DNA of 64,000 nucleotides from an uncultured Candidatus Actinomarina sp. (GTDB lineage: Bacteria; Actinomycetota; Acidimicrobiia; Actinomarinales; Actinomarinaceae), in the NCBI GenBank assembly GCA_902596545.1, contig CACJUH010000002.1, positions 1 to 64,000 on the forward strand, written 5' to 3'. Below are positions 1-64,000 of this stretch, in pieces. Within the stretch, counting starts at the first letter, position 1. Each line of letters starts with the position of its first letter. Both the position numbers and the translations under genes were made by a program. The notes beneath the pieces are model-generated. The model saw nothing but the letters and a program-made list of their open reading frames with translations. It did no database searches and had not been told where the DNA came from.

Positions 1-539
1 ATAACGAAGAGACGCCTAATCCCTATGAGGGTGAGTTTTTAAATTTTGTTGGTTTTGAGGGTGAGAATCAAAATATATTGGACGAATTAGTCTTATCAAT
101 GCCACAACTGTTACAAGATGTACTACAAGATAAAGTTATTTACGTTAATGGATGTCATGATTATGCAAAGTCTTTGGTTGAAAGATGTCCATATGGAGTT
201 TGGGATTCATCTGGTACAAATTCTGACGGAAGCAAGGGTGCAGAATGGTCTATGTCTATTTGGGTTTCGAATAGAGCTTTTGATGCTCAGAGAGCAGAAG
301 ATGTATTGATACACGAATCATCTCATGCTTTTTCATACATAACAAGAAACTGTAACACTTCAGAAAATCAGAGCTATAGATTGGACGCGTGGGCATACTT
401 TGGCGGAGAGGAAAAATTTGCAGATGCTTTAGTTCTTTATTTTGGTGGTTCGTACAATCATTACAGAGATTCTGGAGAGCTTTCAAATGATGAAAATAGT
501 TATCTTACAAATTATTTGGAGGCTTGTACAAACTCATAA
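1..539 (+). CDS. HExxH-motif putative secreted metallopeptidase-like protein, 5' end outside window
   Basis: The reading frame is open to the left edge (first full codon at position 3), so this is the C-terminal part of a longer protein; the TTG at 78 is probably not its start. The visible 179 residues contain HESSH (codons around 315-329), a classical HExxH zinc-peptidase motif. It is followed about 35 residues later by a Glu-rich EEKFADAL segment that could supply the third zinc ligand, as in small gluzincin-like peptidases. Four cysteines (in NGCHDY, ERCPYG, RNCNTS and EACTNS) suggest an exported, disulfide-bonded domain. The substrate is unknown and I cannot name a family. Because the N-terminus is missing, secretion is inferred only from the cysteines and the low-complexity acidic leader. 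Confidence 0.55.
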   Translation, partial: NEETPNPYEGEFLNFVGFEGENQNILDELVLSMPQLLQDVLQDKVIYVNGCHDYAKSLVERCPYGVWDSSGTNSDGSKGAEWSMSIWVSNRAFDAQRAEDVLIHESSHAFSYITRNCNTSENQSYRLDAWAYFGGEEKFADALVLYFGGSYNHYRDSGELSNDENSYLTNYLEACTNS

Positions 540-557
540 AATATTTGATATATTTAA

Positions 558-1403
558 ATGATGGGCGAAGCTGTAAGTAATTCATTACCACTAAATATTG
601 TCACCTCTTTTATACCTGTCTTATTTTATTTTCTAGGTTTGAACAGTGAAATGGAACAATTTAAAGCTTTATTAAGAGAAAAAAAATCTCTTCTATATGG
701 TTTTGGCATTCAACTTTTACTCCTTCCGCTTATAGGTCTTCTAGTTTCTGAGATATTCAGTTATTCTTTATTTGCTGTTGCAGTTGTGATAGTAATGATT
801 GTTCCAGGTGGGCACATTTCAGGCTTGCTAACCCATATTAAAGAAGGGAATGTAGCATTATCTTTTTTCTTAACTAGTTTTGCATCAGTCATTTCACCAC
901 TGACGATTACTTTTTGGTTAACGATAGCTACTACAAGATCAGGTGAATATAGTATTGATGCAGCTGACTCATTCATTCAACTATTTTTGTTTGTTTGCTT
1001 ACCATTTATTTTTGGCATGGTTTCAAAAATCAAATTATTAAAATTTACGAAATTAATTTTTAACCCACTAGATAAATTTTTGAAATTATTAATCATATTA
1101 GTTTCAATTTGGACCCCGATTGATCTGAGAACATATATCCTTGACAACCTTCAAGAAGGAATTCTAATTTCAGTAACTTCTCTAATAGCTATATTTTTTA
1201 TTAGCAGAAGAATTATAACTATCTCAAAAATTGATTTAACTAATGCAAAAACACTTCAAATTGAAGCATTATGTCAAAACTTCCCAATTGTGCTTGCTAT
1301 TTCACTCGCATTAGATTTACCAGAGATTGCAATATATGGAGTAATTTTCTATTTAGTAAGCACTGTTGTTGCTGTGTCTTACTCGTTTTTAAAAAAATAT
1401 TAA
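558..1403 (+). CDS. Bile acid:sodium symporter (BASS/SBF) family transporter
   Basis: A 281-residue integral membrane protein with about nine hydrophobic segments. The early block GLNSEMEQFKALLRE matches the conserved cytosolic loop of BASS proteins. The later PGGHISGLLTHIKEGNVAL segment corresponds to the family's PGG-S-N-hxT-xxxGDxALS motif at the unwound crossing helices. Known BASS members couple Na+ entry to uptake of organic anions such as bile acids, pyruvate or pantothenate; the substrate here cannot be told. The tandem ATG ATG at 558/561 leaves the exact start open, and there is no clear Shine-Dalgarno. It lies 18 bases after the HExxH gene and 104 bases before rho. Confidence 0.7.
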   Translation: MMGEAVSNSLPLNIVTSFIPVLFYFLGLNSEMEQFKALLREKKSLLYGFGIQLLLLPLIGLLVSEIFSYSLFAVAVVIVMIVPGGHISGLLTHIKEGNVALSFFLTSFASVISPLTITFWLTIATTRSGEYSIDAADSFIQLFLFVCLPFIFGMVSKIKLLKFTKLIFNPLDKFLKLLIILVSIWTPIDLRTYILDNLQEGILISVTSLIAIFFISRRIITISKIDLTNAKTLQIEALCQNFPIVLAISLALDLPEIAIYGVIFYLVSTVVAVSYSFLKKY

Positions 1404-1407
1404 TTCT

Positions 1408-1436
1408 TATTTATTTAAAAAAATTATGTATATAAT
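1408..1436 (+). promoter_or_regulatory. Candidate sigma70-type promoter for rho operon
   Basis: A perfect TATAAT lies at 1431-1436 in the 104-base gap before rho, with a weak TTATTT-like element about 17 bases upstream. Initiation near 1443 would give a leader of about 65 bases ending in the strong AGGAG ribosome site before rho. In such AT-rich DNA a TATAAT can arise by chance, hence the moderate confidence. Confidence 0.4.
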
Positions 1437-1507
1437 GAGATAGTCTTTCAGACAAACACAATTCACAAATCATTTCAAACAAATTTGATTTATATATAGG
1501 AGAAAAA

Positions 1508-2854
1508 ATGTCCGCAAGATCACAATTACAATCTAAACCTGTTGCAGACTTAAGGTCTATAGCTGAAAGTTTAGGGATTGAACATAAAGGACTGCAAAAA
1601 GCAAAATTAATAGATTTACTCGTTGAACATAGTGATGATATTTTAGATTCAATTGAAGAAGATACGCCAGAAGTTATAAGCACAACCAAAGACGACGATG
1701 CACCTGCTGTTGTCAGTTCTGGAAGTAGCGATATCAAGAAAGGTGAAATAAGAGAAGGTATTCTCGATACGTTGCCTGAGGGATATGGATTTTTAAGATG
1801 TAATGGATACAAGCCAAGTGAAGAAGATGTCTATGTTGCTGCCGGTGTAATTAAGAAATATAGAATGCGTAAAGGGGATCTTGTTAGTGGTCCAATCCGT
1901 GCACCTAGACAAAAAGAAAAGTATCCTGCACTTGTTGAGCCAAAGACAGTTAATGGTGCAGATCCAGAACTACTTGCTAGAAGAGTAGATTTCAATAAAT
2001 TGACACCATTGTTTCCAGACGAGAGATTAAAACTAGAAATTGATGGAAGCCCTGACAAAATTCTTCCAAGAATAATTGATTTAATCGCACCGATAGGAAA
2101 AGGTCAAAGAGGATTAATTGTTTCTCCTCCTAAAGCAGGCAAGACAACAATCTTGAAAGAAATTGCTAACTCTATCACTTCAAACAATCCTGAAGTTTAT
2201 TTAATGGTAGTACTTGTTGATGAAAGACCCGAAGAGGTCACAGATATGCAAAGATCTGTTGATGGGGAAGTCGTCTATTCAACATTTGATAGACCACCAG
2301 ATGAACATACACAAGTCTCAAGATTAGCAATTGAAAGAGCCAAAAGGCTCGTAGAGGAAGGAAAAGATGTTGTCATCTTACTAGATTCAATTACTCGTCT
2401 TGCTCGTGCTCATAACCTTGCGACACCTGCAAGCGGTAGAATTTTATCAGGCGGTGTTGACTCAACAGCACTAACTCCTCCAAAACAGTTCTTTGGTGCA
2501 GCTAGAAATATCGAAGGGGGAGGTAGTTTAACAATTCTTGGTACTGCTCTTGTTGAGACGGGTTCAAAGATGGATGAGGTTATCTTTGAAGAGTTCAAAG
2601 GAACAGGAAATATGGAGTTACGCCTAGATAGACAACTTGCAGATAAAAGAGTTTTCCCAGCTATCGATGTTACTCCTTCAGGAACAAGAGAAGAGCAAAG
2701 ACTTGTATCCCCTAAAGAATTAGAGTCTTTATGGGCACTAAGAAGAGTTCTTGTTGCTCTAGAAGGTGGAGCCGCTACAGAGCTTTTGATTGATAAATTA
2801 AAAGAGACTAAAAGCAATGACGCTTTTTTAAAAGACGTAGCAAAAGCTAAATAA
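1508..2854 (+). CDS. rho: Transcription termination factor Rho
   Basis: Hexameric RNA-dependent ATPase/helicase that ends transcription at Rho-dependent sites. The protein has 448 residues: a Rho_N helical domain (about 11-45), a short acidic linker (about 46-78), the cold-shock-like RNA-binding domain (about 80-150) and the RecA-type motor. Walker A is PPKAGKT (about 207-213), Walker B is VVILLDS (about 288-294), and the LSGGVDSTAL loop follows. Actinobacterial Rho usually carries a long charged insertion between Rho_N and the RNA-binding domain; here it is reduced to about 30 residues, in keeping with genome reduction. An AGGAG site lies just before the ATG. It heads a long + strand run into the atp genes. 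Confidence 0.97.
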   Translation: MSARSQLQSKPVADLRSIAESLGIEHKGLQKAKLIDLLVEHSDDILDSIEEDTPEVISTTKDDDAPAVVSSGSSDIKKGEIREGILDTLPEGYGFLRCNGYKPSEEDVYVAAGVIKKYRMRKGDLVSGPIRAPRQKEKYPALVEPKTVNGADPELLARRVDFNKLTPLFPDERLKLEIDGSPDKILPRIIDLIAPIGKGQRGLIVSPPKAGKTTILKEIANSITSNNPEVYLMVVLVDERPEEVTDMQRSVDGEVVYSTFDRPPDEHTQVSRLAIERAKRLVEEGKDVVILLDSITRLARAHNLATPASGRILSGGVDSTALTPPKQFFGAARNIEGGGSLTILGTALVETGSKMDEVIFEEFKGTGNMELRLDRQLADKRVFPAIDVTPSGTREEQRLVSPKELESLWALRRVLVALEGGAATELLIDKLKETKSNDAFLKDVAKAK

Positions 2855-2893
2855 TCTTATAAAGTAGATTAGATATTATTGTAAAGTAGAACT

Positions 2894-3187
2894 ATGAAAC
2901 AAGGCATACACCCAGATTATAGAGAAGTTGTTTTTCAGGATGAAGACGCAGGTTTTGCGTTCTTAACTCGTTCAACTATAAAAACAAACGAAACTATTCA
3001 ATGGGAAGATGGAAATGAATATCCATTAGTTAAACTAGAAATCTCTAGTGCAAGCCATCCTTTCTTCACAGGTAAACAAAAACTTGTTGACTCTACTGGA
3101 AGAGTTGAAAGATTTAAACAACGTTACGGATCTACAAGCACACGACAAGCACCTAAAGCTGAAGTATCTTCGCAAGAAGAAGAATAA
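2894..3187 (+). CDS. rpmE: 50S ribosomal protein L31, type B (zinc-free)
   Basis: The 97 residues open with [15 protein letters not shown] and carry the FAFLTRST and [12 protein letters not shown] blocks typical of L31 type B. There is no CxxC pair, so this is the zinc-independent form, which many bacteria induce only under zinc starvation. Here it sits in the housekeeping rho-rpmE-prfA position where the ordinary L31 gene is usually found. The C-terminus has a short acidic tail. It lies 39 bases after rho and 21 bases before the DUF1385 gene. Confidence 0.93.
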
Positions 3188-3208
3188 CTTAGCTTTTCTT
3201 AATTTATT

Positions 3209-4123
3209 ATGTCTGATATTGATATTTCTTATGGTGGCCAAGCTGTAATTGGCGGTGTCCTTATACAAAGTCCAAAAGGGTGGTCTCTTGGTATAAGAGA
3301 TAAGGATGAAAATCTACATAGATATTATGAACCAAGGGTTCCTCTCGTAAGAAGAAATAAGTTTTGGGCAGCTCCATTTATCAGAGGTTTTGGCGCACTA
3401 ATTGATTCAATGTATGTTGGGTTTAAGGCAATTACATTATCTGAGAAAATATATTCCAAACTTGAAGATGAAGAGGAAAGTTTATTGTCAAAGGTTATTA
3501 CTTACTCAGTACTAATTGCAGTTCTCTTACTTTTCATTGCAGGTCCACGTCTTCTTGTTGAAATGATAAATTATGAACAAATTGGCACAGGAATAATCGA
3601 GGGATTATTTCGAGGAGTGATAGTAATAATTTATATTTATCTAATCGGTAGAACAAAAGATGCTCAAGAACTATTTGAATATCATGGAGCAGAGCATATG
3701 ACAATAGCTTCCTATGAAGACAAGCAGTCACTAGAGTTTGACAATGTCACTAATTATCCTAAAGAACATGTTAGATGTGGTACATCGTTCTTATTTTTGA
3801 TTGTTTTTATAAGTCTTCTTACTTTGCCATTTATCCCAAATTTAAACATTGTTATGACAACAATTACGAGACTTTTACATGTGGTGGTAGTTTCTATGAT
3901 TTCTTATGAAGTACTTAAATTTAATTTTAAAAACTCGGACTCAATTATTGCCAAGATATTTGCTACTCCTGGAATATGGACACAAAAAATAACAACGAAA
4001 AATCCATCAAAAGAACAAATTGAAGTAGCAATTTTATCAATGGCTAACTGTATCGCACATTCAGAAAACACAGATAGATTTAATGAAATTCTTGCAAACA
4101 CAAGTGAGGTCAAAATTGGATAA
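3209..4123 (+). CDS. DUF1385 (YqhQ-like) membrane protein
   Basis: A 304-residue polytopic protein. The N-terminal YGGQAVIGGVLIQSP block and the central EYHGAEHMTIASYE segment with VRCGTSFLF are hallmarks of DUF1385. The His/Glu-rich central motif flanked by membrane segments looks like a metal or active site, but no biochemical function is established for the family. Its location between rpmE and prfA is the usual one in several actinobacterial and clostridial genomes, which suggests a link with translation or envelope housekeeping (inference). Its 3' end overlaps the preferred prfA start by 8 bases. Confidence 0.85.
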   Translation: MSDIDISYGGQAVIGGVLIQSPKGWSLGIRDKDENLHRYYEPRVPLVRRNKFWAAPFIRGFGALIDSMYVGFKAITLSEKIYSKLEDEEESLLSKVITYSVLIAVLLLFIAGPRLLVEMINYEQIGTGIIEGLFRGVIVIIYIYLIGRTKDAQELFEYHGAEHMTIASYEDKQSLEFDNVTNYPKEHVRCGTSFLFLIVFISLLTLPFIPNLNIVMTTITRLLHVVVVSMISYEVLKFNFKNSDSIIAKIFATPGIWTQKITTKNPSKEQIEVAILSMANCIAHSENTDRFNEILANTSEVKIG

Positions 4124-5198
4124 TTCACTACATGAAAAACTAATTACAATAGAAGCCTCTCTGCCTGAAATTGAAAAACAGTTGTCAGAAATCGATATTT
4201 CTAGAGATCAAAAAGCCTATGCAGAAATGGCAAAAAAGCATAGCGATGTTTCTACAATCGTTGAATTATTTGTTGAGTGGAAAGACATCAATCTTGAAAT
4301 TGCTGATGCTGAAGAACTCTTGCAATCTGAATCTGATGAGGAAATGAAGACTGAGTTCGAGGGAATAATTTCAGAGAACAAATCAAAGCTCGATCCATTA
4401 ATTCAGAAAATAAAGATTTCACTTCTTCCAAAAGACCCATCTGATGACAAAGATGTATTAGTAGAAATAAGACCTGGAGCAGGTGGAGAAGAGGCAGCGA
4501 TCTGGGTTGGTGACTTATATAAAATGTATACAAGATTCGCAGAAAGAAGCTCTTGGAAGGTAGAGCCTATAGAAATTACTGACTCTGATATGGGTGGTTA
4601 CAGCAAGATTATTTTTGCCATTAAATCTAAAGGCGTCTATTCAAAATTAAAATTTGAGGCTGGTGCACATCGAGTGCAGAGAGTACCTAAAACAGAATCG
4701 CAAGGCAGAGTTCACACTTCTATCGCAACTGTAGCAGTTTTACCAGAGGCAGAAGACGTAGATATCAATATTGACCAAAACGATTTAAAGGTTGACGTAT
4801 ACAGATCTAGTGGACCAGGGGGACAGAGTGTTAACACCACTGACTCAGCAGTAAGAATTACGCATATTCCTACAGGATTAGTTGTTTCCTGCCAGGATGA
4901 AAAATCTCAACTTCAAAACAAAGAAAAAGCTATGAGAATTTTAAGAGCACGTCTTTTAAAAGCCGAGCAAGAAAAAGCTGCGGCTGAAAGAGCTAAAGAC
5001 AGAAAAGAACAGGTAGGTTCTGGAGAGAGATCAGACAAGATAAGAACTTACAATTATAAGGACAATAGAGTTTCAGATCATAGAATTAATTTAACCCTTA
5101 AAAAATTAGATCAAGTTCTTGATGGAGACTTAGATGAATTTGTGGATGCATTAGTTTCTGACAATGAGGCATCAAGACTTGCAAACCTTGATGAATAA
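4116..5198 (+). CDS. prfA: Peptide chain release factor 1 (RF1)
   Basis: Recognises UAA and UAG stop codons and triggers peptidyl-tRNA hydrolysis. It has the RF1-type PxT anticodon-like tripeptide (PKT in RVPKTESQGR) rather than the SPF of RF2, and the catalytic GGQ at residues 235-237 within SSGPGGQSVNTT. I prefer the TTG at 4116: GAGG at 4106-4109 gives a 6-base spacer, and the product is then 360 residues, the usual RF1 length. An in-frame ATG at 4083 would add 11 residues and deepen the overlap with the DUF1385 gene. The stop overlaps the prmC start by one base. Confidence 0.96.
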   Translation: MDNSLHEKLITIEASLPEIEKQLSEIDISRDQKAYAEMAKKHSDVSTIVELFVEWKDINLEIADAEELLQSESDEEMKTEFEGIISENKSKLDPLIQKIKISLLPKDPSDDKDVLVEIRPGAGGEEAAIWVGDLYKMYTRFAERSSWKVEPIEITDSDMGGYSKIIFAIKSKGVYSKLKFEAGAHRVQRVPKTESQGRVHTSIATVAVLPEAEDVDINIDQNDLKVDVYRSSGPGGQSVNTTDSAVRITHIPTGLVVSCQDEKSQLQNKEKAMRILRARLLKAEQEKAAAERAKDRKEQVGSGERSDKIRTYNYKDNRVSDHRINLTLKKLDQVLDGDLDEFVDALVSDNEASRLANLDE

Positions 5199-5947
5199 TG
5201 GGAATTCAAAGTATTCCTGAACACGAATTAGCAAGATTGCGTGAAAAAGCTAAAGAAATCACAGGCTCTCAGTTTGATTACCAGTCATCATATACAGAGT
5301 TGCTTTCAAGAAGACTAAATGGTGAACCCTTACAATACATTGAAGAGTACGTTCCTTTTTACTCTATTCAAATTAATGTTGATCAACGGTGTTTGATACC
5401 TAGGCCTGAAACTGAATACATGATTGAAATTATCAAAAATAACATTGATACGCCAAAAAAAATCTTAGATGTTGGCACTGGAACCGGTTGTATAGCACTG
5501 ATGATGAAAAAACTATTTCCTGATTCTGAGGTACATGCTGTAGATATATCTAATGATGCTTTATCTTTGGCAAAAGAAAATGCTGAAATAAATAATCTAG
5601 AAGTTAATTTCTATCAATCTGATCTTTTAAGCAATGTAGAAACATTAGATTTCGATTTAATTGTTGCTAATCTTCCTTACATTCCTACAAGCACTCTCTC
5701 AACACTCAATAAAGAGGTAATTGATTATGAACCACTCATTGCTCTCGATGGAGGAGAAGATGGTCGTCTTTATATTGATAAATTGCAAAATGATTTAAAA
5801 AATATTGATTCTAAAGAATTAGTTTTAGTACTTGAAGTTGATACTTCACATGCAGAATCTTTACTCAGTTCATTTACTGATTGGGAAGATGTAAAATTAG
5901 AGAAAGACTTAGTTGAAAGAGACAGATACATTGTCGCAAGAAAATAA
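5198..5947 (+). CDS. prmC: Release factor glutamine N5-methyltransferase PrmC (HemK)
   Basis: Uses S-adenosylmethionine to methylate the glutamine of the GGQ motif of release factors; its substrate RF1 is encoded immediately upstream. The 249 residues comprise an N-terminal helical substrate-binding domain (with EPLQYIEEYVPFYSIQ), the SAM-binding LDVGTGTGCIAL glycine loop and a VDISNDAL acidic strand. The catalytic motif, normally NPPY, reads NLPY here, followed by IPTS; the first Pro is replaced by Leu but Asn, Pro and Tyr are kept. The ATG shares a base with the prfA stop (TAATG), indicating translational coupling. Confidence 0.93.
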   Translation: MGIQSIPEHELARLREKAKEITGSQFDYQSSYTELLSRRLNGEPLQYIEEYVPFYSIQINVDQRCLIPRPETEYMIEIIKNNIDTPKKILDVGTGTGCIALMMKKLFPDSEVHAVDISNDALSLAKENAEINNLEVNFYQSDLLSNVETLDFDLIVANLPYIPTSTLSTLNKEVIDYEPLIALDGGEDGRLYIDKLQNDLKNIDSKELVLVLEVDTSHAESLLSSFTDWEDVKLEKDLVERDRYIVARK

Positions 5948-6515
5948 TCTCGAATTAGCAATTGACGCCATTAGGAATGGGGAAGTTGTAGGTATTCCTA
6001 CTGAAACAGTTTATGGAATAGGAGTTGATCCATATTCGCAAACTGCAGTAGATAAAATATTCTCATTAAAAGAAAGAAGTGAAAAAAAACCTTTATCCAT
6101 TCTTATAAGTTCATTTCACGAAATACAAAAATTAAATGTTACAACTTTAATCCCAGATGTTGTCGAACTGTATTGGCCTGGACCATTGACTATTATCGTA
6201 GAAACCTCAAATGATTTTGCAAACGGGGTAGGAACCAAAGAACCAAGCTCAATTGGAGTAAGAGTGCCTGAAAATGAACTGGCAATTAATTTACTTAAAC
6301 AAACGGGACCCCTCGCAGTAACAAGTGCAAATATTTCCGGGGAAGAAGACTTTACAAGCGATGAACAAGCAAGAGAGGCATTTGGTGAGAAGATATCCCA
6401 TTATTTAAGTGGAGAATCACTTCATGGAAATGGCTCTACTGTTGTTGATCTTAGAGTTGACGGTGGAGAAGTATTAAGACAAGGCCCACTTAAATGGCCA
6501 CCAAGTTACTGTTAG
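5913..6515 (+). CDS. tsaC: L-threonylcarbamoyladenylate synthase (YrdC/Sua5 domain)
   Basis: Makes threonylcarbamoyl-AMP from threonine, bicarbonate and ATP for the universal t6A37 modification of ANN-decoding tRNAs. About 200 residues with only the YrdC domain (TsaC form, no Sua5 tail): IPTETVYGIGVDP near the start, the SLKERSEKKPLSILI Lys/Arg substrate-binding block, and PLAVTSANISGE. The start is uncertain. TTG 5913 gives 200 residues, while TTG 5931 gives a protein starting MSQENN and a smaller overlap with prmC (17 rather than 35 bases). It is followed 9 bases later by glyA. Confidence 0.92.
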   Translation: MKETDTLSQENNLELAIDAIRNGEVVGIPTETVYGIGVDPYSQTAVDKIFSLKERSEKKPLSILISSFHEIQKLNVTTLIPDVVELYWPGPLTIIVETSNDFANGVGTKEPSSIGVRVPENELAINLLKQTGPLAVTSANISGEEDFTSDEQAREAFGEKISHYLSGESLHGNGSTVVDLRVDGGEVLRQGPLKWPPSYC

Positions 6516-6524
6516 AATATATAT

Positions 6525-7787
6525 ATGACACAAAAAGGAGCATCTCAAGAATCCCTATCCTCTGTAGATACAGAGATAGCTGGACTAATTGACTCTGATC
6601 TTGGACGTCAAAATTCACACATACATTTAATAGCTTCTGAAAACTTTGCATCAAAGGCTGTTATGGAGGCTTCTGGTTCAATCCTGACTAATAAATATTC
6701 TGAGGGTTTTCCTGGTAGAAGATACTACGAGGGTTGTGAAGTAGTTGATGAGATAGAACAATTAGCTATTGATAGAGCATGTGAGTTATTCGAAGCAGAT
6801 CACGCTAATGTACAACCTCATTCTGGATCATCTGCAAATATGGCAGTTTATCTATCTCTCTTAGAACCAGGAGATACTGTTTTAGGAATGTCATTAGATC
6901 AGGGTGGCCACTTAACACATGGGTCGCCAGTAAATTTTTCTGGTAGAGTTTATAACTTTGTTGGATATGGATTAGATCAAGATACTGAACTAATCAATAT
7001 GGAAGAAGTTTACAGAATGGCTGTTGAGAATAAGCCAAAATTGATAATTGCAGGTTATTCATCATATTCTCAATCTTTAAATTTTGAAAGGTTTAGAGAG
7101 ATTGCTGATGAAGTAGGAGCTTATCTGTTGGTCGATGCCGCTCACTTTATAGGTCTCGTAGCAGGAAAAGTTGTAGAAAATCCAACAAAATATGCAGATG
7201 TTGTTACTGCTACAACTCATAAAGCATTGAGAGGACCACGAGGAGGTCTTATTTTATGTAAAGAGGATTTTGCAAAAACGATTGATAAAAATATTTTCCC
7301 TGGCGCACAAGGTGGTGCAATAAATAACCAAATTGCTGCAAAAGCAGTGTGTTTTAAAGAGGCTATGACTCAAGAATATAAAGATTATGCACAACAGATT
7401 TTAAATAACGCTGTAGCCCTATCTGACTCATTTACAAGTGAAGGATTACGAGTTGTGAGTGGAGGCACTGAAAATCATATCGTTTTGGTTGACACTCGAA
7501 GTGTAGATGACGAATTAACAGGAAAAGACGCAGGTATTTTATTAAATGATAAAGGTATTACATTAAATCGTAATGCAATTCCTTTTGATCCACGTTCACC
7601 ATTCATTACCTCAGGTATACGAATGGGAACTCCTGCTGTAACAACCTGTGGTATGAAAGAAAAAGAAATGAAAGAAGTTGGTCATTTGATTTCTGAAATT
7701 CTTAAGTCAAGAAATGACGACTCAAAGTTACAAGAACTTGAAACCAAAGTTAGAGATATTGCAAAAGAATTTCAACCATATGGCTAG
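6525..7787 (+). CDS. glyA: Serine hydroxymethyltransferase
   Basis: PLP enzyme that converts serine and tetrahydrofolate to glycine and 5,10-methylene-THF, the main source of one-carbon units. The 420 residues are standard length. IHLIASENFASKAV, the SEGFPGRRYYEGC block and the PLP-lysine motif TATTHKALRGPRGG (Lys233) are all present. Placement between tsaC and the atp operon is common in actinobacteria. Its 3' end overlaps the ATG of the AtpZ-like gene by 8 bases (CATATGGCTAG), so both may be translationally coupled. Confidence 0.97.
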   Translation: MTQKGASQESLSSVDTEIAGLIDSDLGRQNSHIHLIASENFASKAVMEASGSILTNKYSEGFPGRRYYEGCEVVDEIEQLAIDRACELFEADHANVQPHSGSSANMAVYLSLLEPGDTVLGMSLDQGGHLTHGSPVNFSGRVYNFVGYGLDQDTELINMEEVYRMAVENKPKLIIAGYSSYSQSLNFERFREIADEVGAYLLVDAAHFIGLVAGKVVENPTKYADVVTATTHKALRGPRGGLILCKEDFAKTIDKNIFPGAQGGAINNQIAAKAVCFKEAMTQEYKDYAQQILNNAVALSDSFTSEGLRVVSGGTENHIVLVDTRSVDDELTGKDAGILLNDKGITLNRNAIPFDPRSPFITSGIRMGTPAVTTCGMKEKEMKEVGHLISEILKSRNDDSKLQELETKVRDIAKEFQPYG

Positions 7788-7995
7788 ATCAAAACTCAGT
7801 CTTCAAGAATTCGGACCTGTATCATCTTTTTCTACTTCGATATTAAGTGGTTTAATGATTGGTTTAGGTATTCAGTACTTTTTTGGATATGAACCATTTC
7901 CAGTTGTGATATTCGTATTTGTTGGCATTTATGACGGATATAGAAGAATGTGGAAAATTTCTGAAAAGATGGAAGGTGAAGATATTGAACGTTGA
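7780..7995 (+). CDS. AtpZ-like small membrane protein of the ATP synthase operon
   Basis: Starting at the ATG 7780, which overlaps the glyA stop, the product has 71 residues. It has two hydrophobic helices separated by a short turn (ILSGLMIGLGIQYFFG, then PVVIFVFVGIYDG) and ends in a charged tail. This two-helix pattern with a trailing GIYDGYRRMW is like AtpZ/ATPase_gene1 proteins, which sit at the head of atp operons with AtpI and are linked to c-ring assembly or cation supply. The longer in-frame start at 7714 is buried in glyA and adds a non-hydrophobic extension, so I reject it. Confidence 0.7.
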   Translation: MARSKLSLQEFGPVSSFSTSILSGLMIGLGIQYFFGYEPFPVVIFVFVGIYDGYRRMWKISEKMEGEDIER

Positions 7996-8389
7996 GATTG
8001 AAATAGCAAAAAGAATGCTTTTTAGATCTTCACCTATATATGTCTTGACTCCTGTAGCATTCCTTCTTAAATCACAAGAAGCATTCTTCACCTCTTTATA
8101 TTCATCAGCAATAGTTGCTACTGGCTTTTTTCTTGGAGCAGTAATCATGTCTTATGCAGCAAAAATCTCCTTAAACTTCTATTATTTTGCAGCTTTATTT
8201 GGGTATGTTTTTAGATTAATTTTTATATTTGGATTTCTCTTATTAATAAAAAGCGTATATTCTATTGATGATTTGGCAATGTCTCTGACAGTGCCAATTG
8301 TCTTTTTAACAATGTTATTTATAGAAATGACTATGGTTATTAAGAGAAAAGACACGGATTTAGATTGGGCAAATGATAACAGCAGCTGA
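7985..8389 (+). CDS. atpI: ATP synthase subunit I-like protein
   Basis: With the TTG at 7985 (GGAAGG at 7971-7976, 8-base spacer) this is a 134-residue protein with four hydrophobic segments and a charged C-terminus. That is the size and topology of AtpI, which assists c-ring assembly in other bacteria. Sequence conservation in this family is weak, so the call rests mainly on topology and on its place directly before atpB, which it overlaps by 17 bases. A TTG at 7919 would add 22 residues that overlap the AtpZ-like gene more deeply. Confidence 0.7.
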   Translation: MNVEIEIAKRMLFRSSPIYVLTPVAFLLKSQEAFFTSLYSSAIVATGFFLGAVIMSYAAKISLNFYYFAALFGYVFRLIFIFGFLLLIKSVYSIDDLAMSLTVPIVFLTMLFIEMTMVIKRKDTDLDWANDNSS

Positions 8390-9179
8390 AACTTGTGATT
8401 TTATAAATGAAGTTGTTTGCAAACCTGCAAATGTAAAAGAGCTATTCGAATTTACTAACTTTGCAGGAACTCAAATCTCTAGGACAGAAGTCCTCATTCT
8501 TTTAGCAGCAATCATTCCTGTTGTAGTAGTATTTTTTGGTTTAAGAAAGAAATCTGTAGTTCCAGGAAAATTACAATCTGCTGTTGAATCTATCTTTTCA
8601 TTCGTAAAAGATGAGATTGCCTTAGGTGTAATTGGTAGAGGTGGTGAAAAGTTTACTCCTTATTTGGTATCAATTTTCCTATTTATTCTTGTTGGTAACC
8701 TCTTCGAAGTAGCCCCTTTAATAAACTTTCCAGTCACATCGCGTATGGCCCTTCCGTTGTTCTTGAGTTTGATTACATATTTTATATTTGTATTTGTTGG
8801 AATAAGAGAAGAGGGTTTTGGATACATATCCCATTTGGTCTGGCCTCCAGGTGTTCCTGTTGCTTTAAAGCCACTAGTTGGAGTCATTGAGCTTGTATCA
8901 GTTTTACTTGTAAGACCATTTAGTTTAGCTGTACGACTTTTTGCAAACTTAGTTGCAGGTCACGTAATGTTAAGTTTACTTTTAGCTTCTGCATATTTTT
9001 TCATCGTTCAACCAGGTGGTGCTGATTACATACTATCCAAGGCACCTGTCGGACTAGCATGGTTCACACTAGGTTTAGGAATTTATGGTTTCGAATTAAT
9101 TGTTTCGATTTTGCAGGCATACATTTTTACATTGTTGTCTGCAGTGTATATACAAACGTCTCTGCACCCAGAGCATTAA
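8373..9179 (+). CDS. atpB: F0F1 ATP synthase subunit a
   Basis: Stator channel subunit of the membrane F0 sector, which passes protons to the c-ring. The 268 residues contain the essential arginine in SLAVRLFANLVAGH (Arg188) and a C-terminal helix carrying GFELIVSILQAYIFTLLSAVYI, whose Glu and Gln are typical of subunit a. An N-terminal extension of about 45 residues (with two Cys, TCDFINEVVCKP) precedes the first membrane helix. It is followed 15 bases later by atpE, with a strong AAGGAGG site between. Confidence 0.95.
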   Translation: MITAAETCDFINEVVCKPANVKELFEFTNFAGTQISRTEVLILLAAIIPVVVVFFGLRKKSVVPGKLQSAVESIFSFVKDEIALGVIGRGGEKFTPYLVSIFLFILVGNLFEVAPLINFPVTSRMALPLFLSLITYFIFVFVGIREEGFGYISHLVWPPGVPVALKPLVGVIELVSVLLVRPFSLAVRLFANLVAGHVMLSLLLASAYFFIVQPGGADYILSKAPVGLAWFTLGLGIYGFELIVSILQAYIFTLLSAVYIQTSLHPEH

Positions 9180-9398
<219 letters not shown>

Positions 9399-9408
9399 GA
9401 GTAAAAGA

Positions 9409-9945
9409 GTGAACATGAATTTAGAAATTTTATTAGCAGAAGCTGAAGAATCAGGATCAGGAATAGATCTTCTTCTTCCTGCGACATCAGAGTTAGTTGC
9501 TGGTGTGGCAGCTTTTGCAATTGTATTTTTCTTTATTTGGAAATGGGCACTTCCTGCATTAAATGAAACTCTTGAAAATAGAGCTTCTGCGATAGAAGGT
9601 CAAATAAAAGAGGCTGAAGAGACTAAAGCTGAAGCAGAGAAATCAAAGTCAGAATATGATGAGCTGGTTTCAAATGCTGATGCAGAGGTTCAGAAAATCA
9701 TAGATGAAGGTAAAGCTGCTGCTGAAAAAATAAAAGAAGACATGATTGCTGAAGCAAAAAAAGAAGCAGATTCAATTGTTGAAAAAGCAAAATCTGATTC
9801 AGAAGCTGAAAAAGAAAGAGTATCAACAGAGCTTAAGAGTGAAGTTGCAGATCTTTCATTAGAAATATCTCAAAAAGTTGCATCTTCAATGACTAAAAAA
9901 GATCAACAAAAATTGATTGATAAATTTATCAAGGATATGGGGTAA
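9409..9945 (+). CDS. atpF: F0F1 ATP synthase subunit b
   Basis: Peripheral stalk subunit with one N-terminal membrane helix (about residues 25-45) followed by a long, highly charged coiled coil rich in Glu, Lys and Ala. I choose the GTG at 9409, seven bases after AGGAG (9397-9401), giving 178 residues; an ATG two codons on (9415) is also possible. The in-frame TTG at 9370 inside atpE is unlikely. It lies 10 bases after atpE and 8 bases before atpH. Confidence 0.93.
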   Translation: MNMNLEILLAEAEESGSGIDLLLPATSELVAGVAAFAIVFFFIWKWALPALNETLENRASAIEGQIKEAEETKAEAEKSKSEYDELVSNADAEVQKIIDEGKAAAEKIKEDMIAEAKKEADSIVEKAKSDSEAEKERVSTELKSEVADLSLEISQKVASSMTKKDQQKLIDKFIKDMG

Positions 9946-9953
9946 TTAGCAAG

Positions 9954-10481
9954 ATGTCAGTAGAGTCTTTCTCAAAAGGTTTAGTTGAAATAATCTCATC
10001 ATCTGATGAATCAGAAAGAGTTGAAAACGAAATCCTCCAAGTTTTCAAATCATTGTCTGATAGTTCTGAAGCATTAGATGTATTTAGAAATTTCGGTATA
10101 CCTGTTGAAAAAAAGATTGAAGCTGTACAAAAGCTATTAAGCACAAGAGTTCTACCGTTAACTGTAGACCTTGTAACCCTGACAATATCTCAAGGATATG
10201 CAGATAATTTGATTGATATTGAATCAAATGTTGCAAATTTTATAGCCAACAAAAGAGGCGCATCTGTAGCAAAAGTAGTTACAGCGATTGAGCTTGATAC
10301 TAAGACTCAAAAAGCGCTCCAAAAAGCCATAAAAGCAAAATTAGGAACTGATGTTGAGCTCAGTGTCGAAGTAGATCCAGATGTTATTGGCGGAATAAGT
10401 GTAAGTGTAGGAGAGAGAACTTTTGATAGTCTTCTCTCATCAAAGTTTTCAGAAATTAAAACTGTATTAGAAGGTAGGTAG
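9954..10481 (+). CDS. atpH: F0F1 ATP synthase subunit delta
   Basis: Connects the peripheral stalk to the alpha3beta3 head. The 175 residues match the usual OSCP/delta length. The N-terminal six-helix domain is followed by the conserved C-terminal region with [27 protein letters not shown], whose I-G-G-hhhxxG pattern is the family signature. In many actinobacteria b and delta are fused or a second b-delta fusion is present; here b and delta are separate and single. One base separates it from atpA. Confidence 0.93.
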
Positions 10482-10482
10482 A

Positions 10483-12000
10483 ATGAGCGATCTTAATATT
10501 GATGCTAAAGCGATATCAGATTCATTAAAGTCTACTCTTGGAGACTGGAAAGATTCTGTAAAAGATGACGTAGTTGGTTATGTATCAGCTATTGCAGACG
10601 GTGTTGCAAGAGTAAAAGGTTTAGAAAATGTTATGGCATCTGAGCTACTCGAGTTCCCTGGAGGATTAGTCGGAGTTGCTCTTAACTTAGAAGAAGATTC
10701 AATTGGTGTTGTTTTGATGGGTGACTCCAACCACATTGAAGAAGGAAACCCTGTTAAGCAAACTGGTGAAGTACTTTCTATTGGAGTTGGAGATGGATTT
10801 TTAGGAAGAGTTATCGATCCACTAGGAAACCCAATTGATGGCAAAGGTCCCATAGAGTTTACCGAAAGAAGACGTCTAGAGCTTCAAGCACCTTCTGTTG
10901 TTGAAAGACAACCTGTTGGAGAACCACTTCAAACTGGTATTAAAGCTATTGACTCCATGATTCCAATTGGAAGAGGCCAAAGAGAGCTTATTATTGGTGA
11001 TAGACAGATTGGAAAAACTGCTGTTGCTGTCGATACAATAATCAATCAAAAAGATACGGACGTAAAATGTATTTACGTTGCTATTGGTCAGAAATCATCA
11101 ACAGTAGCTGAAGTTGTAGAGAGATTTGAACAAGAGGGAGTGCTTGATAAAGTTGTTATCGTTAACGCACCAGCTTCAGCAGCTGCAGCATTGCAGATGT
11201 ATGCTCCTTATGCTGGTTCAGCTATTGGTCAGCACTGGATGTACAATGGCGAACACGGTCTAATTGTTTTCGACGACTTATCCAAACAAGCTATTGCATA
11301 TCGTCAGATTTCATTACTTCTAAGACGACCTCCTGGAAGAGAGGCATATCCTGGTGACGTTTTCTATCTTCACTCAAGGTTATTAGAACGTTGTGCAAAA
11401 GTAAGTGAAGAACTTGGCGGAGGATCACTAACTGGTCTCCCAATTATTGAGACAAAAGCTGGTGACGTTTCAGCATTCATTCCAACTAACGTGATTTCCA
11501 TTACAGATGGACAGATTTATTTGGAATCAGAACTCTTTTATTCTGGTGTAAGACCTGCTGTAAACCCTGGTACATCAGTATCAAGAGTTGGTGGTGCAGC
11601 ACAGACTAAGGCTATGAAAAAAGTCTCTGGTCCTTTAAGAATTAACCTTGCACAGTTCAGGGAGTTAGAGGCATTTGCTGAGTTTGGATCTGACTTAGAT
11701 GCAGCATCTCAAGCACAGCTTGATAGAGGTAGAAGAGTTGTTGAGTTGCTAAAACAACCACAGTATCAACCAGTACCTATGGAAGAGCAAGTGGTTTCCC
11801 TATACGCAGTGACAGAGGGATTCCTTGATGTAGTGGATCCAGCTGATATCCCACAAGCTGAGCAAGATTTGATTGATTTTGTGAAAACAAGACACTCTGA
11901 TGTTATTAATTCAATAAAAACAACTGGTGAATTGCCTGGAGAAGAATTAAAAGCTGCTGTTGAGGCTTTTGTAAGTACATTGGAGAAAAAAGAAGAGTAA
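10483..12000 (+). CDS. atpA: F0F1 ATP synthase subunit alpha
   Basis: Non-catalytic nucleotide-binding subunit of F1. The 505 residues have the beta-barrel N-domain, the P-loop GDRQIGKT (Lys178) and the [17 protein letters not shown] segment containing the arginine finger region. The visible changes from consensus are conservative. It starts one base after atpH behind an AGGTAGG site. Confidence 0.98.
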
Positions 12001-12003
12001 ATT

Positions 12004-12873
12004 ATGGCAAGTGCTGAATTACGAATCATAAATAGAAGAATTAAGAGTGTTAAATCGACTAAGAAGATAACACGTGCAATGGAACTTATTGCTTCTTCAA
12101 GAATTGTAAAAGCACAACAAAGACTTACCTCTTCCAACAATTACACAAATTTACTCGCTCAGATTGTTGAAGAACTTACAGGGAGTGGTGAAATGCCAAC
12201 TTCTCCTGCGATTGAAGGAACAAAAAAGATAACGCTTGTTGTTATTACTTCAGATCGTGGACTTGCGGGTGCGTATAACACCAACATTTTAAAACTTGCT
12301 GAGATAAGAAAAGCTGAGTATGAAAATCTAGGTAACCAAGTAGAGATTGTCACTGTTGGAAAAAAAGCAAACGGATATTTCAAGTACAGAAATGTTGAAC
12401 CTAAACAGAACTATGAAGGCATAACCGATGAACCTAATTTCGAAAATGCTTTACAAATAATGACTCCATTAGTTGAAGAGTTCTATGAGGGAAAAACTAA
12501 CCAAATTGAACTTGTATACACAGAATATCAGTCTGCTATGACACAAACAGCATTGTATAAAACTGTCCTCCCATTTGAGGTAGAGCAGATTGCAAAAGAG
12601 ATTGAGTCAGTTGGAGGGTATACCTTTGAACCCTCAGCAAGCCAGGTGTTAAGTAATATTATTCCAAAGTACACAAATGCAACAATATTTTCTGCATTAC
12701 TTAATGCTTCTACTTCAGAGCATGCAGCAAGAATGAGAGCTATGAAAGCAGCAACTGAGAATGCAGAGGAATTAATCAAGATTTTATCACGTCAAAGTAA
12801 TCAAGCTAGACAGGCTGAAATTACTACTGAGATTTCAGAAATTGTAGGTGGAGCGGAAGCTCTAGCAGGATAA
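12004..12873 (+). CDS. atpG: F0F1 ATP synthase subunit gamma
   Basis: Central rotor shaft. The 289 residues start ASAELRIINRRIKSVKSTKKITRAM and end with the conserved RMRAMKAATENAEELI helix, i.e. the two long coiled-coil helices at the termini. The Rossmann-like middle contains ITSDRGLAGAYNTN. Actinobacterial gamma subunits often have an insertion in the middle; none is obvious here. It is 3 bases after atpA and 11 before atpD. Confidence 0.97.
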   Translation: MASAELRIINRRIKSVKSTKKITRAMELIASSRIVKAQQRLTSSNNYTNLLAQIVEELTGSGEMPTSPAIEGTKKITLVVITSDRGLAGAYNTNILKLAEIRKAEYENLGNQVEIVTVGKKANGYFKYRNVEPKQNYEGITDEPNFENALQIMTPLVEEFYEGKTNQIELVYTEYQSAMTQTALYKTVLPFEVEQIAKEIESVGGYTFEPSASQVLSNIIPKYTNATIFSALLNASTSEHAARMRAMKAATENAEELIKILSRQSNQARQAEITTEISEIVGGAEALAG

Positions 12874-12884
12874 GGAGAAAATAA

Positions 12885-14302
<1,418 letters not shown>

Positions 14303-14303
<1 letters not shown>

Positions 14304-14617
14304 TGTTTGTTGAGGTTGTCTCACCAGAGGAGAATTGTTTCTCAGGAGATGCAACTATGGTTATTTCAAGAACTCCAAATGGTGAAATAGGAATTCTTGA
14401 AGGCCATGAACAAACAGTTGCAACTTTAGTTCCAGGTGGGCTAACCATTGAACACGACAATACAAGAACAAGCTTTGCAATCTCCGGTGGAATACTACAA
14501 ATAACTGGCGAAAAAGTAATTGTTCTTGGCGAACTTGTTGAAAAGATTGATGGAGATCACGAAAAAGCTGTTGAAGTTGGTCAAGAGTTAGCTAAAAAAG
14601 CCTTTCCAGAGGAATAA
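14303..14617 (+). CDS. atpC: F0F1 ATP synthase subunit epsilon, beta-barrel domain only or short form
   Basis: Rotor-associated subunit that couples the c-ring to gamma. The 104 residues cover the N-terminal ten-strand beta sandwich (with TPNGEIGILEGHEQTVATL). The C-terminal helical hairpin of E. coli epsilon (about 138 residues) is cut back to roughly one short helix, as in other actinobacterial short forms. The inhibitory function of the long hairpin is therefore probably limited (inference). It overlaps atpD and mca by one base each. Confidence 0.93.
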
Positions 14618-15447
14618 TGTCATCTCTTCTAGCATTTCACGCTCATCCAGATGATGAGAGCGTCTCGACTGGAGTTACTCTAGCAAAATATGCAGACGAG
14701 GGTCACAGGGTTGTAGTAGCTACAGCTACTGACGGTTCTGCTGGTGAAATTCATAATTATGATAATCCAGAAGAGCTTTTTCCTAAACTCGCTGAAATGA
14801 GAAGAAAAGAGTTAGAGGCAAGCCTTGAAGCTCTAGGTGTAAAAGAATATGAATGGATGGGGTTTAAAGATTCTGGAATGATGGGTACTAGTGAAAATGA
14901 TGATCCGGATTGTTTTTGGAGACAAAACTATTTTGATCCTGTTGGAAAACTCGTCGACATAATTAGAAAATATAAACCTGATGCTTTAATCACATATGAC
15001 CCTTTTGGTGGATATGGTCATCCAGATCATATTCAGACACATAGAATTGGGACCGCAGCCTTCTTTGCAGCTAGTGATTTAGATAAATTTCCTTTAAAAG
15101 ATGGTCAAGAAGTATGGATTCCAGAGCGTCTTTATTACAGTGCCTGGTCTAAAAAAAGAATGCAATCTAGAAGACAACAGATGTTTGATGCTGGAATTAT
15201 TTCAGAAGAAGAGTTCAATAGATTTAACCCAATTGGTAGTGAGCATGATGATATAGATGTTGAGGTTGATGGAACAAAATATGTTGAACATAAAATTAAT
15301 TCTATGAAAGCTCATCGAAGTCAGTTTAAAGATGACTGGTGGGGTTTTAATATTCCAGATGAACTTAAAGAAGACTTTTTAGGATATGAAAATTATATTT
15401 TAGCTTTTAATAGAGGAGATTGGTCTTCTCCATCTGAACTAATCTAG
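14617..15447 (+). CDS. mca: LmbE-family amidase, mycothiol S-conjugate amidase (Mca)-like
   Basis: Zinc-dependent amide hydrolase that, in actinobacteria, cleaves mycothiol conjugates so toxins can be exported as mercapturates; MshB of mycothiol synthesis is a close relative. The 276 residues have the zinc motif AHPDDE (His10, Asp13) near the start and HPDH (135-138) in GYGHPDHIQTH. HAHPDDESVSTGVTLAKYADEGHRV is close to Mca. I cannot exclude MshB from sequence alone. Mycothiol genes are an actinobacterial signature. It follows atpC with a one-base overlap and so is probably co-transcribed with the atp operon. Confidence 0.82.
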   Translation: MSSLLAFHAHPDDESVSTGVTLAKYADEGHRVVVATATDGSAGEIHNYDNPEELFPKLAEMRRKELEASLEALGVKEYEWMGFKDSGMMGTSENDDPDCFWRQNYFDPVGKLVDIIRKYKPDALITYDPFGGYGHPDHIQTHRIGTAAFFAASDLDKFPLKDGQEVWIPERLYYSAWSKKRMQSRRQQMFDAGIISEEEFNRFNPIGSEHDDIDVEVDGTKYVEHKINSMKAHRSQFKDDWWGFNIPDELKEDFLGYENYILAFNRGDWSSPSELI

Positions 15448-15450
15448 TTC

Positions 15451-15563
15451 ATGTCAGTTAAAGTTTTACTCGTAGAGGATGAAAAAAGTATCGCAGAGGG
15501 AATTATTTATAAGCTTAAAATGAAGGTTTAAAGGTCACCCATGTATATAATTCATACGGAATA
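15451..15563 (+). pseudogene. Remnant of a response-regulator receiver domain
   Basis: An ATG at 15451, 4 bases after the mca stop, opens a 26-codon frame that begins MSVKVLLVEDEKSIAEGIIY. This is the beta1 strand, the acidic phosphorylation-pocket pair (Glu-Asp-Glu) and helix 1 of an OmpR/CheY-type receiver domain. It stops at 15529-15531. Moving back one base at the AAAA run (15517-15520), the homology continues as NEGLKVTHVYNSYG up to 15560, just where the next gene starts. So roughly 37 residues of a regulator normally 220-240 long survive, with one apparent frameshift and loss of the rest. It lies directly before a phosphate transporter and PhoU-like gene, so a PhoB/PhoP-type origin is attractive but inferred. 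Confidence 0.72.
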
Positions 15564-16699
15564 TGAATTTAAAAGTCGTTAAAAACTTAAGTTTCGCATT
15601 ATTTTTCTTATACTTCTTTCTTGTATCTATAAAACTTCTTGAAAAGGGTATCAAAACACTTGGTGCAGAATATACTGATCAACTTTTTGAATCTGTTTCA
15701 AATCCATTTGCAGGATTGCTCGTTGGAATATTGTGTACTGTTTTGGTTCAATCTTCATCAGTTACGACATCTACAATTGTCGGATTAGTTGGTAGTGGAG
15801 TTTTAAGTCTTGAATATGCAATCCCTATGGTCATGGGTGCCAACATAGGGACAACTGTGACAAATACGCTTGTATCTTTCGGGCACGTACGAAGAGAACA
15901 GGAATTTAAGAGAGCGTTTGCTGCTTCAACTATGCATGACTTTTTCAACGTAATTGTTGTTATAATCTTATTTCCTCTAGATCTCATTACTGGATTTATT
16001 ACCAAAATGGCAGAAGACGGAACAGAGTTCATTTTGGCCACAGGCTTCACAGCTACAAAACCAGATAGCCCAATTAAAAATGCAATCAAGTGGGGATCTA
16101 ATAATATTCTTGATGGATTAAATGCAGTTCCATTTATTGGCAATCTCAATGAGAACTCTTATAGAGTCTATGCAGTGATCCTAATCATTATTGCAATAGG
16201 TTGTATCTTTTTGAGCTTGAGAAATGTTGTTAAGAATATGAAATCATTAATGCTCAATCAAATTGAGATGGGTCTTGATAGAGCTTTAGCTAAAGGTGGA
16301 GGCTTACTTGCTATCTTGATTGGAATATTAATTACTTTTTCAGTACAGAGCTCAAGTATCACAACATCCATACTTGTTCCGATTGTCGGTTCTGGAATAT
16401 TATCAATTGAGAACGCTTTCCCAATAACTTTAGGTGCAAATATTGGGACAACTATAACAGCGGTCTTAGCAAGTTTTGCTGTTGATAACTCGGCAGGTCT
16501 AACTATCGCTTTACATCATGTATTCTTTAATGCAATTGGAGTAGCGATCATTTATCCAATACAATTTATTAGAAATATCCCTGTAAATCTAGCTAAAAGC
16601 CTAGCTGTTGTTACTGCTAAAAGAAGATACGTAGCAATTTTATATGTTTTAGTAACTTTCTTACTGCTTCCATTACTTGGAGTAGTACTATTTAATTAA
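15563..16699 (+). CDS. Na/Pi cotransporter family protein (NptA-like)
   Basis: A 378-residue membrane protein with the duplicated QSSS signature of the Na/Pi cotransporter II family: VLVQSSSVTTSTIVGLVGSG in the first half and VQSSSITTSILVPIVGSG in the second, each followed by GANIGTT. These pseudo-symmetric repeats form the phosphate/Na+ pathway in the family. It is the only phosphate uptake gene in this window; no Pst ABC genes are seen. The ATG lies at the very end of the response-regulator remnant. A PhoU-like gene follows after 9 bases with its own AGGAG. Confidence 0.88.
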   Translation: MNLKVVKNLSFALFFLYFFLVSIKLLEKGIKTLGAEYTDQLFESVSNPFAGLLVGILCTVLVQSSSVTTSTIVGLVGSGVLSLEYAIPMVMGANIGTTVTNTLVSFGHVRREQEFKRAFAASTMHDFFNVIVVIILFPLDLITGFITKMAEDGTEFILATGFTATKPDSPIKNAIKWGSNNILDGLNAVPFIGNLNENSYRVYAVILIIIAIGCIFLSLRNVVKNMKSLMLNQIEMGLDRALAKGGGLLAILIGILITFSVQSSSITTSILVPIVGSGILSIENAFPITLGANIGTTITAVLASFAVDNSAGLTIALHHVFFNAIGVAIIYPIQFIRNIPVNLAKSLAVVTAKRRYVAILYVLVTFLLLPLLGVVLFN

Positions 16700-16708
16700 G
16701 GAGAAAAG

Positions 16709-17341
16709 ATGAGTAAAACTTCATTAGACAATATTGACGCAAAACTAAGCGAGATGTTAACTAACAGCACGCGTGTTTTTGATATATCGATGAATGCTTT
16801 ATTAGGTGATACTAATTTAGACTCGGTTAGAGATGATTTATATGATACAGATAAAGCTATAAACGAACTGCACAAAGAAGTTAGAAGAGAAATGATTATT
16901 CACTCTGCAGTGAATTCAAGAAATTTGGATATACCTTTACTACTTTCATACATGACTATGTCAAAAGATATCGAGCGTATTGGAGATTACTGTAAAAATC
17001 TTTTTGAAATTGCTGAAACAGGAAATACCTTTGCAAAAGGTGATGATCTGGACTCATATATTGAGCTTCGAAATGATATTGGTAAATTAATTGTTTATCT
17101 TCAGTCTTGCATTGCGTTAGATGATGAATCAAAAGTACAGGATTTAATTACTTTAGGGTCATCAATTTCAACCGATATTGATACACGCATTACAGCTTTG
17201 CTAGAAAATAAAGAAAAGATTCAATATCCTGTAGCAACAACACTCTTTTTTAGATATTTAAAAAGAATTGTGTCCCATATAGTTAATGCTGCAACAGCAT
17301 TGATTATGCCAACGGATCAAATAGATTATTTAGACGAATAA
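16709..17341 (+). CDS. PhoU-like phosphate regulatory protein
   Basis: The 210 residues are predicted to be all-helical, with two PhoU-type three-helix repeats. The metal-binding-type segment SKDIERIGDYCKNLFEIAE corresponds to the E/D-x-x-x-D-R-x-x-D signature of PhoU. PhoU proteins restrain phosphate uptake and signal to a histidine kinase in systems with PhoR/PhoB; in many Na/Pi systems a PhoU domain is fused to or encoded beside the transporter, as here. It is followed by a convergent korB 8 bases away. Confidence 0.85.
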   Translation: MSKTSLDNIDAKLSEMLTNSTRVFDISMNALLGDTNLDSVRDDLYDTDKAINELHKEVRREMIIHSAVNSRNLDIPLLLSYMTMSKDIERIGDYCKNLFEIAETGNTFAKGDDLDSYIELRNDIGKLIVYLQSCIALDDESKVQDLITLGSSISTDIDTRITALLENKEKIQYPVATTLFFRYLKRIVSHIVNAATALIMPTDQIDYLDE

Positions 17342-17349
17342 GTCTTAAA

Positions 17350-18366
17350 TTAACTTACGTCCCAAGTTCCTAAAGATCGAATAAGCTTATCTAGTTCTCC
17401 TTCGCCTTTTTGCTCTTTGGCGTTGTCGATTTGATCATGAACCTCTTCGGTAAAGGTATCTCTCTGGACTTTTCTAAATACACCAAGTGGTGTTGGACCA
17501 TATGGACCATGAGAAAGTCTAGATAAAGAGAAAGCAATTGATGGGTTCTCTTCATGAATGTTATGAACATAGATTTCAGATTCATCGACATCTTTAGTAT
17601 CAACAATTTGCGCAATACCATTTCTGATAACTACAGCTTTATGACCATCTTCTCCAAAAACTGTTTTCTCACCATGTACCAAATTTATTCTATTTGCTAC
17701 TTTGGTCTCTTTGTTGGTCAACTGTTCGAAGGCTTTATCATTGAAGACATTACAGTTTTGATAAATCTCTACAAAAGCAGAACCTTTATGATTTTTAGCT
17801 TCTTCTAAAATTCCTGCAGTGAGGTCTCTATCCATATCAATAGACCTTGCTACAAAAGTTGCTTCAGCACCTATTGCAAGACTCATTGGATTGAGTGGCA
17901 TCTCTACTGAACCAAAAGGTGAAGACTTGGTCTTTTTACCTTCCTCACTGGTAGGAGAGTACTGACCTTTAGTTAGTCCATAAATCTGATTATTAAACAT
18001 AAGAATTTTGATGTTTACGTTTTTACGTAGTGCATGAATTAAGTGGTTACCTCCAATCGATAGTGCGTCACCATCACCAGAGACAACCCAAACAGATAAA
18101 TCTGGATTTGATACTGATACACCAGTAGCTACTGCTGGTGCTCTACCATGAATTGAGTGAACACCATATGTGTTCATATAATATGGGAACCTTGCTGCAC
18201 AACCAATTCCAGAGACAAAAACTATTTTTTCTTTTGAAATACCCATCTCAGCCATGAAATTCTGGACTGATGCAAGGATAGTGTAGTCACCACAGCCAGG
18301 ACACCACTTGACTTCTTGGTCGCTTTGTAAATCAGTTCTTTTATAGGTGACAGGTATTTTACTCAT
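17350..18366 (-). CDS. korB: 2-oxoacid:ferredoxin oxidoreductase, beta subunit
   Basis: TPP-binding subunit of an enzyme that oxidatively decarboxylates 2-oxoglutarate (or another 2-oxoacid) to acyl-CoA while reducing ferredoxin. The 338 residues have WCPGCGD (Cys22, Cys25) and GIGCAARFP as cluster ligands, the TPP motif GDGDALSIGGNH and the FNNQIYGLTKGQYSPTSEEG substrate-binding block typical of KorB. Its start overlaps the korA stop by 8 bases. Which 2-oxoacid is used cannot be proven from sequence, although the KorA partner is of the 2-oxoglutarate type. Confidence 0.9.
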   Translation of the reverse strand: MSKIPVTYKRTDLQSDQEVKWCPGCGDYTILASVQNFMAEMGISKEKIVFVSGIGCAARFPYYMNTYGVHSIHGRAPAVATGVSVSNPDLSVWVVSGDGDALSIGGNHLIHALRKNVNIKILMFNNQIYGLTKGQYSPTSEEGKKTKSSPFGSVEMPLNPMSLAIGAEATFVARSIDMDRDLTAGILEEAKNHKGSAFVEIYQNCNVFNDKAFEQLTNKETKVANRINLVHGEKTVFGEDGHKAVVIRNGIAQIVDTKDVDESEIYVHNIHEENPSIAFSLSRLSHGPYGPTPLGVFRKVQRDTFTEEVHDQIDNAKEQKGEGELDKLIRSLGTWDVS

Positions 18367-20209
18367 TTATAATTGCCTCAATTTTATCAGTTAGCTCCTG
18401 CGCAGTAAATGGCTCGCCGGAAACTTTATTAATTCCTCGTGCATCAACTAAAAATGCCTCTCGAACTAATTTAAGTAGCTGACCAGTATTTAACTCAGGA
18501 ATGATTACTTGTTTAAATTTAGATATAACTTCAAGTGTGTTGTCTGGGAAAGGATTGAGATGAACAAAATGAGCACTCGCAACTTTGACACCTTTTTCAT
18601 TTAATCTATTTACAGCTTGTGTAATCCCTCCATAAGTTGATCCCCAACCAAGAACTAATGTATCAGCAGTTTCATCACCATGAATTTCTAACTTATCAAT
18701 ATCATTTGCTATGTTGGAAACTTTCCATGCTCTCATATCTGTCATATATTGGTGGTTTGCAGCGTCATAAGAAACATTTCCTGTTCCCTCTTCTTTTTCA
18801 AGACCACCGACTCTGTATTCTAGTCCTGGAGTACCCGGCAGTGCCCATGGCCTAGCAAATGTATCAACATTTCTTAAGAATGGCAAAAACCCATCTTCTG
18901 TATTAAGTTTTGTAATGATATTTGTCTCCAATTCATTTAGTTCTTCAGTATTTGGAAGGTTCCATGGTTCAGAACCAGTTGCAACATAGTTGTCAGATAA
19001 TAAAATCACTGGAGTCATATATTTTAAAGCAATTCTGGAAGCTTCATAAGCTGCATAAAAAGCATGAGAAGGAGATTTAGCAGCTACAACAGGAAGAGGT
19101 GACTCACCATGTCTTCCATATAATGCAAACATTAAATCTGATTGCTCAGGTTTAGTTGGAAGTCCGGTAGATGGCCCACCTCTCTGTACGTTCACAATGA
19201 CTAATGGCAGTTCTGCAGATAGCGCCAATGAAATCGTTTCACTTTTAAGAGCTAGTCCTGGACCACTAGTACCAGTAACTGCAAGCTTTCCTGTAAATGA
19301 AGCACCAACAGAGGCAGCTGCAGCCGCGATTTCATCTTCTGCTTGAAAAGTAATGACATTAAAGTTTTTGTGTTTTGAAAGTTCATGTAAAATATCTGAT
19401 GCTGGTGTGATCGGATAGCTTCCATAAAATAAATCTAGATTTGCTTTCTTTGCAGCAGCAATTAAACCCCAGCTCAAACCTATATTTCCATTAATATTTG
19501 TATATTCACCAGCAGGAAGAGCTGCTTTTTCAACAACGTAGGTATGATGAAATGCCTCAACAGTTATTCCAAAGTTATAACCGGTTTTTAATGCTTTGAT
19601 ATTAGCCTTCGCAATCTCTGGAAGTTTACTAAATTTATTATTTATCCAATTTTCAGTATCTTCTAGAGGCCTGTTAAAAGTCCATGATATTAATCCAAGA
19701 GCAACCATGTTTTTTGATCTCAAAACTGCTCTACCAGGTAAATCAAATTCTTCTAAAGCTTCCTTGGTTAGTTTTTCCATTGGGACTTGAAACACTCTAT
19801 ATCCGTCTAATTCACCAGATTCTCTCGGGTCTACTTTATATCCAGCTTTGGTAATATTTTTCTCTTCAAAAGCATCTTCATTCAAAATCAGCATTCCATT
19901 TGGTGCTAAGTCATGAAGGTGAGCTTTTAATGCAGCAGGGTTCATTGCTACTAGGACATCTGGATTGTCACCTGGTGTTAAGATATCGAAATCAGCAATT
20001 TGAACTTGAAATGAAGATACTCCGGCAATAGTTCCTTGAGGTGCTCTGATCTCGGCAGGGAATGCAGGAAGAGTCGCTAAGTCATTTCCAAAAACAGCAG
20101 ATGTATCGGTAAATCGTGTACCAACTAGCTGCATACCGTCACCGGAGTCACCGGCAAACCTGATGGTTATAGCTGGAATAGATTCAACAGTTTTATTTTC
20201 AGTACTCAT
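18359..20209 (-). CDS. korA: 2-oxoacid:ferredoxin oxidoreductase, fused gamma-alpha subunit
   Basis: The 616 residues combine the gamma domain (GDSGDGMQLVGTRF near the start, then APQGTIAGVSSFQVQI) with the alpha pyrimidine-binding domain, which carries the SYPITPASDILHEL and RGGPSTGLPTKPEQSD signatures. This gamma-alpha fusion plus separate beta is the actinobacterial KorAB form, which can replace the oxygen-tolerant 2-oxoglutarate dehydrogenase in the TCA cycle. No ferredoxin gene or delta subunit is nearby. It starts 13 bases after the zinc-ribbon microprotein gene and overlaps korB. Confidence 0.92.
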   Translation of the reverse strand: MSTENKTVESIPAITIRFAGDSGDGMQLVGTRFTDTSAVFGNDLATLPAFPAEIRAPQGTIAGVSSFQVQIADFDILTPGDNPDVLVAMNPAALKAHLHDLAPNGMLILNEDAFEEKNITKAGYKVDPRESGELDGYRVFQVPMEKLTKEALEEFDLPGRAVLRSKNMVALGLISWTFNRPLEDTENWINNKFSKLPEIAKANIKALKTGYNFGITVEAFHHTYVVEKAALPAGEYTNINGNIGLSWGLIAAAKKANLDLFYGSYPITPASDILHELSKHKNFNVITFQAEDEIAAAAASVGASFTGKLAVTGTSGPGLALKSETISLALSAELPLVIVNVQRGGPSTGLPTKPEQSDLMFALYGRHGESPLPVVAAKSPSHAFYAAYEASRIALKYMTPVILLSDNYVATGSEPWNLPNTEELNELETNIITKLNTEDGFLPFLRNVDTFARPWALPGTPGLEYRVGGLEKEEGTGNVSYDAANHQYMTDMRAWKVSNIANDIDKLEIHGDETADTLVLGWGSTYGGITQAVNRLNEKGVKVASAHFVHLNPFPDNTLEVISKFKQVIIPELNTGQLLKLVREAFLVDARGINKVSGEPFTAQELTDKIEAIINE

Positions 20210-20222
20210 TTATATTCTATTT

Positions 20223-20414
20223 TTATTGTAATCTTTGCGGGGATAATGTGATTTCATTTTGCTGAGTTCCCACACAATTATCAACATTTTCTCCAGAGCA
20301 ACATTCAGCTTGATTTAATCCAAACATAGAACAAGAGTTATTGATGCATGCTGCATGCCCATGGATATATGCCATTTCTCCTTTGCACCAACTACAAAAT
20401 AGGGAATTACTCAT
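20223..20414 (-). CDS. Cys-rich zinc-ribbon microprotein
   Basis: A 63-residue protein with CSWC (residues 7-10) and CINNSC (23-28) plus the later CC and C residues. It looks like a zinc ribbon made of CxxC and CxxxxC knuckles, followed by an AECCSGE tail. I recognise the general pattern of small conserved proteins of this kind but cannot assign a function. It overlaps the upstream signal-peptidase-like gene by 8 bases and precedes korA by 13 bases, so it is probably co-translated with both. Confidence 0.6.
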   Translation of the reverse strand: MSNSLFCSWCKGEMAYIHGHAACINNSCSMFGLNQAECCSGENVDNCVGTQQNEITLSPQRLQ

Positions 20415-20907
20415 ATGCCTTGATTCTCTGATATGGCCAGTACCTATACTTCACTTTTAAACATTGAGATGAATCTATTGCACCTAAGGTTCTAGAGTCA
20501 CTAGTAGATAACCTTCGTTGATCTCCTAAAACAAATACTTCATTTTCATTGACTTTACAATCTATGAAATCATCTGTTACAGTCTTAGCCCAAGAGTCAT
20601 TAATTGCGTTTCCATTTATTTTTAATTCACCGTCAGATGCTGACACAGTTTCTCCAGGTAGACCCAGGACTCTTTTAACTACTGAGATACTTTTTTCAGA
20701 ATTCTCAAAAATGACCATGTCGCCTCTATTAAATGGTTCATTTGTTTTAACTGCAACAACATAATCCTCTGGTAGTAATTCCGGACTCATACTTTCTTCT
20801 TTTATCTCATATGTTGTAATTGATTTGTCTTCTTTTTTAAGAAATACATATACGGCAACTAAAATAATAGTTTTTAAATTTATGAATCTTCCGAGTGTTT
20901 TTAACAT
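20407..20907 (-). CDS. sodX: S26 signal-peptidase-like protein, probable nickel-SOD maturation protease
   Basis: A 166-residue protein with one N-terminal membrane helix (about 11-23) and the S26A fold: catalytic Ser39 in ESMSPELLPEDYV, catalytic Lys78 in SVVKRVLGLPGE, and the VLGDQRRLSTSDSRTLGAI box near the C-terminus. NiSOD needs its N-terminal propeptide removed by a dedicated protease (SodX), which is usually encoded next to sodN. Here sodN is divergent, with 41 bases between the two ATGs, so I favour SodX over general LepB. A housekeeping role cannot be excluded, because no other signal peptidase is visible here. Confidence 0.75.
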   Translation of the reverse strand: MLKTLGRFINLKTIILVAVYVFLKKEDKSITTYEIKEESMSPELLPEDYVVAVKTNEPFNRGDMVIFENSEKSISVVKRVLGLPGETVSASDGELKINGNAINDSWAKTVTDDFIDCKVNENEVFVLGDQRRLSTSDSRTLGAIDSSQCLKVKYRYWPYQRIKAYE

Positions 20908-20921
20908 ATGCTCTATATAAA

Positions 20922-20929
20922 ATTATAAT
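20922..20929. promoter_or_regulatory. Shared palindromic -10 core of the sodX/sodN divergent promoters
   Basis: ATTATAAT at 20922-20929 contains TATAAT on the + strand (20924-20929) and on the - strand (20927-20922). Initiation about seven bases downstream would leave roughly 13 bases before the sodN ATG, including GGAG, and almost no leader before the sodX ATG. The -35 regions are not convincing. Confidence 0.35.
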
Positions 20930-20948
20930 ATATAAAAAAAGGAGTTTT

Positions 20949-21335
20949 ATGAAATTATTTAGGCCAACTAAATTTGCCTATGCGCATTGTGATCTTCCAT
21001 GCGGTGTTTACGATCCTGCACAGGCAAGGATTGAAGCAGAATCTGTTTTAAATGCGTCAAAGAAATACCAGGATTCAGACGATCCTAGTTTTCGTCAAAG
21101 ATGTGTGACTATAAAAGAAGAAAGAGCAGAAGAAGTCAAGCATCATCTCTGGGTATTGTGGACAGATTATTTTAAACCAGAACATCTAGAGAAGTATCCT
21201 AATCTTCATGATTTGTTTTGGATGGCAACAAAAAAAGCAGGAGAAGCTAAAAAATCAGAAGACCCAGCAGTTGGAGAAGAGCTTTTAAAACTTATTGATG
21301 AAATCGATGGGATTTTTAAAGATTCAAAGTCTTAA
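20949..21335 (+). CDS. sodN: Nickel superoxide dismutase
   Basis: Disproportionates superoxide using a nickel ion held by the N-terminal hook. From the ATG at 20949 (GGAG just upstream) the 128-residue precursor has a 12-residue propeptide and then HCDLPCGVYDP: His13, Cys14, Cys18 and Tyr21 become the mature Ni ligands (His1, Cys2, Cys6) and the gating Tyr9. The rest is the four-helix body, including VKHHLWVLWTDYFKPEH. A longer in-frame start at 20895 would run into the sodX start and bury the propeptide. Its stop overlaps the metG stop tail-to-tail in a shared TTAA. Confidence 0.96.
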   Translation: MKLFRPTKFAYAHCDLPCGVYDPAQARIEAESVLNASKKYQDSDDPSFRQRCVTIKEERAEEVKHHLWVLWTDYFKPEHLEKYPNLHDLFWMATKKAGEAKKSEDPAVGEELLKLIDEIDGIFKDSKS

Positions 21336-22948
21336 TCAAACTTATTAAACAGGAGTCCAATTTCTTTTAATTCGACTCCTGTTTTTATTTTATTTAAACC
21401 CCATAAATTTTCAGTTTCTCTTGGAATAGCAGATCTAACTAAATCGCTGGTTGATGGCATGAATGGATAAAGTAGATTTGCACAACTATCAATTGCTTCC
21501 AAAGCAGTATATAAAATTCGGCCAGCACGCTTTTCATCTTCTTTAATAACTTTCCAAGGTTCAGTTTCATTAAGATAACCGTTAACTTTTGATACATAAC
21601 GCATTGATTCTTGTAAAGCTGCTTTTAATTCCACTTTCTCAATTAGTTGCCCTACTATGTCATAAGATTCTGACATTTCTTTTGATAGTTTCTTATCAAC
21701 TTCATCTGCTTCATCTATTTCACTTATCTTTGAAAAATTATTTTGAATTTGTGTAAAAACTCTTTGAACTAAATTTCCCCATGCTGCAACAAGTTCTTCA
21801 TTATTTCTTCTAATCATTTCATCTTCACTAATCTCAGTATCTGATTGTTCGGGCAATGCAGAAGCCAAAGCATATCGTAAAGCATCTGGATTCCATTCAT
21901 CAAGATATTCTTGGAGGGTTTTTCCGACACCTCTACTTGCGGAAGCTTTTTCCCCTTTTACTAATATATATTGATTAGCTGGAACATTTGTTGGTAGGTT
22001 TAACCCTTCATATGCAAGCAAAATGCTTGGCCAGATTACAGCATGAAATGGGACATTATCTTTACCTATAAAGTAATATGTTTCAGCAGATTCATTATTC
22101 CACCATTCCGTCCACTCTTTTTCGTTTCCTTTATTTTTTGCCCATTCTTTTGATGCAGATAAATAACCGATGACTGCTTCAAACCAAACATATATTTTTT
22201 TTCCAGAACCAAGATCATCTACAGGTATTTCTATGCCCCAATCTAAATCTCTTGTTATTGCTCTGTCTTGTAATCCGTCTTTTACGAATGATTTAGCCCA
22301 ATTTATTACATGAGGTCTCCATCCTTCTTTTTCATCGAGCCATGAAGCTAAGTGGTCCTCAAGCAGACTTAGTTTTAAGAAAAAATGTTCAGTCTCTTTA
22401 AATTCTGCTTTGTTTCCAGATATTTTACTTATTGGATTTAATAACTCTTCTGGATCAAGAGTTTTACTACAGCTATCACACTGGTCACCTCTTGCTTCAC
22501 TATAAGAGCAGTAAGGACAAGTGCCCTCTACATACCTATCTGGTAAAAATTTATTTTCCCCAGGGTCATATGCTTGTAGAGATTTTTGCTTGTCGATAAA
22601 TCCTTTTTCTAGAAGTTTATTGAATATATCGTGGACAACCTCTATGTGAGTATCAGTCATTGTTGTTGTATAGTTATCCCAAGAAATGCCAAGTTTTTCC
22701 CAATACCCCAAAAATTCATTGTGATATTTATTGACTATATCTATTGGTTCCACACCTTCTGCATCAGCTCTTACAGTTATTGGGGTACCGTGAACATCGC
22801 TTCCTGACACCATTAAAACATTGTTACCAACAACTCTGTGGTATCTTGCAAAAATATCAGCAGGCAAATACGCACCTCCAATATGGCCTAGATGTCTAGA
22901 ACCACTTGCATAGGGCCATGCAACAGCTACAAGAATATTTTTTGACAT
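21332..22948 (-). CDS. metG: Methionyl-tRNA synthetase
   Basis: Charges initiator and elongator tRNA-Met. The 538 residues have the class I HIGH-type motif HLGHIGG near residue 20 and a zinc knuckle with CPYC and CDSC. The second signature is unusual: instead of KMSKS it reads KASASRG, keeping the first Lys and the following Arg-Gly seen in the KFSxSRG subgroup. The C-terminal dimerisation/tRNA-binding domain of E. coli MetG is absent. The gene ends on the sodN stop. Confidence 0.95.
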   Translation of the reverse strand: MSKNILVAVAWPYASGSRHLGHIGGAYLPADIFARYHRVVGNNVLMVSGSDVHGTPITVRADAEGVEPIDIVNKYHNEFLGYWEKLGISWDNYTTTMTDTHIEVVHDIFNKLLEKGFIDKQKSLQAYDPGENKFLPDRYVEGTCPYCSYSEARGDQCDSCSKTLDPEELLNPISKISGNKAEFKETEHFFLKLSLLEDHLASWLDEKEGWRPHVINWAKSFVKDGLQDRAITRDLDWGIEIPVDDLGSGKKIYVWFEAVIGYLSASKEWAKNKGNEKEWTEWWNNESAETYYFIGKDNVPFHAVIWPSILLAYEGLNLPTNVPANQYILVKGEKASASRGVGKTLQEYLDEWNPDALRYALASALPEQSDTEISEDEMIRRNNEELVAAWGNLVQRVFTQIQNNFSKISEIDEADEVDKKLSKEMSESYDIVGQLIEKVELKAALQESMRYVSKVNGYLNETEPWKVIKEDEKRAGRILYTALEAIDSCANLLYPFMPSTSDLVRSAIPRETENLWGLNKIKTGVELKEIGLLFNKFD

Positions 22949-23001
22949 GCAATAAGGATAGCGATTTTTATATTCATTAAATTGAAAATGACTTCAAATT
23001 T

Positions 23002-23050
23002 GTAACATTTAAGAAACATTTCAGTAATAATCATTTAACTTTTTTCTAAC
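23002..23050 (+). promoter_or_regulatory. GlnR-type operator upstream of amt
   Basis: Five pentamers spaced exactly 11 bases apart: GTAAC (23002), GAAAC (23013), GTAAT (23024), TTAAC (23035) and CTAAC (23046). The actinobacterial GlnR box is gTnAC-n6-GaAAC repeated with six-base spacers; the first two units match perfectly, the third in four of five positions, the rest partly. The box ends about 50 bases before the amt ATG, the expected place for nitrogen-dependent activation. GlnR itself is not in the window. Confidence 0.72.
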
Positions 23051-23100
23051 AATTTAATTTATTCATCTAGTAGATTTGAGACTTAATAAAAGGAGAAAAA

Positions 23101-24303
23101 ATGGAATCAATGATAGTAAATTCAGTTGACAGCCTGTGGGTGGTAATTGCAGGTATTTTAGTAATGTTTATGCAACCAGGTTTTATGTTGGTTGAGACAG
23201 GGTTTACAAGATCTAAGAACTCAGTAAATATTGTTATGAAAAACTTTATGGATTTTTCTGTTGGTGCAATAACCTATTGGGCTTTTGGTTTTGCTTTAGC
23301 TTATGGAGGCACAACAATCGGAGGTTTTCTAGCGTATGGTAACTTCTTCCTTGAAGGAGACTCTTTAACATATTTCTTTCAAGTCGTATTCGCAGCAACT
23401 GCTGCAACCATAGTTTCTGGTGCCGTAGCTGAAAGAACAAAATTTAGTGCTTATCTAATGTTCCAACCTTTTATTTGCGGATTAATTTATCCAATTGTTA
23501 CCCATTGGGTATGGAGTGGTCAGGGATGGCTAGGTGATTTAGGATTTATTGATTTTGCTGGTTCAGGAGTTGTTCACATGGTTGGTGGATTTGCAGCGCT
23601 TGCTGCAGTCACAGTTGTAGGTCCAAGAATTGGAAAGTATGATGATCAAGGTTCACCTCTTCCATTACCAGGAAGCTCCATGGTTGCTGGTGCACTTGGT
23701 GTATTTATTTTATGGTTTGGCTGGTACGGATTCAATGTTGGTTCGGCATTAGCTGCTGTTGATGTTGATCTCGCATCTATTGCAGTCACCACAACATTGT
23801 CTGCAGCTGCAGCATCTATTTCTGCTATGTATACATCTATGATTTCTGGAAAGCCTGACGTTAGTATGACATTAAATGGTGCTCTTGCAGGACTTGTAGG
23901 AATTACAGCAGGTTGTGCTAACGTGAACAATTTGGGTGCAGTGCTAATTGGTTTAGTCTCAGGTGTTCTAGTAGTGTATTCAATCAACTTCATTGAAAAG
24001 AAAGGTTTCGACGACGCAGTAGGTGCTATCTCAGTCCACGGAGTATGTGGTGCATGGGGAGTTCTTGCTGTTGCTATATTTGATACTAGTGATGGTTTAA
24101 TTAGTGGAGGAAGTTCATTATTTGTACCTCAAATCATTGGTATGCTGGCAATTGCTGCATGGGCATACATTACATCATTTATTGTCCTAAAGGCTATTGA
24201 TTCAGTAGTTGGTTTAAGAGTAACTCCAGAAGAAGAAATTGCGGGCTTGGATGCTTCTGAGCACGGGACTACTGCTTATGGAGATTTTATTCTTAAAAAA
24301 TAG
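23101..24303 (+). CDS. amt: Ammonium transporter
   Basis: Trimeric ammonium channel/transporter. The 400 residues have eleven predicted membrane segments and typical Amt blocks: MQPGFMLVETGFTRSKNS near the start, the GSGVVHMVGGFAAL pore-histidine segment and the ISVHGVCGAWG second-histidine segment. The first conserved histidine is in VVHMVGG, the second in SVHGVCG. A strong AGGAG precedes the ATG, and a GlnR-like operator lies 50-100 bases upstream. No glnK or glnB follows, although amt and glnK are usually paired. Confidence 0.95.
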   Translation: MESMIVNSVDSLWVVIAGILVMFMQPGFMLVETGFTRSKNSVNIVMKNFMDFSVGAITYWAFGFALAYGGTTIGGFLAYGNFFLEGDSLTYFFQVVFAATAATIVSGAVAERTKFSAYLMFQPFICGLIYPIVTHWVWSGQGWLGDLGFIDFAGSGVVHMVGGFAALAAVTVVGPRIGKYDDQGSPLPLPGSSMVAGALGVFILWFGWYGFNVGSALAAVDVDLASIAVTTTLSAAAASISAMYTSMISGKPDVSMTLNGALAGLVGITAGCANVNNLGAVLIGLVSGVLVVYSINFIEKKGFDDAVGAISVHGVCGAWGVLAVAIFDTSDGLISGGSSLFVPQIIGMLAIAAWAYITSFIVLKAIDSVVGLRVTPEEEIAGLDASEHGTTAYGDFILKK

Positions 24304-24314
24304 ATAACAAAGGT

Positions 24315-24372
24315 TGAAAATCAGTCATATCTCATAAGGTTTCCCCCTTTTTGATTGTTTGGCTGATTTTCA
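24315..24372 (+). other. Imperfect inverted repeat between amt and gltB
   Basis: GAAAATCAGTCA (24316-24327) pairs with TGGCTGATTTTC (24360-24371), 12 pairs with one G-U, flanked by a T-A pair; the loop of about 32 bases contains a small AAGG/CCTT nested hairpin. It lies 12 bases after the amt stop and 42 before the gltB ATG. There is no U-tract, so it is not a clear intrinsic terminator. It may be a cis-acting RNA of gltB or an mRNA 3' stabiliser. Confidence 0.45.
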
Positions 24373-24413
24373 TCTTTCAATTTGGGCTTAAATGAATTAC
24401 AATATTCTGAATT

Positions 24414-27400
24414 ATGTTTGATTTTTCTGAAAAAGATTCATGTGGTGTTGGATTTATAGCCTCTAGAAACATTCCTCCTACACATGGAATGACTTTAAAA
24501 GTTTTAGAATGCTTAGCTAATTTAGATCATAGAGGAGCTAAGTTTGCTGATGGTACTGGAGATGGTGCAGGAGTACTAACAGAAATACCATTTGAATTGA
24601 TTAGAGCAGAATTAAAAGAGCTTAGTATTGACCTTGATGAAAAAACTAAAATTGGAATCATCTCATGTTTTTTTGATCCTAAAAATGTTGATGAATCTAT
24701 AGATTTAATTAATGAAGAACTAGAACGATTCGGCATAAAACATTTATATTGGAGAAAAGTCCCAACTGATAAACAAGTCTTAGGTGATCTTGCAAAGAAA
24801 TCTAAACCTTCAATTTATCAGGGCATAATTAGTGCTGAAAAAGAAAATCATAAAGAATTCGAAAAAAAACTTTTTCTATTTCGAAAAACTTTAGAGAAAA
24901 AAATTAAAGAAATTGATTTTTTAAATATCCATATAAACTCATGTTCATCAAAAACTGTTGTTTACAAGGGATTGTTTACAGCAACACAAACATCAGATTT
25001 CTATTGGGATCTTCGTAATCCACTTTATAAAACTAGATTTGGTATATTTCATCAAAGATTTTCAACGAATACTTCTTCAACTTGGGATAAGGCACAACCT
25101 TTTAGAATGTTGGCTCATAATGGCGAGATCAATACGATACAATCTAATCTGTCATGGATGAAAGCAAGGGAAGTTGATGCTTCTTCTTCATTTTGGAAAG
25201 ACGATATTGAAAAATTAAAACCATTTATTGATGATGGAATTTCTGATTCTGGTCAATTAGATAATGCAATAGAGCTATTAGTTAGATCTGGTAGAACTCT
25301 TGCTCATTCTCAGGAGATGTTAATACCATCTGCATGGGAAAATAATCCAAGATTTACCAACAAAGAGAAAGCATTTTATCAATATCATGCATTTCTCACA
25401 GAACCTTGGGATGGACCTGCGGCAATTGTTGCATCAGATGGTAAAGATATAATTGCTGGTCTAGATAGAAGTGGATTAAGGCCTTTGCGTTGGATGATAT
25501 CAGACAGATATGTCTTAGCAGCTTCTGAAGTAGGCATTTGTCCTTCTGTTGAGGCTGGTGCATTTAAAACTGCACAACTTGAACCAGGTCAAACAATCAG
25601 ATACAGACTAGAAACTGATGAGCTTTTAGATGAAAGTGAAGTAATTCAGAAACTAAGTGATAAAAATCCATACGAAGACTGGGTAAACTCAAGACCTTTA
25701 ATAGTAGATCAAAAATACAGCGATAAAGAAGACGTTGCAATTGATTTAGAAATGTTATCTGAGTATTACGCTTATACACCTGAAGAAGACAGATTAATTT
25801 TATCTCCAATGCTCAAAGGAGATATTCCAACTGGATCAATGGGCAATGATACTTCACTTGCAGTAATGAGCAAAAATAATCCCCGTTTGAGTCGCTATTT
25901 TCATCAAATGTTTGCTCAAGTCACAAATCCACCAATAGATCCAATTCGAGAGAGATTTGTTATGTCCACTAAGACATATTTAGGTAAAAGAGGGTCAATT
26001 CTAAAAGAGACTTCTCAACAAGCCAATTTAATAACTCTAAATTCTCCAATATTGAGTGGTAGCTCTTATGACGCTTTAACTAATGATAAGATATTAAAAA
26101 ATAAGACTGCAGTATTTTCAACAACATATATTAAAAATAAAACATCTCTGGAAAACTCTTTAATTAAATTGTGTGAAGAAATTAAAAAAGAGATTGTGGA
26201 ACATAAAAAATCAGTAATTATTTTGTCCGATCGAACAATAAAAGAAGGAGAAACAGCAATTCCTTCACTTATGGCACTAGCAAAAGTTCATCACTTTTTA
26301 ATTGATGAGGGTATACGATTGAAAGCTTCATTAGTTGTAGTATCAGGAGAAATAAGAGATTCCCACGATCTAGCTTGTCATATTGCTTATGGTGCATCTG
26401 CAGTTTGGCCTTATCTAGCACTTGAAAGAGTTCGTCAATTGTCACTTCTTGCGCAAGATTTAAATTTATCACCAGAAGAAGCTCAAGAAAACTATAGCAA
26501 GGCACTAAATAAGGGTTTGTTAAAGATAATGTCAAAAATGGGTATATGTACTATCTCTTCATACAGAGGATCAGAACTTTATGAGGTAATTGGTTTAAAT
26601 AAAGAAATAGTAGATAACATATTTAAATTTACTAAAACAAGAACAGAGGGTTTGGGTTTTAAGTTTTTTAATGACGAATTAAAAGTATATGGTGAAAGCA
26701 ACACAGAAGAAGATGGTGTTGGTGGGTTTTACAAACATAAAAAAGGTGCTGAAACTCACGTAACATCCCCTAAGACAGTTTTAAAGTTACAAAAAGCTGT
26801 GAGATCAGGAAATCTCGAAGATTGGAATGAGTATATGTCTACTTTAGAAAATCGTTCAGATGTTCAATTGAGAGATTTATTTACGTTACCAACAACACTA
26901 AAACACAATCGAGAGTTTAATGATGAAGTATTAAGCGACATATTCAGCAAGTTCACAGTAAGCTCTATGTCTTTGGGTGCTTTGTCTGAAGAAGCACATC
27001 AAGCCTTGGCTGAAGCTATGAATGAGATTGGTGGAAAATCTGGTTCTGGTGAAGGTGGTGAAGATCCATCTAGATATGGAACAAATAAAAACTCTAAAAT
27101 AAAACAAATTGCTTCAGGAAGATTTGGTGTTACACCAGACTATTTGGCTTCTGCAGAGGAGTTTCAGATTAAAATGGCACAAGGGTCAAAGCCAGGAGAG
27201 GGTGGTCAGCTACCAGGCTTTAAAGTTGACAGCCACATCGCTAAATTAAGACATACAGTTGAAGGTGTTACTCTAATATCACCTCCACCACATCATGATA
27301 TTTATTCAATCGAAGATTTAGCTCAGTTAATTTATGATTTAAAAACCTTTAATCCTGATTGCCCAGTATCAGTTAAATTAGTTTCAGAACCTGGTGTAGG

Positions 27401-28793
27401 AACAATAGCTGTTGGAGTAGCAAAAGCAGGTGCAGATATTATAACAATTGCTGGAAGTGATGGTGGTACAGGTGCTAGCCCATGGGTAAGCATTAAGCAT
27501 GCTGGATCTCCTTGGGAATTAGGTTTAAGTGAAACTCATCAAGCATTAGTTAAAAACAATATGCGACATAAGGTCCTTCTTGAGGTTGATGGCGGATTAA
27601 GGTCAGGAAAAGACGTGATAATTGGTTCTATTCTTGGTGCTGATAGGTTTGGTTTTGGAACTTTACCTCTTTTGGCTTTAGGTTGCAAAATGGTTCGTCA
27701 ATGTCATGAGAATACTTGTCCTGTAGGAATTGCAACGCAGGATGAAAATTTAAGAGCAAAATTTCCAGGTGCACCTGAACAAGTTGTGCAATTATTTAGG
27801 TTCATCGCAAATGATATTACATCATTTTTAGATGAATTAAATTTAGATAATTTAGAAGACTTAAGAGGTAGGGCAGATTTGCTAGGGTTAAAAATTTCAA
27901 ATAACGATCTCTCGAAAAGCCTTCATAGATTATTAATGAATTTCTCAATAGAAGAAAAACACCCAGGTTTTATTCGACACAGTGAAGGAAGATTGTCTAG
28001 AAGGATTACATCAGAAGTAATAAAGTTATTAGAAAGTGGAAGCAGTTCATTTTTGCAGTATCCAATAGCTAATGAAGATAGAAGCATAGGAGCAAGATTA
28101 TCTGGAGAAATATCAATAAAGAAGTACCAAGATAAGCTAATCGCAAATCCCACATATATAAATCTGTCAGGTGCTGCTGGACAAAGTTTCGGTGCTTTTA
28201 TCAGAGAGGGTATCAATCTTAAATTAACTGGCAATGCTAATGATTATGTTGGAAAAGGCATGGCTGGGGGAAGTATAACTATTATTCCTCAAGGTAAAAA
28301 AATGCAAGGAGCATATCATGCTGCTGGAAATGCTATTTTATATGGGGCAACTGGAGGTCAATTGTTTATTTCAGGAACTGTTGGTCAACGATTTGGAGTA
28401 AGAAACAGTGGAGGAATAGGTGTAGTTGAAGGATGCAGTGCGCATGGTGCTGAATATATGACGGGAGGGACATTAATAGTCTTAGGTAAAGTAGGTTTTA
28501 ACTTTGGTGCTGGAATGACTGGTGGCAAAGCTATCGTTTTAAGTACTCAGAAAAATTTTAAAGAATATGTCTCTAAAGCTGCACCTGAGTATAGAAAACT
28601 CAACGAAATTGATATTTTGGAATTAAGAACAATTTTAGAGTTGCATATCGAAAAAACTGATTCAAAAGTTGCAAAAAAGATACTTGAAAAACAAGATAAT
28701 TGGACAAATATGTTTGCTGTTTTTGGAGGCTTGGCTGATCTAACCGAAAGTGAAGTAAGTCAAAAACCAGAACATGTCAAGGCATTAGATTAA
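24414..28793 (+). CDS. gltB: Glutamate synthase large subunit
   Basis: Transfers the amide of glutamine to 2-oxoglutarate, giving two glutamates. The 1459 residues contain the class II glutamine amidotransferase with Cys10 (SCGVGFIA) as its N-terminal nucleophile after a 9-residue propeptide. The central and FMN domains follow, with SKFTVSSMSLGALS and GEGGEDPSRYG. The 3Fe-4S cysteine cluster is GCKMVRQCHENTCPVGIATQ. The C-terminal beta-helix (GXXG) domain ends the protein. No gltD small subunit follows, so it may pair with a distant gltD or take electrons from ferredoxin, which korAB would reduce (inference). Confidence 0.96.
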   Translation: MFDFSEKDSCGVGFIASRNIPPTHGMTLKVLECLANLDHRGAKFADGTGDGAGVLTEIPFELIRAELKELSIDLDEKTKIGIISCFFDPKNVDESIDLINEELERFGIKHLYWRKVPTDKQVLGDLAKKSKPSIYQGIISAEKENHKEFEKKLFLFRKTLEKKIKEIDFLNIHINSCSSKTVVYKGLFTATQTSDFYWDLRNPLYKTRFGIFHQRFSTNTSSTWDKAQPFRMLAHNGEINTIQSNLSWMKAREVDASSSFWKDDIEKLKPFIDDGISDSGQLDNAIELLVRSGRTLAHSQEMLIPSAWENNPRFTNKEKAFYQYHAFLTEPWDGPAAIVASDGKDIIAGLDRSGLRPLRWMISDRYVLAASEVGICPSVEAGAFKTAQLEPGQTIRYRLETDELLDESEVIQKLSDKNPYEDWVNSRPLIVDQKYSDKEDVAIDLEMLSEYYAYTPEEDRLILSPMLKGDIPTGSMGNDTSLAVMSKNNPRLSRYFHQMFAQVTNPPIDPIRERFVMSTKTYLGKRGSILKETSQQANLITLNSPILSGSSYDALTNDKILKNKTAVFSTTYIKNKTSLENSLIKLCEEIKKEIVEHKKSVIILSDRTIKEGETAIPSLMALAKVHHFLIDEGIRLKASLVVVSGEIRDSHDLACHIAYGASAVWPYLALERVRQLSLLAQDLNLSPEEAQENYSKALNKGLLKIMSKMGICTISSYRGSELYEVIGLNKEIVDNIFKFTKTRTEGLGFKFFNDELKVYGESNTEEDGVGGFYKHKKGAETHVTSPKTVLKLQKAVRSGNLEDWNEYMSTLENRSDVQLRDLFTLPTTLKHNREFNDEVLSDIFSKFTVSSMSLGALSEEAHQALAEAMNEIGGKSGSGEGGEDPSRYGTNKNSKIKQIASGRFGVTPDYLASAEEFQIKMAQGSKPGEGGQLPGFKVDSHIAKLRHTVEGVTLISPPPHHDIYSIEDLAQLIYDLKTFNPDCPVSVKLVSEPGVGTIAVGVAKAGADIITIAGSDGGTGASPWVSIKHAGSPWELGLSETHQALVKNNMRHKVLLEVDGGLRSGKDVIIGSILGADRFGFGTLPLLALGCKMVRQCHENTCPVGIATQDENLRAKFPGAPEQVVQLFRFIANDITSFLDELNLDNLEDLRGRADLLGLKISNNDLSKSLHRLLMNFSIEEKHPGFIRHSEGRLSRRITSEVIKLLESGSSSFLQYPIANEDRSIGARLSGEISIKKYQDKLIANPTYINLSGAAGQSFGAFIREGINLKLTGNANDYVGKGMAGGSITIIPQGKKMQGAYHAAGNAILYGATGGQLFISGTVGQRFGVRNSGGIGVVEGCSAHGAEYMTGGTLIVLGKVGFNFGAGMTGGKAIVLSTQKNFKEYVSKAAPEYRKLNEIDILELRTILELHIEKTDSKVAKKILEKQDNWTNMFAVFGGLADLTESEVSQKPEHVKALD

Positions 28794-28835
28794 TTACTAC
28801 TACTAAAAACATCACTTATCATTTACCATAAAATT

Positions 28836-29771
28836 ATGAATAATAAAACAGCGGCTCTAGGTATTAAATGGGAAGATATTTTAGAGCTTGTATTTGATTC
28901 AAGGATTGATTCTGTTGGATTGAATGAGAGAGTTGACTCTTTGGCTACTAGAAGTATTAAAAAAGAGTCTAAATTAGATGCACTAAATATGATTGTTTCA
29001 ATGTGTGATTTAACAACACTTGAAGGTGAAGATACTGAAGGCAAGATATCACAAATGGTAGCAAAAGCAATTACTCCTGATCCAAGCAATCTTGATATAA
29101 AAAACGTAGCTGCAGTTTGTGTTTATCCTTCTTTAGTCAGCATTGCAAAAGAAAAAGTAGGAAATTCTGGCGTCAAGGTTGCGGCGGTATCTTCGTATTT
29201 TCCTAGTGGCCAGGTTCCAATGGAGTCAAAGTTATTAGACACCAAGTATGCAATTGATTCTGGAGCTGATGAGATAGATATTGTTATTAACAGAAAAGCT
29301 TTTTTAGAGGGTGACTACAGAAAAGTATATGATGAAATAGTTGCTTTAAAAGAAGCTTGTGGGGATGTTCATCTAAAAACAATTCTTGAGGTTGGAGATT
29401 TGAAAACTTATGAAAATATAAGAAAAGCCAGCTTAATTTCTTTAGCTGCTGGATCTGACTTTATTAAAACTTCAACAGGAAAATTATCAGTTGGTTCATC
29501 TAGACAGGCTTGTTATGTGATGGCTAAAGCAGTATTAGACTTTAAAAATCTAACAGGGGTCTCTGCAGGAATCAAAGTTGCAGGTGGCATAAGAGATTCA
29601 AAAGATGCAATACGGTATTTAGTTTTAATTAATGAGGAAATGGGAGATGAGTGGTTAACTCCAGATCTATTTAGATTTGGAGCGTCAAGTCTTTTAGATG
29701 ATGTTCTTAAACAAATTAAAAAACTAAAGACAGGCGCTTATCAAGCTAGTTATTATTTTCCTAGGGGTTAA
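28836..29771 (+). CDS. deoC: Deoxyribose-phosphate aldolase
   Basis: Cleaves 2-deoxyribose-5-phosphate to acetaldehyde and glyceraldehyde-3-phosphate. The 311 residues form a TIM barrel with VHLKTILEVGDL, the Schiff-base lysine Lys211 in DFIKTSTGK, and GIKVAGGIR carrying the second catalytic lysine. The neighbouring aldehyde dehydrogenases could oxidise the acetaldehyde to acetate. The deoC-ALDH-ALDH order is typical of actinobacteria. It begins 42 bases after gltB with only a weak ribosome site. Confidence 0.93.
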   Translation: MNNKTAALGIKWEDILELVFDSRIDSVGLNERVDSLATRSIKKESKLDALNMIVSMCDLTTLEGEDTEGKISQMVAKAITPDPSNLDIKNVAAVCVYPSLVSIAKEKVGNSGVKVAAVSSYFPSGQVPMESKLLDTKYAIDSGADEIDIVINRKAFLEGDYRKVYDEIVALKEACGDVHLKTILEVGDLKTYENIRKASLISLAAGSDFIKTSTGKLSVGSSRQACYVMAKAVLDFKNLTGVSAGIKVAGGIRDSKDAIRYLVLINEEMGDEWLTPDLFRFGASSLLDDVLKQIKKLKTGAYQASYYFPRG

Positions 29772-29776
29772 ATCAT

Positions 29777-31216
29777 ATGGTAAATTGGGAATATTCAGAG
29801 TCAGTTGAGTCACAAGAAATTGTGAACATTAAAGAAAAATATCAAAATTTTATAAATGGAAAATTCCAACAACCAAATAGCAAAAAATATATAAACACAA
29901 TCTCTCCATCAACTGAAGAGGTTCTTTCTAAAATAGTAATTTCAAATGAGAAAGATGTTGATAATGCTGTCCAATCTGCGCAACTAGGCTTTGAAAAGTG
30001 GTCAAATACGTCGCCTCATGAGAGATCAAAACATCTTTTTAAGCTTGCGAGATTAATTCAAGAAAGATCTCGAGAGTTTGCAGTTTTAGAGTCAATGGAC
30101 GGAGGAAAGCCTATAAAAGAATCAAGAGATTTTGATTTGCCTCAGGTAGCTGCAAATTTCTTTTACTTTGCTGGCTGGGCTGACAAGATAGATTTATCTT
30201 GGGGTGCTAAAAGTTTAAAACCACATGGAGTTGTTGGGCAAATAATTCCATGGAACTTCCCATTATTAATGTTGGCATGGAAGGTTGCACCAGCTTTAGC
30301 TACTGGCAATACTGTAGTTTTAAAGCCTGCAGAAACTACTTCGTTAACTGCTTTATTATTTGCAGAACTTTGCGAACAAGCTGGTTTACCAGATGGTGTA
30401 GTAAATATTATTACAGGAGATGGCACTACAGGTTCTTTGATCGTAAACCATAAAGATATTAATAAAATTGCATTTACTGGATCAACTCAAGTTGGAAAAT
30501 TAATTCAAAAATCTTTAGCAGGACGAGATGTAGGTTTAACTCTAGAGCTTGGAGGAAAAGCAGCAAATATTGTGTACGAAGATGCAGCAATAGATCAAGC
30601 TGTTGAAGGTGTTGTTAATGGTATATTCTTTAACCAGGGACATGTTTGTTGTGCAGGTAGCAGGTTGTTACTTCAAGAGTCAATTCATGATGAATTTGTT
30701 GCAAAATTAGAAAAAAGGATGCAAACACTAAGAGTAGGTAATCCACTTGATAAAAATACAGATATTGGCGCTATCAATTCAAAAGAACAATTAAATAAAA
30801 TAGAGGGACTTGTAAATGAAGGAGTTTCAGACGGCGGAAAGATTTTTCAAACTGAATGTGAACTTCCTGGTAATGGATTTTGGTTTAAACCAACTTTATT
30901 TACAGATGTCCAGCCATCATATTCAATCGCAAGGGAAGAGATATTCGGTCCTGTACTCACAACTCTTACATTTAGAACTCCGCAAGAGGCAGTTGAGATA
31001 GCAAACAATACAGAGTATGGATTATCTGCTGGAGTATGGACTGAGAAAGGTTCAAAAATACTATGGACTGCTGACAGACTTCAAGCTGGAGTAGTCTGGG
31101 CAAATACTTTTAACAAGTTTGATCCATCATCTCCATTTGGTGGATATAAGGAATCTGGATTTGGAAGAGAGGGAGGTAGGCAAGGTCTTCTCTCATATTT
31201 AAAGGCAGAATCATGA
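29777..31216 (+). CDS. Aldehyde dehydrogenase (deoC-linked)
   Basis: NAD(P)-dependent oxidation of an aldehyde, likely acetaldehyde from DeoC. The 479 residues are full-length, with the Rossmann motif FTGSTQVGK, the general-base glutamate in LELGGKA and the catalytic cysteine region NQGHVCCAGSR (Cys291/292). The N-terminal ISPSTEEVLSKI block and ADLPQVAA-like region resemble the actinobacterial ALDH located after deoC. It is 5 bases downstream of deoC and overlaps the next gene by 4 bases (ATGA). Confidence 0.9.
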   Translation: MVNWEYSESVESQEIVNIKEKYQNFINGKFQQPNSKKYINTISPSTEEVLSKIVISNEKDVDNAVQSAQLGFEKWSNTSPHERSKHLFKLARLIQERSREFAVLESMDGGKPIKESRDFDLPQVAANFFYFAGWADKIDLSWGAKSLKPHGVVGQIIPWNFPLLMLAWKVAPALATGNTVVLKPAETTSLTALLFAELCEQAGLPDGVVNIITGDGTTGSLIVNHKDINKIAFTGSTQVGKLIQKSLAGRDVGLTLELGGKAANIVYEDAAIDQAVEGVVNGIFFNQGHVCCAGSRLLLQESIHDEFVAKLEKRMQTLRVGNPLDKNTDIGAINSKEQLNKIEGLVNEGVSDGGKIFQTECELPGNGFWFKPTLFTDVQPSYSIAREEIFGPVLTTLTFRTPQEAVEIANNTEYGLSAGVWTEKGSKILWTADRLQAGVVWANTFNKFDPSSPFGGYKESGFGREGGRQGLLSYLKAES

Positions 31217-32040
31217 TTGAAATAAAAAAAACTTATAAAAATTATGTTGGAGGTAAATATGTAAGATCTGAGTCTGGCAAAACGTTTACTTTAAATTTAA
31301 AAAATGATTCTTTTGAGGTTCCATTGACCTCAAAAAAAGATATAAGGGATGCTGTAACTTCATCTAAAGCAGGATTTGAAAAGTGGAGTGAGATTAGCCC
31401 TTATACAAAGACTCAAATTTTGTATCGCTTATCTGAGATGATAGAAGGAAATAAAGACAGCTATGTTGATCTTTTAGTTTTATGTGGCAGTACAAAAAAT
31501 CAGGCAAAGAAAGATGTAGAAACTGCAATTGAAAATATTGTTTGGTATGCAGGCTTAGCTGACAAGTGGGAGCAAGTATCAGGTAACTTAAATCCAGTAA
31601 ACGGTGAATACTTTAATATTTCACATCAAAATCCAATTGGGGTAGTTTTTTCTCTAAATAGCAACAACAATTCATTAAGTTCATTATTAAATAGTATTAT
31701 TCAACCTTTAACTGTTGGATGTTCTGTTATTTCATTTTCTGAGGAATCATCAATTATTGCACTTAAGTTTGCTGAAGATATAAATAATTCCGACTTTCCT
31801 GCTGGTTCATTAAATATACTTTCTGGTCAATTTGAAAATGTTTTTGAAGATGTCAGTAAACATGTTGAAATTAATTTAATTTCAATTTGTAAAGAAATTC
31901 CTAATGAAATGCTTACAAAAATTCAAGAAAATGCTTCAAGTTCAGTTAAAAGAATTGTAAATATGCCTTCTATAGATGGTATTTCTTCAATTCTGCCATT
32001 CTTAGAGACAAAAACTGTGTGGCATCCAAAAGGCACATAA
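31213..32040 (+). CDS. Half-length aldehyde dehydrogenase-family protein
   Basis: The 275 residues match only the N-terminal, NAD-binding half of ALDHs (YKNYVGGKYVRSESGK, then DKWEQVSGN). There is no catalytic cysteine or general-base glutamate, so it cannot work as a normal ALDH. It is unlikely to be a fresh truncation: the ending FLETKTVWHPKGT is, as far as I recall, the usual end of the actinobacterial paralogue found after deoC-ALDH, which has the same length. A regulatory or scaffolding role for the full ALDH is a guess. ATGA overlap with the preceding gene implies coupling. Confidence 0.75.
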   Translation: MIEIKKTYKNYVGGKYVRSESGKTFTLNLKNDSFEVPLTSKKDIRDAVTSSKAGFEKWSEISPYTKTQILYRLSEMIEGNKDSYVDLLVLCGSTKNQAKKDVETAIENIVWYAGLADKWEQVSGNLNPVNGEYFNISHQNPIGVVFSLNSNNNSLSSLLNSIIQPLTVGCSVISFSEESSIIALKFAEDINNSDFPAGSLNILSGQFENVFEDVSKHVEINLISICKEIPNEMLTKIQENASSSVKRIVNMPSIDGISSILPFLETKTVWHPKGT

Positions 32041-32085
32041 AAATTGTCATACTAAAAATTTAATATTTAATTATTCATACCCTGT

Positions 32086-32118
32086 ATTAGCTACTTTGAT
32101 TATGTCAAAGTAGCTAAT
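32086..32118 (+). repeat. Perfect 14-bp inverted repeat (hairpin)
   Basis: ATTAGCTACTTTGA (32086-32099) and its exact reverse complement TCAAAGTAGCTAAT (32105-32118) are separated by five bases, TTATG. It lies 45 bases after the half-ALDH stop and 20 bases before the thioesterase ATG. Only TT follows the stem, so it is a weak candidate for a Rho-independent terminator. It could also be a protein-binding palindrome or a leader hairpin. Confidence 0.7.
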
Positions 32119-32138
32119 TTCATTAAAATAGAAAAGTT

Positions 32139-32540
32139 ATGGAAGATAAAACTTGGGGTACATTACCCACACCAAAGATATACATTGAACTCCAAGGAGA
32201 GTTTATTGATTTTAATAAAGAAGAAGAGTATCTTGTTTGTAAATTTCCAGTTCAATCCAAATATTTTAATCCAATGGATACAACGTTAGGTGGGATTATC
32301 GACTCATACATGGATGTAACAATGGGCCCCTTAAGTTGGCTTTTGGGAGAAAGGGTAGTTACAAAATCTTTTTCAGCAAAATACATAAGACCTGTTACAG
32401 CAAATTATAAATATGTTACTGCAAAAGCATGGAGGGAGTCAGTTTCGGAAAAAGGATCGATTTATAAAGCTGAACTTCACTTAGATACTGATGAATTAGC
32501 CGCAGTTTCTGAGGGGCTTTTTGTTCAACCAAAAAATTAA
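32139..32540 (+). CDS. PaaI-like hot-dog thioesterase
   Basis: A 133-residue single hot-dog domain. The MDTTLGGIIDSYMDVTMGPLSW segment corresponds to the central helix with the conserved G-G-hh-hhxD catalytic pattern of PaaI/YbgC-type acyl-CoA thioesterases. VVTKSFSAKYIRPVTANYKYVTAKAW matches the following two strands. The substrate is unknown. The stop overlaps the convergent DMT transporter stop in a shared TTAA. Confidence 0.72.
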   Translation: MEDKTWGTLPTPKIYIELQGEFIDFNKEEEYLVCKFPVQSKYFNPMDTTLGGIIDSYMDVTMGPLSWLLGERVVTKSFSAKYIRPVTANYKYVTAKAWRESVSEKGSIYKAELHLDTDELAAVSEGLFVQPKN

Positions 32541-33391
32541 TTTTTAATTTTTGAAAACCTGTAAGCGGACAATATGACAATAACGATACCAACAAGTTGA
32601 ACATTATTTGTGTACTCGTTAAGAAAAACAAAACCAAAAATTGTAGAAAAAATTGGAATTATGTAAACAGTAATTGATCCTGCCACTGCTCCCACATCAT
32701 TAATTAAATTGTAAAAGGACACAAAAGCAATTCCGCTACTACCAATCCCTAATAATAAGATTGGGAATAATGAATCTGAAATACTAGGCAATACAATATC
32801 TGAATTAGGTAACAACATAATAAATGAAAACAACGTTGCATATCTTAAAGAAATTTTTAATGTTGGAATTGCCCCATAATCTTTTATTAACGGTTGAACT
32901 ATATTTGCAGCAAATCCATAGCTAATTGATGCAATTAAAGCCAACAATGCACCGATGTTCAGATCATTTAAAAAGTTATTCAATCCAAAGGAAACGAGAT
33001 AAATTCCAATAAATCCTAGACCCAAATAAAACTTTTGCATTCTTGTTATATTTTCTTTATAAATTAATACGGCAATTAATCCAATAAATATTGGAGTAGA
33101 GCCATTAATTAAACCAGCTAAGCTAGAGGAAATAGTTTCTTCAGCCTTTGCAAATAAATAAAAAGGTAAAGCCATCCAAAGCATTCCAATTGATGCTAAA
33201 TTCTTATGAGTATTTTTTGGGAAAGGAGTCTTTTTAAAAAAAATAATATTTATAAAAATCATACCAATAAGAATTCTGTAGAAGGAAATCTGAAAAGGAT
33301 TTAAGTCAACTAATGCATATTTCATCATTAAAAAAGAAGATCCCCAAAGTGCTGAGGTTAAAAGCATTTGAAGATAATTTACAATTTTCAA
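32537..33391 (-). CDS. EamA/DMT-family transporter
   Basis: A 284-residue protein with ten predicted membrane helices in two EamA repeats. The first repeat shows the family's SALWGSSFLMMKYAL and ISFYRILIGMI blocks, the second PLIKDYGAIPTLKISLRYATLF. The DMT family exports amino acids, nucleosides or other metabolites; the substrate cannot be told. The start is TTG 33391, seven bases after AGGA. A structured RNA candidate lies immediately upstream (33420-33482) and may regulate this gene. Confidence 0.8.
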   Translation of the reverse strand: MKIVNYLQMLLTSALWGSSFLMMKYALVDLNPFQISFYRILIGMIFINIIFFKKTPFPKNTHKNLASIGMLWMALPFYLFAKAEETISSSLAGLINGSTPIFIGLIAVLIYKENITRMQKFYLGLGFIGIYLVSFGLNNFLNDLNIGALLALIASISYGFAANIVQPLIKDYGAIPTLKISLRYATLFSFIMLLPNSDIVLPSISDSLFPILLLGIGSSGIAFVSFYNLINDVGAVAGSITVYIIPIFSTIFGFVFLNEYTNNVQLVGIVIVILSAYRFSKIKN

Positions 33392-33406
33392 TTAAAAATC
33401 CTTATT

Positions 33407-33482
33407 AAAAAAAACAATAGAGCCACCATCCAACAGGGTAGAAGGATTAGTGTAGTGGTTCAAACTGACACAAAGGCGACTC
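33407..33482 (-). ncRNA. Candidate structured leader RNA or attenuator upstream of the EamA gene
   Basis: Read on the - strand from 33482, an 8-base closing helix (GAGTCGCC with GGTGGCTC at 33427-33420) is complete if two G-U pairs are allowed; on the + strand those two positions would be mismatches. Inside it are two arms: GTGTCAGT/ACTACAC with one bulged base and a 7-base loop, and ATCC/GGAT with a 12-base loop. TATTG and a run of eight T (33414-33407) follow, then AGGA and the TTG of the transporter gene. This three-way junction plus U-tract resembles a riboswitch/attenuator, or a pgl terminator. I do not recognise a known class. Confidence 0.45.
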
Positions 33483-33501
33483 TGATTTAATTATATTGAG
33501 T

Positions 33502-34161
33502 TTATATTTTTTGGTCCGTTACAAGGACAGTTTTTTTTCGATGTTTTATTAACTGATTTACAGGTAATCCATTATCCTTACCAATTTCTTTCAAAATATC
33601 AGACTTATTTTCTCCAGTTACTAAGAGGTATACATTTTCAATATTAGAAAGTAATTCAAAAGTTGATGTAATTCTCCATTTGCTTAATATATTTACTTCA
33701 TTTGCAACAAATCCAATTGATTTATTATTCATTGCAGTTGTATTTGGAAATAGAGAAGCTATGTGACCATCATCACCAACTCCAAGAATTGCGCTATTAA
33801 AATTTTGAATATTTGACAATACTAATTTTGAATATTCGTCTGCTGACATGTTTGGATTTTCATTAAATTGTAATTCTAAAATTTTCATTTTTGTTTTACT
33901 AAATATTTCATTTATCATTCTTTGATTAGAAATTTCATCGTTTATAGGAACATGTCTATCATCTATTGTCCATAAAGAAATATCACTATTTTCTTGATAA
34001 GTATTTGCAAAGTTTTGATAGAAAAATCTTGGTGTACTTCCGCCTGACAACCCTAAACTAAATTTTTCATTATCCTGTATAAATTTGCCAATCAACTCTT
34101 GAAGCCTTAAAGATGCATCTTCATGACTGTTTTCTTTTATTATCTCAAGTGAATCAAACAT
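33502..34161 (-). CDS. pgl: 6-phosphogluconolactonase
   Basis: Hydrolyses 6-phosphogluconolactone in the oxidative pentose phosphate pathway. The 219 residues have LSGGSTPRFFYQ, the TIDDRHVP motif and GVGDDGHIASLFP, all characteristic of the Pgl/NagB fold. No zwf or gnd is in the window. The gene is divergent from murA, with 35 bases between their starts. Confidence 0.93.
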   Translation of the reverse strand: MFDSLEIIKENSHEDASLRLQELIGKFIQDNEKFSLGLSGGSTPRFFYQNFANTYQENSDISLWTIDDRHVPINDEISNQRMINEIFSKTKMKILELQFNENPNMSADEYSKLVLSNIQNFNSAILGVGDDGHIASLFPNTTAMNNKSIGFVANEVNILSKWRITSTFELLSNIENVYLLVTGENKSDILKEIGKDNGLPVNQLIKHRKKTVLVTDQKI

Positions 34162-34196
34162 AGTTAACCATTACAATTGTTAAATTAGTAGTATCA

Positions 34197-35453
34197 ATGT
34201 TAGTGGAAAAAAGTATTCAAATAAAAGGTAAGAACCAATTAACTGGTGAAATAGAAATCTCTGGTGCAAAGAATGCGGTTCTTAAACAGATGATTCTTCC
34301 AATACTTTGTGAAGGACAATACAAAATTGAAAATGTTCCTAATATTGCTGATGTATTTTACATGCAAGATGTACTTGGTGTATTAGGTATTACTTCTAAC
34401 TTAGAAGGAAAAACTCTTGAGATAGTATCGCCTAATGATATTTCCGTTGAAGCTCCATATGAAATTGTGCAAAAAATGAGAGCTTCAATTATTGTACTTG
34501 GACCGTTACTTGCTAGAAAAGGAGAAGCAAAAATTGCTTTTCCTGGTGGAGACCAGCTTGGACCTAGGCCTGTCAAAATGCATATTGAAGCACTTGAAAA
34601 AATGGGAGCATCATTTGAATTAGACCATGGAGTTTTGATTGGTAAAACAGATGGCTTAAAGGGCGTTGAAATTAATTTACCCTATGCATCTGTTGGTGCT
34701 ACTGAAAATACATTATTAGCTGCAGTGCTTGCTGAGGGCACCACAGTCATTGAAAATGCTGCACGAGAACCTGAAGTTGTAGATCTTATAAAGATGTTAA
34801 AAAATATGGGTGCCGATATAACAGGTGAGGGCAGTAGCGAAATAGTAATTAATGGAGTAAGTACATTAAAGAGTACAAATCACAAAGTCATTGGAGACCG
34901 CATAGTTGCGGGAACATATATTGGTGCTTTTTTATCAACAAATGGAAACGGTAAGATAGTTGGAATTAATCCAGATCATTTACCTATGGAAATTAAAAAG
35001 TTTACAGAGATGGGAGCAAAATTTGAAATTAGCAGTGATTCTATTGAGGTTGAATCACCTAAACAACTATCGCCAATTGATATTTCTACACTTCCATTTC
35101 CAGGCATTGCTACTGATTTGCAACCAATATTTGGAGCCTCACTATTAAAAGCTAATGGAACATCAATAATCACAGAAAATGTTTACGATCAACGTTTTCA
35201 GTGGATTCCAGAAGTGCAGAGAATGGGTGCCGATATACAAATAGGGTGGCAACATGCAATGATTAAAGGTGTAGATAAATTATCAGGAGCACCTGTTCAC
35301 TCCACAGATATTAGAACTGGCGCAAGCCTTATAATTGCTGCTTTACAGGCGGACGGTGAATCAACAATTTCGGGAATAGACCATATTGAAAGGGGATATG
35401 AAAATATTGTCTCTCTACTAAGTTCTATTGGTAGTGAAATTGAATATAATTAA
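34197..35453 (+). CDS. murA: UDP-N-acetylglucosamine 1-carboxyvinyltransferase (MurA), Asp-type active site
   Basis: First committed step of peptidoglycan synthesis: transfers enolpyruvate from PEP to UDP-GlcNAc. The 418 residues have the SGAKNAVLKQ substrate lysine motif near the start and the family's duplicated inside-out barrel. The catalytic loop, PGGCxxGxRP in most bacteria, reads FPGGDQLGPRP, so Asp119 (codon 34551-34553) replaces the cysteine that fosfomycin alkylates. The same substitution occurs in Mycobacterium MurA. The enzyme should be active but intrinsically insensitive to fosfomycin (established from those homologues, inferred here). Confidence 0.94.
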   Translation: MLVEKSIQIKGKNQLTGEIEISGAKNAVLKQMILPILCEGQYKIENVPNIADVFYMQDVLGVLGITSNLEGKTLEIVSPNDISVEAPYEIVQKMRASIIVLGPLLARKGEAKIAFPGGDQLGPRPVKMHIEALEKMGASFELDHGVLIGKTDGLKGVEINLPYASVGATENTLLAAVLAEGTTVIENAAREPEVVDLIKMLKNMGADITGEGSSEIVINGVSTLKSTNHKVIGDRIVAGTYIGAFLSTNGNGKIVGINPDHLPMEIKKFTEMGAKFEISSDSIEVESPKQLSPIDISTLPFPGIATDLQPIFGASLLKANGTSIITENVYDQRFQWIPEVQRMGADIQIGWQHAMIKGVDKLSGAPVHSTDIRTGASLIIAALQADGESTISGIDHIERGYENIVSLLSSIGSEIEYN

Positions 35454-35456
35454 GTT

Positions 35457-35729
35457 ATGGCAAATATAGAATTTCCAGAAGTTAAAGACAGAGATCCAAA
35501 TTCTGAAATAGATATGGACATCTTAAATGACACGATCGAGTACATAAGACCCGCTGTTCAGGCAGATGGTGGCGATATTAAGTTAGCTTCTGTAAATGAC
35601 GGTGTTGTTAACATCGAAATGCTAGGAGCATGCCAAGGTTGTCCATTATCCATTGCAACTTTAAAAAGTGGAATAGAGAGAATTCTTAAAGATAAAGTTC
35701 CAGGTGTAGTTGAGGTAATAGCTACCTAA
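35457..35729 (+). CDS. NifU-like C-terminal (Nfu) Fe-S scaffold protein
   Basis: A 90-residue Nfu domain. AVQADGGDIKL and the CxxC cluster-binding motif in GACQGCPLSIATLKSGIE define the family, which assembles and passes 4Fe-4S clusters. Korab, GltB and other Fe-S enzymes here would be clients. It is 3 bases after murA, an unrelated gene, and its stop abuts the stop of the convergent lipoprotein gene. A separate Nfu N-terminal-like protein is encoded at 52840. Confidence 0.85.
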   Translation: MANIEFPEVKDRDPNSEIDMDILNDTIEYIRPAVQADGGDIKLASVNDGVVNIEMLGACQGCPLSIATLKSGIERILKDKVPGVVEVIAT

Positions 35730-36338
35730 TTAATCTAACTGACTTGTGTAAAAATTTAGACCAATCAATAAACCCTTATCAACTAATGGCTCAATAATGT
35801 ACTGAACTTTGTTTAAGGTTAAGCTACCGCCTAATTGATCAGGCGTTGAAACCTCATCATATAAACCTAATTTACTAAGTACTGATTCCCTTCCATCTTT
35901 ATCAAGAGTGTCGTCAGCCATAGCAACAAGGATTAAAAAAAATAATTTTGTTCTTTGTGATGCGGTCTCATCACTGACAACTGGTGAAAAGAACTCGACA
36001 CTTGTGACAGTATCGTCTTCAACTATCAAATTTATAGCAAAAGAAACTGGTGTTTGTTCTAATTTACCAAACTGATAAAAAAGAACTGTTTGTTCAGGAC
36101 TTGCCCATCTCACTTCATCAGGATTGATAGAGAAATATAAAACGGTATCTTCATCATTTGCAATTTCCGAGATTAGTTTGTTCCAATTCGATACATATTC
36201 AGATGTAGATTTTCCTAAACCTTTAGTAAATATTATTACATCGTTAGTTTGTGATTCCGTTTCAGTCGTTTCTGTATCTGTTGAGCTACAAAAGGAAATT
36301 AATAACGCAAACAAAAGAAGAGAAGTAATTTTTTTCAT
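35730..36338 (-). CDS. Putative lipoprotein of unknown function
   Basis: Starting at ATG 36338 the product has 202 residues with a positively charged, hydrophobic signal sequence (KKITSLLLFALLIS). A possible lipobox is ISFC (Cys17), followed by the Ser/Thr/Glu linker SSTDTETTETESQTND typical of lipoproteins. Phe at -1 of the lipobox is unusual, so cleavage could also be by signal peptidase I. The remaining domain has no recognisable motif. The longer frame to 36377 overlaps the SRPBCC gene more; with ATG 36338 the overlap is 4 bases (ATGA type). Confidence 0.55.
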   Translation of the reverse strand: MKKITSLLLFALLISFCSSTDTETTETESQTNDVIIFTKGLGKSTSEYVSNWNKLISEIANDEDTVLYFSINPDEVRWASPEQTVLFYQFGKLEQTPVSFAINLIVEDDTVTSVEFFSPVVSDETASQRTKLFFLILVAMADDTLDKDGRESVLSKLGLYDEVSTPDQLGGSLTLNKVQYIIEPLVDKGLLIGLNFYTSQLD

Positions 36339-36772
36339 TCGATTATTTCCTTTAAGTTTTTTAAATTCTTTTTCCAAATGTATTTTAAAACATAGCTACC
36401 AAAGAACTCTCCAATGACACCCCCAAGATAAATGGGAAATTTTAAAGTTTCTTCCCATTTAAATTCTGTCTGAGATTCATTTAGTGCTTTCAAATAGAAA
36501 ATACCTTCTCCTGTGACAATTCCTTCATGAATAACCCCAATAGATTCTTTCTCCTTCCACTCAGTAACAGTAATTATATCTGTTAACTTTATCGGACCTA
36601 CCTTTGTTAATACATTCATTTTTGTATCAATTCCAGAATTATTTTCTGAGAGAATATCAATTTTTACGGCATCTTCCATCCAATTTACATGGTTTTCCAT
36701 AACCTTTACTTCTTGCCAGACTGTATCTAGTGGTTTATTGATAATTATTGAAGTTTCTATTCTTTTACTCAT
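36335..36772 (-). CDS. SRPBCC/START-like domain protein
   Basis: A 145-residue single-domain protein. The opening SIIINKPLDTVWQEVKVMENHVNWM segment is the usual beta1-alpha1 of the SRPBCC (Bet v 1-like) fold, which binds small hydrophobic ligands and is found in polyketide cyclases and carbon-monoxide dehydrogenase G-like proteins. No catalytic residues can be assigned. It is divergent from the cysteine desulfurase gene by 44 bases and precedes the putative lipoprotein gene. Confidence 0.62.
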   Translation of the reverse strand: MSKRIETSIIINKPLDTVWQEVKVMENHVNWMEDAVKIDILSENNSGIDTKMNVLTKVGPIKLTDIITVTEWKEKESIGVIHEGIVTGEGIFYLKALNESQTEFKWEETLKFPIYLGGVIGEFFGSYVLKYIWKKNLKNLKEIIE

Positions 36773-36816
36773 TGCTTGTTAAACAATATTAGTTCATAAG
36801 TAAAATAAATATATAT

Positions 36817-37962
36817 ATGAAAAGAAATGATTATCTTTATTTAGATCATGCCGCTACAACGCCAATGCGTGAGAGCGCACTTGAGGCATTTAAAAATGCT
36901 GAAGAATTTGCATATGCAAATTCCGCAGGTGGTCATGAGTTATCCAGAAGAGCAAAAAACTTACTTGAAGAATCAAGAGATTTCATAGCCAGCTATTTTG
37001 GTGCTGCACCCAGCGAAATTACATTTACAAGTGGAGGGACAGAAGCTGATAACTGGGTTATAAAAGCGCCTTTTATTAATTCTAAAAATAGTCAAAATTT
37101 AGTAACTTCAAAAATTGAACATGAAGCTGTTCTTGCATCAGCTGAATGGCTCGAAACCCAAGGTCAGGAAGTTAATTATGCTAGTTGCAATAAAGACGGG
37201 CAGGTAGATATCAATGAATTTTTAGATAAATGCAACAAAGATACAGCTATTGCTTCTCTAATGTATGCAAACAATGAAACTGGGGTAGTTCAACAAATAG
37301 AAAAAATAGCTAAAGAGGTAAAAATTAAAAATTCAGATATTTTATTTCACTCAGATGTAGTTCAAGCAGTTTCTTCAGAAAAACTAGATTTTCATAAATT
37401 AGGGATTGATAGCGCAGCAGTTTCAGGGCATAAAATAGGTGGTCCAAAAGGAATTGGAATTATGTTTTTAAGTTCAAAATATAAACTTCCTAACTATTTT
37501 CATGGTGGAAAACAAGAATTAGAGAAAAGAGCTGGAACGGTAAACGTTTCAGGTGTAGCTGGCCTTGCTGCTGCTCTGAAGGAACATCAAGACAATTTTG
37601 ATAATGAAAAGAAAAGAATACTTCAAGAAAGAGAAATATTTGAAAATGAACTAAAAAACGCCCTAGAAATAAAAATTGTTGGTGAAAAAATTAATCGATT
37701 ATGTCACATTTCAAATATACAATTTAAGAGTGTTAATTCAGAAACATTAATGGTTGCACTTGATCTAAAAGGATTAGGTGTTTCAAGAGGTTCTGCATGT
37801 GCAAGTGGTGCTCAAAAACCTTCCCATGTATTAGTTGCTATGAATGTCCCTGATATTGACGTAAATAGTCATCTACGTTTTAGCTTTGGCTGGAATACTA
37901 AAGAGGGTGATGGGAAATATGCATCAGAAATTGTAATAAATACGGTAAAGGAAATTCTATGA
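36817..37962 (+). CDS. iscS: Cysteine desulfurase
   Basis: PLP enzyme that takes sulfur from cysteine for tRNA thiolation and Fe-S assembly. The 381 residues start YLDHAATTPM; the PLP lysine is in SGHKIGGPKGIG, and the persulfide cysteine loop is RGSACASGAQKPSHVL, a class I NifS/IscS arrangement. The gene runs straight into mnmA with a 4-base ATGA overlap, the usual actinobacterial partnership supplying sulfur for MnmA. Confidence 0.93.
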   Translation: MKRNDYLYLDHAATTPMRESALEAFKNAEEFAYANSAGGHELSRRAKNLLEESRDFIASYFGAAPSEITFTSGGTEADNWVIKAPFINSKNSQNLVTSKIEHEAVLASAEWLETQGQEVNYASCNKDGQVDINEFLDKCNKDTAIASLMYANNETGVVQQIEKIAKEVKIKNSDILFHSDVVQAVSSEKLDFHKLGIDSAAVSGHKIGGPKGIGIMFLSSKYKLPNYFHGGKQELEKRAGTVNVSGVAGLAAALKEHQDNFDNEKKRILQEREIFENELKNALEIKIVGEKINRLCHISNIQFKSVNSETLMVALDLKGLGVSRGSACASGAQKPSHVLVAMNVPDIDVNSHLRFSFGWNTKEGDGKYASEIVINTVKEIL

Positions 37963-39032
37963 GGATTCTAGTAGCAATGAGTGGAGGAGTAGATTCATCT
38001 GTAGTTGCAGGATTATTAAAGTCTCAAGGCCATGATGTAATTGGTGTGACTATGAAATTATGGGAAGGACCAAACGGTGAAATGCCTGAGACTGGATGCT
38101 GTACAGCAGCTGATTCAGAAGATGCCAGAAAAGTAGCAGCAAAACTTGATATTCCTTATTATGTTCTAGATTACACGGCATCATTTTCTGAAAATGTAAT
38201 TGATAATTTTGTAGACATGTATTCACAAGGCCTTACACCCAATCCTTGTGTTGAATGTAATAGATCAGTTAAGTTCGACCATTTCATTGATCAAGCTAAA
38301 AAATTAAATTGTGAAAAAGTCGCTACTGGCCATTATGCAAAAATAGTAAGAAGTAATAATTCTTTAGAGCTTCATAAAGCTGATTATCTTGAAAAAGATC
38401 AATCTTATGTTCTTCACATGTTAACCGCAGATAAACTACCAAAAATTGATTTTCCATTGGGTACTATTTCCAAACCTGAAGTGCGACAAATAGCCGCTTC
38501 ACTTGGTCTAAAAACTGCATTCAAAAAAGATAGCCAAGATATTTGTTTTGTAGGAAAAAAAGATTACAGAAATTTTGTAAGTAGTCGAATAGATTTTTCT
38601 TCGAGTGGAGATATTGTTGATAAAGACGACAATATTATTGGAACCCATGAAGGTGTTCATGAATTTACAGTTGGACAGCGAAAGGGAATACCAGGAGGGC
38701 AAGGACAGCCGAAATATGTCACAAAAATTGATGTTGAAAATAACAAAGTCTTCATTGGTTCTAAGGCTGATCTAACTACGAAGAATTTTATTATTGAAGA
38801 TGTTTCGTTTGTAAATGGTGAAGAGTATGAAAATCTTTCGATTCAAACTAGATATAACTCACATGATATTCCATGTAAATTAAAAAAGATTGATAGTTCT
38901 ACATATGAAATAGAACTTGATCAAGCTACATTAGGTGTTGCTCCAGGACAGTTTGGGGTTATTTACAACGATACCAAATTGATTGGTGGAGGAAGGATAT
39001 CATCTAAAATATTGGAAAATGTAAATGAATGA
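37959..39032 (+). CDS. mnmA: tRNA-specific 2-thiouridylase MnmA
   Basis: Adds the s2U34 thiol to tRNA-Lys, -Glu and -Gln wobble positions. The 357 residues have the PP-loop SGGVDSSVVA at the N-terminus, the nucleophile cysteine in NPCVECNRSVKF, and the second cysteine in DSQDICFVG. The sulfur donor would be the upstream cysteine desulfurase. Among its likely substrates is the tRNA-Glu(UUC) gene at 50564. It overlaps ligA by 8 bases. Confidence 0.95.
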   Translation: MRILVAMSGGVDSSVVAGLLKSQGHDVIGVTMKLWEGPNGEMPETGCCTAADSEDARKVAAKLDIPYYVLDYTASFSENVIDNFVDMYSQGLTPNPCVECNRSVKFDHFIDQAKKLNCEKVATGHYAKIVRSNNSLELHKADYLEKDQSYVLHMLTADKLPKIDFPLGTISKPEVRQIAASLGLKTAFKKDSQDICFVGKKDYRNFVSSRIDFSSSGDIVDKDDNIIGTHEGVHEFTVGQRKGIPGGQGQPKYVTKIDVENNKVFIGSKADLTTKNFIIEDVSFVNGEEYENLSIQTRYNSHDIPCKLKKIDSSTYEIELDQATLGVAPGQFGVIYNDTKLIGGGRISSKILENVNE

Positions 39033-41097
39033 AGAGTACGTAAATAAATTAATTAACAAACTTAGCAAAGCGGAACATGCATATTACGTATTAAATTCTC
39101 CGATAATGTCAGATGGTGAATATGACAAGTTATTCAACGAACTTAAGCAAATAGAAAATGAAAATTCTAAATTAATCTTTTCCTATTCGCCAACTCAGAG
39201 GGTTACAGGTACTCCAGATACAGCTTTTCAGGCAGTAGCTCATAAACAAAGAATGTACAGCCTTGATAATTCCGAAAACATTGAAGAGGTTAACAAGTGG
39301 ATAGAGAAAATCGAAAAAATAACAGATTTAAGTATATTTCCAATTACTGTTGAGCCAAAAATTGATGGTCTTGCAATTTCTCTTTTTTATAATGACGGTC
39401 TTTTAGTTCGTGGCCTTACAAGAGGAGATGGCATAGTAGGTGAAGACGTAACACATAATATTAAAACTATTAAAAATATACCTTTGTTACTTCCTAAGAG
39501 TGTAGAGGGTGAGATTGAAATTAGGGGCGAAATATATATGCCTAAACAAAGTTTTGAGAAATTAAACATTCAAAAAAGAAAAGACAAAGAAACTTTGGAA
39601 AATTTGACTAAAAAAGCAAAATCAAAATTAACAGAAGATGATAAAGAGACTATCAGAAATATTCGTTCGGAAGGAACATCTGAATTTATAAATTCGAGAA
39701 ATGCAGCAGCTGGATCATTAAGACAGAAAGATCCAGAAATAACTGCAAAAAGAGATTTGAGGCTTTTAGCTTATCAAATAATTGAACATGATAAATCCAC
39801 CGTTGATAATTATTACGATCAAATAAATTTAATTGATTCATTGGGATTCAATGTAAATACTGTAAAAACTGCAAATAACATTGACGAAATTAACCAACTA
39901 CTAAATCAGATAGATGAAAGTAGAAATAATTATGAATATCAGATTGACGGTGCAGTATTAAAAGTGAATTCTAATTTAGTTCAAGATAATTTAGGCTACA
40001 CATCTAAAGCTCCAAGATGGGCTTTAGCTTATAAATTTTCTGCTGAAGAGCAAACAACTAAATTAATAGATATTAAATTACAGGTTGGAAGAACGGGTGC
40101 AGTAACTCCTGTTGCTGTTCTTGATCCAATCAATGTAGGTGGCGCACTTGTTTCCTTTGCAACATTACATAACCCAGATGAAATAAGTAGAAAAGATTTA
40201 AGAATAAATGATTATGTTATTGTAAGGCGTGCTGGAGATGTAATTCCAGAAGTCGTTACATCTATACCTGAAAGAAGAAGTGGTAACGAAATAGAGTGGT
40301 CACTTGATAAAAAATGTCCATGTGGCGATTTTGATATTGAATATATAAAAGATGAAAAAGTACCAAGGTGTTCTGGTGGTTACGATTGTAAAATTTCTAA
40401 AAAAGAAATGTTAATTTATTTTGCATCAAAATCCGGTCTCGATATTGAAGGATTAGGAAGAGAAACTGTCGAAACATTAATTACAAATAATCTTGTAGAG
40501 AGCTATGAAGATTTTTATTCATTAACTTATGAGCAGCTTATTTCCCTTCCGCAGTGGAAAGAAAAAAAGACCCAAAATCTATTAGAAGCAATAGAGAAAT
40601 CTAAAAATTCTGAAATAGAGAAATTATTACCAGCACTTGGAATTAGATATGTAGGAAAGCAAACCTCTAAGCTACTCATTAATACTTTCGGTTCTATTAA
40701 AAATATTTTTAGTGCTAGTAGTGAAGAAATTAACAATATACATGGAATTTCTGAGAGTGTTTCTAGTTCATTGATTGAATGGTATTCAGAGAATACTAAT
40801 CAAGTACTAATTAAGAATTTAGAAGAAATAGGCTTTAGAGTTTCAGAAAAGATTAAGAAGAATACTGGAAAATTTAATGGCAAAACATTTGTTTTGACTG
40901 GTACATTATCTAATTACACAAGACAGAATGCTACAAAAATAATTGAAGATTCGGGAGGTATCGTAACAACTTCAGTGTCAAAAAATACAGATTATTTACT
41001 TTTTGGTGAAAACCCTGGATCTAAATATGAAAAGGCTCAAAATCTAAAAGTTAGAACTATAAGTGAAAAGGATTTTGAAGAATTAATTAATAAGTAG
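39025..41097 (+). CDS. ligA: NAD-dependent DNA ligase
   Basis: Seals nicks in replication and repair. The 690 residues contain the adenylation Lys112 in EPKIDGLA, the OB fold, the tetracysteine zinc finger (CPCG and CSGGYDC) and the helix-hairpin-helix repeats. A C-terminal BRCT domain carries GKTFVLTGTLSNYTR. It overlaps mnmA by 8 bases and its 3' end overlaps a convergent hypothetical gene by 11 bases. iscS-mnmA-ligA-gat is an actinobacterial order. Confidence 0.97.
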   Translation: MNEEYVNKLINKLSKAEHAYYVLNSPIMSDGEYDKLFNELKQIENENSKLIFSYSPTQRVTGTPDTAFQAVAHKQRMYSLDNSENIEEVNKWIEKIEKITDLSIFPITVEPKIDGLAISLFYNDGLLVRGLTRGDGIVGEDVTHNIKTIKNIPLLLPKSVEGEIEIRGEIYMPKQSFEKLNIQKRKDKETLENLTKKAKSKLTEDDKETIRNIRSEGTSEFINSRNAAAGSLRQKDPEITAKRDLRLLAYQIIEHDKSTVDNYYDQINLIDSLGFNVNTVKTANNIDEINQLLNQIDESRNNYEYQIDGAVLKVNSNLVQDNLGYTSKAPRWALAYKFSAEEQTTKLIDIKLQVGRTGAVTPVAVLDPINVGGALVSFATLHNPDEISRKDLRINDYVIVRRAGDVIPEVVTSIPERRSGNEIEWSLDKKCPCGDFDIEYIKDEKVPRCSGGYDCKISKKEMLIYFASKSGLDIEGLGRETVETLITNNLVESYEDFYSLTYEQLISLPQWKEKKTQNLLEAIEKSKNSEIEKLLPALGIRYVGKQTSKLLINTFGSIKNIFSASSEEINNIHGISESVSSSLIEWYSENTNQVLIKNLEEIGFRVSEKIKKNTGKFNGKTFVLTGTLSNYTRQNATKIIEDSGGIVTTSVSKNTDYLLFGENPGSKYEKAQNLKVRTISEKDFEELINK

Positions 41098-41491
41098 TAA
41101 ATTCCCATTCAAATTCACCGTAGTCAGGTAAGCCAGTAATAGTATCCCAAATAATTCTTACATTATGCTTTCCAGGACCCCATGTTTCAAAAGCTTTGTT
41201 TGGACCAGGTTTCCAAATATAAACACCAGTTGCTTCAACATATTGGATTTCTTCTTTAGGAATAATGTAGTTATCAACAATTAAAGTAAGTTCATAACCT
41301 ACAGGAAAATCAATTTCTAACGAAACCTGTTGAGGAACTTGGTCATAAGGAAGTGGGTAAATGTTTTCAATAGCATTAGGAAGCTCTATTTCGTCGTTGT
41401 TATTTTGTGAAAACGATACACCCCACCAAATAACAAGAAATAACAAAACCGTTAATAAAAGAATAATAAATCTGTAAGTGTTCTTAGTCAT
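41087..41491 (-). CDS. Small membrane-anchored protein of unknown function
   Basis: The 134 residues have an uncleaved-looking N-terminal helix (about 7-24) and an extracellular beta-rich domain with the sequence PNAIENIYPLPYDQVPQQV. I recall a similar family of single-pass actinobacterial proteins near ligA, but I cannot name it. The 3' end overlaps ligA by 11 bases. Confidence 0.5.
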   Translation of the reverse strand: MTKNTYRFIILLLTVLLFLVIWWGVSFSQNNNDEIELPNAIENIYPLPYDQVPQQVSLEIDFPVGYELTLIVDNYIIPKEEIQYVEATGVYIWKPGPNKAFETWGPGKHNVRIIWDTITGLPDYGEFEWEFTTY

Positions 41492-41529
41492 ACATTAAAA
41501 TACTATCTAGGAAATAAAAAGAGACCAAA

Positions 41530-42342
41530 GTGAAATACAAAAATTTACAAGAAAAAATTGAAAATATTAATCTAGACGACCTATCCGAAGATGATATTTT
41601 ACATATAGAACAAACGATTAAAGAGTTAGATAATGGAAATATTCGAGTTGTTAATAATGAAAATGGAGAATGGTCTTTAAATGAGTGGGTTAGAGATGCT
41701 ATTTTATTATTTTTTTCAATAAGAAATTTAAAAGAAATAAGTGCTAATGACTTGATTTATTATGACAAATTAGAACCAAAAAAGAATTACAAAGATTTAG
41801 GCATCAGAGTCGTACCACCTGGAGTAGTTCGTTATGGTGCATTTTGTGAACCAGGCGTCGTTGTAATGCCGGGATTTGTAAACATTGGCGCCTATGTTGG
41901 TTCAGGCACTATGGTCGATACTTGGGCAACGGTTGGATCTTGTGCGCAGATTGGTCGCAATGTACATTTATCTGGAGGAGTAGGCATTGGAGGAGTTCTT
42001 GAGCCACCAGGAGCTATGCCAGTAATTATTGAAGACAATGCATTTATTGGTTCGAGATCAATTATTGTTGAGGGAGTTAGAGTCAAAAAAGGTGCAGTTA
42101 TTGGTGCAAATGTAACTATTACTGCTTCAACACCAATTATTGATGTCACCGGACGAGACCCTATAGAAATTAAAGGTGAAGTTCCAGAAAATTCTGTTGT
42201 CATACCAGGTTCAAGACCGAAAGAATTTCCTAGTGGTGTTTTTAATACACCATGTGCATTAATCATTGGCACAAGAAAAGAATCAACTGATGAGAAAACT
42301 TCTTTGAACGACGCACTTCGCACATTTGGGGTTGAAGTTTGA
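41530..42342 (+). CDS. dapD: Tetrahydrodipicolinate N-succinyltransferase (DapD)
   Basis: Succinylates tetrahydrodipicolinate in lysine and meso-DAP synthesis. The 270 residues contain the left-handed beta-helix hexapeptide repeats, with GTMVDTWATVGSCAQIG and LSGGVGIGGVLEP matching the E. coli-type enzyme closely. Mycobacterial DapD belongs to another, longer subgroup, so this proteobacterial-type sequence is notable. The start is GTG 41530. dapE follows with a 4-base overlap, giving two successive steps of the succinylase route. Confidence 0.93.
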   Translation: MKYKNLQEKIENINLDDLSEDDILHIEQTIKELDNGNIRVVNNENGEWSLNEWVRDAILLFFSIRNLKEISANDLIYYDKLEPKKNYKDLGIRVVPPGVVRYGAFCEPGVVVMPGFVNIGAYVGSGTMVDTWATVGSCAQIGRNVHLSGGVGIGGVLEPPGAMPVIIEDNAFIGSRSIIVEGVRVKKGAVIGANVTITASTPIIDVTGRDPIEIKGEVPENSVVIPGSRPKEFPSGVFNTPCALIIGTRKESTDEKTSLNDALRTFGVEV

Positions 42343-43382
42343 GCGTTGACACCACACTTCAAAAATTAATAAATATCGATTCAGTCACAGGAGATGAAAT
42401 ATTAATTTTAGATTTTATTGAAGAATTCTTATCAAAAAATAATTTTTCTGGCGAGATCATAAGAAATGATGGTGGAATAATTGCAATTCCTAAAAATTCC
42501 TCACAAAAAATAGCTTTAGTAGGACATGTCGATACGGTCCCGGTATCTAAAACTCAAAAAATAGAATTCGATGACACAGACACAATTCCTGGTAGGGGAT
42601 CTGTAGATATGAAAGGAGGAATTTCTTTAATCCTCCATTCTTTAGTTGAAGAAAACCAAGACATAGTAGGAGTATTCTATACAGCTGAAGAGGGGCCTTA
42701 TGAAAAGAATGGTTTAGGCGAGCTGATGCCAATCATATTAGGTAATAAGAATTTAGAATTCTCCATAATACTAGAACCTACAAACTGCCAGATTGAACTC
42801 GGATGTCTTGGAACACTTAATGCAAATATAAAATTAAAAGGTTTAGCTGCACACTCAGCAAGACCCTGGGTTGGAGATAATCCAATCTATAAAATTGGAG
42901 ATATATCAAAAAAAGTATCAGAGAATGAAATAACTTTACTAGATATAGAGGGGTTAGAGTTTAAACAAGTTCTCTCAATTACAACAGTATCTTCTGGTAT
43001 AGCAAACAACGTAATTCCAGACGAGGCACTTTTAAATATTAACTTTAGATTTTCTCCAGAAATGTCAAATGACGATGCTCACAATTTTATCAACAATATG
43101 TTCTCTGAATTTGGTGAAATCGAAATTACATCAAGTTCCGAAGGTGCAATGCCAAACTTAGATAATCCAAATGTTAAAAATTTTATATCCTCTACAGGTT
43201 TGTCTCCTAATCCAAAACAAGCATGGACAGATATTGCAAGATTTTATAGCCATGGAATACCTTCAGTAAATTTTGGCCCTGGAGATCCACTTCTTGCACA
43301 TACTGCTGATGAGCATGTTAGTAAGAAACAGCTATTAGAATCATATGAATTACTTATGAATTATTTAAGGGGAGTACAGTGA
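42339..43382 (+). CDS. dapE: Succinyl-diaminopimelate desuccinylase
   Basis: M20-family zinc peptidase that removes succinate from N-succinyl-LL-DAP. The 347 residues have the metal ligand sites GHVDTVP, GSVDMKGG and the TAEEGPY block with the catalytic glutamate. The TTG start at 42339 overlaps the dapD stop (TTGA). The actinobacterial-type length of about 350 residues fits. It ends 4 bases into gatC. Confidence 0.9.
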   Translation: MSVDTTLQKLINIDSVTGDEILILDFIEEFLSKNNFSGEIIRNDGGIIAIPKNSSQKIALVGHVDTVPVSKTQKIEFDDTDTIPGRGSVDMKGGISLILHSLVEENQDIVGVFYTAEEGPYEKNGLGELMPIILGNKNLEFSIILEPTNCQIELGCLGTLNANIKLKGLAAHSARPWVGDNPIYKIGDISKKVSENEITLLDIEGLEFKQVLSITTVSSGIANNVIPDEALLNINFRFSPEMSNDDAHNFINNMFSEFGEIEITSSSEGAMPNLDNPNVKNFISSTGLSPNPKQAWTDIARFYSHGIPSVNFGPGDPLLAHTADEHVSKKQLLESYELLMNYLRGVQ

Positions 43383-43669
43383 GTGAAAAATTTGATATTT
43401 CAAATATTGCGAAACTCGCATCAATATCTTTAAGTGATGATGAAAAACAAAAACTAAGTAGTGATCTCAGTGTAATTCTTGAACATGTTCAGGCACTTAG
43501 CAATTTAGAACTTGATACTAATATAGAAGACGTTTATATTCATCCACTTGAAAAAGAATTAGTTCTAGATGAAGATATTGAAAAACCATCTTTAACTCAC
43601 GATGAGGCACTTAGTAATGCTCCTAAAGCTTCAGATGGTAAATTTATAGTTCCTCCTTCACTGGAATAA
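43379..43669 (+). CDS. gatC: Asp/Glu-tRNA amidotransferase subunit C
   Basis: Small structural subunit that wraps around GatA and GatB. The 96 residues show the helical N-terminus (ISNIAKLASISLSDDEKQKLSSDL) and the conserved C-terminal ending DGKFIVPPSLE. The GTG start overlaps the dapE stop (GTGA). Two bases separate it from gatA. Confidence 0.94.
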   Translation: MSEKFDISNIAKLASISLSDDEKQKLSSDLSVILEHVQALSNLELDTNIEDVYIHPLEKELVLDEDIEKPSLTHDEALSNAPKASDGKFIVPPSLE

Positions 43670-43671
43670 TT

Positions 43672-45120
43672 ATGGAACTTTTAAATTTATCAATTCGTGA
43701 ACTTAACAATCTTTTTGTTAACAAAAAAGCTAAACCTTCAGAACTTTACTCAGAGATATTTGATCGTGCAGCAAATTCAGAAGCTGCGTTACATGCTCAT
43801 TTAAGCCTTTTTGAAGAAACTAATTTAGAAAAGGCAAAAAATTCTGATGAAAGATTTTCAAATTCGGAAAATGTTGGATTGTTAGACGGTATACCTTTAG
43901 CAATAAAAGACAATATCAATATAAAAAATGAAAAAACTACTTGTTCATCAAAAATGCTTTCAAATTTTATATCACCGTACAACGCGACTGTAATTTCTAA
44001 ATTAGATACTGAACAAGCAATCTATACCGGTAAAACTAATTTAGATGAATTTGCTATGGGTTCCTCTACTGAAAATTCGGCTTTTGGACTTACAAGGAAT
44101 CCTTGGAATACTGATTATGTTCCAGGAGGATCATCAGGAGGTTCTGCAGCATCTGTTGCTTCAAGGTCATCTATTGCGGCTCTAGGAAGTGATACCGGAG
44201 GCTCAATTAGGCAACCAGCATCCTTTTGTGGACTTGTAGGCTTTAAGCCAACATATGGTACGGTTTCCAGATATGGCTTAGTTGCATTTGCTTCTTCTTT
44301 AGATCAAATTGGTCCTATTTCAAAAAGTGTTGATGATGCAAGAATCATCTATTCTGCAATTTCAGGTCATGATAGTTTAGATTCAACATCAATAAATGAT
44401 GAACAAATTGATTTGCCATTTGATAAAAATGCAACAATCGGAATTGTTAAAGAACTTATGGAAGATGGAATCTCTGAGGAATCAAAAAAAGAAGTCGATA
44501 AAGTCATAGATATTTTAAAGCAAAAAGGATACAACATAAAAGAAGTTTCACTACCACTAATCAAACTATCAATAAGTATTTATTACTTAATTGCTCCTGC
44601 AGAATGTTCAGCAAATTTAGCTAGATTTGACGGAGTTAGGTATGGATTGAGAGTAGATGGAAAAACAAGTTACGAAATGATGGAAAATACAAGGGCTGAG
44701 GGTTTTGGAGATGAAGTAAAGCGCAGAATCCTCCTTGGAACTTACGCATTGTCTGCTGGTTATTATGATGAATATTACGGGAAAGCTCTCCGAGCAAGAA
44801 AAAAAATGGTTGATGAATTTTCGAGTATTTTTAAAGAATGTGATTATTTAATATCGCCAACTACACCAACTGAGGCATTCAAGGCTGGAGAAAAAACAAG
44901 CAACCCATTGGAAATGTATATGTCTGATTTATGCACCATTCCTGCGAACCTAGCTGGACTTCCAGCAATAAGCATTCCAACTGGTCTTAGTAGCAACAAC
45001 TTACCTTTAGGTGTGCAGATAATGAGTAAACCTTTGACTGACAATTCGTTATTAAATTTCTCAGAAATGTTAGAAAAAGAACTCGATTTTAATAGAACCC
45101 CAGAGGGTTGGTCTAAATAA
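43672..45120 (+). CDS. gatA: Asp/Glu-tRNA amidotransferase subunit A
   Basis: Amidase that releases ammonia from glutamine for transamidation of Glu-tRNA-Gln (and Asp-tRNA-Asn). The 482 residues carry the Ser-cisSer-Lys triad: Lys in AIKDNINIKN, cis-Ser in PGGSSGGSAASVAS and Ser in GSDTGGSIRQPASF. It is part of gatC-gatA-gatB and overlaps gatB by one base. Confidence 0.96.
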   Translation: MELLNLSIRELNNLFVNKKAKPSELYSEIFDRAANSEAALHAHLSLFEETNLEKAKNSDERFSNSENVGLLDGIPLAIKDNINIKNEKTTCSSKMLSNFISPYNATVISKLDTEQAIYTGKTNLDEFAMGSSTENSAFGLTRNPWNTDYVPGGSSGGSAASVASRSSIAALGSDTGGSIRQPASFCGLVGFKPTYGTVSRYGLVAFASSLDQIGPISKSVDDARIIYSAISGHDSLDSTSINDEQIDLPFDKNATIGIVKELMEDGISEESKKEVDKVIDILKQKGYNIKEVSLPLIKLSISIYYLIAPAECSANLARFDGVRYGLRVDGKTSYEMMENTRAEGFGDEVKRRILLGTYALSAGYYDEYYGKALRARKKMVDEFSSIFKECDYLISPTTPTEAFKAGEKTSNPLEMYMSDLCTIPANLAGLPAISIPTGLSSNNLPLGVQIMSKPLTDNSLLNFSEMLEKELDFNRTPEGWSK

Positions 45121-46565
45121 TGAATTTAAAACCAACTATTGGAATTGAAACCCATATCGAACTAAATACAAATACAAAAATGTTTTGCAGATGCAAAGTA
45201 GTTGATACAGAAGAACCAAATATTAGTTTATGTCCAACTTGTATTGGTTTACCAGGAGCCTTACCTGTTCCAAACGAAAAAGCTATACGCTATATTACGC
45301 TACTAGCACTTGCAACTGGATGTACGATAACTAAAAAAGGTATGTTTCACAGAAAAAATTATTTTTATCCCGATTTACCAAAAAATTATCAAATTTCTCA
45401 GTTTGATTTACCTGTAGGTGAAAATGGAAAATTAGAGATAGTTATTGATAATGAAAAAGATTATGTTGAAATTGAAAGAGTTCACATGGAAGAGGATACT
45501 GGAAAATCTTCACACGAGGGGACAGGACGAATTGATTCTGCTACTAGCACCTCCCTTGATTTCAACAGATCAGGTGTTCCTCTTGTAGAAATTGTTACTA
45601 AGCCTGTTATTCAATCTTCTAAAGTGGCAGTGGCGTATATTGAAGAACTTAGACAACTTGCGATTGATTTAGACATATCAGAAGGAAAATTAGAAAAAGG
45701 TAATTTAAGATTTGATGCAAATATTTCTGTAGCTCCATCAGATAGTGATGAGTTGGGTACAAAAGTAGAAATCAAAAATATGAATTCACTTCGATCTCTT
45801 GAAAGAGCTATAGATTATGAAATTAAACGACAGTCATCAGCCATAGAAAACGGTGAATCAATAATTCAGGAAACAAGACACTGGGATGAAAGTAAAGAAA
45901 CTACAACTTCAATGAGATCAAAAGAGGGTAGTGCTGATTATCGTTATTTTTCTGATCCAGACCTTCCTAATATGGTTTTGCCCGATGAATTTGTAAACCA
46001 AGTAAAAGAGAGTCTTCCTTCATTGCCTCATGAAAATAGAAATAAACTTGTAGAAACAGGTCTTGATCTATCTGATTCAAACGTTTTAAGCAAGAGCGAA
46101 AAATGGATTCTTGAACTTTATTTTGAAGTATTTGACAATACTAAAGACTCAAAAGCAACATTTAATTGGATAACTGGGGAACTGCAGGGCCAAATGCGTA
46201 AATTAGAGATTAAGTCACTACCAGAATGGTTTTCACCAAATTTTTTATCAGATGTTATTAAATTAATTGATGAAAATAAAATCTCTTTCACTTCAGGAAA
46301 AGTTATTTTAGAGGAACTAATCCAAAAGGACACAACTCCAGATGATGTAGCAAAAAAACTAGATTTGTATCAAGAAAATGATGAAAGCGCTATTTCAGAA
46401 ATAGTAGAAGAGGTTATTAAGAACAATCAAGATATCGTGGAAAGAATAAAAAATGGAGAAGAAAAATTAGTAGGTTTTATGGTCGGTCAAATAATTAAAA
46501 GCTCAGGCGGAAGTATAAATCCAGGAATAGCAAAAGAAATATTATCTAAAGAGTTAAATTTATAA
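45120..46565 (+). CDS. gatB: Asp/Glu-tRNA amidotransferase subunit B
   Basis: Binds the misacylated tRNA, activates its side chain and performs transamidation. The 481 residues start LKPTIGIETHIELNT and contain CRCK and SLCPTCIGLPGALP, an intact zinc-binding region, plus the C-terminal YqeY-like tail domain (about 330-480). It overlaps the stop of the convergent pgpA by 20 bases. Confidence 0.96.
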   Translation: MNLKPTIGIETHIELNTNTKMFCRCKVVDTEEPNISLCPTCIGLPGALPVPNEKAIRYITLLALATGCTITKKGMFHRKNYFYPDLPKNYQISQFDLPVGENGKLEIVIDNEKDYVEIERVHMEEDTGKSSHEGTGRIDSATSTSLDFNRSGVPLVEIVTKPVIQSSKVAVAYIEELRQLAIDLDISEGKLEKGNLRFDANISVAPSDSDELGTKVEIKNMNSLRSLERAIDYEIKRQSSAIENGESIIQETRHWDESKETTTSMRSKEGSADYRYFSDPDLPNMVLPDEFVNQVKESLPSLPHENRNKLVETGLDLSDSNVLSKSEKWILELYFEVFDNTKDSKATFNWITGELQGQMRKLEIKSLPEWFSPNFLSDVIKLIDENKISFTSGKVILEELIQKDTTPDDVAKKLDLYQENDESAISEIVEEVIKNNQDIVERIKNGEEKLVGFMVGQIIKSSGGSINPGIAKEILSKELNL

Positions 46566-47007
46566 TCTGATTAACAACTGTTGCAGACAATAATCCCATT
46601 AAGCCGGCACCTAAATCATCATAAAGCACACCAAGCTTGCCAGGATGTTTTTCAAGCTCTGCAACAAATTTTGGTTGTTTCATAATATCGCTTAATCGAA
46701 AAACTAGAAATCCTGCCAACAGTGGCAATAATCTTGATGGAGAAGCAATTGTAACAAGACTCATTCCAACTATTTCATCTAAAGTAATCCAACTCGGATC
46801 ATCATTTGCTTCGTTATCATCAACTGAAAAAAGATATGTCAGAACTAAAATTATAAATAAAATAGATAACTCAAGAACATTTAAATTAAAAACATATGTA
46901 ATCAAAGCAAATAAAAAAGAAGCTAAAGTGCCACCTCCTTTTTTATCACCAAAATAGGTCTTCCAAAAAAGCCCAACACCAAAACCTGAAGCTAGAAATC
47001 TCTTCAC
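46546..47007 (-). CDS. pgpA: Phosphatidylglycerophosphatase A
   Basis: Dephosphorylates phosphatidylglycerol-phosphate in the inner membrane. From GTG 47007 it has 153 residues. The conserved block is WITLDEIVGM, then FRLSDIMKQP and PGKLGVLYDDLGAG, with the acidic residues that define the PgpA family. The longer TTG start at 47082 would overlap the ilvE start; starting at 47007 leaves 62 bases between the two divergent genes, but there is no clear Shine-Dalgarno. Confidence 0.85.
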   Translation of the reverse strand: MKRFLASGFGVGLFWKTYFGDKKGGGTLASFLFALITYVFNLNVLELSILFIILVLTYLFSVDDNEANDDPSWITLDEIVGMSLVTIASPSRLLPLLAGFLVFRLSDIMKQPKFVAELEKHPGKLGVLYDDLGAGLMGLLSATVVNQIINLTL

Positions 47008-47069
47008 ATTTGAATAATAGTATTTTTTATGGCTTGATTTACAAAAAGGTGTAGTATTTGTTATTAATA

Positions 47070-47987
47070 ATGGAAAAATCAAATCTTATATGGCTAAATG
47101 GCGAATTTGTAAACTGGGAAGATGCAAACATCAGTGTAATGTCTCACACTCTTCATTATGGAACTGGAGTCTTTGAAGGCATAAGAGCTAGAGATTCAAA
47201 AATTGGCACAACTATTTTTAGATTGCCGGATCATGTTGATAGATTATTTGATTCAGCTGAAGCTTATAATTTAAAAATACCTTTCGACAAAGAAGTTATT
47301 ACTAATGCAATAAAAGATTCAGTCCATTTGAACAATCTATCATCTGCATACATAAGACCCTTAGTATTTTTTGGAGAAGGCGAGATGGGGCTACTACCAA
47401 AAAGTGTTCCAGTTTATGTTTCTGTAGCAGCTTGGAATTGGGGTGCATATTTAGGAGATGATGCGGGGAATCAAGGTGTAAGGGTATGTATATCAAAATG
47501 GAAAAGAATTAGTCCACAAAGCTTTAAGCCAACAGCAAAAGGTGTAGGAGGTTATATGAACTCCACTCTTGCAAAAGTTGATGCTGTAGAAAATGGATAT
47601 GACGATGCAATTATGCTTGGTGATAATGATGTAGTTGCTGAAGGGAGCGGTCAAAATCTATTTTTAATTAAAAATGGAAAAATTTATACACCACCTATTG
47701 AGACAGGTGCTTTAGGAGGTATTACAAGAAAAACAGTAATAGAAATTGCGAACAATCTTGGTTTAGTGACAGAGGAAACAAACATAAACGCCGAACAATT
47801 AAAAGACGCTGACGAATTATTTTTTACAGGTACAGCTACCGAAGTTGTTGGGGTAGTGTCAGTCGATGGTGAAGACATAACAGGCGGAAAACCTGGAGAA
47901 ATCACAGGTAATATTAGGCAAAAATATTTAGAAATTGTAAACGGAGAAAATGAAGACTTTCTACATTATCTTACTTTAGTTAAATGA
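47070..47987 (+). CDS. ilvE: Branched-chain amino acid aminotransferase
   Basis: PLP aminotransferase for leucine, isoleucine and valine. The 305 residues from ATG 47070 have HYGTGVFEGIRARDS, the PLP lysine in KGVGGYMNSTLAK and the GTATEVVGVVSV phosphate-binding region of fold type IV. Its length and opening resemble the E. coli-type IlvE more than the longer actinobacterial type (inference). The stop overlaps the start of an unknown gene by 4 bases. Confidence 0.93.
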   Translation: MEKSNLIWLNGEFVNWEDANISVMSHTLHYGTGVFEGIRARDSKIGTTIFRLPDHVDRLFDSAEAYNLKIPFDKEVITNAIKDSVHLNNLSSAYIRPLVFFGEGEMGLLPKSVPVYVSVAAWNWGAYLGDDAGNQGVRVCISKWKRISPQSFKPTAKGVGGYMNSTLAKVDAVENGYDDAIMLGDNDVVAEGSGQNLFLIKNGKIYTPPIETGALGGITRKTVIEIANNLGLVTEETNINAEQLKDADELFFTGTATEVVGVVSVDGEDITGGKPGEITGNIRQKYLEIVNGENEDFLHYLTLVK

Positions 47988-48418
47988 GTCAACAGCCAAA
48001 TATACAAATAGAATCAAAAAAGAATATAGAAGATTCAGATCTTCCAGTACCTAGAAGTCAAGGAAAAGATACTCTACCCAATTCACTTAGGTCTCCAGAT
48101 GAAGAAGTTTTCTCAATTCCTAGTCCAGATAGCGGTTATGCTTTGAAACTTATTAAACCATTTACCGCAATGTGGAAAGATAACCATAAACATAAGTTAA
48201 TAACAAAAGTTGTAACAAATTTAGTAATCTTTCAGGCTTCAAAAATTGGTAGAGCTCCTACAAAAAGTGATGTCATTAATGTAATAGATACATTAAAAAT
48301 AAAAGATTCAGATGCTGGAGTTTTAGATACAGCAACTTTAAAACAATGTAGTTTGGAAAGCATTCAAGGATTACACCTCTCTAAATTATTTGATGCTAAT
48401 CAAGAAGAAAAAAAATAA
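47984..48418 (+). CDS. Conserved-looking protein of unknown function
   Basis: A 144-residue soluble protein with a disordered, charged N-terminal 40 residues (PRSQGKDTLPNSLRSPDEE) and a predicted helical core (LKLIKPFTAMWKDNHKHKLITKVV). There is no recognisable motif. It overlaps ilvE by 4 bases and is followed 18 bases later by a FAH-family gene, so it probably belongs to an ilvE-FAH-gltX transcript. Confidence 0.5.
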   Translation: MSQQPNIQIESKKNIEDSDLPVPRSQGKDTLPNSLRSPDEEVFSIPSPDSGYALKLIKPFTAMWKDNHKHKLITKVVTNLVIFQASKIGRAPTKSDVINVIDTLKIKDSDAGVLDTATLKQCSLESIQGLHLSKLFDANQEEKK

Positions 48419-48436
48419 TAGCTATACACTTGTGTA

Positions 48437-49213
48437 ATGAAGATTGTAAGGGCTAAATATCAGGGCGAAATATTTTATGGTGAATTGCACGAAGGTGAAG
48501 TTTTAAGATATGAAGGATCACCTTTAGTAATTTGGGAACCAACTGAAGAAAAATATTCTCTTGAAGAAATACAACTTCTTGCTCCAGTTCTTCCTAGTAA
48601 AGTAACAGCAGTAGCTAAAAATTATGAAAAACATGCTGTTGAGTTGGGAGTACATGACTACACCGCACCAAGCAATCCAGTCTTTTTTAATAAACCTTCA
48701 ACTTCAGTAATTGGTACAGGAGAGAATATTATTTATCCAAAAATTGCTCAACATGTTGACCATGAAGCAGAATTAGCAGTTGTTATTGGAAAGCTCAGTA
48801 AAAACCTAACTCATGATAACTGGATGGAACATGTACTTGGTTTTACAATAGCTAACGATTTATCTGAAAGAGTACTTCAGGGCCAAGATGGAACTTTTAA
48901 CGGTAACTTTACAAGAGCAAAAAGTTTCGATACTTTTTGTCCACTAGGTCCCTTTATTCAAACAAATTTTGAAAAAAATCCAGAATTGGGTATTAAGTGT
49001 TTTGTTAATAATGAATTGAAACAGGACGGAAATACTAGAGATATGATTTTTAGTATCGGAGATATTTTATGTTTTGTTTCGTCAATAATGACTCTTCTTC
49101 CAGGTGATGTGATTCTTACAGGTACTCCAGAAGGTGTATCTAAAGTGGGACCTGGTGATGAAATTAAAATTGAAATTGAGACAATAGGGACTTTAATTAA
49201 TACTATTAAGTAG
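48437..49213 (+). CDS. Fumarylacetoacetate hydrolase-family protein
   Basis: The 258 residues contain the FAH-fold metal site: VAKNYEKHAVELG, FFNKPSTSVIG, HEAELAVVIGK and DLSERVLQ. Related enzymes hydrolyse or decarboxylate 2-oxo acids in aromatic degradation, and the substrate is unknown here. A FAH-family gene directly before gltX is a recurrent actinobacterial arrangement, including Mycobacterium. It ends one base before the gltX ATG. Confidence 0.85.
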   Translation: MKIVRAKYQGEIFYGELHEGEVLRYEGSPLVIWEPTEEKYSLEEIQLLAPVLPSKVTAVAKNYEKHAVELGVHDYTAPSNPVFFNKPSTSVIGTGENIIYPKIAQHVDHEAELAVVIGKLSKNLTHDNWMEHVLGFTIANDLSERVLQGQDGTFNGNFTRAKSFDTFCPLGPFIQTNFEKNPELGIKCFVNNELKQDGNTRDMIFSIGDILCFVSSIMTLLPGDVILTGTPEGVSKVGPGDEIKIEIETIGTLINTIK

Positions 49214-50524
49214 ATGAAATTAAGAATTGCACCATCACCCACAGGACAGTTACATATTGGAAATGCAAGAACGGCTTTATTTAATTGGTTGTATGCAAAA
49301 GCAAATAATGGCACTTTTCTTGTTCGAATTGATGACACAGACACAGAAAGAAGTACTAAAGAATTTCAAAAAGATATAACTGAAAATCTTAAATGGCTAG
49401 GTTTGCACTGGGATGAAGGCATTGAAGTAGGCGGCTCTCATGATTCTTATAAACAATCATCAAGATTTGATCGCTATCAGGAAGTTGCAGAAAATCTCTT
49501 AAGTAGAAATTTAGCTTATGAAGATGATGGTGCGATAAGGTTTAAGGTACCTAATGATGGTTCAATAGAATTTAAAGATTACATAAGAGGTGATATGTTA
49601 TTTAATCTTTCAGATGTTGAGGATTTTGTTATTCTACGCTCTGACAAATCTCCTACATATCATCTAGCATCAACTGTTGATGATATAGATTATGGAATAA
49701 CCATTATTGCTAGAGGAGAAGATATTCTTTCTTCAACTCCAAAACACATTATGTTAATGAAAGCAATGGATGCTTCTTTACCTGATTTTTGCCATCTTCC
49801 TTTATTGTTTGGTCCAGACGGAAAAAAATTAAGTAAAAGACATGGCGACACTTCAGTAGAAGCTTTTAAAAACAAAGGTATTTTAAGTGAAGCTATGTTT
49901 AATTATCTATGTTTGCTTGGATGGTCGCCAGGTAATGATCTCGAACAATTTGATATCAACACAGCAATAAGCAAATTTGATCTTAAAAATGTTCTGCCAA
50001 ATTCCGCAATTTTCGATGAGAAAAAATTGTTGTGGTTAAACGGTCTCTATATCCGTTCTACTGATATAGAAGATTTTCAATCTACTGCATTGTCACAAAT
50101 TGAAAATGATATACAAAGAAGCCTATTTGATGAGGAAAAAAGCAGATTATTGAAAATATTTCCTTCAGTTCAGGAACGAATTGAAACTTTAGCAGATCTA
50201 ACTCAACAGGTTATGTTTTTGATAGATGAGCCATTTGTAGTTGATGAATTAGATTGGCAAGATGTAAACAACGAAGAAGCACAGAAGTACCTGTTTCTAT
50301 TAAGGGAAGAGTTTATTAACCTAGATAATTTTTCTCTAGATTCAATAGAAATTGTTATGAGAAAAACACTTGAAGAAATCAATGTAAAAACAAAAATTGG
50401 ATTTCAAGCAGCACGTGTATCAATCACCGGAACAAAAATTAGTCCTCCACTTTTTGAATCAATACTTGCTTTAGGTAGAGAAGCAGTAATTGCTCGATTA
50501 GCTGAAAGTATTGAAAAATTATAA
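49214..50524 (+). CDS. gltX: Glutamyl-tRNA synthetase, probably non-discriminating
   Basis: Class I synthetase of 436 residues with the HIGH motif in PSPTGQLHIGNAR and KLSKRHGD as KMSKS. No glutaminyl-tRNA synthetase is seen, and gatCAB is encoded 4 kb upstream, so this enzyme probably also forms Glu-tRNA-Gln (inference). It is shorter than E. coli GltX (471). It abuts the FAH gene with no gap and is 39 bases upstream of tRNA-Glu(UUC). Confidence 0.95.
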   Translation: MKLRIAPSPTGQLHIGNARTALFNWLYAKANNGTFLVRIDDTDTERSTKEFQKDITENLKWLGLHWDEGIEVGGSHDSYKQSSRFDRYQEVAENLLSRNLAYEDDGAIRFKVPNDGSIEFKDYIRGDMLFNLSDVEDFVILRSDKSPTYHLASTVDDIDYGITIIARGEDILSSTPKHIMLMKAMDASLPDFCHLPLLFGPDGKKLSKRHGDTSVEAFKNKGILSEAMFNYLCLLGWSPGNDLEQFDINTAISKFDLKNVLPNSAIFDEKKLLWLNGLYIRSTDIEDFQSTALSQIENDIQRSLFDEEKSRLLKIFPSVQERIETLADLTQQVMFLIDEPFVVDELDWQDVNNEEAQKYLFLLREEFINLDNFSLDSIEIVMRKTLEEINVKTKIGFQAARVSITGTKISPPLFESILALGREAVIARLAESIEKL

Positions 50525-50563
50525 CAACTAATAATTAAAATACTTTATTCTTAATATTTATAC

Positions 50564-50636
50564 GGCCCCGTCGTCCAGAGGCCTAGGACGCTGGGTTTTC
50601 AACCCAGAAACGCCGGTTCGAATCCGGTCGGGGCTG
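50564..50636 (+). tRNA. tRNA-Glu (anticodon UUC)
   Basis: A 73-base cloverleaf. Acceptor GGCCCCG/CGGGGCT has a G-U at the first pair, the D arm is GTCC/GGAC, and the anticodon stem is CTGGG/CCCAG around TTTTCAA. The T loop is TTCGAAT. G73 follows, and no CCA is encoded. Its wobble U34 is a likely MnmA substrate. Confidence 0.95.
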
Positions 50637-50643
50637 CAATCTT

Positions 50644-50715
50644 TCGGGGATGGTGTAATTGGCAACACAATGGGTTCTGGTCCCATCGTTGAGGGTTCAA
50701 GTCCTTCTCCCCGAG
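50644..50715 (+). tRNA. tRNA-Gln (anticodon CUG)
   Basis: A 72-base cloverleaf starting 7 bases after tRNA-Glu(UUC). The acceptor TCGGGGA pairs with TCCCCGA, the D arm is GTGT/ACAC, and the anticodon stem ATGGG/CCCAT encloses TTCTGGT, giving anticodon CUG. The T arm is GAGGG-TTCAAGT-CCTTC. No encoded CCA. tRNA-Gln(UUG), needed for CAA codons, is not in this window. Confidence 0.95.
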
Positions 50716-50719
50716 CAGA

Positions 50720-50792
50720 GGCCCCGTCGTCTAGAGGCCTAGGACGCTGCCCTCTCAAGGCAGAAACGCCGGTTCAAATCCGGTCGGGGCTG
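50720..50792 (+). tRNA. tRNA-Glu (anticodon CUC)
   Basis: A 73-base cloverleaf almost identical to tRNA-Glu(UUC), differing mainly in the anticodon stem (CTGCC/GGCAG) and loop CTCTCAA, with anticodon CUC. G73 is followed directly by the stop codon of the convergent cofC gene, leaving no 3' trailer before it. It lies 4 bases after tRNA-Gln. Confidence 0.95.
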
Positions 50793-51398
50793 CTAATCTG
50801 ATATTTTTTTATACCAACGAGGTTTGTTTTTTAAAAACTCAAGATAATCGTTTTCATTGTCTAGCTCAAAATATAGCTCTTTATTAAATACTTGTTTATA
50901 ACTTAAATTCAATTTTTCAAACTCTACAACATGTTTTTTGAAACTATTCTCTCCATATCTGAAATTTTCAAAAAAGGCACATCCACCAACCAAAGGGGTG
51001 CCGTTGTCTGAACTTTTTGAAATCACAATTTCGTTAATTGCAATTTCTTGAAGATAAACTGAAATGTTGTATTTATTAAGGTAAGGCAAATCAGCATGGC
51101 AAATAGCCCAAGAAGAAAAGCTATTCGATAGTTCTATAAATTCAGTAACTTCATTACTTAAACCATTTGATTTTGAGTTAAATGTGCTAACTCCAATTTG
51201 TTTAGCTAATTCTTTTATTTCCAAATCTTTAGAAATAAAATAAATTTGAACAAATTCATTTTTAAACGAATTTACTGTGTTCTTAATTAGATTTAATTGC
51301 AATTCTTTTCTTTCAGCTAGAGATATTGATTTTGATAGTCTAGACATTGGATTTTCTAGACTTTTGATAGGTATTCCAATTAATATATTGCTATTCAT
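50793..51398 (-). CDS. cofC: CofC/FbiD-like nucleotidyltransferase of coenzyme F420 synthesis
   Basis: The 201 residues align with guanylyltransferases that activate phospholactate or phosphoenolpyruvate at the start of the F420 pathway (CofC, FbiD in actinobacteria). The IPIKSLENPMSRLSKSISLAERK opening matches the nucleotide-binding loop, HADLPYL the metal-binding motif and GENSFKKHVVEFEK the late GPGSFxxH-type block. F420 is used by many actinobacteria in redox reactions. FbiD lies near gltX in Mycobacterium too. No other F420 gene is in the window. Confidence 0.78.
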   Translation of the reverse strand: MNSNILIGIPIKSLENPMSRLSKSISLAERKELQLNLIKNTVNSFKNEFVQIYFISKDLEIKELAKQIGVSTFNSKSNGLSNEVTEFIELSNSFSSWAICHADLPYLNKYNISVYLQEIAINEIVISKSSDNGTPLVGGCAFFENFRYGENSFKKHVVEFEKLNLSYKQVFNKELYFELDNENDYLEFLKNKPRWYKKISD

Positions 51399-51442
51399 AT
51401 TATTAAATTTGTTATACCATGCTATTAAAGTATTTAATCAAT

Positions 51443-52840
51443 ATGGATAGAAAAACAAAAATTATTGCAACTGTTGGCCCAAGCTTAGCCAGTAAAGAAA
51501 AAATTCATAGTGCTATAAATTCAGGAGTAAATGTCTTTAGGATTAATTTTTCTCATGGGACACTAGATGAGCACAAACAATTCATAGATTGGGCAAGATC
51601 ATCTAAGAATCAAGTAGCGATAATGCAAGATATTCAGGGTCCAAAAATTAGAACCGGCCAGGTTAATAAAAATACGATATTACAAAAAAGCCAAGAGATA
51701 AACTTAACCAACAAAGAAGTGGAATCATCTGATGAAATTATTTTTATTAATTATAAAAATTTATATAAAGATATAAGTGTTAATGACAGGGTTTTTATTG
51801 ATGATGGTCAGATAATCCTCAAAATTACTGAAAAACAAAAGAATAAATTAAAAGCTTTAATTCTAATTGGAGGCGAACTCAGAGATAATCAGGGTGTTGC
51901 GTTTCCAGATTCAAAATTATCTGTACCTGCAATCACTGAACAAGATATTGAACATTTGAAATTTGGAACAGAACAAGATGTAGATTTTGTTGCAGTATCT
52001 TTTGTTAGAAATAGCGATGATATACAAGCTGTAAGAGACATTATCCCTAAGGATATAAAGATTATTGCAAAGATAGAGTTAAAAACTGCTCTAGAAAATA
52101 TAGATGAGATTCTTAATGTTTCAGATGGAGTTATGGTTGCAAGAGGTGACCTTGGAGTGCAACTCCCAATCGAGAAGGTACCATTTGTTCAAAAACAAAT
52201 TTTAGATGCAGCAAATAGGAAAGGAAAGATTTCAATAACTGCTACAGAAATGCTTCAATCTATGAAATCTTCATATAGACCTACAAGAGCAGAAGTAACA
52301 GATATTACAAATGCAATACTAGAAGGTTCAGATGCTGTGATGTTATCTGCTGAAACGTCAATAGGCGATAATCCTAATAGAGTTATAGAAGTGATGTCTA
52401 ATATATGTAAAGAAGTAGATTCTAGGAACGACACTTCATCTTTGCTTTCTAAAGAAGATTCTAAAGAAGATTCATTCACGACTACTTTAGCAAGAGCAGC
52501 TGTTCAAATTGCTGACGATATAGATGCAAGAGCAATTGTGGCGTTTACAGAGACTGGAAAGACTCCGCTTCTTATTTCAAATTTCAGACCTAAGGCTGAA
52601 ATTATAACTTTTTCAACAAAAGATAAAACACTTAAACAATTGAATTTACTTTGGGGAGTTGAGCAATTCCCAATAGAGAAAAAGGAAACATTTTCTGAAA
52701 TGCTTAAATCTGCAAATGATTTCCTTGTAAAAGAAAAAAAATATAATAAAGGTGATAAAGTTATTGTTGTTGCTGGTACACCTCCGAATGTGGAAGCAGC
52801 AACAAATTTAATCAGAGTACATAATTTAGGAGATGTATAG
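51443..52840 (+). CDS. pyk: Pyruvate kinase
   Basis: Converts PEP and ADP to pyruvate and ATP. From ATG 51443 the protein has 465 residues: NFSHGTLDEH early, the PKIRTGQ motif, the KIELKTALENIDEI active-site lysine segment and the MVARGDLGVQLP block. The C-terminal allosteric domain is present. The ATG at 51419 would add eight residues, but the product from 51443 starts MDRKTKIIATVG as usual. It is divergent from cofC and overlaps the following gene by one base. Confidence 0.95.
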   Translation: MDRKTKIIATVGPSLASKEKIHSAINSGVNVFRINFSHGTLDEHKQFIDWARSSKNQVAIMQDIQGPKIRTGQVNKNTILQKSQEINLTNKEVESSDEIIFINYKNLYKDISVNDRVFIDDGQIILKITEKQKNKLKALILIGGELRDNQGVAFPDSKLSVPAITEQDIEHLKFGTEQDVDFVAVSFVRNSDDIQAVRDIIPKDIKIIAKIELKTALENIDEILNVSDGVMVARGDLGVQLPIEKVPFVQKQILDAANRKGKISITATEMLQSMKSSYRPTRAEVTDITNAILEGSDAVMLSAETSIGDNPNRVIEVMSNICKEVDSRNDTSSLLSKEDSKEDSFTTTLARAAVQIADDIDARAIVAFTETGKTPLLISNFRPKAEIITFSTKDKTLKQLNLLWGVEQFPIEKKETFSEMLKSANDFLVKEKKYNKGDKVIVVAGTPPNVEAATNLIRVHNLGDV

Positions 52841-53139
52841 TGGGTCAGATTATTGAAGTAAAAACTACTAAGGTCAATAAAACATTAATTTTTGATTTAA
52901 ACAGGTCAGTATCTGGTCAAGAAGGCATGACTTTTAATAATATTTCTGAGGCTTCTTTAATTCCTGACGTAAGTGGACAATTAGCTTTAAAGCTTTTTCA
53001 ACAAATTGATGATATAGATACAATTTTTATTCAATCAAACATGGTAACAATTAATTTTCAAAGAAACATTGGAAATGATACTTCACATGTAGAAAACACA
53101 TTACAGAACTTTTTTATTTTTTACGGTGAAGAAGAATGA
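52840..53139 (+). CDS. Nfu N-terminal-like (scaffold protein Nfu/NifU N) domain protein
   Basis: The 99 residues resemble the Nfu_N domain: an N-terminal VNKTLIFDLN strand, then ALKLFQQIDDIDTIFIQSNMVTINF, which mirrors the LF-x-ID-GV-x-x-VF-x-x-DFITV core of that family. No cysteines are present, as expected for this half. A C-terminal Nfu domain is encoded separately at 35457. The GTG start overlaps the pyk stop (TAGTG), and the stop overlaps the next gene by 4 bases. Confidence 0.58.
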   Translation: MGQIIEVKTTKVNKTLIFDLNRSVSGQEGMTFNNISEASLIPDVSGQLALKLFQQIDDIDTIFIQSNMVTINFQRNIGNDTSHVENTLQNFFIFYGEEE

Positions 53140-54077
53140 AAATTGGTATTACTGGGGCTTCTGGATTTATTGGCAAAAGACTTGTAAAAAAACTTGAAGA
53201 AGATGGTTTTGAAGTATTTAAATTTGTCAGAAGAGATGTTCAAAATGAAAATGAAATATTCTGGAGCCCATCAAAACAGGAAATTGATATAGAAAAATTT
53301 CAAACTCTTGATGCAGTTATTCATTTGGCAGGCGAATCTTTAGCTCCTAAAGATATCTTTGGTTTCTTACCTTTGAGTGGAGGAAGATGGAATAAGGAAA
53401 AGAAGTCAAGAATATATTGGTCTAGAAAATGGGCATCCGACTTATTTGTAAAAACTTATAATGAAAGCGAAACCTATCCGAAAATATTTATTACAGCTTC
53501 TGGAACAACTATTTATGGGGATCATGGTGATGAAGTTATTACAGAATCCACAACTAAGTTTAATAGAGGTACCTTTGACCAATTAGTAGCTGAAGAAGCA
53601 TGGGAATCACCACTTTCGAGTATAAAACATAAAGATGTTCGTATTGTTAAAGCCAGAAATGGATTCATTTTAGGAAAAGGCAACATTGCAACACAACTAA
53701 TTACTTTAACAACAAAGCTTAATTTATCTGGACCTTTAGGAAAAGGAGATCAATATTGGTCATGGATTTCAATAGAGGATGTTATAAATGCGTATAAATT
53801 TTGTTTGGAAAATAGTGACATTTCTGGACCTGTCAATTTTGTTTCTCCAGTGCCAATTACACAAAAAGAGTTTTCAAATAGATTTGCGAAAGTATTTAAA
53901 AAATTCTCGGTATTACCAGCACCACAAATTGCAATAAATTTACTTATGGGTTCTGAATTGGCGCATGGATTGATCTTCTGTAGTCTTAGAATAATTCCTG
54001 AAAAATTGTTAAAAGAAGGATTTAGTTTTGAGTATCCAGTTATTGAAGATTATGCAAAGGCTTTGAGAGATGAGTAA
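53136..54077 (+). CDS. TIGR01777-family epimerase (NAD-dependent, SDR-like)
   Basis: The 313 residues open with the Rossmann motif GITGASGFIG and carry AVIHLAGESL and the GTTIYGDHGD segment with the family's FLPLSGGRWNKEKK block. The catalytic Ser-Tyr-Lys of extended SDRs is replaced by an ITASGTTIYGD pattern, the normal state of TIGR01777 proteins. The family is linked to cell-division and sugar-nucleotide-like processes, and its reaction is unknown. It overlaps the Nfu_N-like gene (4 bases) and the coiled-coil gene (8 bases). Confidence 0.85.
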   Translation: MKIGITGASGFIGKRLVKKLEEDGFEVFKFVRRDVQNENEIFWSPSKQEIDIEKFQTLDAVIHLAGESLAPKDIFGFLPLSGGRWNKEKKSRIYWSRKWASDLFVKTYNESETYPKIFITASGTTIYGDHGDEVITESTTKFNRGTFDQLVAEEAWESPLSSIKHKDVRIVKARNGFILGKGNIATQLITLTTKLNLSGPLGKGDQYWSWISIEDVINAYKFCLENSDISGPVNFVSPVPITQKEFSNRFAKVFKKFSVLPAPQIAINLLMGSELAHGLIFCSLRIIPEKLLKEGFSFEYPVIEDYAKALRDE

Positions 54078-54420
54078 AAGCTACGAAGAGAGAATGGCAG
54101 AAAAATACAATTTTCTAAAAAAAGATAAAAACACATCCTCAGAAGTCACTAACAAAAATACAGAACATGATGAGCAAGTTTCAAATGACGAAGTTATTGA
54201 TGTAGAAGGCCAAGAAGATAGCCTTCTTGTCCCATTAGATGCATGGAATACTGTTCTGAATCAACTTGGAAATTTACATGAGGCCAGTCAGCAGATGGCT
54301 GAAGCAAGAGAGAGAGCAGCAAAAGCAGAAGCAGAAGCAGAATTTCTTAGAGAAAAATTAAAAAATACTAGAGAACAGCTAGATCAAGTTAACAAGAAAA
54401 AAAGGTTTTTCTTTTTTTAA
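54070..54420 (+). CDS. Coiled-coil protein with a poly-Phe C-terminus
   Basis: The 116 residues start with a basic segment (SKSYEERMAEKYNFLKKD), continue through an acidic low-complexity linker and end in a heptad-rich helix (about 60-108: ASQQMAEARERAAKAEAEAEF). The very end is KKKRFFFF, encoded by an A-run followed by a T-run. A membrane-proximal or multimerisation role is possible, but I cannot name the family. It overlaps the TIGR01777 gene by 8 bases and the convergent MFS gene by 4. Confidence 0.55.
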   Translation: MSKSYEERMAEKYNFLKKDKNTSSEVTNKNTEHDEQVSNDEVIDVEGQEDSLLVPLDAWNTVLNQLGNLHEASQQMAEARERAAKAEAEAEFLREKLKNTREQLDQVNKKKRFFFF

Positions 54421-55631
54421 TAGTTCTTATTATCTGAAACTCCAGAAATAATATAAAAAGATATTACCAACAATATAATTAGTGACCCCATTGCGACATT
54501 TCTGCCTAAATTGAGTCCATCAACTATAAAACCCCAAAGTAATGGACCTAGTATTGTCGCAAACCTTCCAATCGTTGAGTACAACCCATAAAACTCTCCA
54601 AGATGTTTCTCTGGTGAGAGTCGAGTCATAAATACTCTATCAACTGCAAAAATTCCACCAATATTAAACCCCCCTAAAACTCCAGTCACATATATCAACC
54701 ACATTTGATCAAATTCAGTTGCAACAATTGCTAGTGAAAGTGAAATAATCCAGCAAAATATACTGATTAAGATTAATTTTCTAGGTCCATATTTATCAGC
54801 AGCTTTTCCAAAGATATATCCACCAATAATGGAAATCACTATTGCTAATGCAAGAATGTTCTGGCTGTCTGCAGGAGTTAGCCCAGCTTCTTCGACTAAA
54901 TATACTGCTAGTAAACCACTGATGAGAGTATTGATTGCATCAGCATAGAAAAATCTTCCTACAAGAAATCTGGTGAGACCCTTATATTGCCTAGAATGCT
55001 TCCACGACTTTATAACAACATTTAATGAATTCAAAATACTTATTTTTACTTTTTCTGCACTCACAAATTTTTCTTCTATAAAAATAAATGCTGGTAGAGA
55101 AAATATTAAAAACAATATTGCAACCGATCTAAATATTTCTACATAGCTATATCCAAAATTTTGCAAAACTGTGGCAACACCAAAACCTATCAAAGAACCT
55201 ATGTATCCAAAAGCAACACCCATTCCTGAAATTTTTCCTCTGTTTTCTTCCGTGCTTACAGAAATGAGAAGTGCATCGTAAACAACTGATCCTAGATTGA
55301 AACCAATAAGTGAAATAACAAACAACAGAACAGAAATTTGTACTGTAAATGTTCCCAATAAAAATGTAGAGATGATACACATTATTGTCATTAATAAAAG
55401 AAGCCTCTTTTTTCCCTCTGATCCGTCTGACTTCCTACCAACCCATGGACCGAGAATTGCGACTATTATCATTGCACTTGAAGTAGCAAATCCAAGCTGT
55501 TGGTCAGTCCATCCTTTTTCACTTACTAACCAAACTGAAAAATACAAACCTGGTATTACAAAAGCATAAACCGTGTTTGCAAGATCAAAAAGTAACCAAG
55601 AAATTAAACTTTTTGACTTTACTTTATCCAT
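54417..55631 (-). CDS. MFS transporter, UMF1/ATG22-like
   Basis: A 404-residue 12-helix transporter. LISWLLFDLANTVYAF at the N-terminus and the LGPWVGRKSDGSEGKKR loop match the unknown-major-facilitator UMF1 (ATG22-like) family. Homologues include vacuolar amino-acid exporters in yeast. It is 8 bases overlapping aspC, which lies upstream on the same strand, so aspC and this gene form an operon. A paralogue is at 57719. Confidence 0.8.
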   Translation of the reverse strand: MDKVKSKSLISWLLFDLANTVYAFVIPGLYFSVWLVSEKGWTDQQLGFATSSAMIIVAILGPWVGRKSDGSEGKKRLLLLMTIMCIISTFLLGTFTVQISVLLFVISLIGFNLGSVVYDALLISVSTEENRGKISGMGVAFGYIGSLIGFGVATVLQNFGYSYVEIFRSVAILFLIFSLPAFIFIEEKFVSAEKVKISILNSLNVVIKSWKHSRQYKGLTRFLVGRFFYADAINTLISGLLAVYLVEEAGLTPADSQNILALAIVISIIGGYIFGKAADKYGPRKLILISIFCWIISLSLAIVATEFDQMWLIYVTGVLGGFNIGGIFAVDRVFMTRLSPEKHLGEFYGLYSTIGRFATILGPLLWGFIVDGLNLGRNVAMGSLIILLVISFYIISGVSDNKNY

Positions 55632-56814
55632 TTAGTTCTTCAACTGCCTTATTGAGACGTTCAAGACCCTCACTTAATTCATCATCGCTAAGGGCATAGG
55701 ATAATCTCATATACCCGGGTGCACCAAATACTTCTCCTGGAACAAATGCAATAAAATATTTATCGAGTAGCCAATTACAAAAATCTATGGATGAATTTAT
55801 ACCTTCATAATTTCCATTGCAGTAATGGCTAACATCAACAAATAAATAGAATGCACCAGTAGGGTTACCGACGCTTATGTTGTTTATTTCATTAATTTTT
55901 TCAATTGCATAAAGCCTTCTTCTGTTGAATGATATTTTCATTTCTTCAGTCACATCAAGTCCATTTTTTAATGCAGTCTCTGCAGCTATCTGAGATATAT
56001 TTGAAACATTAGATGATATTTGAGATTGTATTTTTTTAGCTAATCCTATGACATTTGAGTTAGCAACCAACCACCCAACTCTCCAACCGGTCATAGCATA
56101 TGCTTTAGAAACACCATTTATAATTATTGTATTTTTTAATTCTTTGTCATATTGTCCTGGTGAAGGTGATGTCTTACCTTCATATACTAAGTGCTCATAT
56201 AACTCATCAGATAAAATCCAAATATCGTTTTCAAATACCCAATTATATATTTCCTCTGATTCCTCTTTTGAATAGACCACACCCGTAGGATTTGATGGAG
56301 AACACCAAACTAATAATTTTGTTTTTGAATTTTTTGCCTTTTCAAGATCCGAAACTGAAATTTTAAAATTATCTTTTTTGTCAGGTTTAATAAAAACCGG
56401 TTCACCACCTGCAAGTTTTACAGCTTCAGGATAAGTTGTCCAATAAGGTGCAGGAATTATTACTTCATCGCCAGAATCTAAGATTGACATTAGCGCTGTA
56501 ACAATAGCTTGCTTTCCACCATTAGATACAACAACATGATTTTCAGTGATATCTACACCCGAATATTCAAACGTTGTTCTTGATATTTCTTTTCTTAAAG
56601 ATTCAAGTCCCGCAACAGGGGAGTATTTGTGATTTTTTGGATCATCGGCAGCAATTTTTACTTCATCAACTACATAGTCTGGTGATGCAAAGTCCGGTTC
56701 ACCAGCTCCGAAACCTATAACTGGCTTACCTTCTTTTTTTAATTCTCGGGCTTTATTTGAAATTGCCATAGTTCCCGAAGGATTAATTTTATTATCTAAT
56801 TTTGATATATCCAT
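55624..56814 (-). CDS. aspC: Aspartate aminotransferase-like class I aminotransferase
   Basis: PLP enzyme of fold type I that interconverts aspartate and oxaloacetate with 2-oxoglutarate/glutamate. The 396 residues have FGAGEPDFASP, SPSNPTGVVYS and the PLP lysine in NGVSKAYAMTGWRVGW. The 1-alpha subgroup lineage is suggested by this ending. It could also act on related amino acids. It is divergent from folD (72-base gap) and overlaps the MFS gene by 8 bases. Confidence 0.85.
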   Translation of the reverse strand: MDISKLDNKINPSGTMAISNKARELKKEGKPVIGFGAGEPDFASPDYVVDEVKIAADDPKNHKYSPVAGLESLRKEISRTTFEYSGVDITENHVVVSNGGKQAIVTALMSILDSGDEVIIPAPYWTTYPEAVKLAGGEPVFIKPDKKDNFKISVSDLEKAKNSKTKLLVWCSPSNPTGVVYSKEESEEIYNWVFENDIWILSDELYEHLVYEGKTSPSPGQYDKELKNTIIINGVSKAYAMTGWRVGWLVANSNVIGLAKKIQSQISSNVSNISQIAAETALKNGLDVTEEMKISFNRRRLYAIEKINEINNISVGNPTGAFYLFVDVSHYCNGNYEGINSSIDFCNWLLDKYFIAFVPGEVFGAPGYMRLSYALSDDELSEGLERLNKAVEELNG

Positions 56815-56886
56815 AACTTAATCTTTCAGAATTATTTTAATAAAGTTATTCATTAAATACGTTTCATAAATATTAAACTATAAAAA

Positions 56887-57726
56887 ATGGAACAAATATT
56901 ATATGGTGCTCCTGTAGCAAAACAGCTTGACGAAATAAGTTTAAAAATATTTCAGGAAGTCAAATCGAATAATAAATCTCCACATATGACTGCTATTACT
57001 GTTGGTGACAATCCAGCTTCTCTACTTTATGTTTCAAGAAAAAAAGAAAAAGCTGAGGAATTAGGAGTTGAATTTAATTGGATAAAACTTGATAAAAATA
57101 CGAGTCAAGAAAAACTTAAAGAACTAGTTGAAACTGAATCAAAAAATACAGATGGTTTGATTATCCAGTTACCTTTACCAGATCATTTAAGTTCTGAAGA
57201 TGTAATAAACTGTATTCCCCCACATGTAGATGTCGATGGTCTTACCTCTTATAATTTAGGAAGCTTGTTTTCAAATGAATATAAATTAATTCCTGCTACA
57301 TCATTAGCTGTACTTGAATTATTAAATTTCTACCAAATCAAGACCGAAGACAAAGCTATTGTTATTGCTGGTCGTTCAAGATTAGTGAGTTCGCCTTTAG
57401 CTAAGATACTATCTTCAAAGAGTTACAACGCTAATGTAACAGTCATTCACAGCAAGACATCCAATCAAAAACAATTTATAACACAAGCTGATATTTTTAT
57501 ATCAGCAGTAGGTTCTGCAAAGCTTTATGATTCTTCCTACTTTAAACAAGGTGCGACCATCATCGATATAGGAATATCATCTGTTGATGGAAAAACTTAT
57601 GGCGATATTGACACTCAAAATATAAGTGAAGTAGCGAGTTACCGATCTCCATTTCCTGGTGGAGTAGGGCCAATAACTGTCTCAGCTTTATTTTTTAATT
57701 TGTCTAGGCTAGTAAAAACTAACTAG
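56887..57726 (+). CDS. folD: Methylene-THF dehydrogenase / methenyl-THF cyclohydrolase
   Basis: Bifunctional enzyme that turns 5,10-methylene-THF (from glyA) to 10-formyl-THF with NADP. The 279 residues contain LYVSRKKEKAEELG with the catalytic lysine, DGLIIQLPLP, DVDGLTSYNLG and the C-terminal PFPGGVGPITVS. The usual dinucleotide loop GRSNIVGKP reads GRSRLVSSPLA here, a variant that should be checked. Its 3' end overlaps the convergent MFS gene by 8 bases. Confidence 0.93.
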   Translation: MEQILYGAPVAKQLDEISLKIFQEVKSNNKSPHMTAITVGDNPASLLYVSRKKEKAEELGVEFNWIKLDKNTSQEKLKELVETESKNTDGLIIQLPLPDHLSSEDVINCIPPHVDVDGLTSYNLGSLFSNEYKLIPATSLAVLELLNFYQIKTEDKAIVIAGRSRLVSSPLAKILSSKSYNANVTVIHSKTSNQKQFITQADIFISAVGSAKLYDSSYFKQGATIIDIGISSVDGKTYGDIDTQNISEVASYRSPFPGGVGPITVSALFFNLSRLVKTN

Positions 57727-59017
57727 CGTTCCACTCTTCTTCGCTAATTCTTTTATCCATATCTACATTTCTCAATATCAGATAGCCAATTAGAAAGAAA
57801 GAAGTTATAACTGGTAGAGATAATCTTGGATTTCCTGTCGATGCACTGACGTATGCATAAATGAGTGGACCCCATATTGCTGAAAACCTTGATAGCACTG
57901 AAAAGAAACCCATAAATTCACCTTCAGCACCTTTAGGTAGCATAGCCGCATAAACACTCCTGCTTACAGATTGTAAACCTCCCATACCCATTGCCGTCAC
58001 TATTCCCATTACGATAACTGGTATTAATTGTTTTTCAGGTACGAAATATGCGGCATTGCCCACAAGAAATAGAAGAAACATGGTGTAATAGAGCACTTTC
58101 TTTTGTCCAATTTTTGTAGCTAAATTACCGGCTAATTTTGCTCCAAAATAAGCAACAAACTGAACAACTAAAAACACTATTAGTACTTGAGTTTGATCTA
58201 ACAATAATACTTCTGTAAAGAACGCAGCTGACATATTTATTAAAGTTTGTAAACCATCCCAGAAAAAAATGTATGAGATTAAGAAATAAAGTAAAAATGG
58301 AAATTTTCTTATCTTTTTTAGAGTTGTGAAATTTCTACTGTAAGCATTTGCAATAGAAACTTTACCAGATTTTGTTTCTACAATATTCATCCTTGAAAAA
58401 CTGAATACAGAAAATATTAACCACCATAATCCAGATTTTGATATTGCAATTTTGGAAGCAAGAGCAGTATCAATTCCTAACATGTCTGGTCCTAAGAGAA
58501 TTATTACAAAAGACAGAATTAAATCTGTACCACCTCCTAAGTAACCGAGGGCGTAGCCTCTTGCAGAAACTGAATCAATTGTGTCATCAGTTGTTATATC
58601 TTTTAATACACTGTCATAAAAAACATTAGATCCAGTCGCACCTAATTGTGCTAAGAAATAAATTCCAAGAGTGAAAAGTACATCACCAGAATTAGCAAAA
58701 TAAAAAGTTGAAGCAAATATTGCACCTCCGAATGCAAAAATTTTAAAGAACCGCATTCTATTTCCAGACATATCTGCGATTGCTCCTATTGTTGGCATTA
58801 TTAAAAAGAAAATAAATAAGGCTGAACCAATTGCAAATCCCCAAACTTCTGCACCTGTATATACATTTCCTCTGAATTCAAAACCTTCTTCAGGAACAAT
58901 TACACTTACAAAATAAACAGGCAGTACAGCACCTAGAATAGTTGTTTCATAAGCAGATTTTGCCCAATCGTACATCGACCAGCCAAATATTGTTCTTTTA
59001 TTATTTTTTTCGTTCAT
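57719..59017 (-). CDS. MFS transporter, UMF1/ATG22-like (second copy)
   Basis: A 432-residue 12-helix protein starting with the family-typical GWSMYDWAKSAYETT and containing LAQLGATGSNVFYDSVL. It resembles the transporter at 54417 in architecture, but the two differ in sequence, so they are paralogues of the same family rather than a recent duplication. The substrate is unknown. The ATG has a strong GGGGG ribosome site upstream and is divergent from ychF. Confidence 0.8.
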   Translation of the reverse strand: MNEKNNKRTIFGWSMYDWAKSAYETTILGAVLPVYFVSVIVPEEGFEFRGNVYTGAEVWGFAIGSALFIFFLIMPTIGAIADMSGNRMRFFKIFAFGGAIFASTFYFANSGDVLFTLGIYFLAQLGATGSNVFYDSVLKDITTDDTIDSVSARGYALGYLGGGTDLILSFVIILLGPDMLGIDTALASKIAISKSGLWWLIFSVFSFSRMNIVETKSGKVSIANAYSRNFTTLKKIRKFPFLLYFLISYIFFWDGLQTLINMSAAFFTEVLLLDQTQVLIVFLVVQFVAYFGAKLAGNLATKIGQKKVLYYTMFLLFLVGNAAYFVPEKQLIPVIVMGIVTAMGMGGLQSVSRSVYAAMLPKGAEGEFMGFFSVLSRFSAIWGPLIYAYVSASTGNPRLSLPVITSFFLIGYLILRNVDMDKRISEEEWNAS

Positions 59018-59133
59018 AATCCCCCTTAATAATGACTTTAATCAAAATATTTATCAGATGAAGAAAAGAAAGTTATTTTTAATTAAAGTACCCGCTATAT
59101 TTATAAATGTTTTTAATTATAAAGGTTATGTAA

Positions 59134-60225
59134 ATGGGTTTTAAATGTGGAATTGTAGGATTGCCAAATGTTGGAAAATCAACATTATTTAATGCTTTAA
59201 CTCAAGCAGATATAGAGTCTGAGAATTATCCATTTTGTACAATAGAGCCAAATGTTGGAGTAGTTACTGTTAATGATTCGAGACTAAATGAACTCTCAGA
59301 AATCGTAAATCCTAAAAAAACTATACCTACTGTAATGGAATTTGTAGATATTGCCGGTTTAGTTGAAGGTGCTTCAACAGGAGAAGGTTTAGGAAATCAA
59401 TTCTTATCAAACATTCGAGAAACAGATGCAATTGTACATGTAGTAAGAGCTTTTGAAAATGATGATATTGTACATGTTTCTGGAAAAGTATCACCAATAG
59501 ATGATATTGAAATTATTAACACAGAGTTAATATTGTCTGACTTGAGCGTTGTCGAAAAGTTATATCAAAAAGCAAAAAAAAACACTAAGTCGGGACAAAA
59601 AGAGGGAATGCCAATGAAAGAATTGCTAGAAAAAATTTTGTCTGCACTTAAGGAGGGAATAAGTGTAAGAAAGCTCACTTTTGGTGAAGAAGAGTTAGTC
59701 TTACTTAAAAGCTTCCAACTTTTAACGTTAAAGCCTGTACTTTATGTTGCAAATGTAAACGAGAATGGATTTGAAAATAATCCATATTTGAGTTCAATTC
59801 TAGATTATGCAAAAGAAGAAAATTCTAAAGTTGTTCCAATATGTGCTGAAATAGAAGCAGAAATCTGCGAATTAAATACTGAAGAAAAGGAAGAATTTTT
59901 GTTAGAAATGGGACAGAGTGAATCAGGTTTAGATAGATTAATTAAAGCGGGCTATAACTTACTTGGTCTACAAACCTACTTCACAGCTGGAGAGAAAGAA
60001 GTAAAAGCATGGACAATAAATGTAGGAGATACTGCTCCAGTAGCTGCAGGTAAAATCCATACTGATTTCGAAAAGGGCTTTATACGTGCTGAAACTATTT
60101 CGTTTAATGATTTTATAGAATACAAAGGTGAAAAAGGTTCAAAAGATGCTGGCAAATTAAGAACAGAAGGCAAAGATTACATAGTCAAAGATGGAGATGT
60201 AATGCATTTTTTATTTAACTTATAA
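59134..60225 (+). CDS. ychF: Redox-regulated ATPase YchF (Obg-family)
   Basis: Ribosome-associated P-loop ATPase linked to oxidative-stress control of translation. The 363 residues have the G1 motif [15 protein letters not shown] and the G3 region [12 protein letters not shown]. The G4 position reads NVNE, so ATP rather than GTP is used, as in the family. The TGS-like C-terminal domain is present. The 116-base gap before it has no sure promoter. Confidence 0.95.
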
Positions 60226-60325
60226 CATAAAATTGTAGTGTTTCTATTAGCTACTATATATTTAATCCAAATAAGATTTTCAAAGTTGTTCTTTAACTAA
60301 AATGAATATGTAGCATAATAAGCAC

Positions 60326-61729
60326 GTGAAAGTAATAATTGTAGGAGCACACGGAGAAGCAAAAGAGCTGATCAATAGGGTTAGTTCCGGATGGTCTATT
60401 TCCGTAATTGATTTAGACCAAGAAAAATTAAGAAATTTCACAACAAATAGACAAATAGACAAAATTCAAGGTGATGCTACATCCTCATTGGTGCTAAAAA
60501 AAGCTGGACTTGATGAAGCCACTGCAATAGTAACCTTGACATTAAGTGATGAAGTTAATTTGGAAATTTTGAAAATTGCTAAACAAAATAATATATTAAG
60601 ACTTTCTTCAATTATTAATGACTCATCTCATATTGATAAATTTAAAGAATTAGATGTTGAATTAGTTGAGCCAGATATTCTACTAGCAAGAAGATTTGAA
60701 CATATTCTTGAACCTAGAAGAGTTGTATCCCAAGCTTTTGCAGGTGGAAGAGCTGAAGCGCTTGAAATCGAAATCAGTTCAGATAGTCCAGTTAGAGGAA
60801 AAAAACTAAGAGAAATTGGTTCAGATTATTATATTGTTGGTGCATTATTAAGAAAAGGCAAAGTGATTATTCCTCATGGTGATACAGAAATTGAAACTGG
60901 AGACCTTGTTACTATAGTTCTACAATCAGGTGCATTTTCTAATGTGATTAATCTTTTCTCAGGTTCAGAATCTCGCTTTCCTCTAGAATTTGGAAAAGAT
61001 ATTGTTGTCGTTCTAGATAATGAAAAGAATTTAAAAAACTTATCTGAGTCTGAATTTTTCATAAGAAATACAAAGGCAACTTCACTTAAGTTAATTACAA
61101 AGGAAGATTTGTTCGATAATAATTTAGAATCTACTGAAGAGACTTTAAAGGCTGTTCTGAAAGATCAAGAATTTGACATTACATATAAAAATAAAATTTC
61201 CAATAAGGATTTAGAGAATTTTATTAATGAAAATTCAATTGGAACAATTTTTTATCCAGTTGAAGACAGTATTTCAAAATCAAAAATAAAGTCACTGATT
61301 AGCATTGCTAACAAATCAAAAATTCCTGTTCTATTTTCAAGATCAACCTATCCATACAAGACTATTGGATTATTGATCAATGATAATTTTGATGAAAATA
61401 GTTCAAATGCAATTGCATTTGATTTATCTTCAACAATGTCAGCCAAGTTAGTTGGAGTTATCATTAATCAACCAACTTTTTTGCAATCAGATGGTGAACA
61501 AAAAGTATCTGATACAGTTCAAAAACTTCAAGATCTAGCACTTTCACATGAAGTTCAACTTGACTTTGAAAATTTTGAAGGCAATGAAGCAAAAATATTT
61601 ACTGATCAAACATCAAGTTATGATCTTTCAATAATCGGTTCAAATTCTTCACAATCTTGGCAGGATAGAAAAGTTATTGAATTTGTATCTACAAACTCTA
61701 ATTCATCTGTTCTTTATATACCAAGGTAA
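60326..61729 (+). CDS. TrkA-like RCK regulatory protein with C-terminal USP-like region
   Basis: The 467 residues open with a Rossmann NAD-binding RCK_N domain (VIIVGAHGEAKELINRV) followed by an RCK_C domain (PVRGKKLREIGSDYYIVGALLRKGKVIIPHGDTEIETGD). About 200 further residues resemble a universal-stress-like domain (LSIIGSNSSQSW). This is 2 bases upstream of a CPA2 antiporter, so it is probably its regulator rather than the Trk potassium subunit. The GTG start has no good ribosome site. Confidence 0.75.
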   Translation: MKVIIVGAHGEAKELINRVSSGWSISVIDLDQEKLRNFTTNRQIDKIQGDATSSLVLKKAGLDEATAIVTLTLSDEVNLEILKIAKQNNILRLSSIINDSSHIDKFKELDVELVEPDILLARRFEHILEPRRVVSQAFAGGRAEALEIEISSDSPVRGKKLREIGSDYYIVGALLRKGKVIIPHGDTEIETGDLVTIVLQSGAFSNVINLFSGSESRFPLEFGKDIVVVLDNEKNLKNLSESEFFIRNTKATSLKLITKEDLFDNNLESTEETLKAVLKDQEFDITYKNKISNKDLENFINENSIGTIFYPVEDSISKSKIKSLISIANKSKIPVLFSRSTYPYKTIGLLINDNFDENSSNAIAFDLSSTMSAKLVGVIINQPTFLQSDGEQKVSDTVQKLQDLALSHEVQLDFENFEGNEAKIFTDQTSSYDLSIIGSNSSQSWQDRKVIEFVSTNSNSSVLYIPR

Positions 61730-61731
61730 AT

Positions 61732-62880
61732 ATGGAAGAATTTCAAGCTGAATCGTTAGTAATTATATCTTTAGGAGCATTTATTTTGCCTCTTGTTGCT
61801 CAGAGGATAAAGATACCAGGAATAGTTCTTGAAATTGCTTATGGAATTACTGTTGGTCCGATTTTAGGGATTGTTGAAACTTCTGAATTCATATCTGGTT
61901 TAGCGATTTTAGGATTTCTTTTGCTAATGTTTTTATCTGGATTTGAGATTGAACTAGATACATTTCGTGAAAAGGGAGTAAAAACACTAGCACTTCCTAT
62001 GTCAATATATCTATTGACAGTTGCAACTTCTTTTTATCTTATATCAAATCTTGGATATCCAATATTTCTCGCACTAGTTTTGTGTACAACAAGTGTAGAT
62101 ATAGTTATTACAATTTTACGAAGCGACGACACAATTAAGACAGCTTATGGGCAGACTTTATTTATGGTTGCATTGCTTGCTGATATACTCACTCTCTTAG
62201 CAGCTACAGTTTATGCATCCTTTATAAGAGCTGGAGGCCTTTCTATTTCAAACTTAAATGTGGTCCTATATTTTGTAGTTGTTATTTTAATTCTAAGAAT
62301 TATAAGAAGAGTTGCTTGGTGGAATCCTCAACTATTTTCTAGAATGTTTGACGGTAACGATCCTGATGAACTTGGAATAAGAAGCTCACTAGCTCTTATG
62401 TTAACTTTAGTTGGGGTTTCAGTAATTTTTGATATTGAACCAATTCTTGGAGCTTTTCTTGCTGGTACTATATTTGCGTTCATTTTTTCTAACCGAGGTA
62501 CATTAGAAAGTAGTTTGAAGGGATTTTCTTATGGATTTCTCATACCAATATTTTTTATCAATATTGGTCTGAATTATGATATTAGCGTATTTTCAAACAC
62601 TCAATTTTTTGTAGATGTAGGATATCTTTTTTTAATAGCTGTAGGTGTGAAATTCTTACCATCAGTATTATTAATATTTTCAAAAATCAAATTTAGAGAT
62701 ATTATTGCTGGTGGTTTTTTACTTTCAGCAAGATTTAGCTTAATTATTGCAATGGCAGAAATAGGAGTACATTTAGATTTAATATCAGTTGAGCTAGAGC
62801 AGCAGATAATTCTTTTAGCTGTAATTACTGCTACTTTCTCACCAATACTATTTAGAATTTTTAGAAGTAAAGCTAATTAA
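61732..62880 (+). CDS. Cation:proton antiporter, CPA2 type
   Basis: A 382-residue membrane protein with about 11-12 helices. PGIVLEIAYGITVGP, FLLLMFLSGFEIEL and the GAFLAGTIFAFIFSNR region match Na+(K+)/H+ exchangers (KefB/NapA-like). The paired-aspartate ion site normally found in helix 5 is not evident; DIVITILRSDDTIK and DILTLLAATV are candidates. It lies 2 bases after the RCK regulator and shares a base with the DUF368 start. Confidence 0.83.
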   Translation: MEEFQAESLVIISLGAFILPLVAQRIKIPGIVLEIAYGITVGPILGIVETSEFISGLAILGFLLLMFLSGFEIELDTFREKGVKTLALPMSIYLLTVATSFYLISNLGYPIFLALVLCTTSVDIVITILRSDDTIKTAYGQTLFMVALLADILTLLAATVYASFIRAGGLSISNLNVVLYFVVVILILRIIRRVAWWNPQLFSRMFDGNDPDELGIRSSLALMLTLVGVSVIFDIEPILGAFLAGTIFAFIFSNRGTLESSLKGFSYGFLIPIFFINIGLNYDISVFSNTQFFVDVGYLFLIAVGVKFLPSVLLIFSKIKFRDIIAGGFLLSARFSLIIAMAEIGVHLDLISVELEQQIILLAVITATFSPILFRIFRSKAN

Positions 62881-63782
62881 TGAATTTCAAAATTTCTTTA
62901 TTTTTTAAGGGAATGTTAATGGGTATAGCAGAGATAATACCTGGTGTTTCTGGTGGTACATTAGCTTTTATAACAGGTATCTATCAAGAACTCATCAACT
63001 CAATAAAATCAATAAATATTGAATCAATTAGGGTTTTGACTAAATTTCAGTTTAAAAAATTTTGGACAAATATAAATGGAAGTTTTCTATTAACTTTATT
63101 AATTGGAATGATTACATCAATATTGTTGCTATCAAGATTAATTACATTTCTTTTAAATAATTACAATTTTCAAATATGGGGATTCTTTTTTGGTCTAATA
63201 ATTTCATCTGCATTTCTCATTTCAAAAAGTATAAGTGATTTTAATTTTCAAAATTATTGTTGGTTGTTTCTAGGACTAGTTGTTTCGGGCTATATTTCCT
63301 TAGTAGCACCATCATCAAGTCCAAACTCAAGTTTTTTTATTTTCTTATCTGGTGCAGTTGCTATTTCAGCAATGATTTTGCCAGGGATTAGTGGTTCTTT
63401 TATTCTTGTTTTTTTGTCAAAATATGAGTTTATATTAAACGCACTTAATAGTTTTGACATAAATATATTGAGTGTATTTATTTTTGGTTGTATTTTTGGA
63501 TTGATAACGTTTAGTAGATTGTTGTCGTATTTATTTAAAAATTTCAATGATATTGTTATAAGCACACTTATAGGATTTTTATTAGGATCGTTAATTAAAA
63601 TATGGCCATTTTATGAAGTTGTTGAGTATGATTTAAACAACAATCCTATCTATACAACCCCTGTGTTTCCTACAACAGAATTGTTATCAGAGATTGTTTA
63701 CTTTACTCTCTTTTCATTAATTGGAATTTTTATGATGTGGGTTTTAGAAAAGAAGTTTATAGGAATTAGTAAATCTAATTAA
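62880..63782 (+). CDS. DUF368 membrane protein, candidate undecaprenyl-phosphate translocase
   Basis: A 300-residue protein whose two repeats each contain a short re-entrant motif: AEIIPGVSGGTLAFITGIYQ near the start and AMILPGISGSFILVFLSKYE in the second half. DUF368 (PopT) proteins recycle undecaprenyl phosphate across the membrane for wall synthesis. The ATG overlaps the antiporter stop by one base. It is unusually Phe/Ser-rich but has all the family marks. Confidence 0.83.
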   Translation: MNFKISLFFKGMLMGIAEIIPGVSGGTLAFITGIYQELINSIKSINIESIRVLTKFQFKKFWTNINGSFLLTLLIGMITSILLLSRLITFLLNNYNFQIWGFFFGLIISSAFLISKSISDFNFQNYCWLFLGLVVSGYISLVAPSSSPNSSFFIFLSGAVAISAMILPGISGSFILVFLSKYEFILNALNSFDINILSVFIFGCIFGLITFSRLLSYLFKNFNDIVISTLIGFLLGSLIKIWPFYEVVEYDLNNNPIYTTPVFPTTELLSEIVYFTLFSLIGIFMMWVLEKKFIGISKSN

Positions 63783-63799
63783 GCTAGTAAAATAGAAGT

Positions 63800-63937
63800 A
63801 TGAGATTAGGATTACCAGAATTATTAATTATTTTGTCGATATTGTTATTGCTGTTTGGAGCTAAAAGACTTCCTGGGCTTGCAAAATCACTCGGTAAATC
63901 AACAAAAGAATTCAAATCTGCACTTGAAGAAGAATAA
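63800..63937 (+). CDS. tatA: Sec-independent translocase TatA/E
   Basis: A 45-residue single-pass protein, MRLGLPELLIILSILLLLFG then AKRLPGLAKSLGKSTKEF, ending LEEE. The GLPELL-type start, the helix and the FGAKRLPGLAKSLG amphipathic helix are the TatA/E hallmarks. It is shorter than most TatA (about 70-90). It forms the pore that exports folded proteins. It lies 17 bases after the DUF368 gene. Confidence 0.92.
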   Translation: MRLGLPELLIILSILLLLFGAKRLPGLAKSLGKSTKEFKSALEEE

Positions 63938-64000
63938 AGCATTACTAGCTAAATTAATCATATTTTCTTTGGCTTTTGCTGCATGTGGAAGTGAAACTGT
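63924..64000 (+). CDS. Start of a lipoprotein gene, truncated by window end
   Basis: A TTG at 63924 overlaps the tatA stop by 14 bases and opens a frame to the edge: KKNKALLAKLIIFSLAFAAC, then GSET. This is a lipoprotein signal peptide with a lipobox ending FAAC (Cys21). The remainder is outside, so the product cannot be identified. Other start codons in the frame are not seen upstream without entering tatA. Confidence 0.6.
   Translation, partial: MKKNKALLAKLIIFSLAFAACGSET

Follow-up and report, generated by a model that had tools for sequence, protein, structure and literature searches.

The purine riboswitch family forms a three-way junction in which a P1 closing helix is joined to two hairpin arms with conserved loops. 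The RNA described here comes from Candidatus Actinomarina, tiny and abundant ocean bacteria known mainly through environmental genomes, and it likewise has a three-way junction, a P1 helix and two arms with conserved loops. In contrast to the purine riboswitches, its L2 and L3 loops are both C-rich, which makes a G-C kissing pair impossible, the lineage of our sequence has no J3/1 segment, and no Rfam match is found. A second comparison is with the glycine riboswitch of SAR11, which has a sequence and architecture other than those of the Actinomarina RNA and whose host, unlike Actinomarina, is an alphaproteobacterium. PMC5069720 presents it as a cis-regulatory RNA of a streamlined ocean bacterium with a transcript that begins directly at P1, and the two RNAs are alike in having a streamlined ocean host and a start at P1, which is predicted in the Actinomarina case. 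The ykkC subtype 2d RNAs are an orphan riboswitch class found ahead of EamA and TauE transporters, according to PMC7266159, and they resemble the Actinomarina RNA in being structured leaders ahead of an EamA-annotated gene. However, no ykkC-family model matches the Actinomarina RNA, which is a small three-way junction confined to one genus as far as searched.

The window analysed is a 64,000-nucleotide stretch of DNA from a Candidatus Actinomarina-type genome of 1,097,906 bases in 17 contigs. The RNA occupies part of the 110 nt that separate pgl from an EamA gene; both of these genes are on the minus strand, with plus-strand genes to either side (Table 1). The best NCBIfam matches of the EamA gene fall under their cut-offs, and comparing the transporter with solved structures gave no match. 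The pgl product scores 113.5 bits against TIGR01198, for which the cut-off is 124.45. Downstream of EamA on the opposite strand is a 133-aa open reading frame (32139-32540, +) that has no Pfam match and is conserved with 57-100% identity across all loci compared. A related-locus search of genome contigs gave one locus only (97% identical), and the named relative found is AG-447-L16, whose EamA is 97% identical to that of the window.

Table 1. Features of the leader RNA and its neighbours, with positions counted from the first letter of the window
Feature	Position	Strand	Basis
EamA/DMT-family transporter gene, TTG start (33391-33389)	32537..33391	-	PF00892, E 1.3e-39
AAGGA Shine-Dalgarno-like sequence	33399..33403	-	sequence
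U8 tract	33407..33414	-	sequence; not conserved in relatives
P1 3' strand GGUGGCUCU, pairs with 33483-33475	33419..33427	-	fold and covariation
P3 3' strand GGAU, abuts P1 directly	33428..33431	-	fold
L3 loop UACCCU, within invariant CUACCCUGUUGG	33435..33440	-	sequence and alignment
P3 5' strand AUCC; inner C-G pair 33441/33434 closes the arm further	33444..33447	-	fold
P2 3' strand ACU ACAC	33450..33456	-	fold
L2 loop UUGAACC	33457..33463	-	sequence and alignment
P2 5' strand GUGU, bulged C, AGU	33464..33471	-	fold
P1 5' strand AGAGUCGCC; transcription predicted to start at its opening bases	33475..33483	-	fold and covariation
TATAAT, a -10-like box; predicted to be part of the leader RNA's promoter	33490..33495	-	sequence
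pgl, probable 6-phosphogluconolactonase, upstream neighbour of the RNA	33502..34161	-	PF01182, 4.7e-39

Folding and comparison both confirm the original prediction of a three-way junction on the minus strand of this gap. The RNA spans 65 bases (33419-33483), and its P1 helix encloses arms P2 and P3. Eight closing pairs had been claimed; the helix is present, and an outer A-U pair brings it to nine. The two P1 pairs that are not Watson-Crick are U-G and G-U wobbles that hold on the minus strand only, just as had been proposed, which fixes the strand as minus. P2 consists of four and three pairs around a bulge, with one additional base between the ACU and ACAC parts of its 3' strand in lineages E1b and E2, and P3 consists of four pairs plus the inner C-G pair. 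Within L2, UGAACC is invariant and the first base of the loop is U or C.

The fold energy of the window sequence is unremarkable (z -1.68; 9 of 200 shuffles fold equally well or better), so the case for the RNA rests on comparison. Standard pairs fill 99.7% of the 329 cells examined in 16 distinct sequences, versus 28-54% when the partners are slid. Pair counts from alignments A3 and A4 lean toward the structure, since both had been adjusted to the covariance model. The covariation score of the same 16 sequences (0.165) is reached by none of 500 shuffles (mean 0.113). Two P1 pairs have changed on both sides, one among A-U, G-C and U-A and the other between U-A and C-G with a U-G intermediate. 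Three more P1 pairs vary one-sidedly through wobbles, and all P1-variant cells but one are standard on the minus strand. These are the compensatory changes that homologues had been expected to show. One P3 pair has a two-sided change in a single sequence. All seven pairs of P2 are invariant, and this arm is consequently supported by its invariance and not by covariation. Since shuffles of this kind can be outscored by related sequences and the alignment is model-fitted, the comparative support for P1 pairing is good but not absolute. Together with the invariant loops, the compensatory changes in P1 agree with the earlier description of the junction as aptamer-like.

The RNA also matches no Rfam family, in keeping with the earlier suspicion that it is of no recognised class. 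At gathering score, the 4227 families of Rfam 15 match only three tRNAs in the window. A search of the gap alone at E<=10 returned only mir-500 (13.5 bits versus 78), which is a chance match, and five loci of other lineages gave two weak matches at E<=5, neither of them at the element. Among the papers listed on Actinomarina and Actinomarinales, EamA riboswitches and riboswitch candidates, no title or abstract shown describes it, though an ncRNA track in a figure of PMC7771536 may already annotate it.

Covariance models were built from nine sequences (R1) and from 26 sequences (R2), and the large searches used the stricter filters of Infernal; their E-values are rough. R2 matches 32 of 42 Candidatus Actinomarina genomes with one copy each (74-99 bits). 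The identical 32 are the matches among 395 genomes sampled from the class, where no other genus has one, and in a sample of 396 genomes from the phylum only the genome of the window and one 24.7-bit sequence match. There is thus no convincing R2 match outside the genus in the class and phylum samples. Viral contigs gave no homologues, and phages and plasmids each yielded a single weak one (E 1 and 0.3), neither convincing. As far as these searches extend, the RNA is known from one locus per genome in one genus, and not before several genes or in distant taxa.

Several weaker matches were considered and set aside. R2 gave 16.9-bit matches in two further genomes of the genus (E 0.3-0.5) that were not counted, and two additional matches from R1 (27 and 16.7 bits) were lost with R2 at E<=1. 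We rejected second genomic copies because the three additional matches that were read resemble chance by eye. The 24.7-bit match (G537:C4:1720) is a long palindrome and was taken as chance. G015:C2:151879 (27 bits) contains CUACCC and lacks the conserved L2 motif, which is also missing from G061:C5:21319 (16.9 bits), and both look like chance by eye. Further weak matches occur at G004:C18 (16.7 bits) and in G065 (16.9 bits).

At all 31 loci read, the RNA is flanked by pgl and EamA; these represent 31 of the 32 matching genomes, since G031 was counted in the searches and its locus was left out. Seven genomes of a single clade (support 95-100 on three trees) keep the pgl-EamA arrangement and lack the RNA according to model searches, with empty gaps read at L066, L068 and L069. 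The transporter consequently does not need the RNA. Three genomes with no pgl match (G018, G026 and G034) were excluded from these seven, and pgl is on the minus strand in loci L064, L065, L067 and L070. The RNA was not seen beside pgl alone, but this refuting condition had no case to act on, because none of the loci read has pgl without EamA.

Identity of the RNA core is 81-95% across lineages and 97-99% inside a lineage. For the sequence immediately to either side the values drop to 48-70% and 71-88%, respectively, and the shuffle baseline for aligned identity is 57%; the identity comparison and the trees hold genome G024 twice (L021 and L061). Spacers are short in the highly streamlined genomes of Actinomarina (median 2-3 bp in two genomes tabulated in PMC7771536), so a 110-bp gap that holds an 81-99%-identical RNA is under strong selection. 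The elements fall into three types (E1a, E1b and E2) that follow the pgl and murA trees, and the two types of EamA are about 50% identical to each other. EamA-2 is found behind E2 elements and, in seven genomes, also behind E1a elements. These seven are dispersed over the pgl and murA trees, which require five changes (starred branches force four or more of them), but they form a single group on the EamA tree. The transporter was thus exchanged repeatedly, and the RNA stayed. By eye, the exchange breakpoint is just 3' of the RNA. At L023, L024, L026, L028, L029, L030 and L036, EamA and the neighbouring 133-aa frame are swapped for a diverged allele, and pgl and murA are retained.

A TAnAnT hexamer is situated 6-8 nt ahead of the GAG of P1 in all 28 distinct leaders (27 identified by script and L014 by eye), with the variants TATAAT, TATACT, TAGAGT, TAAAGT, TAAACT and TAGACT. 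No clear -35 element is apparent by eye. The placement of this -10-like box suggests that transcription probably starts at the 5' edge of P1, in which case the RNA would form the beginning of the transcript. The first start codon occurs 13-33 nt past P1 (25 nt in L002 and 29 nt in L013, by eye), and an SD-like sequence is absent by eye from 8 of the 28 leaders. In the window, AAGGA is complementary to UCCUU of the RNA (33446-33442), a potential pairing noted by eye. An SD-complementary UCCUU occurs in the E1 lineages and not in E2, and for L010 a pairing of this kind is predicted as the minimum-energy fold.

Loci of the EamA-2 lineage (L020-L030, L036, L057, L059 and L060) carry an upstream ORF of nine codons (e.g. 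ATGTTAAGCTTCAAAGCCTGTGAATTTTAA) between the RNA and EamA that overlaps the GTG or ATG start of the transporter, an arrangement that by eye looks like translational coupling. The version at L019 stops after four codons. At L022, GGAGCC of P1 can pair with GGCUCC in codons 3-4 of the upstream ORF, and this alternative is the predicted minimum-energy structure of the leader.

The leader had been drawn as a junction followed by a U-tract, a ribosome site and a TTG start, and all of these are present in the window. The U8 tract is not conserved, which bears on whether the element might be the intrinsic terminator of pgl or a transcription attenuator. The uridines after P1 in the window and the runs of at least five T within 14 nt of P1 in 11 of 28 distinct leaders are what such a function would leave. 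However, 17 leaders have no such run, including the closest relative, L002 (EamA 97% identical), the four bases AUUG intervene between P1 and U8 in the window itself, and the loops are conserved far beyond what a terminator needs. No terminator is conserved here, and the attenuator part of the original prediction now seems very improbable. A short conserved coding sequence has even less to recommend it. By eye, TTG-started frames do cross part of the element, but one-base insertions between lineages shift the frame in the most conserved part, which already refutes this reading, and the variation is pair-compensating.

A trans-acting sRNA with its own promoter, whose position between pgl and EamA is incidental and which targets other mRNAs with its C-rich L2 and L3 as seeds, would explain the -10-like box, the inheritance of the element type with the upstream side rather than with the EamA allele, and the complementarity of the invariant loops to G-rich ribosome sites. 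We judge it quite unlikely, because no terminator is conserved 3' of the RNA, the RNA always adjoins the transporter gene at the loci read, and complements of the loops are not enriched across 42 genomes. In this test, which is a weak one, L3 has 133 complementary sites (32 of them the element itself, by the R2 count) versus 185 for the reversed control, and L2 has 285 versus 376. It is also unlikely that the RNA is a leader without a sensor, whether its structure at the 5' end serves to stabilise the mRNA, to hold the start region open or to bind a protein. The predicted transcription start at P1, the variable expression platforms and the leaders without an SD in some lineages agree with such a role. 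A pure stabiliser needs no invariant loops, however, and L2, L3 and P2 remain constant across lineages whose flanks have diverged.

The explanation that we consider reasonably probable is a cis-acting structured 5' leader of the EamA mRNA that senses a signal via L2 and L3 and acts on translation. The RNA stays ahead of the transporter gene even where the EamA allele differs. That it acts as a metabolite riboswitch, which would be a new class restricted to Actinomarina in which a compact three-way-junction aptamer forms the extreme 5' end of the transporter mRNA, is a more tentative proposal, somewhat short of an even chance. A riboswitch is expected to be a conserved, structured RNA within the leader of a metabolism or transport gene, and this RNA is one if, as we infer, it is cotranscribed with EamA. 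Transcription from the 5' edge of P1 would put the RNA at the head of the transporter mRNA. The invariant L2 and L3 loops and the U-rich J1/2 might then recognise a small molecule or, with lower likelihood, a protein or tRNA. Recognition could stabilise P1 with P3 stacked on it, and this would alter ribosome access to the start region downstream. In the window, the ligand-free RNA could pair AAUCCUU with the SD region AAGGAUU in a possible off-state. Bound ligand would in that case turn translation on, as expected of an exporter that is induced by its substrate. The riboswitch would sense the substrate of the EamA exporter itself and would have been retained through several exchanges of transporter alleles. 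Switching is the weakest step of this scheme, since the putative alternative pairing differs among lineages. Several observations count against the favoured explanation: one clade keeps pgl-EamA and lacks the RNA, P2 has no covariation in its favour, no single expression platform is conserved (spacing, SD and U-run all vary), and the type of element tracks pgl rather than the allele of EamA.

Should the RNA prove to be a riboswitch, it would reveal the cellular signal to which this EamA transporter responds and would extend the known classes by one that surveys of culturable genomes overlook. With the alignment and a natural clade from which the RNA is absent, its role is directly testable.
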